Below are positions 1-64,000 of a DNA stretch of 64,000 nt, in pieces. The stretch covers positions 496,001 through 560,000 of the forward strand of contig WHVD01000028.1 of assembly GCA_015178975.1 (NCBI GenBank). The letters run 5' to 3'. The stretch's first letter is position 1. Every line of letters begins with the position of its first letter. Source of the DNA: Hysterangium stoloniferum. Its lineage: Eukaryota; Basidiomycota; Agaricomycetes; Hysterangiales; Hysterangiaceae. A model generated the notes under the pieces. That model worked only from the letters and a program-made list of their open reading frames with translations, was not told the DNA's origin and did not search any database. The position numbers were made by a program, and so were the translations under genes.

Positions 1-150
1 ATTCAGTAATGATCTTGCTGTGATGACACTTGTGGGTCCCCATTTATTTCATGCTAGGCTATGTAGTTTGGTACAGTAGCTTAGTAATACTACTACTTTC
101 TGTTTGTGTCCACTGTGTACTGGCATATACATACCCCCCCCCCCTGCACC
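1..150 (-). repeat. R1 repeat copy 1 (touches window edge)
   Basis: Read on the minus strand, this stretch matches 5541-5682. Both have a G-run, then a TATGTATATGCC / TATATGTCAG stretch, a shared ATTACTAAGCTACT block and a shared GACCCACAAGTGTCATCA block. The second copy interrupts the copia-1 integrase, so R1 is an inserted repeat. I cannot classify it. It may continue outside the window. Confidence 0.55.
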
Positions 151-475
151 TGTTGGAATATGAGGTATCATCTATTAGTATGACCTCATACCTTGTATTG
201 TGACTGCTTAGGTTATCGCCGGTTCATGGACTTCCGTGATAGTATTATTAGTTTAGTGACAGAGTTCCGAGTTCCTTGTGAGCACAGACCCATGCACTAA
301 CCATGTAATATAGTATATAGTTAGCCCCAGTTGAGGAGTAGAAACCTCAACTGGAAGCCTAGTTATAGCATCGGTTTATCTCCACACCGCTCTATCTAAG
401 TCGCATTCTCTGCCCTACATAGAGAGTCATTCAACTTGCTCCCCAGGCTTGCAGTTTACTCTAATAGCACCAACA
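151..475 (+). mobile_element. Candidate solo LTR (copia-like)
   Basis: The segment begins TGTTGG and ends CCAACA, a perfect 6-bp terminal inverted repeat of LTR type, and is about 325 bp long. It contains no coding potential. No convincing target-site duplication is visible (flanks GCACC and CCCAT), and no second copy is in the window. The call rests on the termini only. Confidence 0.35.
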
Positions 476-1082
476 CCCATTTCCAATTTTAAATAAATAA
501 ACTATAAAATTGTTTGAATATGTTGTGGTATACTTTCTTACACAGGCTGGAATACTGGTGTTTAGTAGCATTTCAAGCTGGCATATAGTGAGTAGTATAA
601 CTTATTCAACAGGCAGTATTAAGCCTCCTAACTCAGAAGATATTTACATTACATAATATTAGTTCCACAAGCCTAGGATGTGAATTGGACAAGAACTGAA
701 TAAGGGGGAGCTACTGCCATGAAATTTGACCAAATATTAAAGGACATGTTATAAGGCCAGATATTGTATATACATATATGTCTAGCTTTATACTATATAA
801 TGAATATTCCAAATTAGTTTGTCTTAATCATGAGTGGTTCTTGAGATTTAATACAATTTGTCTGTCAGCTCAAAGTGGGATTTTTTTAAATTTTGAACTC
901 CACCATATATTGCCAAACCAGGCTTCCACAGTGGAGGCAGTTGTCCATTTCAATGTCTATGAACATATCCTTCTCCCATATCATAGCAGTCAATAAAACC
1001 ATCTATTGGATGCCTCCTAAGTGACTTCCCAAAACACTCTCATATGTAAGCAGAAACATCCAGAATAAGGGTCAGTGTATGA
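476..1082. other. No gene seen
   Basis: AT-rich sequence without a convincing reading frame. The longest ATG frame here (778-996, 72 codons) has low-complexity composition and no recognisable domain. It precedes a truncated LTR and is probably decayed intergenic or transposon sequence. Confidence 0.5.
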
Positions 1083-1509
1083 ACATTTGGTGTTTACTAT
1101 TCCCATTTTATGTTTTGCTCATTTTGTTTCATCATTACTGGATTCGGTATGACATTCACTCCACGGTCTATTTAAACTGGCAGATGTTGTACATACAATC
1201 CAGTCAGAAAATCAGCTTAGATTCCCCCCAGTAATCTAATACATTTTCCGCTCTAAACTCCTACTTGAATTACACCGCTCACACTAGTCAGAGCCCACAG
1301 ACTCCGACGCATCTATCTCTTACCTATCTTGACTCACGACCCACGACCTCTAACCTACGACACGACCCCACCTGGACTCCCCGGGATTCCCATCCACCTG
1401 TCTGAAATTGGACAACACGATCTAGCGAGGGTGCAGCCTATAAGCTGAAGCCAAGTCCTACCGGATATTCTGCAGGTTTCTCTGGAGACCCGCCATGTAC
1501 GTACCCTAA
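1083..1509 (+). mobile_element. LTR-A fragment, 5' truncated
   Basis: Matches the 3' half of the gypsy-1 5' LTR (7506-8325). It keeps the promoter region (TATTTAAA-type box near 1170), the AGTCAGAAAAT self-primer segment, the conserved block near 1431-1459, and the terminal TAACA. The first ~400 bp of the LTR are missing. A reversed LTR-A follows after one base, giving a head-to-head pair. Confidence 0.8.
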
Positions 1510-1510
1510 C

Positions 1511-2376
1511 AATGTACATGGCAGGTTTCCAGAGAAACCCGTGGAATATCCGGTAGGACTTGGCTTCAGCTTATAGGCTGTGCCCTTGTGAGATCGTGTT
1601 GTCCAATTTCAGACAGACAGACAGGAATCCTGGGGAGTCCAGGCGGGGTTCATGAGTTGAGGGGTCGTGGGTCGGAGGTCGTGGGTCGAGAGGCCAGGAG
1701 TTGAGAGGTCAGGAGTTGAGAGGTCAGGAGTTGAGAGGTCAGGAGTCGAGATAAATAAGAGAGATAGGTGCATTGGAGCCTGTGGGCTCCAACTAGCGTG
1801 GGTGGTGTAATTCAAGTAGGAGTTTAGAGCGGAAAATGTATTAGATTACTGGGGGGAATCTAAGCTGATTTTCTGACTGGATTGTATGTACAACATCTGC
1901 CAGACTATATAGACCGAGGAATGAATGACACACCAAATCCAGTAATGATGAAACGAAACTAGCAAAACATAAAACAAGAATAGTAAACACCAAATTTGGT
2001 GTTAGGAATGGGACAGAATGGAGCGGAGTCCGAATTGTGACAAATCATAAACCATAACAGGAAAAGGAGCAGGAGCAGAGTCCAAATCGTGACAGGTCAT
2101 TTGACTAAAACAGGAATGGGGCTCTGTTAGAGGGATGATGGGTTTTCTGAGCAGGGTCCAGTGACTGATGTGTGATGTGTGGGACGAGGTCGGACATAGA
2201 CAGGGACGGAGTCTGGTGGGTATTCCGGTGACTGATACACAACATAATGAAGTCGAATATAGACAAGTCTGACGTACGGAGTCTGGCAGTAATTCCGGTA
2301 ACTGACAATCAGTGCATATAGGGTGCAGGTGCATATAAGTTAGTGCCTGGAGTCCGGTGGAATTCCGGTCGTAACA
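1511..2376 (-). mobile_element. LTR-A, reverse orientation
   Basis: Minus-strand LTR-A. It ends (plus strand) in CCGGTCGTAACA, the reverse complement of the LTR-A start TGTTACGACCGG. It carries the conserved ~28 bp block at about 1556-1583 and the TATATAG/self-primer region near 1870-1910. Its 3' terminus (plus-strand left end) has lost roughly ten bases where it meets the forward fragment. No internal retrotransposon sequence is attached. Confidence 0.8.
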
Positions 2377-2798
2377 ACATGGCTATACAGCTATACAGCT
2401 ACACAGCTATATGGTCATATGGCCATGCAAAGACCATAAACAATAAAGAACTTATACCCTTGTTTCACTATTATATGTTTGTAAGACATTTTTTAGTGTG
2501 TTCTATAAATATTTCTCTTGGCTTCTACATAGCTTAAATACAAGTATGTAACTCTAGTTGGTATCACCTCAGCTATTTGGCATACTGCATACAAATACTG
2601 AGGTGGGATGGTTATTTCTACCCTATATTTAATATTCTTACTTATTTCTATTACCTAGTTATCATTATTATATCTAGGTAATCAATCAGCTACTTGGCAT
2701 ACTGCATGCAAATATTGAGTTATTGTTATTATATCTAGCTCAAACTCTTATAGGTTATTGGGCCCCACACTATCCTACACACAGTTGATATCTCGAAA
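2377..2798 (+). other. Leader region of copia-1, with possible tRNA-type primer site
   Basis: Starts with a short array of GCTATACA-type units (2382-2410). Near 2569 the sequence TTGGTATCACCTCAGC resembles the initiator-tRNA primer site of Ty1/copia elements (TGGTATCAGAGC). That is plausible because a copia gag starts at 2799. A block containing GGCATACTGCAT occurs twice (about 2578 and 2695). No gene is seen. Confidence 0.4.
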
Positions 2799-3842
2799 TG
2801 ACCACTACTTCTACCTCATTGTCTGACTCCCTTCCTTCCACTGTTCCCAATCTTGACAGCAGTGGTGTAAATTGGGCTATACATATTTGCAGTCCATTTT
2901 AAGGATGCTGTAGAAGCAAAAGGTTTCTGGGGTCATTTTAAAGGCACCACCCTTCCACCAACTTCTGCAACAACAAAACCTAGCAAAGAAGAATTAGCTG
3001 GAATTGCATTGTGGGACAAAAATTGGCAAAATCCTTGCTTACCCAGAAAATACCTGACTCAACCCTCATGAGGGTGCATTCCAAGAAAACCATAAAGGAA
3101 TGCTGGGATTTAATCATCTCTGAATACACAGAGAAAGGTGCATATGCACAGACAGTGTTGAGAACATGATTCCTTGAAATGTGGTGTGTGTAAAAGGCAA
3201 ATGTTCAAGAATTTCTTGACACTTTACAGGTCAAAAGAGAAGAGTTAGCATCTGTGGGAGTTGACATAGATGAAAAGAATTACTTGTCCACCATCATTTG
3301 ATCACTCCCCATAGCTTTATCCAACTTTGCTTCAAGTCAATTAGCAGCAGCACAAATGTGGAGCCCTACCAGTACAATCTCACCCAATAAACTCATCATG
3401 TTGATCTCCAAAGAATTAAAGTGTCAGAAGATCCTGGGATCCAGATGTTCAGGAAAGTTGAAGGATGATGAAAAGGATGAGGCATTATTTGCTGGATTGT
3501 CAGACAAAGGGAAGGGCCAAAACCAAGAAAAGAAACCTTGTGGCACATGCTGGAACTGCAATGAGAAGGGTCACAAACAGGACAGCTGTCCCAAACCCAA
3601 GAAAGACGAGAAGAAGAAAGACAACTCATCTACAAAAAATAGTGTCTGTCAATGCCCCAGTAGACTCTGATTCTGAGAGTGAGGCCATATTTGCTGTGGA
3701 TGAAGAGTCCATACCTGACCTTCGGCCTATTTCCAACCCCCCTCCCTGTCAGATGGACAACCTTGATGACAGTGCATCGGACTGGTTCTCTGTTGTTAAT
3801 GATGACCACCCTGATGTGCCAAACTGTACTTGGGACTCTGAT
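2799..3842 (+). pseudogene. copia-1 gag, decayed
   Basis: Start of a Ty1/copia Gag-Pol. From the ATG at 2799 the frame encodes the usual short leader and the NWAI motif. It then breaks near 2893 and resumes in other frames with KDAVEAKGFWGHF, then ECWDLIISEYTEKGAYAQ and REELASVGV. A CCHC zinc knuckle (C-x2-C-x4-H-x4-C) is encoded around 3548-3590. Frameshifts and several stops make it non-functional. The order matches the capsid-like gag plus zinc knuckle of basidiomycete copia elements. The frame is cut at 3842 by an inserted DNA element. Confidence 0.85.
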
Positions 3843-4501
3843 GGAGGTTGTCAATATCAGGTGTTTACTGGTAAAAATTATATTTCTACAAAACTCCATC
3901 TTTAAATAGTGATGTATCCTCTAAGACTATTATATTGTTAATTACCAACCATAAGAAATAATGCTCCATATTACATCCTAAACAATTCAGAGTCAATTAA
4001 TAGAACCTATTGTATATAGTTTTCCAAGTTATGTAAATACTTGCTAATACTTTTGTTGTTAATTTGTTTTTTAAAAGCTAAACTGTAGTTATTTCCTAGT
4101 AAAATATGTGATATATAATTGGAAATTTTTTATCCTATGGCCTTCTTTATTAAGGGAAATCACCTATGTATATATTCTGGGTATGTTGAATCAAGTAGAA
4201 ATCTGTTCAGATTGACAGATCCATTCCAAAGTAATACATATATGTGCCAATGATATACATATGCATGGAATGGACTATCTAAAGGTATCTATTTTTTAAA
4301 AGTATTAGTGTTTCAAACTACTAATTTTTTTTTATTGTCTACTCATGTCCAGAAATACTCTTTAGTTTGTAATGTACGAGTGAGTTCAAAACTTTTTGGA
4401 AGCTTTAAAAACCAAATTATGTTTGAATCACATCCCAGATGTTTAAATGACCTTTAGAGTATATTAGAATTTGGTATACTTAATAGTCTTCAGATATCCT
4501 C
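3843..4501 (+). mobile_element. Non-autonomous DNA element, copy A (659 bp)
   Basis: Interrupts copia-1 between its gag acidic region and protease. A second copy lies reversed at 25685-26359, so the ends can be defined. Ends are GGAGGTTGTC and GATATCCTC, imperfect inverted repeats of about 12 bp. Flanking bases TGAT occur on both sides (3839-3842, 4502-4505). There is no long reading frame. With the 3-bp TTA duplication of copy B, a PIF/Harbinger-derived element is the best guess, but no transposase is present. Confidence 0.65.
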
Positions 4502-5995
4502 TGATGTGTTACTGTAGATGAACATGTAGGAGATAATGATAATATACTGAATATAGTTGCTGCAACCATATCTGATGCTGAGCAACCTGCAATACACACC
4601 CATACCAAGTTAGTTGACTCTGGGTTCTCTTGTTCTATGATGTTGTACCATGATAATTTGTTGAGCTTCATCAACATTGTACCAAAGGCTTTTCACATGG
4701 CAAATAGGGAAGGTTTTCAGGCAGTCACCAAAGGAGAACTTGTCCTGGACTTACCAAATAGTGTTAAGACCTCAAAATTGCACCTTAAGGTGCTGTACTC
4801 TCCCGAGGTGGGCTATACTTTGATCTCTTTTGGTCAACTGGATGAAAAAGGTTTCAGTGTAACCTTTGGTGCAGGTAAATGTATCATCCATGATACAGCC
4901 AGTAACATTGTTGGTGAAATACCCAAGTCAAAAGGAACCTGTACGGAAATATGGTAGACACAGAACTTACCAGTGACAAATTCCATCACCAAATGGGCTA
5001 TATAGCCCCAGACATTGCATGCCAGCTGGTGGAGAAAGATTTCATTGCTGGTGTTCAATTGAAATACTCACCAGATGGAGATCCCTTCTTCTGTGAGTCT
5101 TGCATCTATGCTAAACCCCTCAGGAAGCCAATTGTGAAAATTCATCAGAGAAGGCATGCCAAAAGGTTTGGTGAAGAGATACACACTGTCATGTGGGGGC
5201 CTGCACCCATGCAAACATGGGGAGGTCACCATTATTATGTGACCTTTCAGATGATAATACATACTTCACTCACCTGTGACTCTTCTAAACAAAGACAGAA
5301 ACATTTGATGCTTATCTGAAATTCGAAGCTTGGTGTGCTAGACAACTTAATGTGTCAATAGAGAAGCTGCATCCTGATCAAGGTGGTGAGTACCTAAGCA
5401 AGGATTTTGAGCATCATCTCAAAGTCAAGGGCAATGAGCAGGAACTTACCATACACAACACTCCACAGCACAATGGCATTGCAGAGCATTGAAACCACAC
5501 CATCCTCAAATAAGTCTGTGCCCTCCTTGTTGAAAATAAGGGGGGGGTATATGTCAGTACACTGTGGATGTGAGCAAAAAGCATTAATATTACTAAGCTA
5601 CTATACAGGACTATGTAGTGCTATCATGAAATATATTAGGACCCACAAGTGTCATCATGTTGAGATTATTACCAAACAGCCAAAATTTCAACACTCCTGC
5701 ACACCAGCAGGTTACCAAAATCATTGTTGGCGGAAGCTGCTAGGCATGTGATATGGTTGTTGAACAGAATAATGATGAAGGCAGTTGGCAAGACTACACC
5801 CTACAACGCAGTCTTCAAAGTCAAGCCAAATTTGAAAGACTTGTGTGAGTGGGGTAAGAGGGTTTGAGTGAGGGTTGAAAGTGGTGATAAATTGGGTGCA
5901 TGGGTGCATGAAGGAAATTGGATGGGTATTGACAATCGCAGCAACAGTGCTTGAGTTTATTGGCCAGATATGTGGAGTCACTCACCTAATATATA
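4502..5995 (+). pseudogene. copia-1 protease and integrase, decayed
   Basis: Continues copia-1. An aspartic-protease site (LVDSGFS) lies near 4612. The GAG-pre-integrase region follows from about 4951, with its H/H/C/C residues (CESCIYAKP). The first catalytic Asp is lost (HTVMWGP where HSDVWGP is usual). Later pieces include LHPDQGGEYLS, TPQHNGIAEH and, after an R1 insertion, ARHVIWLLNR and NWMGIDNRSN. Reverse transcriptase and RNase H are absent: homology stops near 5995. Several frameshifts and stops are present. Confidence 0.85.
5541..5682 (+). repeat. R1 repeat copy 2, inside copia-1 integrase
   Basis: About 140 bp with no protein homology, inserted where copia integrase should run from VCALLVENK to the ARH..WLLNR segment. 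It matches the window start (1-150) in opposite orientation. It starts with a G-run near 5541. Element class unknown. Confidence 0.55.
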
Positions 5996-7097
5996 CATAT
6001 ATGAGGCTCTACAGTCTGTGAGTTAGTAGTATTTGTCATTGGGAACTGTAAGGCTGTAGGTATCAGCCTCACTCAGTAACAGATAGGACAATGTTATCTG
6101 ATTGTGAATCGTAATGATATACAGTAAGACAGTAAGTGATAGGTGAGTTCTTTTTCTATGAGAGTAGCTAAGTACTAAAAGATTCTCTCTTAAAGGACTT
6201 CTTCCAGCAGAACAATTGGAGAACAAAGGCACCAAGGCACAAAGAAAATGTTGTTTGAAGGGGAAGTGATCACGGAGACGGGAAATTAATAATTGCGATC
6301 AGGGCAGTGAGACGAAAAAAGGGGAACAATCCCAGCGACAATAGGCAAGTGGGATGGTGTGGCCACCAGAAGAGGGATGATCGGGGAGACAATAGGTAAG
6401 CGGTCAGTGTTGGTGTGATGTATGTTTCTGTCGTAAGACCACCAGGATTACAGGAAACCACATTATTTTTAATTATGAGCCATCTTGATGGAAGATGGAT
6501 TAAATATGTGTTACAAGTAGAGAAAGAGAAATCTGCATATAATGCAGTGAGTGGGGAACAGCTTGAATGTAAAATGACCACCATCTATGAGTTAGATTGA
6601 ACAAAAGCTGAGGCAGATGACAGTGAACAGGTTTGGGGGCCTCTGAATCCACTGCTCTGTCAAAGTCGGCAGCCTTCAGCTGCGCACCAGTGTCATCTGC
6701 AGAACTTCACTGGCACCTACCAACCATGACTGCTGCCTGGCAGTGGTGTACCCTTCCTACCCACCCCCGACTCCAGCATTCACCTATGCACTAGCAATGC
6801 AAGACTTCAGTGTGCCTGCAGCACTTGTCGACACCTGCTAGCAGGATCTCGGGCTTATCTTGGGGCTTCGACCCAGGCCTCAAGACCTCAGCTCTATACC
6901 ATGTATATATCTATATGCCCCCCTTTGCTTACTAAAATCCCTTCCACGCACGTAGCTCACTTGGGACTTCGTAAGGTAGGCGTCACTTTAGTTCAGCACC
7001 TTATATAATCATATTACTAAGTGCCAAGAGTGGCCAAATTTGCAAGTCAAATTTTTGAAAAATTTATTATGAAGTCAAAAAATGAATTGGAGGGTCA
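5996..7097. other. No gene recognised
   Basis: Downstream of the copia-1 break. Open frames at 6270-6584 (minus) and 6415-6600 (plus) show no domain. A segment near 6971-6992 (GTAAGGTAGGCGTCACTTTAG) reappears reversed near 16281-16302, so it may be the end of a further dispersed repeat. Confidence 0.45.
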
Positions 7098-7427
7098 CTA
7101 TACAGAGAGTTCTTGAATCTCTAGGTAATAATCTCTAGGATTTTCATCATTTTCATCATCTGAGTCCAAATCATGAGCAAGATCTGGTAGAGGTTCTTCC
7201 TCAAAGTCATCAAGAAAGCCCACCAAGGTGAGAGATCCATCTTCTTCATCCACAATAAATGCTTCCTCATACATCTTTTCATTGCTTTGATCTAGATTAA
7301 GAGAAACTGGTTTGCAATTGAAGTCATTATCATCTGGGACATCCTTGATTGTCACTGAGGGCTTTTTTTGTGCCTTGGATCCAAGGTTTTTGATGTGAGA
7401 TTGTGCAGCTTTAGACTTCTGAGGCAT
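7098..7427 (-). pseudogene. Truncated unidentified gene, N-terminal part only
   Basis: From the ATG at 7427 a 110-codon frame encodes a basic start (MPQKSKAAQSHIKNLG), then KKPSVTIKDVPDDND, then a strongly acidic stretch (DDFEEEPLPDLAHDLDSDDEND). It resembles the N-terminal region of long agaricomycete proteins that I associate with DDE-type transposases, but no catalytic domain remains. The homologous-looking sequence stops at 7098. A gypsy LTR starts only about 80 bp upstream of the ATG, so the promoter has probably been displaced. Function not claimed. Confidence 0.4.
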
Positions 7428-7505
7428 GGTAGTTCTGTGCAACTGCATGTTTGTGTAATGGTAGTGGACTTGGGTTAGGGCGGACTTGGCATCTGGGTTG
7501 CCGGG

Positions 7506-8325
7506 TGTTATGACCGGACAATCCCGCCGGACTCTGGGCACTAACCTGTACGCCATCATGCCCTACACACACCAAATGTCTGTTTATAGGATTTTCCACC
7601 CAGACTCCATTACATCAAGACTTGTTACATTTGACCTCATTACGACACATATCAGCCACCGGACTTCCCCCGGACTCCGTCTCTGTCTATGTCCATCTTT
7701 GTCCCATGCATCAGTCACCAGACCCTGCTCAGAATCCCATCACTGCTCTAATCGAGCCCCATTCCCATTTTAGTCAAATGACCTGTCATGATTTAGGACT
7801 CCACTCCTGCTCCATTTCCCGTTATGGGTTATGCTTTGTCATGATTCAGACTCTGCTCTGTTCCGTTCCATTCCTAACACCAAACTTGGTGTTTATTATT
7901 CCTGTTTTATGTTTTGTTAGTTTCATTTCGTCATTACTGGATTTGGTATGTCATTCACTCCACAGTCTATATAAACTGGCAGATGTTGTACATACAATCC
8001 AGTCAGAAAATTAGCTTAGATTCCCCCCAGTAATCTAATAACATTTTTTGCTCTAAAGCCCTACTTGATTCACACCACTCACACTAGTCGGAGCCCACGG
8101 GCTCTGGCACATCTATCTCTCTCAACTATCTCAACTCACGACCCACGACCTCTGACCTATGACCTATGACTCACGAACCCCACCCAAACTCCCCGGGATT
8201 CCCATCCGTCTGTTTGAAATTGGACAACATGATCTAGCGAGGGTGCAGCCTATAAGCTGAAGCCAAGTCCTACCGGATATCCCACAGGTTTCTCCGGAGA
8301 CCCACCCTGTGTGTGTATCCTAACA
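7506..8325 (+). mobile_element. gypsy-1 5' LTR (LTR-A type)
   Basis: 820 bp, starting TGTTATGACCGG and ending CCTAACA, the same termini as the other LTR-A copies in the window. It holds a TATA box, the self-primer segment AGTCAGAAAAT (8001-8011) and the conserved block (8244-8272). Left flank is CCGGG; no partner LTR exists for checking a duplication. Confidence 0.9.
7968..7975 (+). promoter_or_regulatory. TATA box of gypsy-1 LTR
   Basis: TATATAAA lies 33 bp upstream of the AGTCAGAAAAT segment (8001-8011) that is complementary to the primer-binding site. In self-priming elements the RNA begins at that segment, so the spacing fits normal TATA-directed initiation near 8001. Transcription start is inferred. 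Confidence 0.6.
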
Positions 8326-8327
8326 GT

Positions 8328-8338
8328 ATTTTCTGACT
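8328..8338 (+). promoter_or_regulatory. Self-complementary primer-binding site of gypsy-1
   Basis: ATTTTCTGACT starts two bases after the LTR end and is the exact reverse complement of AGTCAGAAAAT at 8001-8011. This is the Tf1/sushi arrangement, where the 5' end of the RNA folds back as its own reverse-transcription primer. I see no tRNA-type site (TGG...) here. Confidence 0.7.
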
Positions 8339-8360
8339 TACACTCGCAGATTGTTTTCAT

Positions 8361-9654
8361 TATGCCACCAAGAAGGAATACATGCGCACAGGCATCATTA
8401 CCTGGACCGTCGACTCCTCATTCCCTGTTAACTCTGTATACCAGTCAGACGCTTGTGAACCAGTCAGAACTCATGGAAGAAGCCCATATCAAAGAAGTCC
8501 CGGAAAACCAGGATGAATCCGAGCATGAGGAGGAATCCGTGGCCCCCAACAAGGGCAAAGGTGTCGAAATTCCTCTCGAAAATTCTCCACCTATCGAATG
8601 ACCGCACTCGAGGGATCCTACTTCTGAATTTTTAGCAGGTACTATAGATAAATTCATGACACACCTGCTTGAAGAACGAAAGAAAAAGGAACAAGAACCT
8701 CCACAGTCAAAAGTCAATGCTCCGGAACCCTTCACGGGTTCCAACCCAAACAAACTCTCTACTTTCCTCATGCAATGTTGCTTCAATTTCCGTGATCATG
8801 CCACTGCATTCTCCACGGACTCCCAAAAAGTCAACTACACACTTTCATATTTGTCGGGATCTGCATTGAAATCGTTCGAACTGGCTTTTAGCGGGATTTC
8901 CGAGGAAGAGCCACTCTGGCTCGAAAATTGGGAGGCTTTTGTTGAGGAGCTTGAAACCAACTTCGGCCTGTATGACCCGACAGGAGAAGCCGAGAATAGT
9001 CTCACAAATCTTCGTATGAAGGACATGCAGCGCATCACGGACTACATCGTCCAATTCAATAATCTTGCAGCTCGTTGTCAGTGGGGCGATCCCACTCTCC
9101 GCCACCAATTCTATGCCGGTCTGCCATCCCGCCTTAAAGACGAAGTCTCGAAAGGAGAAGATGGCAAGCCAAAAACCTTGTCCCATATGCACCTCAAAGC
9201 TCAAAACGTGGACGCACACTATTGGGAATGTCACGCGGAAGTTGCCCATGAGACCTCTGCGGACAAAGTGAACAAGTCCACGGCCAATAAAAACAACAAC
9301 AATAATTTGTCAACCAGCAACCAGAACTCCACTCAATCTGACAAGAAGAATGATAAAAAGTCTTCAAACAACAACAACAATAAGGACAACAAGGACAATA
9401 ACAAGGGTCAACAGTTCGGCAAGCAAGCCAGAAAACCTGACCTCTCAGGCAAACTTGGACCCAAAGGCAAATTGACCCCACAGGAAAGACAACGTCGTAT
9501 GGACAACAACCTCTGTCTCTTGCGTGGGAAACCCGGTCATTGAGTCCCGGAATGTCTGCTGGCAAAAGCAAACTCTTCTAAGGGTTGAACAGCCAAGGCC
9601 TCCACGGAAATTCTGTCGAAGGACAAAGCGGCTTCCAATTCAAAAAAAGAGTAA
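8361..9654 (+). pseudogene. gypsy-1 gag
   Basis: Starts MPPRRN at 8361 and ends at the TAA at 9652-9654. It has a leader, then the retrotransposon Gag core (PEPFTGSNPNKLSTFLMQC ... DWENWEAF-type, WLENWEAFVEELETNF, DPTGEAENSLTNLRM, HQFYAGLPSRLKDE). An Asn/Lys-rich linker of about 60 residues and a C-terminal knuckle remnant follow. The knuckle has lost its second Cys, and a TGA follows the His. Another TGA lies at 8599. Both stops fit CGA decay. The capsid-like protein would form particles in the cytoplasm. Confidence 0.85.
9642..9654 (+). promoter_or_regulatory. Putative -1 ribosomal frameshift site, gypsy-1
   Basis: In the gag frame the sequence reads TCA AAA AAA GAG TAA, so an A-AAA-AAA heptamer sits one codon before the gag stop. 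The pol frame (RVSNP...) is the -1 frame from exactly this point and is open on both sides. gypsy-3 has the same heptamer and gypsy-2 has G-AAA-AAA at the same place. No structure was computed. Confidence 0.55.
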
Positions 9655-12600
9655 GCAACCCCACAGACTCCGCACGGGTTGGGGGTTGCATTGCCTCTCT
9701 GCACATTCAAGAGTTTACTCGCCTCAACACATCCACTCTTTCACATTCTGATTCATTTTTCGTTAAACTTATGTCTAATATGATTCCAAAATTCGTTTTT
9801 TCAGCTCTCATAGATTCCGGCTCGACTCATTGTTTTTTAGATACAAGATTCACGGAAAAACATTCTTTGTCAACTTATTCGATAAATCCCATCGCTCTCC
9901 ACCTCTTTGATGGCACAAGTAATTCAGTTGTTACCCAAGCTTGTGATTTACCCATCTGTTTCCCTTGTGGAACATCTCAATTGGTCACTTTCTATGTGAC
10001 CCAGTTAGACTCAAGTTGCTCAGTGGTCCTAGGACATAACTGGCTTACCCACTACAATCCGTTGATTGACTGGATAGCTAACAGTATAACATTCCGGACT
10101 CCCACGGCAGCCGAGGAAACTGTGCCTGTCTCGGCCTCTACGGCACCCATGGCATTCCTGGCACCTGCAGTCTCAAGGACTCCTGTGATCCCTACGGCAC
10201 CAATGGCTTCCCCGGAACCCACGGCACCTCCATCCATTTCTCTGATTAATGCTGCAGCTTTTATTAGGGCTTCAAAAATGGATGGGTCCCAGGCGTTCAC
10301 TATCAACTTAAAAATTGATGAAGCAACTGGTCGTTTTTCAACCCCGGTATCCGAATCTGAGCAAGCCGCTGACCTAGAAGGCGTCCCGGAGAAATATCAT
10401 GACTTCGTGGATGTTTTTAGCAAGTGGAAAGCTGACCGGCTTCCGCCTCACAGAGAATATGACTTAAAAATCGATCTTGAAGATGGTGCCAGCCACCCCT
10501 AGGACATATTTACCCGCTCTCGTCCACGGAACTCTCCGCAATCCGCGATTTCCTGGATGAACATTTGTCCATAGGTTTTATCCGACCCTCAAAGTCTCCT
10601 TTTGGAGCACCTGTTCTGTTTGTCAGAAAAATGGATGGATCTCTTTGACTATGTGTTGATTTTAGAGGACTCAATGCTGTCACCAAGAAGGATAAATATC
10701 CACTCCCACTTATATCTGATCTGCTCGATGCTCTGTGGAATGCCTGGATTTACACCAAAATAGATCTCAAACATGCCTATCATTTGGTCTGGATTGCCGC
10801 AGGCGACGAATGGAAAACCACTTTTAGAACCCGTTATGGGGCCTTTGAGTGGTTGGTGATCCCCTTTGGACTCACCAATGCTCTGTCTGTTTTTCAGTGT
10901 TTTATCAATGACATTTTCTCCGACATGCTCGATGTATGCATAATTGTTTACTTGGACAACATTCTTATCTACTCCAAGAATCCCGCGGAACATGACAAAC
11001 AAGTCCGTGAAGGTCTCCGGAGGCTCAGACAACATGGTTTATTCGCAAATGGTAAAAAATGTACTTTTGACATGGACTCCATGGAATACCTAGGTTTCAT
11101 GATGGGACCCGATGGACTCTGCATGGACGAAACTAAAGTGCAAGTCATCAAAGATTGGCCCGAACCCCGAAAGGTTAAAGACATACAATCCTTCCTCGGC
11201 TTTGCCAATTTTTACAAACGTTTTATCCATGGATATTCCGATATCACGGTACCCCTTACCCATCTTACACATAAGGGTACTCCATGGAATTTTAATGATA
11301 AGTGTCAAAAAGCTTTCAATCTTTTAAAAAATTCATTTTCTACAGCTTCTATTCTGTCGCATTGGAACCGGACTTCCCACTCATTGTTGAAATGGATGCC
11401 TTGGATTATGCACTTGGAGCCATTTTGTCTATCCAGGACCCCGACGGAGAAGTCCACCCCGTGGCTTTTCTGTCCTGGACTTTTACCGGAGCAGAGCTCA
11501 ACTACGACGTTCATGATAAAGAACTTCTGGCAATATTTTCAGCTTTCAAAGTGTGGTGACACTATTTGGAAGGTTCAGGAGCTCCTATTGATGTTGTAAC
11601 AGATCACAAAAACCTGGAATACCTTTCTACCACAAAGCTTTTGACCTGCTGGCAGGCCCACTGGTCTGAATATCTATCTGCCTTCAACATGATTATCTGC
11701 TTTCAACCCAGCCGTCTCGGCGGCAAACCCGACGCTTTAACTAGACGATGGGATGTCTATCCTAAAGAGGGGAGCAATGACTATGCCACGGTAAATCCGC
11801 ACAACCTGAAACCTATTTTCATGAATCAACAACTTACCGCATCAGTCCGCGCAACTTTCCTCATCAATCCCATTGTCCATGGAATTATCATTATGGATAT
11901 CGAGAAGTTACATCAAGATATTCTATCGGCAATTCCACTAGACCCAATTACTAAAGCTCACCTTGACAATCCCGTGGACCCCGATCAACCTCGGTGGTCT
12001 CTTGATCAACATGGTTTCATTAGACTTGACGATCACATCTATGTACCGGACTCCGATGGCCTCCGCCTCAGGATCCTTCAATACAAACATAACCCTCCAC
12101 TTTCAGGACATTTCGGGTACAACAAAACTCTATCATTAATAAGAAGAGAATATACTTGGCCTGGACTCCCTGGATTCGTTAAGCACTGTTGTAAATCTTG
12201 CACTACTTGTCCCTGCTCGAAATCTCAGTGACACAAGCCATATGGCCTTTTGAAACAACTCCTGGTACCGGAACACCCGTGGAATTCTATCTCTATGGAT
12301 TTCATTGAACACCTACTGGATTCCGAAGGGTTTTCCACCATTCTAGTCGTTGTTGACAGATTCTCAAAACAAGGTATATTCATCCCTACTTATGACACAA
12401 TTACATCTGTGTAGCTAGTGGAACCTTTCATTATCCACATATTTTCCAAGCACAGAGTTCCGTCCCACGTGACTTCCGATCGAGGATCAGAGTTTGTGTC
12501 TCACTTCTTTAGATCCCTCAGAAAATCCTTGGCATGACATTACATTTCATGTCCAGACATCACCCAGAAGGTGATGGACAAACCGAACACATCAACCAGA

Positions 12601-13376
12601 CATTGGAACAATACCTCTGCATATATTGCAACTACCAACAGGACAATTGGAAATCCTTGTTACCACTTGCAGAGTTTGCTTACAACAATGCACCCTCGGC
12701 CACTACTTGCATTTCCCCATTCTTTGCAAATAAAGGATATAATCCAAATATTACAGTACATCCAGAACAAAATCTCGCCTCTGTTCACGCTCAAGAGTTC
12801 ACCATGGACCTCCACGAGCTCCACGAGGAACTCTGGACTGCAATATTGTCCACCCAAGAGCAATACCAACATTCAGCAGACAAACACCGGATCCCGCCAC
12901 CCAACTTCAAGATTGGCAACCGTGTTTATGTCAAAGCTCAATTCTTCCGGACTACCCATCCATCAAAGAAGCTTGCTGAAAAATATTTAGGTCGTTTTGA
13001 AATTATTGCACAAGTAGGTTCAGTCTCTTGGACTCTATGGCTTCCAGATAGCATGCACACGGTACACCCGGTATTTCATGTTTCTATGCTAGAACCTTGT
13101 ACTGCTAACACTATCCCGGATCACGTGCAATCTCCGCCTCCTCTGGTCATTATTGACGGAGAACCTGAGTTTGAAATCTCACAGATTTTAGATTCAAAAA
13201 TTGATAAGCATCGACGCACTTGTAAACTGCGTTACTTGGTCAAGTGGGTGGGTTATGAGGGCACCGATGAAGAAACCTCATGGATTTTGGCCACGGAATG
13301 TGGTAATGCCACGGAAATCATTACTGACTTTCATACAGTTTACCTACTCAAACCTGGACCATTATCGTCTCTCTGA
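9643..13376 (+). pseudogene. gypsy-1 pol: protease, RT, RNase H, integrase, chromodomain
   Basis: Protease site [11 protein letters not shown] near 9805. A Pro/Ala/Thr linker follows (SASTAPMAF...), the segment expanded into a minisatellite in gypsy-3. The RT has IDLKHAYH and IVYLDN, so the catalytic YLDD is changed to YLDN. RNase H residues are visible in VEMDALDYALG and VTDHKNLEYL. Integrase has the CKSCTTC zinc residues, SMDFIEH, TSDRGSEF and HPEGDGQTEH. The C-terminal chromodomain includes CKLRYLVKWVGYEGTDEETSW. Stops at about 10648, 11557, 12229 and 12412 and a frame change near 10500 show that it is dead. Confidence 0.9.
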
Positions 13377-13578
13377 CTGCACTCCGTGGACCCCGTGTTA
13401 CCTTTGGACTCATTTTCATTATTCCCTGTCACCCTATGTCTCTCTTTGCTTTTACATGTTCTGACATGTTTTCAAGTTCTTAAGCGGATTACCCACAGAC
13501 TCTTTTATGTTTCACTTTTATGTTTTTTCACGCTTTACTTTTATGATTCAAACTATTCTTTTATTCTATATTACTTTT

Positions 13579-14606
13579 TCAGTCTACATTTATGGGACTG
13601 TGTTTTTTCCCCACCTCCTCAGCTACCTCCTCAGGAAGCTCCATGACCTCCGCGGCAACCCCGTCCTCATCTGACCCGGCATCCTCGGAACTCCCGATTT
13701 GCGGCTCTTCATACACATAGCCACCATACTTCGCCAGGAACCTCCAAAATTCCTCGCGGAGTCCGCACAGTTCCTTTGCCACTACTATGTGGACTTTGTT
13801 GCTCTTCCGGAGCAACTTGTTTTGGGCCTCGATGCCCTCGGCGATCCGTCCCAGGACTTTGTCCAATCCGGAAAACCAGTCTGACCCGCTTATGTCTCAC
13901 GCCCCAGACCCCACGGCCTGCTCGTGAACTAGTGAGCACCTCGTCTTGAGGTGCGCGCATTGGTAGCAGCCTGGACCCCAGCCAGACTTTCAATTACACT
14001 CTGTGTTCCGGTCATTGCAACCGGAACACTGTGGATCGTTCCGCATTGGAAGATGGACTGGTGCCACCTTCCTTGCCTTCTGTTGTTACGGTCAGTTTCC
14101 ATGGCCATCCCATGGACATGAGGCTTACCTTTTGGGAGCTCTCTGGCTCCCCCTCGGACTCCGACTCCACCTCTGTCACCTTGCGCTGAAAATGCCAAGT
14201 CAAAAAAAAAACAACAAGTTGGAATATTGGGACTTACCTTTCCCGCGACAATCACAGCTCTGTCTGCAGCCACCCACGCCTTCTCCGCGGCCACCCACAC
14301 AGCCTCCTCCTCATCTCTCTGCCTCTGCCTCTCAGCCTCCTCTGTGGCCAATGCCGCCTGGTACTCCCTGTCTAAGGCCTCCTCGGCCTCCCTGGCTTCC
14401 TTTTCTGCTTCTTCACGAAGCTGGCGTTGCTCTTCTCGCCACACCAAGAGTTGGGCCACACTCCAAGTCACCCGATGTGCAGTACCCATGGAAGGCCTGG
14501 CGGTTGGCATCACCCATCTCAGCATTGGCTTTGGTCCCATTTTTTTGATGGGCTCGTCGCATTTGAACCTTACCTTCCAGATCACATGACTCTTTGACAC
14601 ATACAT
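13579..14606 (-). pseudogene. Antisense spliced gene in gypsy-1 (coiled coil + Zn2Cys6-like)
   Basis: Opposite strand to gypsy-1, convergent with pol. Exon 1 ends at 14238 (upstream limit uncertain) and encodes a charged coiled coil (REEQRQLREEAEKEAREAEE). Introns 14186-14237 (52 nt) and 14080-14128 (49 nt) have GT-AG ends. Exon 2 (14129-14185) is acidic (TEVESESEGEPESSQK). Exon 3 (13579-14079) has cysteines spaced C-x2-C-x6-C-x9-C-x2-C-x6-C, then a second conserved block (VLGRIAEGIEAQNKLL, EEFWRFLAKYGGY) and an acidic tail. Only two in-frame TGA codons occur in exon 3, both where CGA is expected. The binuclear zinc cluster is the fungal DNA-binding pattern; DNA binding is inferred. Same layout as 52392-53521 and 24754-25620. 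Confidence 0.7.
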
Positions 14607-14658
14607 GTAACCGACATGACTTTTGACACATGCGCGTAGCTGACAAGAACCTTATCTA

Positions 14659-16050
14659 CAGTAAGCAAAAAAAGGGTTGCAATGTTCAGTAAATTTTAAC
14701 TAAATGCTTATAACTGCAGAAATAAATTAGCTAAAATTAGGAAAAAATATATGTTAGAAAGCCCTGTTTCTGAACTTTTGCATGATAAGCAAGTTTATTC
14801 AAAAATACTCACTCATTGTTGAGATATTAAATATTTTGTACAGGAGTATCATTGCAACCCTTTTTTTGCTTTCATTTTATAAATATAAAGCTATGCATTC
14901 TAGTACTTGGTATGACCTCCTTTAGCCTTGACCACTGCTACAACCCCCCTAGGCATACTTTCAATCAAATTCTGGCACACCTGTGGCATTATTTTGTCCC
15001 ACTCTACTTGTACCCTCTCCCACAGCTCCAATATCCCTCCTGGGGCCCTCTCATGCTCTCCCAGCTTCTTTTTCAGATGATCCCAGAGATGTTCAATAGG
15101 ATTGAGGTCAGGAGACTGTGCTGGCCAAGGAAGGACCTTATATCCATGATCTTCAAACCAAGTTGTAGCTTTCTTGGACTTGTGCTTGGGATCATTATCC
15201 TGCTGGAAGATGATAGTGGAGGGATTCTTGCCATAGAAGCCAAGGCTTTCCTGGAGTTCATCTTGCAGAATCTTGGTGTATAACTCTCCATCCATCCTCC
15301 CATCAATCTTGCATGCATACCCAACTCCCTCCCACAGCATGCAGCCCCACATCATCAGAGATCCACCCCCAAACTTTACAGTCTCCTTCACAAGCCTATC
15401 ACTCAGACCCTCCCCTGCCTTCTTCCAAGCCCACCTCTTCCCATCTGACCCCAGCCTATTGATTTTGGTCTCATCAAACCATACAACAGTCTTCCAGCCC
15501 TCTATAGTCCAATCCAAATGAGCCAGAGCAAAATCCATCCTCTCCTTCCTATGCCTCTTGGTAAGAAGTGGCTTCTTGGCTTTTACCACAGCTTTCATAC
15601 CAGCTAACTTCAGGTGGTTCCGAGTTGTCTGGGATGTGAGAGACTGGTTGATAGTGTTCTGAAGGATCTGGGTGATCTGAGAGGCATTTTCAGCCTTCCC
15701 TGAGGTGATGAGATACTGGGCATAGCGACAGAAAGCTTGGAAGGATGTCCACCAGTAGGCTTCTGCAGGGAAGGACAGTGTTTTCTGCAAAGTCTAGAGA
15801 TGGTACTAATGCGTAGACCAGTGGATGATGAGATCTGGTGGGCAGAATGACCAGAATCCAAGAGGGAGAGGATGTGTTTGTATTTAGAAGTAGAAAGAGG
15901 CTGCATGTTGAATCAACAAGACTGTTGTGGTCTGTTTGTCATGTGTTGAATGTTTTGAACATGTCACATGATCACACAATCAAATACAACCTAACAATGG
16001 ATCAGAAACACCAGTACAACCTGCCCTTATACTGACACTGTTGAAATTTT
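14659..16050 (-). mobile_element. Tc1-1: Tc1/mariner element, right end lost
   Basis: Left end CAGTAAGC follows TA (14657-14658). The left terminal repeat is about 215 bp and its inner edge (14850-14870) is an inverted copy of its outer edge. A Tc1-type transposase lies inside on the minus strand. The matching right terminal repeat is not found, and the element appears to stop near 16050. Confidence 0.8.
14900..15906 (-). pseudogene. Tc1-1 transposase, one frameshift
   Basis: From the ATG at 15906: an N-terminal helix-turn-helix (HILSLLDSGHSAHQISSSTG), GGHPSKLS, then a one-base frame change near 15720. The rest is continuous to 14900 (QYLITSGKAENASQ ... KGGHTKY). Catalytic residues are present: WFDET, QQDNDPKH and [10 protein letters not shown], with 34 residues between second Asp and Glu (DD34E). 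Length about 330 codons, normal for Tc1. The frameshift is taken as decay; the right terminal repeat is also gone. Confidence 0.88.
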
Positions 16051-16364
16051 GAAAATCTCAGAATCACATGGAAATGTGTTTTTAAGCATTCAGAGACTCA
16101 AAAAAAAAGTCAAAATTTGTAAGTCCTACTACTTGGCAAGGGGTGAATTATTTTAAACCTGAGAACTGGAGGAATGGATCCCAACTCCACTTCCCTGGGC
16201 TTTAATTACAGATTATCTATGTTGTGGAAGCACAGAAAGGAGTGCGAGCAGGTCACTTTTTTGCTTACATAAACAGGTGCCAAACTAAAGTGACGCCTAC
16301 CTTACCATGGAGCGGACTAATTCCATTAGTATGTGTTCTTTGTAATGGGAATGTTTCCCCTTTT
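16051..16364. other. No gene seen
   Basis: About 300 bp between Tc1-1 and the R3 repeat. The stretch GTGACGCCTACCTTA near 16291 is shared, inverted, with about 6973-6992. Nothing else recognised. Confidence 0.4.
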
Positions 16365-16930
16365 AAGCTCCGCCATCATGGAATCAGCTCCTGCCACCTT
16401 CTGTCTCTTGCCACCATCGTCTGAGTGGCCAGCCCTCAAGGATTGCTCAGGCTTTCCTTGAGTAATTTTCTTTTTCCCGCCATCCCACCCTTTCCTGCTC
16501 CTTTATTGCCCTAAAACTCATAGTTTAGATTGATTTTTCATGTATTTGTTAAGTTTTCGGTGGTGCTGTTCTTAGACCGTATAACTTTCCGTTTGTCTGA
16601 GTAGGTAACAGTTAACTCGTTGTAAATGGATGAGTACTACTATACATGACTCATCCTTATATAGCCTAGTAACCCGCTTATTAATAGCCCTGAGTCCTTG
16701 CCGCTTGTTTACCAAATTCCCAAAAGTTAACAGTATTTACTATTAGTTTGGCATGCTGTTGGGGCTCGCTTATGTCCCCATCAGCATGTTTTGTGCAATG
16801 GAGCCTGTGGCCCCTGGATTCACTTCCACTGGGTCCGATCAGCATGTTTTGCACAATGGAGCCTGTGGCCCTTGGATTCGCGTCCACTGGGGGTCCACTC
16901 ACCCAAACATGGACAAAGACAAAGACCGTA
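16365..16930 (+). repeat. R3 repeat copy 1
   Basis: Matches 20285-20735 in opposite orientation over blocks such as CCACCATCGTCTGAGTGGCC, CCCACCCTTTCCTGCT and AGCATGTTTTGTGCAATGGA. Within this copy about 60 bp around AGCATGTTTTG...GCCTGTGG is tandemly duplicated, and a 185 bp element is inserted at 16548. A short related block appears at 59893-59935. No coding sense seen. Confidence 0.65.
16548..16732 (+). mobile_element. 185 bp MITE with empty-site evidence
   Basis: Ends are GTTAAGTTTTCGG and (reverse complement) GTTAACTTTTGGG, an imperfect inverted repeat. GTATTT flanks both sides (16542-16547, 16733-16738). The paralogous R3 copy near 20531-20541 has this target once, with no insert, so both borders are confirmed by an empty site. 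No coding capacity. Confidence 0.7.
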
Positions 16931-17408
16931 GCATAGTTTCTCTGGGGGCCTTTTCACCCCCTAGCCGCAGTTAGCCATGGTTGCTTGAAGCGGGATACAA
17001 ATATATCAAAAAAAAAAAAAAGGATGAGGCACGTGACACACGCCTTGAAGCCTCGAGGCCACAAGATTTATTTGTCTCTTTGTTTCCCATTGTTCAATCC
17101 CTCACCATTGTTCCACATTTACCATATATAGCTGTTCCTCAGTTTATATCTTCATATTACATAGTTCTGACAGCACCACTCGATAGTCTTTAAAGACATC
17201 GAGCTGGTTTCTTTTGGCACCCTTGACGCTTCCACATTTCCTTGTTGTTTTCTTTCTCTCCTTTTCTTGTTAGTTCCTCTCAGTGTACTTCGCTTCCGCC
17301 GGCTTGAGCACTGCCCGGGTCTTTCCGACCGTGCAAGAGAGCGGTGGTGATGCAAATCATATATTGTTGTTCGCCCAACGTACGAAGGACAGAATGATAA
17401 TAATAAAT

Positions 17409-19006
17409 CTAGAGTAGCCCTTCGAAATCGGGATCTGTCTCGTATTCGCCGTCTTTTGATCCACCACCTTCCTCCTCGTCGTCAGTTCCTTCATGTGAAT
17501 CCGCCGCGAGATGAGACGGCCCAGCCCTAGGTGGTGGAGTCGCAGTATTAGAGGGTCCGGCAGTAGGTTGCTCCTCGACGGACTGGCCGTCCGCCCCTTT
17601 GACATTCGCGACGCGCGTGTAGGGGTCTATGTAGAACAGTTACAAGCAGGATAAAAACTGAAAATCGACATGACGTACGTTTTGCTTTGATATGACGTTT
17701 CAAGGCATCTGGGCGAGAAAACCATTTCTGACAACGGGAACACTGACGAGTACGGCTAGATGCTTTGTCAAACTTTGCTCTATCCTTCATGGCAACGGCT
17801 TCTTCCTCGTTTATTGTTCCATACTCTACTTGGCGCATTTCTTTATAAATATGGCATTCAAAATGCCGGTACCAACCCCGCTGCTCCATTTTTTCGCCAC
17901 AGGCTTGTGTAGTGCCGTCTCTAGAAGTTTGCCAAGGATCGATGTAGGTGCATATTACGGTGTCCTTTGGGTCACTCGAGTCGTGTTTGAACATCTTCAA
18001 GGTGGCGCCGTCCTCAATTGCAACACCTTGTGCTTTACCCTTCACTGGGTCATAAAATACAATTGATCCATCGGAGCTTCTTCGCAATACGTCACTTGGA
18101 GTAACAACCGCAGCTGTGGGTGGGGTTTGTTCGTTGTCGGCCGACGTCTTCCTCTCTGTTTTCTTCCCGGCGCCACTGCCCCCCCCGCGGCGAATATCTA
18201 CGGAAGAGCGATCCGTTGGCTGATAGCCAGATGACGAAGAGGGAGCGGAGACAGGGTTAGACGAGCTGGTTAATGGAACTAAGTCAGAAGGGCGCAGAGA
18301 AGACATTTCATCAAAGTTCTCAGGAGTCAAAGGATCTGTGAAAGTTAGGGAAACATCATCGTATTCAAATGTACCCGGAGATGGAAGGGGATTCGCTCCA
18401 GAACCGTATTCGTGAAATATAAGTAATCCGTACATTTGGGGGCCTTGAGCTGTACCATCAGCAAGAGAAGGAATGTCCAGAAGCTGTGAGGGAAGAGTGG
18501 GCGTTCTTTCGACAATCATTCCATTCCATGTTTGTGAACTGTAAGGAGAAGGGAAGTCAACAGCTATTTCATTGTGTGCAGGTAGAGTCGGCATGTGGTT
18601 TGGCCAGTGTGGCAATACACCCTCCTGAAGGGCCAAATGATTGCCGGCAATAGACAAGGTAGCTGGGAGTGGGGGCTGCAGAATTAGTTGTTGTTGTGGA
18701 GGGGGTCCGTGGGGAGAAATGGGGCGTGGGAGGTAGACGGAGCGGGAGGGGAAGATGGGTTGCTCCCCGGAGAAATTCATGTACCAAGGAAAATCAATTG
18801 TATGGCCTTCATTTTCAAGTAACGGGACAGCTATTTCAGTACTCGTGCCAGCAAGAGTGTCATTCAATGCACTCGTATCTGAGGACAACGGTAATGACGT
18901 TCTTCAGACATGGTTGTGAGTAATGGTATGGAGTGATAATGGATAACACTTACGAGTCCGCTGTACTAGGGTCCGCTGTAACAGTGTTATCGCGGTTTTC
19001 ACTCAT
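17409..19006 (-). CDS. C2H2 zinc-finger protein, probable transcription regulator
   Basis: Three exons: 19006-18954, 18901-17679 and 17626-17409, with two 52-nt GT-AG introns; 497 codons plus stop with no internal stop. The second intron splits the last zinc-binding His: CSRCQKWFSRPDALKRHIKAKH is C-x2-C-x12-H-x4-H only after splicing. A second finger-like segment precedes it (C-x11-H-x3-H in ACGEKMEQRGWYRHFECH). The N-terminal 330 residues are Pro/Ser/Thr-rich and apparently disordered; the C-terminus is acidic (TDDEEEGGGSKDGEYETDPD). It is a single-copy-looking host gene. A nuclear DNA-binding role is inferred from the finger; targets unknown. The start was chosen because it gives a spliced in-frame 5' exon (MSENRDNTV). 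Confidence 0.8.
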
Positions 19007-20284
19007 CTCCAGTCCAGCACTCTCTGTTTCAGTTCGCGGTTGTGGGTGAGAAAGGAAGGCTTATATGGCCGGGTGGGGATCAGCCAAGAAACGGATCTGA
19101 GTCTTGATGCGAGGATTTGAATACTTCTTTGACAATCTCGGAGTGTTTAAATATCCCAGAGTCGTTGTCTTAAACGCTAAGAGGTCGATGGATAGTCAAA
19201 GTACACATTAAAAAGGCCTCAGTGCCAAATACGCAAAAGGAGAATGGAAAATGCCTACGCACCTGCACAGCAGCTAGACAATTCTACCAAAGACGCAGGT
19301 TGAACGTAAGGGAATAAGAGAGTGGAAGTTCCTTTCAAAGAACGTCGCAGTCTTGCGAAAATGACAATTTCTGGCTCCCGCGGTGTTTGTAATCGCCCCC
19401 GGCGCAACAATGGTCAGTATCCAAACAAAACGGGAACGAGTCCATTATCGCCATCACGCAACGTGGGTAAAGTAGGGCTATTGTACAACAACAAAGAAAT
19501 CTGTTATCGGGCTCTTTGCAAGTCGGGAAAAGACCCACAAGTCCTCTTTGTACCCCTTTGTCCTACGCAGCCACACCGCATCCATTAGGCCGAGTAGAAA
19601 CAAAGAATGCTAGATGATATGTTAATAACGGCACAGGGAAACGTCATAGCACACTTTACAGTGGCCTTTAATTTGATTGGTTTGGTGCTTTTATTCTTAA
19701 TAGAATAGCGGCCTGATGAATACCGGGCTTGTGATACCGGATCATTTAGAGTTGAACACAGTTGTTAAATGTAGTATTATGATAATAACCACATAAGCAC
19801 CCGGGGTTGCATATTTGACAGTGATAACTCAAAGTAGCTGCTTTTATTACGACTTTCTGTTATGGTTTATAATAGACATACATGCATGGTGTGATATATT
19901 GCCAAAACAATCACGTTCCAGGGCTTTGATGTTAGACAGAACTCTTTGGGAACCGAATGGTTTGGTCCTACATTTTTCAGATATCAGCAGATAAATTGCG
20001 ACAAGTTATAAGCCCACGAAATGATTATAGTAACGGGCATGTACACATCGAGTAGTCATGTTTAAGTGGCGGCACAAACATGATCAGAGTCACATTGGAT
20101 GCAGGCGTTGCGAGGCACAGCGTCTGATATTTACCTACCTAAATATGCTACGATAGTGCCAAACAATGACGATACAAACTATGCAATTTCACCTCACGGT
20201 CGGACTCGATGTAACGACAGGAGCTTCGAAGTGCTTTACGTAAGGGCTAAGACATTCTCCGAGGCCCAGGGTCTAGAACGTCTC
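19007..20284. other. Intergenic, no gene seen
   Basis: Region between the C2H2 gene start and the R3 repeat. The frame at 19322-19588 (88 codons) lacks domain similarity and has no clear splice partner. Presumably holds the C2H2 gene promoter; I see no clear element beyond AT-rich stretches. Confidence 0.5.
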
Positions 20285-20735
20285 AGACTGAGTCTGTGTC
20301 TCTGTCCATGTTTGGATGAGCGGACCCCAAAGTGAATCCGCTACACCCATTATGTACGCTGTTAACTTTTCCGAGAAAATATGACCAGATCTCTAGATAT
20401 AAACGCATGACAATATATACGGCATACTTACTGATCTTCCCACTTTCCTGATGCGGAAACCACAGGCTCCATTGCACAAAACATGCTGATGGAAACATGA
20501 GCGAGCCCCAACAGTACGCCAAACTAATAGTAAATACATGAAAAATCAATCTAAACTACAAGTTTTAGGGCAATAAAGAAGCAGGAAAGGGTGGGATGAC
20601 GGGAAAAAGACAATTACTCAGGGAAGGGATGAACAATACCTTGAGGGCCGGCCACTCAGATGATGGTGGCAAGAGATAAAGGCGGCAGGAGATGACTCCA
20701 CAATGACTTAAGAGGAAAGACTCGAGCACGGACTA
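20285..20735 (-). repeat. R3 repeat copy 2
   Basis: Minus-strand copy of the repeat at 16365-16930, without the 185 bp insert. It carries an additional internal stretch (GAAAGTGGGAAGATCAGTAA...) that recurs at 59893-59935. No gene. Confidence 0.6.
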
Positions 20736-20956
20736 ATTTCATTAGTTCGTTCCAGGAAACTTTTCCAGGTGCCACGTGGACTAGCTGAAGTACTTGTGAG
20801 GATGTATCAGACTGCGACTAAAACTGCCTCTAATAAGTACTGAGGTATCTATTGAAGACATTGTATACAAAAACATGATTAGACGCATCACCGTCGCTGT
20901 ACGACAGAGTACTTCATACCCAAGAACGTCAACGGACTGAAATGACCAGTTCCTGT

Positions 20957-23027
20957 CTAATGTTCACAAAGAGAAAACTGATTTCCTTCAAATGCCGCAG
21001 TCTGATCCACCACAGAATGACTTCTCTCCTTCATCAATTCCAATCTTAACTCTTTCGCCTCCTTCAAACTGATCGGGAAGCCTTCTACGTCATTGATTAC
21101 CTGAGTCCGCAGCTCCGCAGGAAGCGGATCGAGACCACATCCTTTAGCCTCCGATAATGCCTCAGCCCACCAATCCCGCTGCTGGCATGGAACGTTTGCC
21201 GTGGATATAACTCGAATATTTGGATCAACAAGAAACATGGCGAGGATTTTACGATGCCCGGGCTTCGTCGGATCTTCAAGCTTGAACGGCTGGACTTGAT
21301 GCTGAAGAATATTGGGAAATGTCAGAATTCGACCTTCCTTAGTATCGACTGTGCCGATATATTGAACAGCGGGGCCTTCATTTTCGCATCCGAAGACGAC
21401 GGAGAGCCAGTCATGTTCATGTTGGGGGTAATCAATTTTCTCGGTGGCGTAGGTGCTGCTTTGTTGCCGAAATGCTAGGCGGCTGGTTGTGATGTTAATG
21501 CTGTCATAGTAATACAACGCAGTCGCACAGATATGTTCGTTCTTTGGATAAAAATGTTTCTCAATGGGTGAATGATGTATGTGGAAACCTACCAGCTGTC
21601 CCTCTATATGCCATGTTCCGCCTTCATACTCGCATTTCTCTGGCGTTAAGTGAATATTCGCTAGCTTGACAATGATCTGCAGTCCAGTCTGTGAAAAATC
21701 CCTCCTTAAGTCAACCGAAGGATCCGCTTTCGGCGTCTCTGTCCTGGGTTTTTTAGATGCATTCACCTGATACGCCGCAACACTCGGAGGTGTAAATTGC
21801 CCAGGCTCAGGCATCACAACTCTTCTTATCGTCCTGATCCATTCCAGTCTTCGTTCATAGTAATCATCTGCGTTTTCATCTTCTTCCTTTTGTGGGCCTT
21901 CGTTCGCTTCCCAAAGTTCAGGGTCGGGGTCGTATTCAACCTCGGTATAGGAGATGCGGGTGTAGGATGGATAAGGAACACGCAGAGGCGTGAGTGTCAT
22001 GTTCCACAATGGGATGGTGCGCGAGATGAATTTCTCGATTACGCCGTAGAGATTGTGATGTTTATGGGGGTGAATATTATTTATGTAGCTTGTAATTCTG
22101 TCGCGCGGCATTCATTAGCTGGAAAAATATGGGGGGATTTATGAACATACGTGGAACCATCTTCTTTGGAAATGTCAACATCGCAAGGAAGCCATTGAAA
22201 CTTCTGACTGTAAGGCTTAGTCAATACTTCTTGGCGTGATGGGACCCAATTATTCGTAATAGGTACTTGGTGACCGGACGGAGCACTCACGACCTCACCG
22301 CTCCGCAAAGCTCGATGCAATTGGCGAGATTGGTCACACTATAGGGCAGGATGCGAGTACAGCCGTAAACCAAAGGGAACAGAGACGGATGCACTATGTC
22401 AAGGACCTTTTCGTCTGAGTGAGGATGCCAGTCCTTCTGTCGATCGGGAACGTTTTCAAGAGGAACAACGGCAGATATAAGCTCTTTTTTCAACACAGCT
22501 GGGATGACGGTATCAGATTTGACGACGTCGCCATTGTAAATACTGATTGCGCCAGTGGTCTTAAATATGCCAGCCTTGTGCTGAAGTTCGGAAATGCACC
22601 AATTGGCCATTTTCGGCGTAAATTCGGTATCTCCGGTGTAAATTAATTCAGCCTTCCACTTAGACGCAACGGCGTCATCAAAGACCTGAAAAAGTGGAGT
22701 GTGAAGATTAATGGAGACATGAGGGATAATCAGACATGCCTTTACATGCCAGTCGGGTTTATCAGTGAGGTGATTCATCGCTTGCATCATCGTAAACTCC
22801 CGAAGCGTCGTAAGTGGCAAGCTGCTCTGGCTGCTCAACGCGTCTCCCACATAATATATCCTTTTCCCTACCTGACGATATCTCTCTGGTTTAGAGCAGT
22901 TTTGAAATGGTCATCTGTTACGTTTAATTAGGGGTAGGACCGAGATATGCATTAAACTAAGTAACTCACCGGGACAGTGATGTATTGGTAAGCCAAATCC
23001 CGGAAGTTTGATTCGAGAGGCCGCCAT
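20957..23027 (-). CDS. DUF4246 family protein, one-base frameshift
   Basis: Six exons: 23027-22970, 22914-22872, 22821-22746, 22685-22151, 22097-21593 and 21541-20957; introns of 50-60 nt with GT-AG ends. Start MAASRIKLPGFGLP is typical of the family. Family blocks follow in order: TTLREFTMMQAMNHLTDKPDW, DWHPHSDEKVLDIVHPSLFP, YSQKFQWLPCDVD, LQIIVKLANIHLTPEK, NEHICATALYYYDS, LTFPNILQHQVQPF and RKILAMFLVD. Exon lengths total 1802, one short of a multiple of three. The frame breaks near 22300, where CGA-GEVV is expected after CIEL. So the locus is either a recent pseudogene or carries a sequencing error. Biochemical role of DUF4246 is unknown; the HxD...H pattern of the C-terminal part suggests an oxygenase-like fold (inference). 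Confidence 0.85.
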
Positions 23028-23917
23028 GCGAGTACTACTCTTGGCAATTATGAAAGGCAAGTTCTCCTGATGATACGTAAGTTCAGACTGGATTTCACTC
23101 TGAGGCTTATGCAGACTGTCTTGAAAAGGTGTACAAAACTGTTGTTGGATATATATGTTTTGAAACTCAGCTAGGTCCTGACAGCGCTACACTACCGAAT
23201 GTCACTTATATTTCTAAATAAAAAAAAGAAAATGATGTGAGACATGTCTCAGTTGAATGAAGTATAATGGAGTTGCTAGCGGGATCATAATGAGCATAAT
23301 ACAGAAAATCTATCAAATGACATTTGGTTATGTATGTACGCGTTGTGACTATTAGATTCCGGTAGATGTCTCCAAATAGGCGGTTGTCATTGCTACCCTT
23401 CCTCATCACTGAGGTCGATTTCTCGAGTCAAGCCTGTCAAGTGGGTGAGGAACTGCAAGCGGAGGACGATCCCGAGACACGTTATCATAACAAGGCTCCT
23501 CTATACTAGTGTAACGCTTAATAAGGCGAGATAAAGCACGGCAAGGAGCTCACGGATGGTTCGTAGGGTACGTGGTTTTCCGAATACCACTTCGAAATCG
23601 ACCCCAATTGAAGCTTTGTCAGGAGTAATGCAGCTTTAATCAACTAATAAACTATGTCGATACAAGTACGAAGCGATACCAGTGTCTCCATCTAGACATG
23701 TGAAGTTTTTTCGAAAGTGTCATTATTTTTGAAAATTGCAATAAAAGCTTTCCAGATAATTTTGTTCCTCATGATACATGTGCAGAAGACTCTCACAATT
23801 GCACAGGGATCTGTATTTGCATGTAGCTATGTATAAAAAACTGAAGAACAACAGAATTCTAAATGGGGAAGACAATGGGAGTATGAAACAGAGGGATAAT
23901 GGGACAATAGGGCAAGG
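23028..23917. other. Intergenic, no gene recognised
   Basis: Upstream of the DUF4246 gene. Short minus-strand frames (23206-23409, 23723-23938) show no domain. Probably includes the DUF4246 promoter and decayed repeat sequence. Confidence 0.45.
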
Positions 23918-24690
23918 TGTTAGGACCAGAAAACCCACCAGGCCCTGGATCCCACTCTATAAGCACTTCACTCTCTTTTACAGTACAACTTACCAACCAG
24001 GCTCTGCCTGGATATCCCAGAGCCTTAAACACTTGAATATCTTTATCCTGATCTGCCTCTGAACCTGGTTGACATCTGGTTTATTATGTCCCTATGCATG
24101 TTCCTGTTTTCATCCTGGCCTTTGTCCTAAGTATGGTCACCCCTGCTGTTAAGTGCCATGTCAAACCTATCCTGGGAACTATCAGGGAATAGGCTAACTA
24201 AGTCAGTATCAGATCTGAGGTGTACATAAGTACAATGTATGGAAACTATTATAGGCTTTCTGGTAATTGTACTACAAATTGAGATTACAATAAGATGGAT
24301 TAAGATAGGGATTCTGAATGGGGAACATAATAAGCAAATAAATGAATACTTGTCAACAGATAAGTTACCAAATACAAAACAAGGAAAAGTTCAGAATGTC
24401 TGGTAATTGATGAGTTTCCAAAGTGGGGGTTATATTGGAATAAATATTGAAATATCTGGGATCAGAAGATTATGTACATATATCAGAAGATTGAAATATC
24501 TGGGAATGGATTGTAACACCTGCCTTGTTTCTTGTTTGCCTGTTTTGTCTTTTTGTCTTTTTGTCTCACCAGATTTGTAGTACAATAATATTTAGTTCTA
24601 TATAGTCTAGCTATGCATGTACTTACAATCTGATCAGAAAATCAACTTAGCACCCACTTAGTATTCTACCTGTCTTGATACCTCTCACTC
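23918..24690 (+). mobile_element. LTR fragment (LTR-B/LTR-3-like), forward, 3' truncated
   Basis: Starts TGTTAGGACCAGAAAACC, close to the start of LTR-B at 45921. Near 24597-24604 there is a TATATAG box, and at 24631-24642 TGATCAGAAAAT, a perfect 12-nt complement of the gypsy-3 primer site. So it belongs to the gypsy-3 family but lies in the opposite orientation. The 3' part, including the conserved block, is missing where gypsy-3 sequence begins. Confidence 0.65.
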
Positions 24691-24753
24691 TGAGAACTCA
24701 GTACCAGCATATTCCCAGAGCCTTTGGGTGTTCCAACTTGACATAGCATATTC

Positions 24754-25620
24754 TTGGAACTCATAGCTGTGCAGATACTTGTGCAGTGTGAGGAGCAATG
24801 GAGAAGATGGGAAGACAAGGAGAAGAAGGCTAGAGAGGAGGTGGTGGCATTGGAAAAAGAGTACCAGGTGGCATTGGGGATGGAGGAAGAAGCAGAGGAG
24901 CAGAGGAGCAGAGGAAGAAGGCAGAGGAGGAGGCGGCAGCCCAGAAGGCAGAGGTGGAAAAAGAGGCAGCCTGGGTGGCCATGGAGCATGCCAAGGCATC
25001 CACGGTAGCTGCAGAAAGGTAAGTCAAAAACATATTAAATTACTTATGTCCTGACTAGTGGCACTGATAGCAAAAAGCCACAGATAATGAGATGGAGTCT
25101 GAAGGGGAACAGGGAAGTCCTCAAAAGGTATGTAAGTGGGTAGTCCTCAGTACCTGTAACATTGTCTTATAATTGACAGAAGACCCAGAAAAATGCTCCA
25201 GCCCAGCTGGAGACCAAAAACAATCTGTGGTGTTCCAGTTGTCATGACTGGAATGTGGATTGTTTCCAGAAGGCCAGTCAGGGCCCAGGTTGCTGGCCTT
25301 GTGTGCACTTGAAGGCAAAGTGCTCACTGATACAGGATGCCTCGGGCTCCAGTTCTCGGGAGGTGGGTGGACATGTGGAAAGGCTGGGGGCTTTGGAGGA
25401 TGTGTTGGGATGGATTGCTGTGGGCATTGAGGCCCAAAATGCCCTGATAGAACATGGCAACAATGTGAGGAGCACACTGGTAGGGTGCCTTCAGGACTTC
25501 TGCAGGTTATTCTGGAAGTTCTTGAAGGATTATAAGGGCTATGAAGAGTCCAATGGTGGGGATTCTGAGGGTTCTGAGGAGATGGACATATCCATGGGGC
25601 CTGAGGAAGGAACTCCATAA
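24754..25620 (+). pseudogene. Antisense spliced gene in gypsy-3 (coiled coil + Zn2Cys6-like)
   Basis: Opposite strand to gypsy-3. Exon 1 (to 25018) encodes a coiled coil (EEQWRRWEDKEKKAREE, then EAAWVAMEHAKASTVAAE in another frame after a small indel). Introns 25019-25070 and 25128-25179 are both 52 nt. Exon 2 (25071-25127) is acidic (NEMESEGEQGSPQK). Exon 3 (25180-25620) is fully open: cysteines C-x2-C-x6-C-x9-C-x2-C-x6-C, then VLGWIAVGIEAQNAL, LFWKFLKDYKGYEE and an acidic tail. The C-terminal half aligns clearly with the gypsy-1 copy. Exon 3 has no stop despite heavy decay of the rest of gypsy-3. Role unknown; the zinc-cluster spacing is typical of fungal DNA-binding proteins. Confidence 0.7.
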
Positions 25621-25684
25621 GGAGTTTGTAGAAGCAGGGCAACTGGGGCCATAATACTAGATGACTAAATATGTATTTTTGTTA

Positions 25685-26359
25685 GGAGGATATCTGAAAA
25701 CTATTAAGTATACCAAATTCTAATATACTCTAAAGGTCATTTAAACATCTGGGATGTGATTCAAACATAATTTGGTGTTTAAAGCTTTCAAAAAGTTTTA
25801 AACTCTCTCATACATTACAAACTAAAGAATCTTTCTGGACATGAGTACACAATGAAAAAAATTAGTAGTTTGAAACACTAATACTTTTAAAAAATAGATA
25901 CCTTTAGATAGTCCATTCCATGCATATGTATATCATTGGCACCTCTAAATACATATGTATTACTTCAGAATAGATCTGTCAATCTGAACAGATTTCTACT
26001 TGATTCAACATACCCAGAATATATAGGTAATTTCACTTAATAAAGAAGGCCATAGGATGAAAAATTTCCAATGACATCTCATATATTTTACTAGGAAATA
26101 ACTACAGTTTAGTTTTTAAAAAACAAATTAACAACAAAAGTATTAGCAAGTATTTACATAAATTGGAAAACTATATACAATAGGTTCTATTAATTGACTC
26201 TGAATTATTTAGGATGTAATATGAAGAATTGTTTCTTATGATTGGTGGTTAACAATATAATACTCTCAGAGGATATGTCACTATTTAAAGATGGATTTTT
26301 GTAGCAATTTTGCTTTTATTAGTAAACATTTGATATTATAATGATTACAGACAACCTCC
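25685..26359 (-). mobile_element. Non-autonomous DNA element, copy B (675 bp)
   Basis: Reverse copy of 3843-4501. The ends GGAGGATATCTG and (other end, complement) GGAGGTTGTCTG are inverted repeats with two mismatches in 12. TTA flanks both sides (25682-25684, 26360-26362). A 3-bp TWA duplication plus G-rich ends suggests PIF/Harbinger; no transposase present. Confidence 0.7.
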
Positions 26360-26424
26360 TTATTTTATATATTCTTGTGTGTGGAAAATGTGAAAACCTG
26401 CAGAATATCTCCCTTAAACCATAA

Positions 26425-27864
26425 TCAAAAACAAGTCACAATATGTAAAGGCAAGAGAGACATAGGGTGACAAGGAAAAATGAGATGAGTCCAAGAGATG
26501 TATGGAGTCCACAGATATTGCAGGTGGAGAGATGATAATGGTCCTGGTTTGACTGGGTAAGCTATATGAAAATCAGTGATGATTTCCATGGCATTCCTGA
26601 GTTCCATGGCCAAAATCCAAGATGTCTCTTCATCTGTGCCCTTGTAACCTGCCCACTTGACCAAGTAAAGCAGTTTACAAGTGCATTGATGATTGTCTAC
26701 ATATTTTTGAATCCAGAATTTGTGAGATTTCAAACTCAGGTTCTCCATCTACATATAATAACCAGAGGGGGCAGAGGTTGCATGCAGTCCAGAATAGTGT
26801 TAGCAGGACATGGTTCTAACATAGAGACATGAAATACCAGGTGTACCATGCACATGTTATCTGGAACCACAGGGTCCATACAGAGCTGGCTTGTCCTATA
26901 ATTTCAAATGGTCCTAAATACTTTTCAGCAAGTTTTTTAGAAGGATGGGTCATCTGGAAAAATTGAGCTTTAACAAAAACACAGTCACCAATTTTAAAGT
27001 GGCAGAATCCGATTTTTGTCTGCTGAACATTGGTATTGTTCTTGGGTGGATGTTATCACTTTCTGGAGTTCTTGGTGGAGTTCATCAAGGTCTGTGACAA
27101 ACTCTTGAGTGTGGGAAGAGGCCAAATTCTGTTCCTGGTGTACCATGATATTGGGATTATAACCCTTATTTGCAAAGAAGGGGGATACACTGGTAGTGGC
27201 TGAGGGTGCATTGTTGTAGGCAAATTCTGCAAGGGGTAACAGGGATTTCTAGTCGTCTTGTTGATAGTTGCAATATATGTGGAGATATTGTTCCAGTGTC
27301 TGATTTACATGCTCAGTTTGTCTGTCACCTTCCAGGTGATACCCAGATGTGAAGTGTAACTTCATGTCCAAGGATTTCCCAAGGGATCTAAAGAAGTGAG
27401 ATACAAACTCTGAGCCTCAGTCAGAAGTTACATGGGATGGGACTCCATGCTTGGAAAATATGTGGATAACAAATAGTTCCACTAACTGCACAGACGTAAT
27501 GGTGTCATGTGTGGGGATGAAAATACCTTGCTTGGAGAATCTGTCAACAATGACTAGAATGGTGGAATAGCCTTCAGAGTCTGGTAGGTGTTCAATGAAA
27601 TCCATAGAAATGGAATTCCATGGGTATTCTGGTCCCAGGAGTTGTTTCAGAAGGCCATATGGTTTGTGATGCTGTGACTTGGAGCATAAACAAGTAATGC
27701 ATGATTTACAATAGTGCTTAATGAGATCTTGAAATCTGGGCCAAGTATATTCTCTGCACAACATTGACAGAGTCTTGTTGAGCCTGAAATGTCCTGAGAG
27801 TGGGTAATCATGTTCATACTGGAGGATCCTGAGGTAGAGGCCATTGGAGTCTGGTACATACATA
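26425..27864 (-). pseudogene. gypsy-3 pol 3' part: integrase and chromodomain
   Basis: Minus strand. Integrase zinc region (EYTWPRFQDLIKHYCKSC), SMDFIEHLPDSEGY core, later fragments including the AFAYNNAPSAT-type block near 27200, and a chromodomain (NHQCTCKLLYLVKWAGY, EETSWIL) ending at 26425. Many stops from transitions. The frame is split from its upstream part by Tc1-2 at the TA at 27863-27864. Confidence 0.85.
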
Positions 27865-29472
27865 CAGTGGGTCAAAAAACTGCCCCAATGTTTGTGCATT
27901 TTAGAAAGATTGATATTGTGTGAAGGAATGACATCAGCAAAAATTCTGAAAAATTCACATGATATACTAGCACATGTTGGCTATCTACCAACTTAAGAAA
28001 TCATGTGATTCCAATCAAAACTCATTGCTCAATAAATCAAACAAAATAATCACTCATTGGGGCAGTTTTTTGACCCTCTATTATTTTACAATCTAATACT
28101 TTGTATGACCCCCCTTTGCCTTTAAAACTGCCTGTATCCTCCTAGGCATGCTTTCTATTAGCTTCTGACATGTCTCTGGTGGTATTTCAGTCCACTCCTT
28201 TGCCACCCTGTCCCATAATTTATGTACTCCTTTGGGTGATATGTCATATTGTTGGAGTTTGGCCTTGAGGTGTTGCCAGAGGTGTTCAATGGGATTTAGA
28301 TCAGGGGATTGGGCAGGCCAATTCATAGGAATGATGTTACTGTCAGATAACCACTGGTCTGCCTTTTTTGAGGTATGTTTTGGATCATTGTCCTATTGGA
28401 AGTACCACTTATCGTCAGCCATCTCCAAACTTTCAATGCTTTCCTCCACTCCCTCCTCCAAAATCTCATAATACTGCACTGTATCCATGTTCTTCTGCAC
28501 CTCTATCAGCTTCCCCACCCCATTCCAGCCCATACACCCCCAAACCATCAAGTTATTCCCCCCTCCATGTTTGATAGTTGGTGTGGTGGTCCTGTCTGAT
28601 ACTGGTTCCCCTTGTTGCTTCCAAACATATACCTTCCCATCTGACCCAATCCTATTGATTTTTGTCTCATCAGTCCACAACACCCTCTTCCAGTCCTCCA
28701 TAGTCCAATTTTCATGGTATTGGGCAAACTTTAGATGTTGCTGACGATGAGACCCCTTGAACATAGGGACTTTCTTCTTTGTTGCTGACCTAAAGCCAGC
28801 TTCCTTCAACACATTCCTAACAGTCTGAGGAGTGACAGAGGTAGATATGATGGAATTTATAAATTGGGTGGCTTGGACAGCATTGTCAAGCTTCCCAGAG
28901 CTGATTTAATGGATAATTGACTGTTTATCATAAGGGGAAAGCTTGGAAGAATGGCCACCAGGATGATTTTCCTTATCCCCCTCTACCTCCCTACTGATCC
29001 TGCCAATAGTACCCTTTCCCAGACCAGTCCTAGCTTGAATTTGACACTGGGAATACCCCTCATTGAGGAGAAAAATAACAGAAGAATGCTTTTCTGCAGA
29101 GATGGATTTCATAGTGGTGGTAAGGAGTCAAGGAGATGAATGAACAAAGTTCAGCATGCCAAATTGATACAAATAAGGTCACCTGACATGTTGATGATTC
29201 ATATGATCCACTCCTACCTTATATTGGTGTGTAATATTGAAAATCAGAGAAAATAATAGAGGGTCAAAAAACTGCCCCAATGAGTGATTATTTTGTTTGA
29301 TTTATTAAGCAATGAGTTTTGATTGGAATCACATGATTTCTTAAGTTGGTAGATAGCCAACATGTTCTAGTATATCATGTGAATTTTTCAGAATTTTCGC
29401 TGATGTCATTCCTTCACACAGTATCAATCTTTCTAAAATGCACAAACATTGGGGCAGTTTTTTGACCCACTG
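27865..29472 (-). mobile_element. Tc1-2: full-length Tc1/mariner element (1608 bp)
   Basis: Starts CAGTGGGTC after TA (27863-27864) and ends GACCCACTG before TA (29473-29474). Terminal repeats are about 215 bp. Each terminal repeat is bounded outside and inside by the same 22 bp site in inverted orientation (inner sites 28055-28076 and 29261-29282). Inserted in gypsy-3 integrase between LDDQIY and VPDSNG. Confidence 0.92.
28093..29112 (-). pseudogene. Tc1-2 transposase with two stops
   Basis: From the ATG at 29112: helix-turn-helix region (SVIFLLNEGYSQCQIQARTG), NHPGGHSSKLS, then WTDETKINRIGSDGK, DNDPKHTS and [10 protein letters not shown] (DD34E with the residue before the second Asp replaced by a stop, CAG to TAG). 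It ends KGGHTKY at 28093. Only two in-frame stops (near 28907 and 28395) separate it from an intact ~340-codon frame. It would act by cut-and-paste at TA sites. Confidence 0.9.
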
Positions 29473-29474
29473 TA

Positions 29475-30885
29475 TATTTGATCATCAAGTCTAATAAAAC
29501 CATGCTGGTCTAGGGAACACTGGGGTTGACCAGGGTCCATGGGGTTATTGAGATGTGCCTCTTGATGTAATTTCTCAATATCCATAATGATAACTCCATG
29601 CATGACTGGATGAATGAGGTAAGTAGCACAGACTGATGCAGTAAGTTGAAAATTCATGAATATGGGTTGCAAGTTATGTGGGTTTGCCATGGCATAGTTG
29701 TTACTCCCCTCTTTGGGATAGACATCCCATTGTCTAGTCAACATGTCAGGTTTTCCATGGCCAGGTCAAAAATGAATGATCATATTAAAGGCAGATAGGT
29801 ATTTGGACCACTGGGCTTGCCAGTGGGTCAAAAGCTTCATGGTCAAAAAATATTCCAGGTTTTTGTGATCTGTTACAATATCAACTAGAATTCCTGTGCC
29901 CTCCAAATAGTGTCTCCACACTTTGAAGGCTTCAAAAATTATGAGAAGTTCCTTATCATGGACATCATAATTGAGCTTGGGTCCAGTAAAAGTCCAGGTG
30001 AGAAAAGTGACAGGGTGGATTTCCCTGTCAGAGTCCTGGATAGACAAAATAGCACCCAACACATAATCTGAGGCATCCATTTCAACAATGAGTGGGAGAC
30101 CCAGTTTCCAATGTGAAAGGATGGAAGTTGAAGAAAAAGAATCTTTTAAAAGATTAAAGGTGGCATGACACTTATCATTGAAGTTCCATGGAGCATCCTT
30201 ATGAGTGAGATGAGTAAGGGGAACCATGATCTTGGAATATTCACGGATAAACTGCTGGTAATAATTGGCAAACCCAAGGAAAGATTGTATGTCTTTAACT
30301 TTTTGGGGTTCAGGCCAATCCTTGATGACTTGTACTTTGGTTTTGTCCATCTGGAGTCTGTTGGGTCCCATAATGAAACCCAGGTATTCCATGAAGTCCA
30401 TGTCAAAGGTACATCTTTTACCATTAATGAATAGACCATGTTGCTGGAGTCTCTGGAGAACCTTGCAGACCTGTTTGTTATGTGCCATGTGATCCTCAGA
30501 GTAGATAAGGATGTCATTTAAATAAACAATGACACATACATCAAGCATGTCAGAGAAAATATGAAAAACAGATGGAGCATTGGTTAGCTGGAAAGGCATT
30601 ACCAACCATTCATCTTCAAGGTTGATTTTTAAATCATACTGTCTGTGGGGCAGAAGCCAGTCAGCTTTTCCCTTACTAAAAACATTTGCCTGAAGTCATG
30701 ATATTTCTCCAGGATGCCTTCTAGGTTGGCAATGTGCCAGATTCCAGAGTTTCAAAACATCTGGTTGCTTCATCAACTTTCAAATTGATTGTGAATGCCT
30801 GGGATCCATCCAATTTTGTAGCCCTAATGAAAGCTGCTGTATAAATAAGGGAAATGGATGGGATTACCATGGGTTCTGGGGAAGC
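29475..30885 (-). pseudogene. gypsy-3 pol: RT and RNase H, decayed
   Basis: Minus strand. Fragments of RT (MPFQLTNAPSVF, VIVYLNDILIYSED, so YLDD is YLND), the thumb (EYLGFIMGPNRL, DIQSFLGFANYYQQF), RNase H (VEMDASDYVLGAILS, VTDHKNLEYF) and the RNase H/integrase linker (RQWDVYPKEGSNNYAM). Multiple stops and a lost RT start. Confidence 0.85.
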
Positions 30886-32056
30886 TGGAGGTGCCGTAGA
30901 GGCCACAGGTGCCGTAGAGGCCACAGGTGCCGTAGAGGCCACAGGTGCCGTAGAGGCCACAGGTGCCGTAGAGGCCACAGGTGCCGTAGAGGCCACAGGT
31001 GCCGTAGAGGCCACAGGTGCCGTAGAGGCCACAGGTGCCGTAGAGCCACAGGTGCCGTAGAGGCCACAGGTGCCGTAGAGGCCACAGGTGCCGTAGAGGC
31101 CACAGGTGCCGTAGAGGCCACAGGTGCCGTAGAGGCCACAGGTGCCGTAGAGGCCACAGGTGCCGTAGAGGCCACAGGTGCCGTAGAGGCCACAGGTGCC
31201 GTAGAGGCCACAGGTGCCGTAGAGGCCACAGGTGCCGTAGAGGCACAGGTGCCGTAGAGGCACAGGTGCGTAGAGGCACAGGTGCCGTAGAGGCACAGGT
31301 GCCGTAGAGGCCACAGGTGCGTAGAGGCACAGGTGCCGTAGAGGCACAGGTGCGTAGAGGCACAGGTGCGTAGAGGCACAGGGCGTAGAGGCACAGGTGC
31401 GTAGAGGCACAGGTGCCGTAGAGGCAGGTGCGTAGAGGCCAGGTGCCGTAGAGGCCACAGGTGCCGTAGAGGCACAGGTGCCGTAGAGGCCAGGTGCGTA
31501 GAGGCACAGGTGCGTAGAGGCACAGGTGCGTAGAGGCACAGGTGCGTAGAGGCACAGGTGCGTAGAGGCACAGGTGCGTAGAGGCCACAGGTGCCGTAGA
31601 GGCCACAGGTGCCGTAGAGGCCACAGGTGCCGTAGAGGCCACAGGTGCCGTAGAGGCCACAGGTGCCGTAGAGGCCACAGGTGCCGTAGAGGCACAGGTG
31701 CCGTAGAGCACAGGTGCCGTAGAGGCCACAGGTGCCGTAGAGGCCACAGGTGCCGTAGAGGCCACAGGTGCCGTAGAGGCCACAGGTGCCGTAGAGGCAC
31801 AGGTGCCGTAGAGGCCACAGGTGCCGTAGAGGCCACAGGTGCCGTAGAGGCCACAGGTGCCGTAGAGGCCACAGGTGCCGTAGAGGCCACAGGTGCCGTA
31901 GAGGCCACAGGTAGCCGTAGAGGCCACAGGTACCGTACAGGCCACAGGTACCGTAGAGGCCACAGGTGCCGTACAGGCCACAGGTGCCGTAGAGGCCACA
32001 GGTGCCGTAGAGGCCACAGGTGCCGTAGAGGCCACAGGTGCCGTAGAGGCCACAGG
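30886..32056 (-). repeat. Coding minisatellite, ~65 units of 16-18 bp
   Basis: Tandem array of GGTGCCGTAGAGGCCACA (18 bp). Shorter 17- and 16-bp variants are concentrated at about 31240-31590. In gypsy-3 sense each 18-mer encodes the hexapeptide STAPVA. It lies exactly where gypsy-1 has one copy of a similar Pro/Ala/Thr linker between protease and RT. Because unit lengths vary, all three minus-strand frames stay open over long stretches, so these are not genes. Nearly every unit keeps a CG dinucleotide although the surrounding element has lost most of its CGs. The terminal units continue at 32780-32822 beyond an inserted LTR. Confidence 0.95.
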
Positions 32057-32779
32057 TGTTACGACCGTGTCGCAACCCTATCAGTCCCGAGGTTATCGCC
32101 ACTTGTCAACGTTTCAAGTCATCCTCTCGGAAACCATCGGCCCCAAAGCTGACGAATGTTTTCGCAAAGATCAAACTCCATTTACGCCCACGTCAAAATA
32201 ACTCGTATTGTCTGGTCAAACTTTGATACGTCCCCTTTATTATGTTGATCTGTCCAATCTTATGTTTCGCATATGTCTATCTGTATTTGTAGTCCTTGAA
32301 CTATTTCCTTTTATCGTAATCCCGCTCTCAGTTATCATCGGCCTCCGAACTAATCATAAACTTCCCATTCCTAGTCAAGCTTATTGTTAATACCGTGTTC
32401 CGCCCTTCTCCCCATTAGTATTTTCCAGATGCCTGTTACTTGTATATGAACCCGCTGTAGTTGTAGTCACTAGGCAATCAGAATATCGACTCAGAATACC
32501 CTCATACGCCTGTATCAGTCTCGTACTAAAGAATCCCCCCATCCGCCTTCGCGTGCGCTCGCCCACTCCTGGCCCCGACCCCTTGGCCCGACGCTCGACT
32601 TGTCCCTCGATTCCAATTGGTATCACGCCGAAAGGTACTCATTAGGATTAGTCTTCGCCTGCCCGAAATTTAAGGACATCCTACGGATATTTGCGAGGGC
32701 GCAGCACATAAGCTGAAGCCAAGTCCTTCCGATCGGTCCCTGTCGGCCACTGACATTAGTCAGTTTTCAGTTCTTAACA
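32057..32779 (+). mobile_element. Solo LTR-C (723 bp)
   Basis: Starts TGTTACGACCG and ends TTCTTAACA, flanked by ACAGG on both sides (32052-32056, 32780-32784). The duplication lies within a minisatellite unit. It contains the conserved block at 32699-32727. It is CG-rich compared with gypsy-3, so it is a younger insertion. No internal element remains, so LTR-LTR recombination is inferred. Confidence 0.9.
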
Positions 32780-32822
32780 ACAGGCGCCGTAGAGGCCACA
32801 GGTGGTGTAGAGGCCATGGGTG

Positions 32823-33298
32823 CTGAAATGGCTGGGGACAATACAGTTATATTGGGTGCCATGGGCATCTGGAAAGTAATACTGCCTGATACCCAGTCAA
32901 TCAATGGATTGTGTCAGGTAAGCCAGTTATGTCCTAGGATGACTGAGCAACTTGAGTCCAACTGTGTCACATAGAAAGTGACTGTCTGTAATGTTCCACA
33001 TGAGAACCAGATAGGTAGGTTGCAAGCTTGGGTAATAATGAATTGCTTGTACCATTGAAAAGTCAGAGTCTAACTGGGTTTATTGAATATGTTGACAACA
33101 AATGTTTTTGGGTGAATTCAATATCTACAAAACAATAGGTCGAGCTGGAATCCGAAAGAGTGGAAAAATCAGAGTGCAGGATCATATCACAGGTCAATTA
33201 CAAATAATGAGTCAGAGTTCAAAAGAGCAGATGCGTTAAGATGGGTGAACTCAAGAATGCATGGAGAGTTAATGCAACCCTGAACCTGTGTGGAGTCC
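32823..33298 (-). pseudogene. gypsy-3 protease region, decayed
   Basis: Minus strand, continuing from gag across the solo LTR-A. Recognisable pieces: CINSPCILEFTHLNASALLNSDSLFV, a damaged active-site region ending CFVDIEF, and the SNSLLPKLATYL and DSSCSV-type downstream block. Several frame changes and stops. It leads into the minisatellite linker. Confidence 0.75.
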
Positions 33299-33303
33299 AG
33301 AGG

Positions 33304-34095
33304 TGTTAAGCTTGCATACACAGAGGGTTTCCAGAGAAACCTGTGGGAAAGCCAGTAGGACTTGGCTTCAGCTTATAGGCTGCACCCTCACAAGCTCATC
33401 TTGTCCAATTTCAAATGGGCAGACAGGAAACCCGGGGAGTCTGGGTGGGATTCATGGGTTGAGAGGTCAGGGAGTTGAGAGAGATAAGTTGGAGGTCGAG
33501 TAATAGATGGGTCGGAGCCCATAGGCTCTGATGAGTAAGAATGGTGTGTTTCAAAGAGGAGTTTAGAGTGGAAAATATACTAAGATTACTGGGGAGAATC
33601 TAAGCTGATTTTCTGACTGGATTGTATGTACAACATCTGCCAGACTATAATAACATACAAATCCAGTAATAATGAAAACTAAACTAGCAAACATAAAACA
33701 AGATAAATAAACACCAAACTTGGTGTTAGGAACGGGATGGAACGGAGCGGAGTCCAAATTGTGACAGGTCATAAAACCATAACAGGAATGGGGCAGGAGT
33801 GGAGTCCAAATTGTGACAGGTCATTTATTCATAATGGGAACAGGGCTCAGTTAGAGGGCTGATGGGTTTTCCAAGCGGGGTCTGGTGACTGGTGTGTGGG
33901 ACAGGTTGGATATAGACAGGGACGGAGTCTGGTGGGTATTCCAGTGACTGATACATGAAGTAACAAAGGTCAAGCGTGGACAGGTCTGACATACAGAGTC
34001 CAGCAGGTATTCCAGTAAACTGATAATGGGTGCGTGTAAGGTGCGGGTGCATATAAGTTGGTGCCCAGAGTCCAGTGGAATTTCCGGTCAGAACA
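33304..34095 (-). mobile_element. Solo LTR-A, reverse (792 bp)
   Basis: Left end TGTTAAGC and right end CCGGTCAGAACA are reversed LTR-A termini; AGAGG flanks both sides (33299-33303, 34096-34100). It separates the gypsy-3 gag stop from the protease. Contains the conserved block near 33358-33390. Confidence 0.9.
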
Positions 34096-34105
34096 AGAGG
34101 GCTGC

Positions 34106-35343
34106 TTACTCTTTTTTTGGATCTGGAGCCAGTTTCTCCTTCAATGGGGATTCTGTGGAGGAAGTATTGGATGCATGACCTTTGGCAGAGTTAGCTTTCA
34201 CTATCAGGCATTCTGGGATGCAATGACCAGGTTTTCCACAAAAAACAGAGTTGTTGTCCATACAATGCTGTCTTTCTTGTGGGGTTAATTTACCATTGGG
34301 TCTGAGTTTTCCTGTAAGGTCAGACTTTCCTGTGGATTTCCCAGATTGCTGACCTTTGTTGGTATTGCCAGAGTTGTTGTTGCTGTTGGAAGATTTCTTG
34401 TCATTTTTCTGGTCAGGTTGCATGGAGTCCAAATTGCTAGTAGATGGGTTGTTGTTGTTGGATTTGTCTATGGGTGTCTCACTGGCAACTTCTGCTCATC
34501 ATTCCCAATAATGTATCTGTATTTTGAGCTTTAAGGCACATCTGGGAAAGTGTCTTGGGTTTCCCATCCTTGCCTTTGACACTTCATCCTTGAGGCAGGA
34601 GGGCAAACTGGAGTAGAACTGATGACAGAGTGTGGAATCACCCCATTGACAACACACAGCAAGATTATTGAACTGGACAATATAGTCCATGATGTGCTGG
34701 TCGTCCTTCATGCAAAGGTTGGTGAGGCTATTCTTGCTTCTCCAGTTGGGTCATATGGGTCAAAGTTCATTTCTAATTCTTCAACAAATGCATTCCAATC
34801 ATCAAGCCAAATCGGCTCTTCCTTGGTAAGTCTGCTAAAAGCCAGTTCAAACCATTTCAATGCAGATCCCAAGAGGTAAGAGAGTGCATAGTTGACTTTT
34901 CAGGAGTCTGTGGAGAATGTGGTGGGTCAATCACAGAAATTGAAGTGACATTGCATGAGGAAGGTGGAAATTTTGTTGGGATTGGAACCCATGAAGGGTT
35001 CCAGAACATTGACCTTTGACCACAGAAATTCCTGTTCTTTCTTCTTTCGTTCTTTGAGCAGGTGAGTCATGAATTTATCTATTGTACCTGCCAAAACTCC
35101 AGAAGTAGGGTCCTCAGCATGTGGTCATTCCATAGTTGGGGGGTTTTCAACACCTTTGCCTTTGTCAAGGGCTGTGGACTCTTCCTCATGCTTGGAAGCA
35201 TATGGATTCTCTGGTATTTCTTCAAAGCAGGATTCATCCATGGTGTCCAGGTTGTGTCTGGATGTCTGGCTGGTATACAAAATGAGTGGTGACTGGAGTG
35301 GAGTGCACTCCAGTTGTTTGGATGGTTTCTTTCTTGGAGGCAT
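34106..35343 (-). pseudogene. gypsy-3 gag
   Basis: Start MPPRKKPSKQ at 35343, ending at the TAA at 34106-34108. Gag core pieces: VNVLEPFMGSNPNK-type block near 34990, KDDQHIMDYIVQFNNLAV and HQFYSSLPSCLKDEVS. A knuckle is intact (VFCGKPGHCIPEC) and it ends PDPKKE. In-frame, CCA AAA AAA GAG TAA gives the same A-AAA-AAA heptamer as gypsy-1 (34112-34118). Stops occur in the central part. Confidence 0.8.
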
Positions 35344-35379
35344 GGTGGTAACAATCTGCAATATTTGATCAGAAAATAC

Positions 35380-35895
35380 TGTTAGGCACAGGGCTCACAG
35401 GTGGGTCCCTGGGGGAAACCTGTGGAATACCCAGGAAAGGACTTGGCTTCAGCTTATGTGCTGCACCTTTGCAGATTGCATTGTCCAACTTCAAATAGGA
35501 GTGGACAGGAAACCCATGGATTCCAAGAATATGCAAGGTACAAGAGACAAGTAGAAACTAAGTCAATTTCTGATCAGATCCTATGTACAAATAGCTACTG
35601 GACTATATAGACTAGTAGATTATTGTACTACTAACTTAGACATACAAAAAGACATATCAAGAGTACAATAACACAATAAACCAGATGTCAAATGGGCAAA
35701 GACAGATTGGGAACAAGGGGATCTGGAATGTCTGGGTGGGGTCTGGTGTGTCATTCATACAATCCAGAGTGTTCAGCACATACAGAATGGAGTCTGGGTT
35801 ATCCAGGCAGAGTCCAGTGGTTATTTCATGTGATATAGAGAGTTGAATACTTATAGGATGAGTCTCAGGTCCCTGTGGATTTCCCAGTTCTAACA
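35380..35895 (-). mobile_element. gypsy-3 5' LTR (LTR-3)
   Basis: 516 bp; in element sense it starts TGTTAGAACTGGG and ends CCTAACA. Two bases further into the element is ATTTTCTGATCA. The LTR segment TGATCAGAAA (about 35564-35573, complement strand) pairs with it over 10 nt. A TATATAG box lies just upstream. The conserved block is at about 35438-35466. Confidence 0.75.
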
Positions 35896-35991
35896 TGCAG
35901 CACATTAGCTGATGCCAAGTCCTTACCCCTATCTGAAAGTATCTGAGGTCCCCAGTTATTTTCCAATAGTTTCCACAATAAGCATTCTAAC
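35896..35991 (+). mobile_element. LTR 3'-end fragment
   Basis: Begins TGCAGCACATTAGCTGATGC, a slightly changed conserved LTR block, followed by CCAAGTCC and an LTR-2-like tail ending TTCTAACA. It abuts the gypsy-3 LTR directly, so gypsy-3 may have inserted into an older LTR of the gypsy-2 type. The boundary with copia-2 is uncertain. Confidence 0.5.
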
Positions 35992-37810
35992 ACAAGTATT
36001 TAACAATGTCCTATTACATATTCAGCCACACCCATTCTGGTGAGGTTCATTCTGGACAGCATGCTGCCAACTAATCCCAACATTGGCAATTATCTTATCA
36101 AATTTATTTGACATATGTATACTCTCCACCCTTGCCATCTCTAAATATTTTGATCTTCTGACTAAGCAGGTTTTCAACACTGGCCCTTGTATTGCTTAAA
36201 TGTCTCAAAGTCTTGTTATTGAGTAATCCAATGGCAGCATAGCATGAGGTATCATCAATGAAAGTCACCAAGTAACAGAACCCTTCCAGTGTTTGTGAGC
36301 ATGGGACTATGAACATCACTGTGAATAATTGCAAGTGGTTTAGTGTAGCATGTTGTGGCCATCACATTGACCACTCAGTTCTGTTTCCCAGCCAAGCAGG
36401 GCTCACAGATAGGATCTGTAAAGAGTCGTGTATTCAGACCGCTCTGTATACGAAGATTATTGACTATTGCAGTGCGATATTAGAGAGTGAGAGAGAGTGA
36501 GAGCTAGATGATGAGTTCAAGCCTGAGATGTTAGTTAGTTCAGATAGTTCAGATAATGCTACTTATGTAGTAGCTGGCACGTTACCCTAATCACCACTCG
36601 TAGTAGACCTAGTTTAGTGTCTTACAAGTGGTGGTTTCTGGGTAAAAGTGTGTCTGAGTTCCATTTGGTGCCAAGTGCACCCACAAGTATACACAATGCT
36701 TCGAACTAATGAAATATGCAATATTCGAAGAATATAAAAGATAGAAAAATATAAATAAAATGTGTAAAATATAAATGAAATAAAAGGAGTGTTTTACCAC
36801 AATGAAACTGTGGTAAAAGCATACTCCTCACAGGATCTGATGTAGTGTGAGAGTCAATGTGTATCCCAGTGACCAACTCCCTTCAATGAGCTTCTGGACA
36901 TCATGTTGAAATAGACTCGTGTGCCCAAGCTTAAGTTAAACTTACACAATGACACTAAACAACACCATCCCATCCCATATCAAGCTTATATGACAGTACC
37001 CAGCCATACCGTACCTTAGAACACATCAGCCACACGTTAACTGAAGAGTATTTAACTATGACAGTTACACACCCATACCTCAGTCAAATCACCCTTACGT
37101 GTCGACTGAGGTACGTTATTATCTTCTTGATTATAGTCACAATAGCTTAACAAGAACATGTCATAGTATATTTGTTATAGGTAACAAATATAGTCGAATC
37201 ACCCTTACGTGTCGACGGAGTATATTTGTTATACATCCGCATGATTCAAATGACTGAAGCAGTGATGTGAAAGTGTAGAATCCAGTGGACACATTGTAAC
37301 AAGACCAGCATACTCTGTCATAGGTACTGTAATTCCATCCAAGTATACAGTATTGTTTTCATTGACTGTGGCAGTAAAACACAACACTGTTCTGATAGAA
37401 GGACATTGTGGAATCAAAGATAGAAACATGAAAGTTCTTTTTCTTTGTTAATTACAAGACAGAGAGGAGGTTACTTGTGAGTTAAGAAACATGGAGAACT
37501 CTTTCAAACTCTAATATTGCATTTCCTTTGCCTTCAGGCTTAAACCCCACAGCTACCACTCCTGCAGACATAACTGTGTGTCCATTTGCAACTTAAATAG
37601 AAACTTGATCTGGTTTGTAATTTGAAAACCAGTGATGTTGTGATGTCATATGTGAAGAAGCACCTGTATCATCAGCATTAGCATGGAAAAAGAGAGCACA
37701 AGTTGGATCAGAAAAATCAGAGATAAAAGCACTTGCATTCCCAGTCTCCAGCTTTTTCTCTTCTGACACCTTGTCAGAGACATCAGCTTTAGCTGTTATA
37801 TGGTGCTTCT
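35992..37810 (-). pseudogene. copia-2: Ty1/copia fragment (protease to integrase)
   Basis: Minus strand. The protease site DTGASSHM near 37665 is preceded by an acidic linker. Then come VGFKPEGKGNAILEFERVLH, YLDGITVPMTE and PLDSTLSHHCFSHLNHADV (37229-37429). After an inserted LTR-like sequence, the GAG-pre-integrase cysteines (DPICEPCLAGK) and integrase pieces (HSDVHSP, VTFIDDTSCYAAIGLL, IFRDGKGGEYT, and an NRTLLN block near 36010) follow. Frameshifts and stops are frequent; RT is absent. It is a different copy from copia-1, better matching another copia lineage. Confidence 0.8.
36417..37235. mobile_element. LTR-like insertion in copia-2 (819 bp)
   Basis: Sequence without copia homology separates HADV from DPICEPC. 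Ends are TGTAAAGAG and TTATACA (TG...CA). It contains a 15-bp hairpin (36786-36837; TTTTACCACA / TGTGGTAAAA) and two copies of ATCACCCTTACGTGTCGAC (37087, 37198). No clean target duplication: about 18 codons of copia-2 appear to be missing. A solo LTR is the likeliest identity. Confidence 0.5.
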
Positions 37811-38657
37811 AGAAGCCAGGGCCCATAATCTATTAAAAATGGCAAGTTACATACTTACCTAACTAAGTAACTCACTAAGTACTAAGTACAGTTGTTGTTC
37901 AAAACTAAATAAGCTGTGCATGTATAGCAAGTCAGTAAAAGCCTCATCTGCAGTCAAACAACTTAGAAGTAGCTTACTCAGTGAACAGCACCGAGAGAAT
38001 TTTGGAATTTGAAGACCAAGAATGGGAATTTAATGCTTCTCCTTTTAGCCTCGGGTCGGTGATTATATTCACACAAAACACTGCCACATCCCTATACTGT
38101 TGTACGCATATCTAACAAACTATTGCATGTAGCTTCTCTCGAATCTCATTATCAGAGTTATAATAATGTGGCTTGATCTCGCTAAGTCTGTTATACGATA
38201 TATGAGACTGAGGTGAGTCAAGATTGTCATGTAAAATAGTGAAGCAAGAAGTAATTCCGCAACTAAGAAAGAATTATAATGGAATGGAGGAATGTCGACT
38301 CAATTTACAAAATGATGAAAAAAAATGAAAAGAAGTCGGCATTTCAGCCTACTCGTGAACCCAAAGCCGCCTGAGTGTGCACAAAGTGACATAGTATGAT
38401 TGATTGATCTAAAATCAACATATTGTGCCTTCTTTCCTGGCACGTCAGGGATATGCTCAATGATCCTCCGTGATGACAGCTTCTTGCTTCTTCTGATGAC
38501 GATCCTGAAAGAGGCGCTAATAACACGTTACATAACCCCTGATGACAATTCAGCACACGGGGGAATTACGGCAGCGTCATATTATGAAAGAATTAATTAA
38601 TCCGTAATTCCCTTTCCCCGTTCAAAGTCGTCCAGATGTCCAGATGTCCATGGAAAT
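37811..38657. other. No gene recognised
   Basis: Between copia-2 and the DUF6533 gene. Contains small frames only. May include the upstream end of copia-2 gag remnants and the 3' flank of the DUF6533 gene. Confidence 0.45.
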
Positions 38658-40260
38658 TCAGTCAATGTGAAGATCGAATGTCGTCTCGTCTAGTGAGAGC
38701 ATTTTAAATTCCTCTGATTCAAAAACGACCTCTTTTGCAGGTAGTTGCATGATGTGATATCCAGGGTCACCAATGTCCTCTGCAATGGTTTCCCAAAATG
38801 AATGTATAGCTGCCCTGAATCTTGGCAGTGTCGTTTGCTGATAATCACCGTCTGTTTCATTGGGATGACTGTTGGCCTGACGAAGTCTGAACAGGAAGCG
38901 GCAGAGTAGGAGAGCTATCACACTAAATCCGAAGTTAGGTGATTTCTCTATAAACGATTGCAATGAAATCTGCCGCTCACACATTCTCCATAGTATTGGT
39001 TAACCCTTTTAATGAGGCCTAAGCCTAAGTTAACAACAATAATAATACCAGTGCGCAACTTTGCTTTGGTTGTCTCACTCTGACAAACTAGAATATGTTG
39101 TCAGTATTCTATCAGTGAACCATAACCATAAACTGTACCTGGCTTGTTATGAAGCCCTGAATGCCCCACAAAATTGACAGGCTGCGGAAGTATAACGAGT
39201 ATCTGAAGGACTATTATCTGAATCACTGACATGTATAAAAAAAGGCCTCCATTCGTGTATTAGTCGGTGACTGGACTATCATAGAACACAACTACCTTGT
39301 CGTATCAATATTTCTGAGAGCAATTGCCTGCCCAGAAAGGCAAATTCCGTACGGTGTGATAATAATCCTGTTTGTCGAAGCGTCATGAAGAGAACACCGG
39401 TCGCAAAAGTCCACCCGCCACATCAACTAGAAAGTGTGAAAATCAATGTATACTTCTGAATATTCTTTTATAACATGCCATACATCTAGATGGACAGATA
39501 AAGATATTGCGTTGATTGATTGAAGGGAAGTGATCGGTCTACATAGGCACTCACAGTGTTATTACCAATTTTGATGGAGGCGTACATGAGTTAGAGATGC
39601 TGATAGCCTACTCGGGATGTGGGAAACAAGTCTACTGAGAATCAGTTCGATCACAATGACACAACCAATATTTAATATATACAAGACTGAGAGTCCCGCG
39701 AGAGCACAGTGCTCAGTCCGAGCAATTGCATACGAGCGTGCCAACATGATACCTAGACCTGTTTAGTGATCTTTCCATTATAAAAGAGTCTGGTCCCTGG
39801 CAGCTACCTTGACCCCTAAGTTGCGAAATGGTTTCAAGACCTCCAACAGTCCTTATCAAAATGTTGCATGTCTATCGTAGATAATGAAGTGTCAAATGGC
39901 GTCCTTTGACCAGATTGCTGTTTAATACTAAATCGTCAAGAAGAAAAATTCAAGACATGTCTAGGCGGAGGGAAGACGTAACAAGGTTAATTTTTGTGCC
40001 TTGGTCTTGGGCGTAAATCGTGATTATCAAGGCAGCCATAAGGCAATATCGAGCACCAATATACATTATGGCAGGCATCCTGATTTTCTTTGCCCATACA
40101 TACTCGATCTCGTTTGAAAGCGTTAACATGGAGTCGTAAACCAGCAAAGCTAATACATGGAAGTCAATTATCACGATGAAAGACCGATGACCGATACCAG
40201 CCGAGTGCAGCAACGTTGATATGCAACTGCAGCTGCCTATCGGGTTTGGATGAGCTGGGA
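38658..40260 (-). CDS. DUF6533 family membrane protein (exons partly resolved)
   Basis: Three minus-strand blocks fit one gene. About 40180-40010 encodes the DUF6533 signature (ALLVYDSMLTLSNEIEYVWAKK ... YIGARY), the N-terminal membrane region of this agaricomycete family. 39747-39562 encodes a middle membrane segment (ARSYAIARTEHCALAGLSVLYILNIG). 38984-38658 encodes the last membrane helix (FSVIALLLCRFLFRLR) and the soluble C-terminus ending TTFDLHID. The family is predicted to have about seven helices and no known function. Exact introns and start were not resolved; candidate acceptor at about 40164. It could be a decayed copy, but each block is open. Confidence 0.6.
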
Positions 40261-40729
40261 GTATGGTATTCTGGTTGGTTGACTTACTGATCTCTCACTA
40301 ATTGGATAAGAGCCTCGAGTTGTATAAAAAAAACATTTTCTAATGTCGTTAGGGTGTGATCCAGTCACGGCCCAATGAATTAAGACAAGAAGAGTGGGGA
40401 AAAGGCAGCCGAAGGGCTGGATGGGAGAGAACTAGTGGTTCAACTTGAGGGATTAGAGAACATAGATACTTGTATACATATTGTATACATAGCTATTCAT
40501 TTACAGGTCCAGTTTACGCTGTCCATCAGAGCGCTTGAATAGCCGGACGAGATAACTCCGGCTGTAAGGCTAGATTATTTGTAAGTATTGCTGGTTGCCT
40601 TTAACCGAATATCGGGATTGATGTGATGATGGTGATAGCCCCAGGTCCATAGCCTAGACCAAAAGATTTATAATCTTACATAAGCAGAAAGCTTACCCAG
40701 CCGGCACTCTTTGTTCTCGTTTTTCCACC
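40261..40729. other. Divergent promoter region
   Basis: About 470 bp between the start of the minus-strand DUF6533 gene and the plus-strand dimeric-barrel gene. TATAA-like AT stretches and a repeated TATACAT motif near 40474-40490 are present. No gene. Shared regulation is possible but only an inference from the head-to-head arrangement. Confidence 0.4.
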
Positions 40730-41478
40730 ATGCCTCCCATTGTCTCAGAATTAATCAAGTTCAGCGTTGCGCATGATTTTAAACTTGACTCTCCTAGTTT
40801 TGCCCTGTTGCGTAATGCTGCCGTCGCGAATGGCGTGCGAGAGCAATACTACAGTACCTGCATGGACACTCCGAACACCTTGTTATGGGTTATTCGTGCA
40901 TTTTTGTCTTTCCTTCTCATAGAGTCCTTTCTTACCTTTCCCAAAAGAATGGCTTGCGCATAAAGGGCCCCTAGAATCGCCGGAGTTCAGAACAGCTGTC
41001 AAGGCTCTGGATGTAGAAGGAAAACCTGTCAGCTATTATCTACCATTTGCCCATGACAGCCTGCCCAGGGCTGCACTCACTGCACCTCTGTGCGAACTTG
41101 TCAGACCACCCATTGTGCGATGACTAGTTGACTAACAGGCCCTCTACAGTGCTTCCTCCACGTTAAGAGTACAGCCGACAAGAAAAACCTTTCCTACTCA
41201 TTGAACAAGACATTTACCGATTGTTATTATGCCGACGGATTCACTGGTGGCCATTGGAGCACAGCCAGCAATGACGATCATATGAACTATTATTACCTGG
41301 GATGGGAGAGTCGAGACGTAAGTCCACAGATATCTCATTTCATCCAATTCAACATCCCCTACAGCACCATAGAGCGTTCTCCAAGACCGACCTGTTCGCC
41401 CTCGAGCTGAATAATCTTATGCCACACATGGACGCCGGTGGCGCCTATTTCATGAAGATGACACAGCAGTTAAACTGA
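40730..41478 (+). CDS. Dimeric alpha/beta-barrel (ABM-like) protein
   Basis: Four exons: 40730-40895, 40948-41099, 41150-41317 and 41365-41478; introns of 52, 50 and 47 nt, all GT-AG. Total 600 nt, 199 residues, no internal stop. Starts MPPIVSELIKFSVAHDF, the usual start of this agaricomycete family. Two barrel repeats are visible: LLWVIQW...HKGPLESPEF in the first, and KSTADKK ... GFTGGHWSTASNDDHMNYYYLGWESRD then HHRAFSKTDLF in the second. The fold is that of antibiotic-monooxygenase/stress-responsive dimeric barrels; substrate unknown, cytosolic by lack of signal. Codon phases agree at every junction, which supports the model strongly. Confidence 0.85.
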
Positions 41479-41593
41479 GTCATTGACGAGTAATGTACTT
41501 AATCGGTTATATAAATGATATAGTGATACCAATGTGACTACAACATAGTAACATGGTCAGGGGTGCGTTTCATCTACTAAATCGTATGAAGAG

Positions 41594-41659
41594 GCTAATA
41601 GAGAGTATGTCTAATATTTGCAACTAATGATATATTAGTTGCAAATACTCTCTATTAGC
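41594..41659. repeat. Long hairpin downstream of barrel gene
   Basis: GCTAATAGAGAGTA...TATTTGCAACTAAT on one arm pairs with ATTAGTTGCAAATA and CTCTCTATTAGC on the other; loop GATAT. The left arm has a 7-nt bulge (about TGTCTAA). It may be a transposon relic or a transcript 3' structure. Confidence 0.6.
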
Positions 41660-42189
41660 AAAATTGATACAATTGAGGTTGGCTTCCCTACGGGATGTCA
41701 AGGAAGTCCTTTCCTTTTCTTCAATCTTTTCTTTGTATATGTACATTGATATTTCAGCTACATAATAAATAAGCTCGTTGCGGTTTGGGAACGGAACATG
41801 CGTAGGTATGGCGAGGATTCTCCTAGGAGTGTCATTCATTGCACATTAAGTATCTCGTAACGACGCATGATATGTTGGAATGGAGTTTATATCCGAGTGT
41901 GGGTTCCCCGTGCTTGTCTGTGCCCCGGAGGTGCCAGATGAAGTTGGTGAGGGTATAATATGCCTAGGGTTCTTGATATCTGAGAATCGACTATTCGAGT
42001 GCTGTGGTCAAGAAATTATGTTTAATGGCGCAAGGATGCATGAAGGTAAGCCGACCCTCACCATATCTGCCAGGTCATGCACCTCGGGATTGTTAATGAA
42101 TGGACTGGCTACCACTGAAGTAAGTACGAAGGATACTCCTGTATCGCTCTGGGTTGCAATGGGCTCAACGATGTATTCGCGAGAGTTTA

Positions 42190-43080
42190 ATCTAAAATGG
42201 GACGGAGCTCGTCAGTCGAACATAAATGAAAGCAACATGAACGTACGTGGCTAACAAGGCATTGGTGTACACTGTAGGGTACGAATAAGAGTCGAACTCA
42301 AGTGCCAAGGCAGATGAAATGCCCACGTTTACTAGCCATAAGATGGAAAATACCAAAAATGAAGGATTCTGGCCATAATATGTATGATATAAGCTGCAAA
42401 GCACCCATTCCCCTGCCAGTGCGTTAAGAATTTTATTTAATACGCCTGTCGGAAGTCCACAAAAGGCCACTTACGACGTCAAAAAACCCCTCGTAACCAC
42501 GAACGTTATAATACGGTCCAGCACTAGCTCTGTTCTTCGTATCTCGCTGCGGTGCTGACGCAAGTAATAACATAGCGAGAGGGAAATAATTAGGTCCCCC
42601 AAGTCCGCGGCGACCATTTGACATATAACTGCTGCCTATTATGGCATAGGTGTTGGATCACGTGTCATGATGAGACCAATCTGAAGGCAGACCTTCCCAT
42701 CAACAATGGTGGCAAAGAAGGGTGATCGAACCCTGCAGGGTGAATTTATCAAAATCAAATGTCCCACAAAGGCCACGTGAAAATTTACGTACCCTTCGTA
42801 TACCTCCACTAAGGCATAAATGAAATAAGTATGAATAACGCCTTTAACGCTATTATGTACACACAAATACCAAGGACTGTATGACAGATTGGTGAGTGAG
42901 AGGGACGAGGATGTGTAGCATTGACTTACGAAGCTGTGCGACCGAGAATGCACTCTAACAACGACAACAGCATGTTAGCAGAGACACTTCAGAGTGCCGA
43001 TAAGTAAGACGCACAGTAATACACATCACCCACCGATTCCTGCGGCTCACTAGAAGCTTCTGGTAAGTGTGATTATTTAA
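42190..43080 (-). pseudogene. DUF6534-like membrane protein, C-terminal part
   Basis: Minus strand. The exon around 42610-42476 encodes AADLGDLIISLSLCYYLR followed by SEIRRTELVLDRIITF, and ends FFDV before a GTAAGT donor. The next exon (about 42406-42335) encodes GALQLISYILWPESFIF...FHLMASK. The next (about 42278-42258) completes LYTNALLAT. These are the hallmark C-terminal blocks of DUF6534, aligned with the gene at 60459-62540. A possible upstream exon near 42890-42810 gives GVIHTYFIYALVE. I cannot find the N-terminal signature upstream, so the gene is partial or decayed. Confidence 0.6.
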
Positions 43081-44414
43081 TAGAGAGGGGCTTGGGAAAT
43101 TAACATGCAAAGAGCCATGATATCCAAAATCTGAATATCCTCATTAGCGTCACTTTGTTAGTGGGTTTAATGAACTTACGCTCGCCCGATGAAAGAAACG
43201 ATGACGGTTAATGCTAGTTCAACCTAAGTACATTCCACATGTGTGGTGGAGTATATGGATTGGGGTGTGAGGACGCACTATAATACTCCTATAGTCCAGT
43301 TACTCATTTATTAATAGACCGTAGATTATGTTGCAAGAAAATTGGACAAACCAGACTAATTTGACCAACTCCTCGTGCTTTCCAAAGTTCCTAATGAGAT
43401 ACCAATATCCGGCGTGTACAGTGGCAATGGAATGAAACAGCTCTAATATGCTGGGAAGGATCAGACAAGTTCAAAAGAAACTTCAGACATCCCACCAGAT
43501 GAAATATACCTAGTTTTACAACAGAATGAGGAATATTGAGAGTTAATTAAGATTGGCTTACCAAAATTTGGTAGACGGTCGTGTCCTTATTGTGATAGGC
43601 TCGCCAATAAATATACACTTGAAAGAGAAGGATGCCCTCGAACCTAATATGCCATATGTCAATTTATCTATCAATATCATACACAAAATTTACCCAATAG
43701 AGATGAGTAGGCCCAGAAATAAAGCTCCACTGAAAAGAGAGATTTAGATCAAAAGGTTAGGAAGTTTCATGGAGACTAAACACACATCATGATATCACTA
43801 TGACTAGCGTGAGATTAGAAACTGGGTAACCTGTGGGAGTACCTGTGTAGCCTCAGTGTGAAAGTGAGGAGACGAAAGGTGACAGGATACTAATTCGGTG
43901 ATAACAGGCCGCTGAGCGCTGGGGTGTCCCAAACGCCACACGTCCAATTAAGGAACAAGATCGGGATTCATTATGCCGATAGTAGTTCGGGAACTCTGAA
44001 GTACATCAAGCATTCAAAGGGGAAGAACACTGCTCAGTGCAGCATTCCTATTGTCCCTACAGACCGCCTCTCAACATCATGCATTGAATGGTGCTTGGCT
44101 AATAATGTAAAATGCGATGTGACTTCTCAAGATAACTCAAACCAGTATATGATTTGTATAATTGCGTCGATAGTGCCGAAGAGAAAGCGGACTAGGGGAA
44201 CGATCCATTATGTAATCTTCTTTACATTATTAGCCAAGGCACCATTCAATGCATGATGTTGATGAAATTTTTTTTACCAGATAAGCGCCCTTAAAAGTTT
44301 TTGTACTGGTGATAATTGGTGTTTATATCACTTTGGAAGCATCATGAATAACCAGGATAACCCTCCTTCTTTTGAAAAACATCAAGCAAGCCGGATTCAA
44401 GGAATGTGCCCTTA
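43081..44414. other. No gene recognised
   Basis: Plus-strand frames 43553-43747 and 43924-44256 (110 codons) have no domain or convincing splice partners. If the DUF6534-like gene had an N-terminus it should lie at the lower end of this region; I did not find it. Confidence 0.4.
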
Positions 44415-44419
44415 GAGAT

Positions 44420-45198
44420 TATTACGACCCATTCACACGACTTCGGACCTGACATCCCATAACCTCGGCATCGACTCAAATCCCAATTCTCATCCCCTCA
44501 TGTAACCTTGTCAAACTTTGTCTCATTTCCAGGTCATGCTTTTGACCATGATTCCAATCCACAACCTGATTGACACTATGATATCGCTGGCTTCATAACA
44601 AAGCCTCAGCTGCTCTTCAGCTCCCGAGATCCTTGTTCCCAAAATATGTCTTACTGTTTTTGTCGTTCACTCATTTAATACTATCATCTTGTTGCATGTC
44701 TGGATTGGTAGTATAATAACTCTCAGACATCTATAACTTAGGTAGTTCTGAATTTTCAAGCCAATTCAAATCTCGACTAAGAATACTTTAACTAAGTTTA
44801 TCCTAACTAAAAACACCCTGACAAAAGCTTTACCTTAACACCTTGTCAAGTTCCCTTCAGGAATCCCTGAGTTTCAACTTTCATATCTTTTTACTTCTCT
44901 ACTCCTGACTCTTAGCCACATCTGCTAGAACCCATCCTGACCACTATTATTCATCCAGAACCCTTAACTTTAGTATTGGTCTGACATTCAACCCAAGAAT
45001 ACACTGAGTACTTGTCTATTCGAAATTAGGACAACTAAGTAGATTTGCAAGGGTGCAGTACATACATAAGCTGAAGCCAAGTCCTACTTGTTCCTGGTCA
45101 TCCCCTCACTGTATACATAGTACTTATATTCTTGGCTTAATACTCAAAATATTACCCTCCTACATCTAGATAAATACCTGTATTCTCACACCTTAACA
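44420..45198 (+). mobile_element. Solo LTR-D (779 bp)
   Basis: Starts TATTACGACCC (a TG-to-TA change of the usual TGTTACGACCC) and ends ACCTTAACA, with GAGAT on both sides (44415-44419, 45199-45203). Contains the conserved block at about 45052-45088, interrupted by an extra TACA. No internal sequence remains. Confidence 0.85.
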
Positions 45199-45489
45199 GA
45201 GATAACAAATAAACCATCTACAACACTTCTCATCAGTTCTCTTGCAGATATACAGTGGCTTCCAAAACTGTCCTAATGTTTTGGTAATTCTCAATAAATG
45301 CTTTATAACCTACCAAATAAATTTTCTAAAATAATGAAAATATTCTCACAAATACCTTAGCATACTAGCTTTGATATACCCAAATATTACATAATATAGA
45401 TGGATATTGGTGTCACAGTGAATATTTAAAAGTGGGGACAGTTTTGCAACCACTCTTTTTGAATCAGATATCTTGTTATTCTAGTACTT

Positions 45490-45920
45490 TGTATGGCCTC
45501 CCTTAACCTTTATTACAGCATCAAGTCTTCTGGACATACTTTCTATCAGTTTCTGACACTCCTGAGGCTCAATCTTTGGCCATTCCACTTCCATCCCAAC
45601 CTCCCTTGGGTGGTGAGGAATATTTTTGTAGCTGTTTCTTCAGGTGATTCCAAAGATGCTCTATGGGATTTAGATCAGGAGACTGTGCTGGCCAGTCTAA
45701 TACCTGAATCATTTTTTTTAGTAAACCATTCTTGTGCCATCTTGGATGTATGTTTTAAATCATTATCTTGCTGGAAAATGGCCTTATCTTTTGGAATCTC
45801 CAAATCTCCAATGCTCTGGGACAAGTTCTGATCCAGGATCTCCACATATTGTGCAGAATCCATCCTTCCTTCAATCTCTGCAAGCCTTCCCACTCCATTC
45901 CAACCTATACAGCCCCAGGC
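45490..45920 (-). pseudogene. Tc1-3 transposase, C-terminal piece
   Basis: Encodes [30 protein letters not shown] and, after a frame change near 45705, [15 protein letters not shown], then a decayed C-terminus ending near 45490. Catalytic second Asp and Glu are visible. It joins 54259-54487 across the inserted LTRs (…NIMV | WGCIG…). Confidence 0.85.
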
Positions 45921-46808
45921 TGTTAGGACTGGAAAACCTGCCAGGCTCTGGGCCCCATCCTATATGCACCTGACTCTCTATATCATACCCAAGGTACAGT
46001 TACAACCAGAGTACCCACTGGGACCTGCATGTCACCCTATATGCACCAGTTGTTGGACTCTGCTGGACCTGTACATCAACCTGTCTATATCTGACACTGT
46101 GTCTCATGCACCAGTCCTCAGACTCTGCCAGACCTGTACATCAACCTGTTTATACCCTACTCTCTGTGCCTGTCACCAGACTATGACTGGACTCCCAGAA
46201 CCCCTCTAACAGAGCTCCATTCCTGTTATGGTCTAATGACCTGTCTAGTTTATTCTCCACTTCTGTTCCATCCTGTCCCGAATTCCCAGTTTAGTATTTA
46301 CTTGTTTTGTTTTATGTTTAATAGTTCTGCCCCTCATTAATACTGGATTTGGTATTATTACATTTCTCAGTCTATATAAGTCTCCTATATTCATGTACTT
46401 AGAATCCAGTTTGAATCTCAAACAAGTTACACTTTCGAACTAGTTACACACTGAATACATCCTGATCCAGGCTCTAGTCCTCTTGTCTGTCTGCACACTT
46501 GATTCCTGGAACTCCCACAGGAACTCTGGAATCTACATCTTCCTTGTATGCATTCCATTAGCTCAAAATACTGTATGGACACCCGAATGAGTGTACGAGG
46601 GTGCAGCACATAAGCTGAAGCCGAGTCTATCTCTCTCAGTACCACTTCTGGTAATTATTCTGATACCACATTCCTTGTACTAATATCCCTGGAAACTTCC
46701 CCAGACTAATTACCCAGGGACTCCATGGGACATTCCTGGAAAGTGTGTTTGGAATAATTACCAGAAACCTCTGCAGGACTTCCAGATATCAGTTTTGGGA
46801 ACTTAACA
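45921..46808 (+). mobile_element. Solo LTR-B (888 bp)
   Basis: Starts TGTTAGGACTGG and ends ACTTAACA. Left flank is CAGGC; the right flank after removing gypsy-2 is CAGAC, a 5-bp duplication with one transition. It carries the conserved block at 46597-46624 and a TATATAAG box near 46372. Inserted in the Tc1-3 transposase. Confidence 0.8.
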
Positions 46809-46812
46809 CAGA

Positions 46813-47353
46813 TGTTACGACCCGTTCCTGGATGTTTCAATATCTGACTCCCGATCTCCGACTACAGAACATCATAGTTACTGTATCTTCCGCATTTTTC
46901 CCTTGTTCCACATTTGGTAATTTGTCCGTTGACAAGTATTCACTCGTTTGTCTATTATATTCCTGTTTTGGAATATTGTCCCAATATGTCTTATTGTATT
47001 TCCATTTTAAGAATACTTCCGTTTCCATCTTATTATGGTCTCAGTTTGTAGTACAATAATGAGAAGACTTATATTAGTTTCCACGAATTTGTACTTTACC
47101 TTAGATCTGATATCGACTTAGTTTCTTATTCCTTCTTCCATCTATCTGTATGCTCGATATTCAGAACTCTTCGTAACTCTGAATATCCGTATCTTCCACT
47201 GTAAGTCTCACCTCTGAAAGTAAGGACTTTGAGCGTTTGCATAGAGGTGCAGCACATAAGCTGAAGCCAACGTCCTGACCCTATCTGACAGTTCCTGACT
47301 TTCCAGTAACTTTCCGACAGTTCTGGAATACGTTCCCGACATGGCACTTAACA
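46813..47353 (+). mobile_element. gypsy-2 5' LTR (LTR-2)
   Basis: TGTTACGACCC ... CACTTAACA. Contains TTATATTA (47069-47076) as a probable TATA box, the self-primer segment AGATCTGATAT (47103-47113) and the conserved block (47248-47276). Confidence 0.93.
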
Positions 47354-47355
47354 GT

Positions 47356-47366
47356 ATATCAGATCT
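47356..47366 (+). promoter_or_regulatory. Self-complementary primer-binding site of gypsy-2
   Basis: ATATCAGATCT, two bases after the LTR, is the exact 11-nt reverse complement of AGATCTGATAT at 47103-47113, which itself lies 33 bp past the TATA box. This is the Tf1/sushi self-priming layout, and the sequence differs completely from the gypsy-1 pair, so the complementarity has co-varied. Confidence 0.75.
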
Positions 47367-47388
47367 CAACTCTGCGACTTGCTTATCA

Positions 47389-48616
47389 TGGGTCCCAAAC
47401 ACAAAGCTGCCAAAGGACCATCCCAACTTCAATCCCCGTTGCAACTTTACACCACCCAACCTGAAACCCCAAATCAGCTGACAACATCAGCTTCCATCAA
47501 AGAAGTTACTGAGGAAGTTACCGAGGTAACGAAGGATCCCAATATTCCCCACACTTCCAACAACGAAGCAGAAGATCAGCCGGAATCATCGAAAAAAAAT
47601 CTTCCAATGAACCGACTGAAATGTTGTTCATCAACTCCATTGTGAAATTTGCTGACTATTTGAAATCTGCTGAGGATAGTAAAGAATCATCTCGCACCGG
47701 AGTCAAAGAACCCGAACCATTTACTGGCAAGGATCCAAAAAAATTGAAGAATTTCCTTCTCCAATGCCATTTCAGTTTCCGTGATCGACCTGCTGCATTT
47801 AAATCTGACAGTCGAAAAGTCAATTTCACACTCTCTTATCTCAAGGATACTGCTCAAGATTGGTTTGAACCCGGACTATCTGGAATATCCAACGAGACAC
47901 CCGTATGGCTCGATGACTGGGACGCTTTTGTGGAAGAACTGGAAACTAATTTCAGACCTTACGATCAATCCGGCGAAGTGGAAAATGAATTAATGATGCT
48001 TAAGATGAAGGACAATCAATGAGTTTCCGATTATCTCGTCAAGTTCAATACCCTCACCGCATGATGTGGATGGGACGATTCCGCCCTCAGGCACCATTTC
48101 TATATGGGACTTCCGTCACGCCTTAAAGACGAGATCTGCAAAGATGGTCAGCCGAAAACTCTCCAACTCATGCAGATTAAAGCTTAAACATCCGATGCCC
48201 GTTATTGGGAACGAAAAGCCGAGGTCTCTCAAGAGAACCCAATGGAACGTTCTCAGAACAACAAAGTGTCGACTAGCAAGTCTTCTGGCAACAACTCAGG
48301 CAATATCACCGGCAACTCTGGCACTAATACTGGTAAATCAAACTCCAACCGGAAAAAAGACAAGAAATCCAACAAGGATAAACAGTCAACTTCTGACAAA
48401 CCCGACATTTCCCATTTGTTGGGCACTGACAGTAAACTCACTCCGAAGGAGAAACAATGACATATGGACAATGACCTCTGCCTTTCCTGTGGGAAAGGTG
48501 GACACAAGGTTTCAGACTGTACTGTTAAATCCAACTCTTACAAGGCCCGAGTGGCAACTTCCACTACGACTACAACATCTAAGGAAAAACCTGCCACGGA
48601 GTCGAAAAAAGAGTAA
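47389..48616 (+). pseudogene. gypsy-2 gag
   Basis: Start MGPKHKAAKGPSQ. A one-base loss in an A-run at 47592-47599 shifts the frame after ESSKK; the core resumes (KEPEPFTGKDPKKLKNFL, WLDDWDAFVEELETNF, LRHHFYMGLPSRLKD). A zinc knuckle (CLSCGKGGHKVSDC) precedes the end ESKKE and TAA (48614-48616). Stops at 48020, 48062, 48186 and 48458 are three TGA and one TAA where CGA/CAA is expected. Confidence 0.88.
48605..48616 (+). promoter_or_regulatory. Putative -1 frameshift site, gypsy-2
   Basis: TCG AAA AAA GAG TAA in the gag frame; pol (RVSNPPES) is read in -1 from here. Compared with gypsy-1 and gypsy-3 the heptamer is G-AAA-AAA instead of A-AAA-AAA, which may weaken it. Confidence 0.45.
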
Positions 48617-51600
48617 GCAACCCTCCGGAATCTGCATGAACAGAGGGTTGCATTGACTCTCTCCATGTTTCCGAGGTTATCTGTCTCAACGCGTCCGCTC
48701 TCTCTAATCCCGATTCATTATTTGTAAAACTCATCTCTGACTTTCTTGGAAATTTAGTGTTCCGAGCTCTGATAGATTCCGGCTCCACACACTGTTTTGT
48801 AGATACCACCTTTGCCATGAAACATAATCTGAAACTCCATTCTGTTCCCGCAATTTCCTTGCATTTGTTTGACGGCACTAGCAATACGGCAATTACCCAA
48901 GCCTGTGACATGTCTATCCAGTTCCCTTGTGGAACATCCCAGACGGTTACCTTTTTCATAACACAGTTGGACTCTAGCTGTTCAGTAGTTCTTGGATACA
49001 ACTGGCTCACCCGATATAATCCGTTGATTGACTGGGTATTGGGCAGTATTAATTTCCAAATTCCCGACACTTCAGTTCCTCCTGCAGCGTCTCTTCCGGC
49101 CAATGCCTTTTCGGCATCAACGGCATCTCCAGCTTCTATCAAAACCTCCGCACCCCCAAAAATCTCTCTCATCAATGCTTCAGCATTTGTTAGGGTGAGT
49201 AAACTGGGTGGTTCACAGTGTTTTTTGATCAGCTTAAAGTTGATGAAGTATCTGGATGTTTTGCGACTCCAGAACTATCCGAGCTAAAAGCCGACCTGGA
49301 AGGAGTTCCCAAAAAATACCATGATTAACGCAGACATTTTCAGTAAGCAAAAAGCTGACAGGCTTGCACCACATAGGCCCTACGACTTAAAAATCGATAT
49401 TGAGCCCAGTTCAAACCCTCCGTTAGGACCTATTTACCCATTATCCCAATTGGAACTTTCGTCTATTTGGGAGTTCCTGGATGAACATCTGTCGATAGGT
49501 TTTATCCATCCCTCAAAGTCTCCGTATGGAGCACCTGCCCTTTTCGTCAGAAAGAAGGATGGCTCCCTTCGACTCTGCATCGATTTCAGAGGATTAAATT
49601 CCATCACATGGAAAGATAAGTATCCACTTCCACTCGTTACCGATTTACTCGACACCCCACAGAAAGCTCGAATCTACACCAAAATAGACCTCAAACATGC
49701 TTATCATTTAGTTCGAATTGCCAAGGGCGATAAATGGAAAACTGCTTTTCGGACTCGCTATGGATCCTTTGAATGGTTGGTTATGCCGTTCGGCCTTACC
49801 AATGCCCCTTCCGCTTTTCAATGTTTTGTTAATGATATATTTTCCGACATGCTTCATGTATGTGTTATAGTCTATTTGGATGACATTTTGTTATTTTCCA
49901 AGGATCCTGCTCTTCACGACGAACAAGTCTGTGAAGTTTTCCGTAGACTCCGCAAAAACTGTCTTTTCACCAACGGTAAAAAATGTTATTTTGACATGGA
50001 TTCTATTGAATACTTAGGTTTCATTATCAGACCTGAGGGTCTCTGTATGGATGAAACCAAGGTTCAAGTTGTCTGTGATTGGCCCGAACCATGGAAAGTC
50101 AAGGATATTCAGTCATTTTTAGGGTTCACCAACTTTTACCGTCATTTTATTTGGAATTACTCGGATATTACAATACCACTTACCCACCTTACCCGTAAAA
50201 CTGAACCATGGGTCTTTAACGACAAATGCCGCTCTGCTTTCCAGACTTTGAAAAATGCTTTCACTTCCACCCCAATTCTTTCTCATTGGAAACCTGATGT
50301 TCCAATTATTGTGGAAACCGATGCTTCCGATTATGCAATTGCCATGATTCTTTCCATTCAAGATTCTGACGGTGACATTCATCCGGTTGCATTCCTTTCT
50401 CAGACACTTTCAGTGTCCGAACTCAACTATGACGTTCATGATAAGGAACTTTTGGCGATTTTTGAAGCTTTCAAACATTGGCACCATTATCTCGAAGGTT
50501 CTGCAACTCCCGTTGATGTTGTTACTGATCACAAAAATCTCAAATATTTTTCTACCACTAAACTTTTAATCTGCCAGCAAGCCCACTGGTCCAAATTCCT
50601 TTCCACTTTCAACATGATTATCCATTTCTGACCCAGACATCTTGGTGGAAAACCAGATGCCATGACTCGACGATGGGACGTCTATCCTAAAGAGGGGGAA
50701 AGTAACTACGCCATTGTTAATCCACATAACTTGAAACTGGTTTTTACAACGCAACAACTTTCCGCATCTATTCGAGCAACTTCCCTCTACTATCCAATTA
50801 TGCGTAGCATTATGATTATGGACATTGAACAATTACATTAAGATATCCTTTCTGCACTCACTTCCGATCCAGCTCTCAAGCCACACCTAGAAGTTCCTGA
50901 TAATCCTGACCAACCCCGATGGTCACAAGACTCTCAAGGTTTTCTCCGTCTCAATGGATATATCTACGTTCCAGATTCCAACAATCTCCGACTCTGCGTA
51001 CTTCAGTACAAACACAATCATCCAATCTCCGGACATTATGGCATTAACAATACTCTTGGTTTAATACGTAGAGAATATACTTGGCCCAACCTCCGAGATT
51101 TCGTAACCCAGTTCTGTAAGTCATGCACCACCTGCTTACGCTCTAAGACCCAGAGGCATAAGCCGTATGGCCTTCTCAAACAACTCCCAATACCGGAAAA
51201 ACCCTGGAACTCAATTTCCATGGATTTTATCGAACAACTTCCGATGTCTGAAGGCTTTACATCCATTCTAGTTGTTGTGGATCGATTCTCAAAACAAGGC
51301 ATTTTCATACCCACTCATGATACAATCACGTCCTTACAATTAGCGAACTTTTCATTATTCACGTATTTTCCAAACACGGAGTTCCATCTCATGTAACTTC
51401 CAATTGAGGTTCCAAGTTCATCTCCCATTTCTTCCAGGCCCTCGGAAAAGCCCTCGACATGAAACTACACTTCACCTCGGGATATCACCTGGAAGGTGAT
51501 GGACAAATGGAACGTGTAAATCAAACATTGGAACAATATCTCCACATCTATTGCAATTATCAACAGGACAACTGGAAATCCCTTCTTCTGATCATGGAAT

Positions 51601-52300
51601 TTGCCTACAATAACTCTCTGAATGCAACTACCGGTGTCTCTCCTTTTTTCGCCAACAAAGGCTATAATCCGAATCTCACAGTACATTCTGAATGAGATTT
51701 GGCTTCTGTTTGTGCTCAAGAATTTATTACTGACCTCGACAAATTACATCAAGAACTTCGGAAAGCTATTTCTTCCGCACAGGAATATTACCAACGTTCT
51801 GCGGACAAACACAGGATCCCGCCTCCTAATTTTAAAATCGGTGATCAGGTCTTTGTAAAAGCTCAATTCTTCCGTACTACCCGACCTTCTAAAAAACTCA
51901 CTGAGAAATTCTTAGGCCCTTTTGAAATTATAGCACAAGCCAGTTCACTCTCATGGACTCTCCGACTTCCCAATAGTATGCTAGCAGTCCACCCCATTTT
52001 CCACGTTTCCATGTTAGACCCTGTGTTCCTAACAAAATCCTGGAACATATTCAACCTCCATCCCCTCCAGTCATCATTGATGGAGAACCTGAATTTGAAG
52101 TTTCCGAAATTTTGGATTCTAAAATTGACAATCACCGACGTACTTGTAAATTGCTCTATTTAGTCAAATGGGCAGGTTATGAAGGTACCGATGAGGAAAC
52201 TTCATGGATATTGGCCACGGAACTTGGACATGCTATGGAAATTGTTACTGACTTCCACACAGCTTATCCAAGCAAACCCGGACCTTTATCATCACTCTGA
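48605..52300 (+). pseudogene. gypsy-2 pol: protease, RT, RNase H, integrase, chromodomain
   Basis: Protease [13 protein letters not shown] near 48765; RT from about 49390 with IDLKHAYH and an intact YLDD (IVYLDDILLFSKD); RNase H residues in VETDASDYAIA and DVHDKELLAIFEAF; integrase zinc residues near 51110-51140 (CKSCTTC), SMDFIEQLP, a damaged second-Asp region (SN*GSKF for SDRGSKF), and HLEGDGQMER. Chromodomain CKLLYLVKWAGYEGTDEETSW near 52140-52220. One large frame (49321-50631) covers RT-RNase H. Stops near 50628, 51405 and 51693 and a frameshift near 52020 disable it. Confidence 0.92.
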
Positions 52301-52391
52301 CCTTTTTCCAGTTTTCTTTCTGTTCAGTTTCCGATACTTCCGACATCACACTCGTTCTTTGAAATCATACAAGTCAAAAAAATATTTGCAA

Positions 52392-53521
52392 TTATTTCAA
52401 TGTTTCTGACACCCCAAATTCTCCTTCTGCTTCTACTCCCGTATCATCCACAATCTCCACACTTTCCACCATATCCTGTACCTCCTCATCTTCACTTTCC
52501 AGCCCCTTTCCTGACTCCCACATTTTCTCGACACATTCCACCAACAGATCATTAGGCTGTTCCCGTGCCTTATCGGAAAACCTCTCAGATACTGTGATAA
52601 CACCAATGCTAACCATTACCTTCTCCAGAAACTTGTTTTGCCTCCGAAAGTTCCAGATCAACGAACGGAAACCCTTTTCCTGGATATCATTATGGCAATC
52701 CAGTGTGTCCCACATTTTCATGACTTCCATCCCAATAAAAACCAACATGTCGACAGTGTCCTTGAGGAGCCCAATGCCCATATTATCCGTGTTCGGCACC
52801 TCAGTTTCCGCAGTCTTAGCTGCTCCCGAACCTTCCACATCATTAGTTTTCTGAGCCTTCTCACCTTTTGGAACCCTTTTCGCAGCGAGAGTGCACGGAA
52901 GTTTGAGAACCGCACAGGGATAGCAAGTTCCACCCCATTTTACCTTCTGTTTCCAACACGTCATACTCTGTATGGAACATCGATAACACGGAGTGTCGTG
53001 GACGACTTCCATCCATTCTGGAGCCTTGACCTTTTGCTTCTGTTTCGGAAGTTAATCAATTACCGATCTTGTGCAGAGGCACTTACTTTAGGACTTGAAG
53101 GCCCAGCTTCTCCCTCTACCTCCATGGCTTTTCGCTGTACCCAATAGTTATCGTTTGGAACCACGGAAATTTATGGATCGAACTTACCTTTCCTTCCCTT
53201 ATCTCCTCACGTTTTTCTGCCACCTCAGACTCCTGCTGTAATCTTTTGGCCTCTTCCTTCTTCTTCTGAGCCTCCGCCATTTTCCGTATCCACACTTCTT
53301 TTTCCACCTTCACTTGCTCCAACTCCCATTTTTCCACCTCTTCCACCTCTTTCAACTCCCGCATCAAAACCTTTTCCTCCTCCTCTTGTCGCCATTTCAT
53401 TTCCTCCATCCTCTGTCATTTTTGTTGAAGTTCTGCAACCTTCGACATTTTTTGAAGAGCAGAAATTTTGGCGTCTGAATCTTCCGGGGTAGTGATGAAT
53501 AATGGCCGATGAATCGACATG
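52392..53521 (-). CDS. Antisense spliced gene in gypsy-2 (coiled coil + Zn2Cys6-like)
   Basis: Convergent with pol (chromodomain stop at 52300); its start lies 185 bp before the 3' LTR. Exons 53521-53188, 53134-53087 and 53039-52392; introns 53 and 47 nt, all phase 0. Exon 1: MSIHRPLFITTPEDSDAK, then a long charged coiled coil (EVEEVEKWELEQVKVEKEVW). Exon 2: acidic (MEVEGEAGPSSPK). Exon 3: cysteines C-x2-C-x6-C-x10-C-x2-C-x6-C (CYRCSIQSMTCW ... TCYPCAVLKLPC), a helical region (FRRQNKFLEKVMVSIGV) and an acidic tail. A single in-frame TGA (53416-53418) fits CGA decay; otherwise open for about 340 codons. Zinc-cluster DNA binding is inferred; could regulate the element or its host. Not known to me as a described retrotransposon component. 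Confidence 0.72.
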
Positions 53522-53705
53522 CAAGTTGTGGATAAAGAAACAAGAACGTTAATTTGAATATTTGGAGGTTTTTATACTCAGAACAACAGCTGAAAATCTC
53601 ACCTCCAGAATTGCATAAATTTCACGACACATAATAATCAGCCGTCGCTTCAATCACTCAGTACCTAATCACCTCTATGGGACTTTGGCCTAACAGGGGG
53701 GTACT

Positions 53706-54253
53706 GTTACGACCCATTCCCAGATGTTTCAATATCTGACTCCCAATTTCCGACTACGGAACATCATAGTTACCGTATCTTCCGCATTCTTCCCTTGTTC
53801 CGCATTTGGTAATTTGTCCGTTGACAAGTATTCACTCATTTGTCTATTATATTCCCGTTTCAGAATATTGTCTCCCCGATATGTCTCATTGTACTTCCGT
53901 TTTAAGAATACTTCCATTTCCATCTTATTACTGTATGGTCTCAGTTTGTAGTACAATAATGAAAAGACTTATATTAGTTTCCGCGAATTTGTACTTTACC
54001 TTAGATCTGATATCGACTTAGTTTCTTATTCCTTCTTCCATCTTTCTGTACACTCAATATTCAGAACTCTTCGGAACTCTGAATATCTGTATCTTCCATT
54101 GTAAGTCTCACCTCTGAAATTAAGGACTTTGAGCATTTGCATAGAGGCACAGCACATAAGCTGAAGCCAACGTCCTGACCCTATCTGACAGTTCCCGACT
54201 TTCTGGTGACTTTCCAATAGTTCCAGAATAAGTTCCCGACACGGCACTTAACA
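53706..54253 (+). mobile_element. gypsy-2 3' LTR
   Basis: 548 bp, TGTTACGACCC ... CACTTAACA, same features as the 5' copy. Differences are mostly transitions plus a short insertion (CCCCGATAT near 53875). Preceded by a purine run GGGGGG at 53697-53702 that fits a polypurine tract. Confidence 0.93.
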
Positions 54254-54258
54254 ACAGA

Positions 54259-54487
54259 CCATGATATTTCCACCTCCATGCTTGACAGTAGGTTGGGCTA
54301 TCCTATCAGAAAGTGGTTCTCCAGCTTTCTTCCACACATATTGATGTCCATCTGACCCAATCCTATTGATTTTGGTCTCATCAGTCCACAATACCCTCTT
54401 CCAGTCATCCACTGTCCAGTGTTGGTATTTGAGGGCAAAACTTAACCTGGCCTTTCAATGTTGAGCCTTCGACAAGGGCCTTTTTGC
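54259..54487 (-). pseudogene. Tc1-3 transposase, central piece
   Basis: Minus strand: WTVDDWKRVLWTDETKINRIG (first catalytic Asp in WTDET), SDGHQYVWKKAGEPLSDRIAQ, and GGGNIMV ending at the gypsy-2/LTR-B insertion. Continues across the LTR-A nest with 58467-58730. Open except for small changes. Confidence 0.85.
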
Positions 54488-54572
54488 CTTGATGTTACGA
54501 CTGGAATTCCCACTAGACTCCGGGCACTAACTTATATGCACCCACGCCCTATACGCACCAATTGTCAGTTTA

Positions 54573-55363
54573 TGTTAGGGTACGTACATGGCAGGTCTCC
54601 GGAGAAACCCACAGAATATCTGGTAGGACTTGGCTTCAGCCTATAGGCTGTGCCTTCGTTAGATCGTGTTGTCCAATTTCAGACAGGCAGACGGGAATCC
54701 TGGAGAGTCTGGGCAGGGGTCGTGAGTCGTGAGTCAAGATAGGTAAGAGAGATAGATGTGCCGGAGCCCGTGGGCTCCAACTAGTGTGAGCAGTGTAATT
54801 CAAGTAGGAGTTTAGAGCAGAAAATGTATTAGATTACTGGGGGGAATCTAAGCCAATTTTCTGACTGGATTGTATGTACAACATCTGCCAGTTCAAATAG
54901 ACTGTGGAGTGAATGTCATACCAAATCCAGTAATGATGAAATGAAACAAGCAAAACATAAAATGGGAATAGTAAACACCACATTTGGTGTTAGGAACGGG
55001 ATGGAATGGAGCGGAGTCCGAATAGTGACAAATCATAAACCATAATGGGAAATGGAGCGGAAGCAGAGTCCGAGTTGTGACAGGTCATTTGACTAAAACA
55101 GGAATGGGGCTCTGTTAGAGGGATGATGGGTTTTCTGAGCAAGGTCTGGTGACTGACACATGGGACGAGGTCGGACATAGACAGAGATGGAGTCCAGTGG
55201 GTTTTCTGGTGACTGAAACACAACATAATGAAGTCGAACATAGACAAGTCTGATGTACAGAGTCCGGCAGGAATTCTGGTAAACTGACAATGGGTGCGTA
55301 TAGGGCGCGGGTGCATACATATAAGTTAGTGCCCAGAGTCTGGCAGGATTTCTGGTCATAACA
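54573..55363 (-). mobile_element. Solo LTR-A, reverse, nested
   Basis: TGTTAGGGTACG ... GGTCATAACA (reversed LTR-A termini), 791 bp, with GTTTA on both sides (54568-54572, 55364-55368). Inserted into the 5' part of the forward solo LTR-A. Conserved block at about 54628-54655. Confidence 0.92.
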
Positions 55364-55526
55364 GTTTACTGGAATTCCAGCCAGACTCCATATGTCAGAC
55401 TTGTCCACATTTGACTTCATTACATCGTGTATCAGTCACCAAAATACCCACCAGACTCCGTCCCTGTCTATGTCTGACCTCATCCCATGCATCAGTCACT
55501 GGACCCCATTCAGAAAACCCATCATC

Positions 55527-56263
55527 AGCACCCCTTGCTCAACCCCTCCCCTGACAGGTCACGTGACTTGATCCAACACGTGAATATCTTATCTATTGTA
55601 TGTTATCTATGTTTGCCCTTGTATTAATCAACCCATGAATGGCCATGTTTTTCTTATCAATATTTGAATAATTCATAAAATGATATCTCTATTATATCAC
55701 TATGTTCACTAGTACAGGCTATTCCCAGGAATGCAGGCTGTAATCGTAACACTCTAAAAGCACACCAAATAAAAAAGAGTCAAAATCCGAAAAACAAGAT
55801 AGCTTAATCTTCGCAGTCAGTCAGAAGAGTTCTTGCTCGTTTCTGAGCGGCCGCCAGCGACGCCCTGGTCTTGCGTTTACCCCCAGCATTGAAATTCTAT
55901 TTGGAGCGAGAATCGGATACCAGGAAGTGGGGTGTATTGCTAGAGCACACCTCGCGGGGTGAGGTTGAACCGTCCGATGGTTCTGGAGACAGCGCTCGGT
56001 CTGATGACAAGCATGGCGAGGAGAGGGCTGAAGGGGTTGTAGGCTCTTCCGACTCCGCCTGAGAGTCAAATGGATCGTGCATAGAGGGAGACCGGACCAG
56101 AAAACTGCGATTAGGCCCCGTGGATGGGATGGAGGTGGAGTGCTCATGTAGGTCCATATGTTGTGTGGTACAGATGTATGCTACACAACACTTTTCTATT
56201 GAGTGTCATGTGATCATGTGTATCCACGTGACCTGTCAGGGGAGGGGTTGAGCTAGGTGGGCT
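55527..56263. mobile_element. Mutator-like non-autonomous element (737 bp) with captured coding DNA
   Basis: Inverted ends of about 39 bp: both begin AGC, diverge slightly, then share GCTCAACCCCTCCCC and TGACAGGTCACGTG. CCCATCATC (9 bp) flanks both sides (55518-55526, 56264-56272). Long inverted ends plus a 9-bp duplication are typical of Mutator-like elements. It contains a GC-rich coding-like stretch (55810-56157, minus) but no transposase. Confidence 0.78.
55815..56157 (-). pseudogene. Captured coding fragment inside Mutator-like element
   Basis: From the ATG at 56157 the minus strand encodes a Ser/Pro/acidic stretch (MDLHEHSTSIPSTGPNRS ... EPSDGSTSPREVCSS), then a single TAG near 55898. 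In the same frame a basic end follows (GGKRKTRASLAAAQKRAR) to a TAA near 55805. Composition is unlike the AT-rich element ends, suggesting a host gene fragment picked up by the element. I do not recognise the source protein. Confidence 0.45.
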
Positions 56264-56641
56264 CCCATCATCCCTCTAACTGAGCCCCATTCCCATTTTA
56301 GTCTAATGACCTGTCACGATTCGGACTCCACTCCCACTCCGTTTCCCATTATGGTTTATGATTTGTCACAATTTGGACTCCGCTCCATTCTGTCCCGTTC
56401 CTAACACCAAATTTGGTGTTTACTTATCCTGTTTTATGTTTTGCTAGTTTCATTTCATTATTACTGGATTTGGTATATTATTCATTCCACAGTCTATATA
56501 GTCTGGCAGATGTTGTACATACAATCCAGTCAGAAAATCAGCTTAGATTGTCCCCAGTAATCTAGTACATTTTCTGCTCTAAACTCCTCTCTGAATTACA
56601 CCGCTCTCGCTAGTCAGAGCCCATGGGCTCTGATGCATCTA

Positions 56642-58230
56642 CAGTGACTCACAAAACCTTTCCAATGTTTGGAGTTTGCATATTGGCAAACTGCTACCAG
56701 GGGAGAAAAAATAGTAAAAAATATCAAAAATTCACACTAGATAGCTAAACATGTATAGAATCGTGGCCTAGAATATCATTACATAATATGTATTTTTGGG
56801 CATGCTAAAAATAGTTTAGTCAGGCCTGCTCATTGGAAAAGTTTTGTGGCTGATGATTATGATGCAATATATGCTATATTTTAATACTTGGTATACCCTC
56901 CCTTGGCCTTTATGACTGCCTCAACCCTCCTTGGCATGCTTTCAATTAACTTCTGACACTCAGAAGCTGGTATATCTTCCCACTCCTTCTCTATCCTCTC
57001 CCACAACTCCAGAATCCCACTTGGTGCAGTGGCATACTGTCCCAGCTTTCTCTTCAAGTAATCCCATAGATGCTCAATTGGATTGAGGTCTGGGGATTGG
57101 GCAGGCCATGGTAGGACAGTCATTCCATTATTTTCAAACCATTCCTTTACCTTTTTGCAGGTATGTTTTGGATCATTATCCTGCTGAAAGATGATTTTAG
57201 CAGGGTCCAACTGGTAATACCTGATGCTGTTTTGGAGGTCTTCATCCAAGATGCTCCTGTAAAGTTCCCCATCCATTCTAACCTCAATCCTGGTGGCATA
57301 TCCCACACCCTCCCACATGAAGCACCCCCAAACCATGACTGATCCTCCACCAAACTTCACTGTCCCTTGAACAAGCCTCTCATTCAGGCCTTCCCCAGTC
57401 TTTTTCCATGCCCATTTCCTCCCATCTGAGCCAAGGCGACTTATTTTAGTCTCATCAGATCACACAACCCTCCTCCAGTCATCTAAAGTCCAGTGCTGGT
57501 GGGCCAAAGCAAAGTCAAGCCTCTCCTTCATATGTCTCTTGGACAAAAGTGGCTTCTTCTTCTTCACAACTGCTTTCATCCCTGCTTTCTTCAAGCTCCT
57601 CTGAACTGTCTCAGCTGAAATAGGGTTGTTGGTGATGGTCTGAAGTTTCTGGGCTATGTCCACTGCAGTTTCAGCCTTTCCAGATGTGATTAGATGCACT
57701 GCATGATGGCTTCTTGGGACAACCTCCAGTTGATTTGGGAAGGGTAGGAAGGTGCTTAGAGCAAAGTCTGGAGATAGTACCAATGCCAAAACCAGTGATT
57801 GAGGCAATGGATGGAGTGGAATGGCCAGCTTCAAGTAGAGAGATAATATATTGTTGTTGAGCAGGAGAGAGGGAGTGCATGATGGATTGCTGGCAATGTG
57901 AAGAGACAGTAATATCAAAATTGACTATAGATCAACAAGTCATGTGACCATATTGAATAGAATCAACAAAGACATGTGATTTGGCCAGTTTATATAGTAT
58001 ATATTGTATCAAAATCATCAGCCACAAAATCTTTCCAATGAGCAGGCCTGACTAAACTATTTGTAGCATACCCAAAAATGCATATTATGTAATAATACTC
58101 TAGACCATGATTCTATACATGTTTTAGCTATCCAGTGTGAATTTTTGAAATGTTTTGCTATTTTCTCTCCCCTAATAGCAGTCTGCCAATATGCAAACTC
58201 CAGACATTGGAAAGGTTTTGTGAGTCACTG
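56642..58230 (-). mobile_element. Tc1-4: full-length Tc1/mariner element (1589 bp)
   Basis: CAGTGACTCACAAAA ... TTTTGTGAGTCACTG between TA dinucleotides (56640-56641, 58231-58232). Terminal repeats about 215-225 bp, each ending inside with an inverted copy of the outer site (56831-56855 and 58016-58040). Inserted in solo LTR-A. Confidence 0.92.
56881..57880 (-). pseudogene. Tc1-4 transposase, frameshifted
   Basis: ATG at 57880: helix-turn-helix (QQQYIISLLEAGHSTPSIAS), KSTGGCP, a frame change near 57700, then HHAVHLITSGKAETAVD ... KKPLLSKRHMKERLDFALAH, a damaged first-Asp region near 57450 (SDETK for FDETK), and an intact C-terminal half (56881-57360) with QQDNDPKHT and [10 protein letters not shown], ending KGGYTKY. 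Confidence 0.88.
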
Positions 58231-58466
58231 TATCTCTTAACCTCCGACTTATTTATCTTGACTCCCCGACCTCTCAACCCACGACCTCCGACCTATGACC
58301 CCTCGAACCATGAACTCCGCCCAGACTCCCCAGGACTCCCGTCCGCCTGTTTGAAATTGGACAACACGATCTCGCAAGGGCGCAGCCAATAAGTTGAAGC
58401 CAAGTCCTACTGAATTTCCCGTGGGTTTCTCTGGAAACCCTCCATGTACTCACCCTTAACACTTGA

Positions 58467-58730
58467 CTACTGCTTTTGAAACCATGCTGTTTCAAGGTCC
58501 TCCCGACTGTGCTAGGTGACACATTATACAGTATTGATTGATACTGTTAATGTAATGTGTGGCTTGGATAGCATTATCTAGCTGGCCAGTAGTGATTTGA
58601 TGCATGATCCTCCTTTCAGGTTTTCTTTGTCTATCTCTATCTCCTGAGCAATTAAACTGATAGTAGACTTGTTGTAGAGGCTACATTCCTATTGGAGAGT
58701 CCATTTTGTAGAAGGGATGGCTTGTTTTCT
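58467..58730 (-). pseudogene. Tc1-3 transposase, N-terminal piece
   Basis: Minus strand, decayed. Pieces of the DNA-binding domain (SYPRIKTAISPLKR-type start near 58755) and MSPSTVGRTLKQHGFKSS. It ends at the LTR-A insertion, where the central piece resumes. Confidence 0.7.
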
Positions 58731-59102
58731 TTTGAGAGGGGAAATAGCTTTCATGATAAGAATGATAGTTAAAATGTGACATGAAATGTGACATATTAAT
58801 TTGAACATCAAATAGATTTCACGTGATCTTTCCTGTAATTTTCCTAGCCCTCTAGAATATGATATGATATAATGAAATGTGTGAAAAGAGAGGGTTGCAA
58901 AACTGTCCCAATGATTGGTCATTTTTAAATATTCACTGTGACACTAATATCCATCTATATTATGTAATATTTGGGTATATCAAAGCTAGTATGCTAAGGT
59001 GTATGTGGGAATATTTTCACTATTTTAGAAAATTTATTTGGTAGGTTATAAAGCATTTATTGAGAATTACCAAACATTGGGACAGTTTTGGAAGCCACTG
59101 TA

Positions 59103-60458
59103 CACTGCAATTACTCAATAATTCTATTGAGTCCACTAAATTACTTTAGAGAATACCCTTGAGAGTTCTGGCACCTGCATTGCAACTGGCCCCAACAGTT
59201 CCACCGTGTCATCCCCCAGGTTGAGAGCCAGGAAAATAAGTGACCACTAAGCCTAATATGATCCAGATAGCCTTTCAGAGTGAGAGCTGGAAGAATACTG
59301 TACTGTGCCTCTCAGGAGGATTGGCCATAATGGTGATATATTGTACAATCATCTTGCTCAACTCATTGACAAAAGAATTCTTTTTTTTTTTTCAAAATGA
59401 GTCATCATTTTCTAAAACAGCAGTAAAGTTATAAATTAAAAAGACAATTGATTCATGGGTTGATTTATGAAAGAAAGGTAGTAATTGATGTATTCATCAA
59501 TTTATTACCAAAACATTGTTTGATTTCCTGGTAAGATGTTTTTAAATAATAAATAATATAATTTGTAATTCGTGTCCTTTATGGGATTGTACAAGACGGG
59601 TGGGACTCTGAATTAGAATAAAAAAATATGGGCCATACCAGAGATTGAACCCGGAGATGACATATTTAACACCAACTCTACTACCAGACCACCCGTAAAT
59701 CTATAAAGGATGCCCGATATTAGAATTCCCTGGGCGCTATTGAATATACCCCATCCATCGGGTCGGTGTTAGCCGGTGTTCATTCGGGCTAATGATTTAA
59801 GTACGTCCTAAGCCAAGTTATACCATTGTCACGCATGTGTCATGCGCTGGCTCATGGTTTTCATCTATGCTTTCCGTTTGCCTCCTACATCATGAAAGTG
59901 GGAAGATCAGTAAGTATGCCGTCTATATTGTCTAGAGCCATCTAGGAGAGCTACGGCTAGACACAGTACTTTCGCGAGATCCCTATTTACTAGTCGGTAT
60001 AAAAGCTTACTATAGATCTAGGGAGGCTAGGGAGTCTAGGGAGTCTATATAATGACTGTAGACATTCCCAAATCCCTGATGTATGAGTCACGAAAAATGG
60101 GATTTATAAAAGTAATTCTCTTCTAGATGTTCAGAGATGCCAGTTTAATTTCGACAATCTGAACGAAATTGTTGTCCCATCGAAATTTCAAAACACACCC
60201 ACTGAATATTGAATTTGCCCCCAACAATGCATTGTAGAGTGACACGCCAAAGACGTCGCTTCACGAATCGGCTACACCCAAATCGGGTTATTGATTGAAT
60301 GGTACATTGACATTTGTATTCGCATCGCTTAACCCTTACGAAACCGATTCGAGGGCGTCCCGTCCCTCTCGGTCTGCACAAACCTTCGTCATTTCCAACA
60401 TTATCCCCATCTCTCATCCAAATTGTGGGGAATCGAGCAGCTGGAGTCGTGCGCGGGC
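59103..60458. other. Intergenic, with R3-like block and tRNA-like relic
   Basis: AT-rich; no gene. 59893-59935 matches the GAAAGTGGGAAGATCAGTAAGTATGCC-type block of R3 copy 2 (only part quoted here). A tRNA-like stretch is at 59630-59695. The last few hundred bases presumably hold the promoter of the DUF6534 gene. Confidence 0.45.
59630..59695 (-). other. tRNA-like relic (possible tRNA-Asn origin)
   Basis: On the minus strand: TGGTAGTAGAGTTGG resembles a D-arm/A box, TGTTAAA resembles an anticodon loop with GTT, CCGGG-TTCAATC-TCTGG forms a T-arm, and a T7 run follows as a possible Pol III stop. The acceptor and anticodon stems do not pair properly, so this is not a functional tRNA. It may be a tRNA-derived repeat. 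Confidence 0.3.
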
Positions 60459-62540
60459 ATGAGCACTGGTGGCTTGATCATCAAAACCATCGAAGCGACA
60501 CTCGGGCCCCTGTATATAGGCTCAATCTTCGCCACAGTGATATACGGTTTTACAACCAACCAAGCATATCTCTACTTCAAGGCATATGGTTACGAGGATT
60601 CATGGACAACTAAACTCACTGTACGTTCTTTCCATCCGTTACTCATACTTCTCTTAAAGTGTAGTTGTGTGCGGTAGGTTTCTGGGCTTTGGTGCGTGAC
60701 GGTGTTCTTTTCTGGTATTTTTTAATAACATTAACATCCCTGATGGGGAAGTAGGATGCTTAACACACTGCAAGTGTAAGTGCGCCTAAAATGCTTTCTG
60801 AGTCTCTCATTCTGATGTCTTATAGGGCCCTTGTCGTACACATGATGTTTTACTATATGGTAGAGGGGCATGGAAGCTCAATATTCCTTTCACACCTGGT
60901 CTGGTTAGTGCACTTTTCGCCGTTGCTCTGTTCTTTGAGACTAACTTGATGATAGGAGTTTCTCGGTAAGCCTTAATGGTCCGTTTTGAGAGCTATAATC
61001 ATTTTATCTCTTAGCTTGAGTTGGGAGTTACAGTCAGTCGTCTTCTCAACGGTTTTTCTACTGGTTCATATCGGGGAATTAATGGTATTTAGGTCTTCGT
61101 CACGTTTGTTGTTAGAACGTATGCGTCCTCATTATCTACCGAAGTAGACAAGCTCATTGTCTTCTCCCAGCTTATACATGAAACAATTGTGGCAATGTCA
61201 GTGCCTTCCTCACCATCTTCATTTCAATCTCAATGCGATGTTCAGTAAGCGATCATAATGCATGGCTGGTCTTTCCTGCCGTAAGTGTTGAGCTTTAAGG
61301 AGGCACACTGCCACGTCTTGACCACACTTCTGCGACAGTTTCTCTTCGCCGCCGGCCAATTAGGTATGAAGATGAAATCACGTTGCTTATCATTACATCT
61401 ATCTCACACCATCTTTGTCAGCGCTGGGAATCCGTAAGACATAGAACTATAAACATAAAATGTAATTCTTACTTGACATTTCGGATGCAGAGACAATGAC
61501 CAACATGTATGAATAATCCCCCTTTCTCCTCGTGTAATTGAACTGCATTCTTCAAGGCTGATCCACCCGACTATTGCGATTGTTACAACCAAATCGTTTC
61601 AGGTAAGCTTTTTGGCATTAGTTTCCTCATTTTATCAACTGATCTAATAATAAACAGTGGATATTGGGTAGCAAGTGTGCAGCGTCAGTTTTAGCTGATG
61701 TGATCATCACTTGTTCCATGTGCTACTTTCTTCATGCATCCCGCACGGGTATCAGAAAGTGCGTGAAACCTGTTTTTTCCCCCCTCTCGGGAAGCAAGGA
61801 TATTAAAATACTTCTTAGGACAAACGATCTTGTGAACGCCTTGCTTATTTATACCATTAATCGTGGAGTCCTAGCCATGTAGGTTAAACGACTGTCATGC
61901 CGGAGGAAAGGATCTCTAAAATGTTTGCATGCCAGGCTTATGGAAACGGCGGTGATGATAACTGTGCGTTATACAAAGTTCATCGTATCCACGAAAAATA
62001 TCTAATGTTACCCTAAGTTCCTAACTATGAAACGTGAGACATCTGTCTCTATTGCCCAACTCAGTCTGCCACAATTAATCTTCCAGACAATTACGTGTTC
62101 GCGGCATTACACCTTATGCTCGGGAAATGTTGAGCAATTCTTTCATTATATACCGACGCATGTGCTGACGAAAAAACCTTTTCTTCAACCCGACAATTCC
62201 AGTACACACAAGCTCCTTTTTCGCCTTGTAAGAGATTCTTCAAATTATTTTCATACAATTCGTTGTAAAACCGATGTCGCATTTCCCAGACTCTTACAGC
62301 GGGACTCTTTACGGTCTCAGCAGAACCGGAACACCTCTCATTTTTCACGTGTTCCGACTAGTCCTGATACTCAGCGAAATCCTCACTTCACTCATCTGCC
62401 TCATGATCATGTAAGTTATACCTCCCCAATCCTATTAATACCGTTGTTTTCTGAAAAAGCTTACGTTGAACGTAGAGCACCGAATTTGCGGTCGTAGTTA
62501 CACGGCAGACGATGACGGTGGAACATACTCTTCAGTCTGA
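60459..62540 (+). CDS. DUF6534 family multi-pass membrane protein
   Basis: Start MSTGGLIIKTIEATLGPLYI; the TLGPL..G signature is typical. Exons resolved: 60459-60620, 60678-60691, 60755-60775, 60826-60903, 60956-60965, then about 61034 on. Later blocks: GNVSAFLTIFIS (~61200), LFAAGQL (~61340), WILGSKCAASVLADVIITCS with SRTGIRK (~61653-61769), TNDLVNALLIYTINRGVLA (~61821-61879), LMETAVMIT, then LPDNYVFAALHLMLGK, LHTSSFFAL and QRDSLRSQQNRN. The last exon ends TDDDGGTYSSV with TGA at 62538-62540. These blocks align along the whole DUF6534 family, about seven membrane helices. The stretch 61085-61200 and a few junctions are unresolved. No clear inactivating change seen. Function unknown. Confidence 0.75.
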
Positions 62541-63061
62541 CGATTTTGTGAGTGATACATGCTGGCAATACGCTAAGAATTATATTGAATCTGGAAATAC
62601 AGCGGGAGGAACTAACATGCGAGCTAAGGGATCCCCCGTGACGGACGCGACTTCATAGAGTATATCATGGCAGAGCCATGTGCATTACTTATACATCCTG
62701 ATAGATTGATTGACACATCATAATTGTAATACACTCATTCCTCAGGTATTGCTATTCGAGCGATAATGTTCATTTTATAGCTACGTGGAGGAGCATTGGG
62801 TTCACTGGTACCAACAATGCTTACCATGCTTCAGCAAAACGATGATTCACTCATGAGAATGGCAATCTCAAGGGTATAATCCTTCCAAGTTCTGAGGCTC
62901 TCATGTTATGATATGAGATGGGCCGGGAAATATCCGGAAGGACGTGTAGATAAGCAAATAATTGACTCGTACATAGTCGCTTCGATCTGTCTGCTATGTG
63001 ATAAGAACCCACAAAAAACGATACGGTATTAAAACATGTTCAATAAATCCTGAAAACACCT
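62541..63061. other. Intergenic between convergent genes
   Basis: About 520 bp between the DUF6534 gene (plus) and the PD-(D/E)XK-like gene (minus). No open frame of note; likely the two 3' untranslated regions. Confidence 0.5.
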
Positions 63062-63911
63062 TTAGATGCCTATAATGGCCTTGAAGGCTTCATAACAGCG
63101 AAGGATGTGCTTCCTGTTATCTAGCGGTTTCATTCCCTCCCTCCAACGACGATTGGGGCGGGGCGTCTCAGGGATATGATAAGCTACGATCGTGGGTGTA
63201 ACGGGATATGTTCCATGGAGTATGGCAGCTTCAAGTTGGGTAGTAACCGGTATCTTGTAGAATATCGGCATTGTACCTGTCATGACAATGCCAGGGATGA
63301 CCTTCATGCAGTCTCAAAGATTTGCAATGAGAAAATGGATAAAAGGCTCATACCTCCGAGGCAAGTGGAGGCATGTCACCACGGGATCGCATCACATTAT
63401 TAATAGAAAATGCTGCGATAGCCTCCGCAATCAATTGAGCCTCCCCATCAGCTTGTTGGAATTCAACATCCTGATTGAAGCGCTTGTTTTCCTCAACCAA
63501 GAGCAGGATGTTATTGTTGCTGCGATCCAACAGGCAAACATCAGTCTGAGCTTTTCTCCGTTCACCGCATATTAAGAGACTGAGGTGCTTGCGGGTATGA
63601 GTAACGCGAAGGCCTTTGGAGTAACCGAGGGTGCGAAAGAGGCTGACAGTAAAATCATCCACAGTAGACTCCTCCAGATTGCTAATATTCATCGCATCAT
63701 CGAGAAGGGCCATGAGCTCCTGGTTGGAATCTTCGGACATGTTTTCTGCGTCTTCGACAAACAAAATCTCCTCATTTACTGTACACTGTGGAAGATTTGG
63801 TGTTTCAAAGAATGTAGCCGCATCCTGCTTAACTAGGTTAATATTGTATGCATCCAATTCTGCTTTCGTCCAGTCGCTAGCAGACTTGGCAGAGCGGATT
63901 AGGTTGGCCAT
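63062..63911 (-). CDS. Agaricomycete hypothetical protein with PD-(D/E)XK-like core
   Basis: Two exons, 63911-63354 and 63301-63062, with a 52-nt intron (GTATGA...GAAG); 265 residues, open throughout. Blocks: DWTKAELDAYNINLVKQD, NEEILFVEDAENMSED, ESTVDDFTVSLFRTLGY, LSLLICGERRKAQTDVCLL, NNILLLVEENK, AQLIAEAIAAFSINN, and GTMPIFYKIPVTTQLEAA ... GMKPLDNRKHILRCYEAFK. I know this as a widespread multi-copy agaricomycete family without assigned function. The spacing of TDV and E-x-K after two hydrophobic strands resembles a PD-(D/E)XK nuclease core; that is my inference. Start chosen at the only upstream in-frame ATG. Confidence 0.75.
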
Positions 63912-64000
63912 AGGCTATAAAATCTGCATTATTAGGTCGTTGTCTTAAAGAGCAAGGTAGAACGATACCTTACGTGGAAGGCAACCGACACGTGTGTTTG

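What the first reader, a model, noticed from the sequence alone, without database searches (positions are those of the whole stretch)
52392..53521. Opposite-strand spliced gene with a Zn2Cys6-type cysteine motif inside Ty3/gypsy elements
Three clearly different gypsy families in the window (gypsy-1 13579-14606 minus; gypsy-3 24754-25620 plus; gypsy-2 52392-53521 minus) each carry a gene on the strand opposite to gag-pol, between chromodomain and 3' LTR. All encode coiled coil, then a short acidic segment, then C-x2-C-x6-C-x9/10-C-x2-C-x6-C, then a helical domain and acidic tail. The cysteine spacing is that of fungal binuclear-cluster DNA-binding domains. Known antisense genes of plant gypsy elements are precedents for the position, but I know of no described zinc-cluster gene of this kind in fungal elements. 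It could regulate the element, target integration or counter host silencing.
Basis: partly seen in the sequence, partly recalled or inferred. Interest (0 to 1): 0.93.

Follow-up and report, generated by a model that had tools for sequence, protein, structure and literature searches.

The report
Antisense zinc-cluster gene in fungal retrotransposons
Jumping genes that are common in the genome of a truffle-like fungus carry a backwards-facing, spliced gene for a probable zinc-containing DNA-binding protein, and selection has conserved that protein, which suggests the elements carry their own regulator.

Summary
The window lies in Hysterangium stoloniferum. Its three gypsy elements each carry a three-exon gene antisense to gag-pol, beyond the pol 3' end, for coiled coil / acidic stretch / C-x2-C-x6-C-x9-10-C-x2-C-x6-C / long helix / acidic tail. 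All three window copies are decayed, but the gene is real. Genome searches reported 150, 150 and 151 matches from 718, 1164 and 565 candidates, the last for a third, divergent type with the same layout. Pol lies antisense next to the gene in 49 of 60 loci and in 14 of 16 of the third type. Splice sites are conserved. Third codon positions vary like introns, first and second three to six times less. Six cysteines and one lysine are the conserved core. A TATA box precedes the start codon in 44 of 50 copies. The zinc part resembles, without statistical proof, fungal Zn2Cys6 domains. Best reading: an element-encoded nuclear DNA-binding regulator with its own promoter. Antisense genes of gypsy elements are known in plants and Botrytis (brtn); I found no zinc-cluster version in print (nine searches).

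The parts
46813..54253 (+). gypsy-2, Ty3/gypsy LTR retrotransposon with 5-base target-site duplication ACAGA
   Evidence: LTR pair 91% identical; duplication read output
46813..47353 (+). 5' LTR of gypsy-2
47621..48022 (+). gag capsid part of gypsy-2
   Evidence: PF16297, PF19259, PF03732
48757..49287 (+). aspartic protease of gypsy-2
   Evidence: RVP_2 E 4e-8
49321..50631 (+). reverse transcriptase and RNase H of gypsy-2
   Evidence: RVT_1 E 5e-34, RT_RNaseH
51699..52163 (+). C-terminal part of pol (Tf2-1-like SH3) of gypsy-2
   Evidence: PF24626 E 3e-17
53705..54253 (+). 3' LTR of gypsy-2
53570..53576 (-). TATA box of the antisense gene, 56 bases before the ATG, between the gene and the 3' LTR
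   Evidence: other copies
53188..53520 (-). antisense gene exon 1 (coiled-coil-like by eye; one TGA in this copy)
53087..53134 (-). antisense gene exon 2 (acidic stretch ending GPSSPK)
52392..53039 (-). antisense gene exon 3: zinc cluster, long helix, acidic tail; open
12534..13376 (+). gypsy-1 integrase C-terminus with SH3 and chromodomain
   Evidence: PF24626, PF00385 E 1.4e-7
14238..14540 (-). gypsy-1 antisense gene exon 1
14129..14185 (-). gypsy-1 antisense gene exon 2
13579..14079 (-). gypsy-1 antisense gene exon 3 (two stops)
24754..25018 (+). gypsy-3 antisense gene, decayed exon 1 (no conserved start, frameshift, stop)
25071..25127 (+). gypsy-3 antisense gene exon 2
25180..25620 (+). 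gypsy-3 antisense gene exon 3, open, antisense to pol on the minus strand
   Evidence: (locus L034)

Best explanation
It is an accessory gene of a large, long-lived lineage of chromodomain Ty3/gypsy elements. Shown: it lies antisense beyond the pol 3' end (before the 3' LTR where LTRs were found), has two phase-0 introns with conserved splice sites, a TATA box at a near-constant distance from its ATG, a conserved six-cysteine core, a predicted long helix, and purifying selection on the spliced protein. Inferred: (a) it is transcribed from its own promoter, not from the LTR; (b) because its introns point against the element's RNA they are not removed during retrotransposition, so the antisense orientation lets an intron-bearing gene live in a retroelement; (c) the protein binds two zinc ions, dimerises through its helix and enters the nucleus; (d) it binds DNA, most likely the element's own LTR or promoter region, and tunes the element's transcription or chromatin, as the antisense-encoded HBZ does for HTLV-1 (recalled, and as mentioned in passages of PMC11963269).
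For: Copies: 150, 150 and 151 matches reported from 718, 1164 and 565 first-look candidates (overlap between lists not checked by script). Context: pol C-terminus antisense directly downstream in 49 of 60 loci, these being the 30 best matches of each of two searches, and in 14 of 16 places picked by hand down the list. Splice sites: G2 GT 28/29, AG 27/29, GT 29/29, AG 29/30 (counted); G3 28/32, 25/32 (2 gaps), 30/32, 31/32; G4 8/8, 7/7, 7/7, 7/7 of those with letters among nine. Constraint: informative non-CpG columns 66/157 at third and 24/348 at first plus second positions of exon 3, 36/96 against 23/195 in exons 1-2, 25/67 in introns (Fisher 4e-20 and 8e-7; introns and third positions do not differ, p 0.68). 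The variable codon position changes phase from exon to exon as splicing demands. dN/dS, means of dS bins: 0.27, 0.21, 0.17 for 427 of 434 G2 pairs, 0.53 to 0.22 in 441 G3 pairs, 0.16 to 0.35 in 29 G4 pairs. Cysteines 64/71, 64/70, 68/70, 67/69, 68/71, 69/71; Lys 71/71. TATA in 44 of 50 copies with a found start, of 71 examined. Long helix with pLDDT blocks of 87-98. All 13 PDB matches of the gypsy-2 model are Zn2Cys6 proteins (family of most entries recalled).
Confidence: 0.5

Rival explanations
1. Anti-silencing factor: the protein frees the element from host DNA methylation or heterochromatin, like the VANC proteins of plant Mutator-like elements (recalled).
For: The copies bear strong CpG-to-TpG decay: at 91 CG sites of the G2 gene, 1086 cells CG, 1385 TG or CA, 173 other, as expected if the elements are methylated. 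The protein changes fast between families (77% different between G2 and G3 against 28% for the pol C-terminus), as in an arms race.
Against: Decay suggests silencing, not escape from it. No similarity to a known anti-silencing protein was found in Pfam or NCBIfam. dN/dS was below 1 in every pair counted.
Confidence: 0.2
2. Targeting or integration cofactor: a nuclear DNA-binding protein that guides or imports the integration complex.
For: DNA-binding-like cluster with a helix that may dimerise; zinc types follow pol lineages broadly.
Against: A chromodomain that could serve targeting is already present in gypsy-1. Insertion-site bias was not examined.
Confidence: 0.12
3. The antisense RNA is what matters (double-stranded RNA control); the protein is incidental.
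For: The antisense transcript would overlap the sense RNA 3' end; such RNA roles are discussed for plant elements (PMC7264820, parts 1 and 2 of 3 read).
Against: First and second codon positions are three to six times more conserved than third positions and introns, across three exons in three different phases. RNA-only function does not predict this.
Confidence: 0.05
4. Structural protein of the particle, such as a second nucleocapsid or Gag partner (coiled coil plus zinc motif).
For: Coiled-coil-like exon 1 and long helix in exon 3; zinc motif.
Against: Gag has its own CCHC knuckle: intact pattern in L064, L031, L033, L067 and window gypsy-2; decayed or with a stop in L065, window gypsy-1 and gypsy-3 (all eight looked at). 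A separate TATA box suits a regulator better.
Confidence: 0.08
5. A host gene captured many times, with free host copies as the source.
For: Introns show an origin as a spliced gene.
Against: One intron layout in all groups and a pol tree in which G2 is one clade fit one old capture. None of the 76 loci looked at was shown to be a free gene, though 8 of the 60 and 2 of the 16 stayed unresolved.
Confidence: 0.05

Closest known systems
Antisense additional ORFs of plant gypsy elements (Grande gene23, RIRE2, Retand TRP28, PvRetro13)
   Same: [quoted passage not shown] own promoter and nuclear protein reported for Grande; DNA binding predicted for TRP28 (PMC7264820 parts 1 and 2 read; PMC11963269 passages)
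   Different: Different protein: no TRP28 or SMC match in Pfam here; fungal chromodomain elements; two conserved introns
brtn of Boty-like elements in Botrytis cinerea
   Same: Antisense gene in a fungal gypsy element with chromodomain (passages in PMC8365987 and PMC4227169, PMC7264820 part 1)
   Different: Ascomycete; I saw neither the original paper nor its sequence, so homology is untested
Fungal Zn2Cys6 binuclear cluster transcription factors (PPR1, PUT3, Leu3, Gal4)
   Same: Cysteine spacing; cluster followed by linker and long helix (layout of the known proteins recalled); acidic tail; all 13 Foldseek matches of one model
   Different: Scores seen lie below the family cut-off; basic recognition helix mostly missing; extra N-terminal coiled-coil-like exon; encoded by a retroelement
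HBZ of HTLV-1
   Same: Antisense, spliced, nuclear regulator (recalled; abstract start of PMC2099442 and passages of PMC11963269)
   Different: Leucine zipper (recalled), promoter in the 3' LTR; here the TATA box lies outside the LTR and the motif is zinc-like; no homology claimed

Membership tests
Antisense additional ORF (aORF-3R) of LTR retrotransposons | between pol and 3' LTR, opposite strand | tested here: met
   49 of 60 and 14 of 16 loci with pol C-terminus antisense downstream; LTR pairs shown only for gypsy-2 and L064, with a partial pair in L065
Antisense additional ORF (aORF-3R) of LTR retrotransposons | kept in many copies with coding constraint | tested here: met
   dN/dS and codon-position tests
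Fungal Zn2Cys6 cluster (PF00172) | six cysteines in C-x2-C-x6-C-xn-C-x2-C-x6-C (spacing recalled) | tested here: met
Fungal Zn2Cys6 cluster (PF00172) | Pfam score over the 21-bit cut-off | tested here: not met
   18 of 30 members match weakly, best E 0.0026; scores seen 7.1 to 16.1 bits; the bits of the best member were not seen
Fungal Zn2Cys6 cluster (PF00172) | binuclear cluster fold | tested here: inconclusive
   [not shown]
Fungal Zn2Cys6 cluster (PF00172) | basic recognition helix between second and third cysteine (recalled) | tested here: not met
   that stretch is not basic in most copies printed (G4 copies have one or two basic residues); the invariant Lys lies in the second half
Fungal Zn2Cys6 cluster (PF00172) | binds two zinc ions and DNA | not testable with these tools
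   needs protein
Retand TRP28 (PF04195) | Pfam match to PF04195 | tested here: not met
   not among the families listed
brtn of Boty-like elements | sequence homology | not testable with these tools
   brtn sequence not seen; only mentions read

The most novel reading that the evidence does not exclude
The element lineage carries a zinc cluster whose two pseudo-symmetric CX2CX6C halves are used in swapped order: the DNA-reading lysine sits after the fifth instead of the second cysteine. Weak Pfam matches align the first half to profile positions 15-32 (the second half of the canonical cluster; which half is which is recalled) in gypsy-3, L064, L065, L074, L041 and L035, and, in L056, the second half to positions 2-18. 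In a small test without cysteine columns, trained on nine host clusters, the second half looked more like the canonical DNA-reading half in 16 of 16 G3 and 8 of 8 G4 copies but only 3 of 20 G2 copies (44 of 71 copies had both halves). An earlier training set that mixed in tandem clusters gave 16 of 16, 4 of 8 and 0 of 20. If true, these elements hold a rearranged DNA-binding module that regulates each family's own LTR.
Probability: 0.2. Interest if true: 0.8.

Novelty: new variant of a known kind. Interest (0 to 1): 0.64.

Why it matters
The antisense genes of plant gypsy elements have no established function (PMC7264820, parts 1 and 2 read). Here the protein has a recognisable, testable metal-binding core, a likely promoter, conserved introns and strong selection, in very many copies and three divergent groups of one genome. 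It would make the question 'what do antisense genes do for retroelements' directly testable in a fungus, and the orientation argument explains how an intron-bearing gene can survive in an element that copies itself through RNA.

Tried and rejected
Relatives outside this species: three protein searches and one viral-contig scan gave only three H. stoloniferum gene models. One search allowed E up to 10 and gave none, not even those three, so its reach is limited. This does not show absence elsewhere: the search needs shared exact words and its coverage of fungi is unknown to me. From memory, basidiomycete databases hold coiled-coil hypothetical proteins with similar cysteine motifs; this is a lead, untested.

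No solved structure by sequence (profile search: Leu3 only at E 0.49, ranked fifth of ten, the other nine being mostly coiled-coil-type matches). NCBIfam nothing convincing. LTR binding sites through CGG counts: not specific. Nuclear signal: inconsistent in G3. Pol and zinc distances within groups: no correlation, so within-group co-inheritance is not shown. Half-swap idea: holds in G3, in G4 with one of two training sets, not in G2. Nucleocapsid in trans: disfavoured by the CCHC knuckle in Gag. VIA look at the L064 model had nothing to compare.

Papers: nine searches showed no zinc-cluster antisense gene in fungal elements in their listings. The library lacks most subscription journals, and the brtn paper itself was not seen.

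Full report
What is there. The window is G000:C201:496001-560000 of a 111-Mb assembly. Three annotated proteins of Hysterangium stoloniferum matched my profile; two of them lie on contigs of 1,976,920 and 1,501,424 bases, the lengths of C334 and C2 of this assembly, so the species is taken to be H. stoloniferum, an agaricomycete of the order Hysterangiales. gypsy-2 spans 46813-54253, with LTRs at 46813-47353 and 53705-54253, 91% identical, and ACAGA on both sides. Gag, protease, RT-RNase H and the C-terminal SH3 part of pol are on the plus strand; a chromodomain is detected in gypsy-1. On the minus strand lies the three-exon gene. The window copies are decayed: one stop in gypsy-2, two in gypsy-1, a lost start, frameshift and stop in gypsy-3. 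GT and AG are present at both introns in all three.

It is a large gene family. Exon-3 searches of the genome reported 150 matches of 718 candidates for gypsy-2, 150 of 1164 for gypsy-3 and 151 of 565 for a divergent type found in locus L066. Only the best candidates were scored, so these are lower bounds, and overlap among the lists was not checked by script. I call the gypsy-2 type G2, the gypsy-3/gypsy-1/L064 type G3 and the L066 minus-strand type G4. One search contains 21 places with the same score (116.6 bits) and open frames of 170 residues, and one element of that set (L064) has LTRs 99.8% identical over 542 bases, so amplification was recent in places. By the script, 3 of 30 G2 copies had neither stop nor frameshift in any exon.

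Where it sits. The 60 loci are the 30 best matches. In 49 of them the pol C-terminus lies directly downstream on the opposite strand. Of the 11 others: L004 has RT and integrase there but lacks the pol end. L012 and L024 keep a stub reaching past the pol end. L044's same-strand pol belongs to a neighbouring element, which led to the G4 gene on the opposite strand. L029 and L030 are 99.9% identical over 3.6 kb and probably one insertion assembled twice. L029, L030, L037, L038, L042, L053 and L061 have no antisense pol directly downstream in the fetched stretch, and similarity to the copies I compared ends within or soon after the gene. For G4, 16 places picked by hand down the list gave 14 with antisense pol. 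No free host gene was shown, but eight of the 60 (L029, L030, L037, L038, L042, L044, L053, L061) and two of the 16 are unresolved.

Gene structure. All three groups have exon 1 (coiled-coil-like by eye), a short acidic exon 2 (48-84 bases in most copies) mostly ending in SPK or SPQK, and exon 3, with phase-0 introns mostly of 44-55 bases. Splice dinucleotides: G2 28/29, 27/29, 29/29, 29/30 (counted; one copy lacks the 5' part); G3 28/32, 25/32 with two gaps, 30/32, 31/32; G4 8/8, 7/7, 7/7, 7/7 of those with letters, of nine copies. Because the introns lie against the element's RNA they should not be spliced from it, so this orientation is the one in which an intron-bearing gene can persist; this is inference from how retroelements copy.

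Promoter. A TATAWAW motif lies 40-110 bases before the ATG in 44 of the 50 copies for which I found a start, of 71 examined (G2 26 of 29, G3 16 of 19, G4 2 of 2). In four examples it lies at -56 to -60 (31 to 60 of 5000 mononucleotide shuffles per example put one at -50 to -65). The LTR border lies further out, at -173 to -210 in the three examples where it was recognised. So the likely core promoter is internal to the element, not in the LTR. The gypsy-1 copy has lost it.

Selection. Among 30 G2 copies, leaving out columns with CpG in any copy and columns with fewer than 20 letters, informative columns are 66/157 at third positions and 24/348 at first plus second positions of exon 3; 36/96 and 23/195 in exons 1-2; 25/67 in introns without their splice motifs. 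Third positions do not differ from introns (Fisher p 0.68) while first plus second positions differ from third (4e-20 and 8e-7; columns are not fully independent because copies are related). The three exons have different phases on the genome and all sense frames of exons 1 and 3 hold stops in the window copy, so only the spliced antisense protein explains the pattern. Mean dN/dS by dS bin falls from 0.49 (6 pairs with lowest dS) to 0.17 in G2 (and 0.14 in one last pair), 0.53 to 0.22 in G3, and lies at 0.16-0.35 in G4; no counted pair exceeded 0.96. This is as expected for selection in active lineages followed by neutral decay. CpG sites have decayed strongly to TG or CA.

Evolution. In a tree of the pol C-terminus (46 sequences, midpoint root, no formal test), all 25 G2 elements form one clade, the single G4 element is its sister, and both are nested among the G3 elements, which include gypsy-1. 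Between G2 and G3 the zinc protein differs at 77% of positions, the pol C-terminus at 28%; within G3 the figures are 49% and 26%. Over all pairs the two distances correlate (r 0.78), within groups they do not (r 0.12 and -0.02). This fits one old acquisition followed by fast change, with exchange between elements possible.

Reading. The best-supported account is an element-encoded nuclear DNA-binding regulator made from its own antisense promoter. Which DNA it binds and whether it raises or lowers the element's activity are not shown. Antisense accessory genes are known in plant gypsy elements and in Botrytis (PMC7264820, parts 1 and 2 of 3 read; PMC11963269, PMC8365987 and PMC4227169, passages only), so the class is known and this is a new, well-supported variant of it.

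Noticed in passing
L086 (G000:C56:39050-40000), L104, L121; also places on C309, C308, C209, C37, C85, C533 listed: A multi-copy gene with several Zn2Cys6-like clusters in tandem in one reading frame; ordinary Zn2Cys6 proteins have one (recalled).
   Followed up: partly
window 20957-22111 minus: Probable host gene with a DUF4246 domain (E 1.4e-104) among the transposons.
   Followed up: no
window 14900-15790 minus: Tc1/mariner-type transposase (HTH_Tnp_Tc3_2 and DDE_3) just upstream of the gypsy-1 antisense gene, perhaps inserted there.
   Followed up: no
window 30779-31912 and beyond: Array of 18-base tandem repeats within the stretch of the gypsy-3 element.
   Followed up: no
L064, L065, L066 minus, L073, between the LTR border and the TATA box of the antisense gene: Shared block around GTGTCAAA..GTCATGTGA in these G3 and G4 copies, a candidate control site; not seen in the G2 example L018 or in L041.
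   Followed up: no
L029 and L030 (G000:C317 and C328): 3.6 kb 99.9% identical on two short contigs: probably one insertion assembled twice, so copy counts may be slightly inflated.
   Followed up: no
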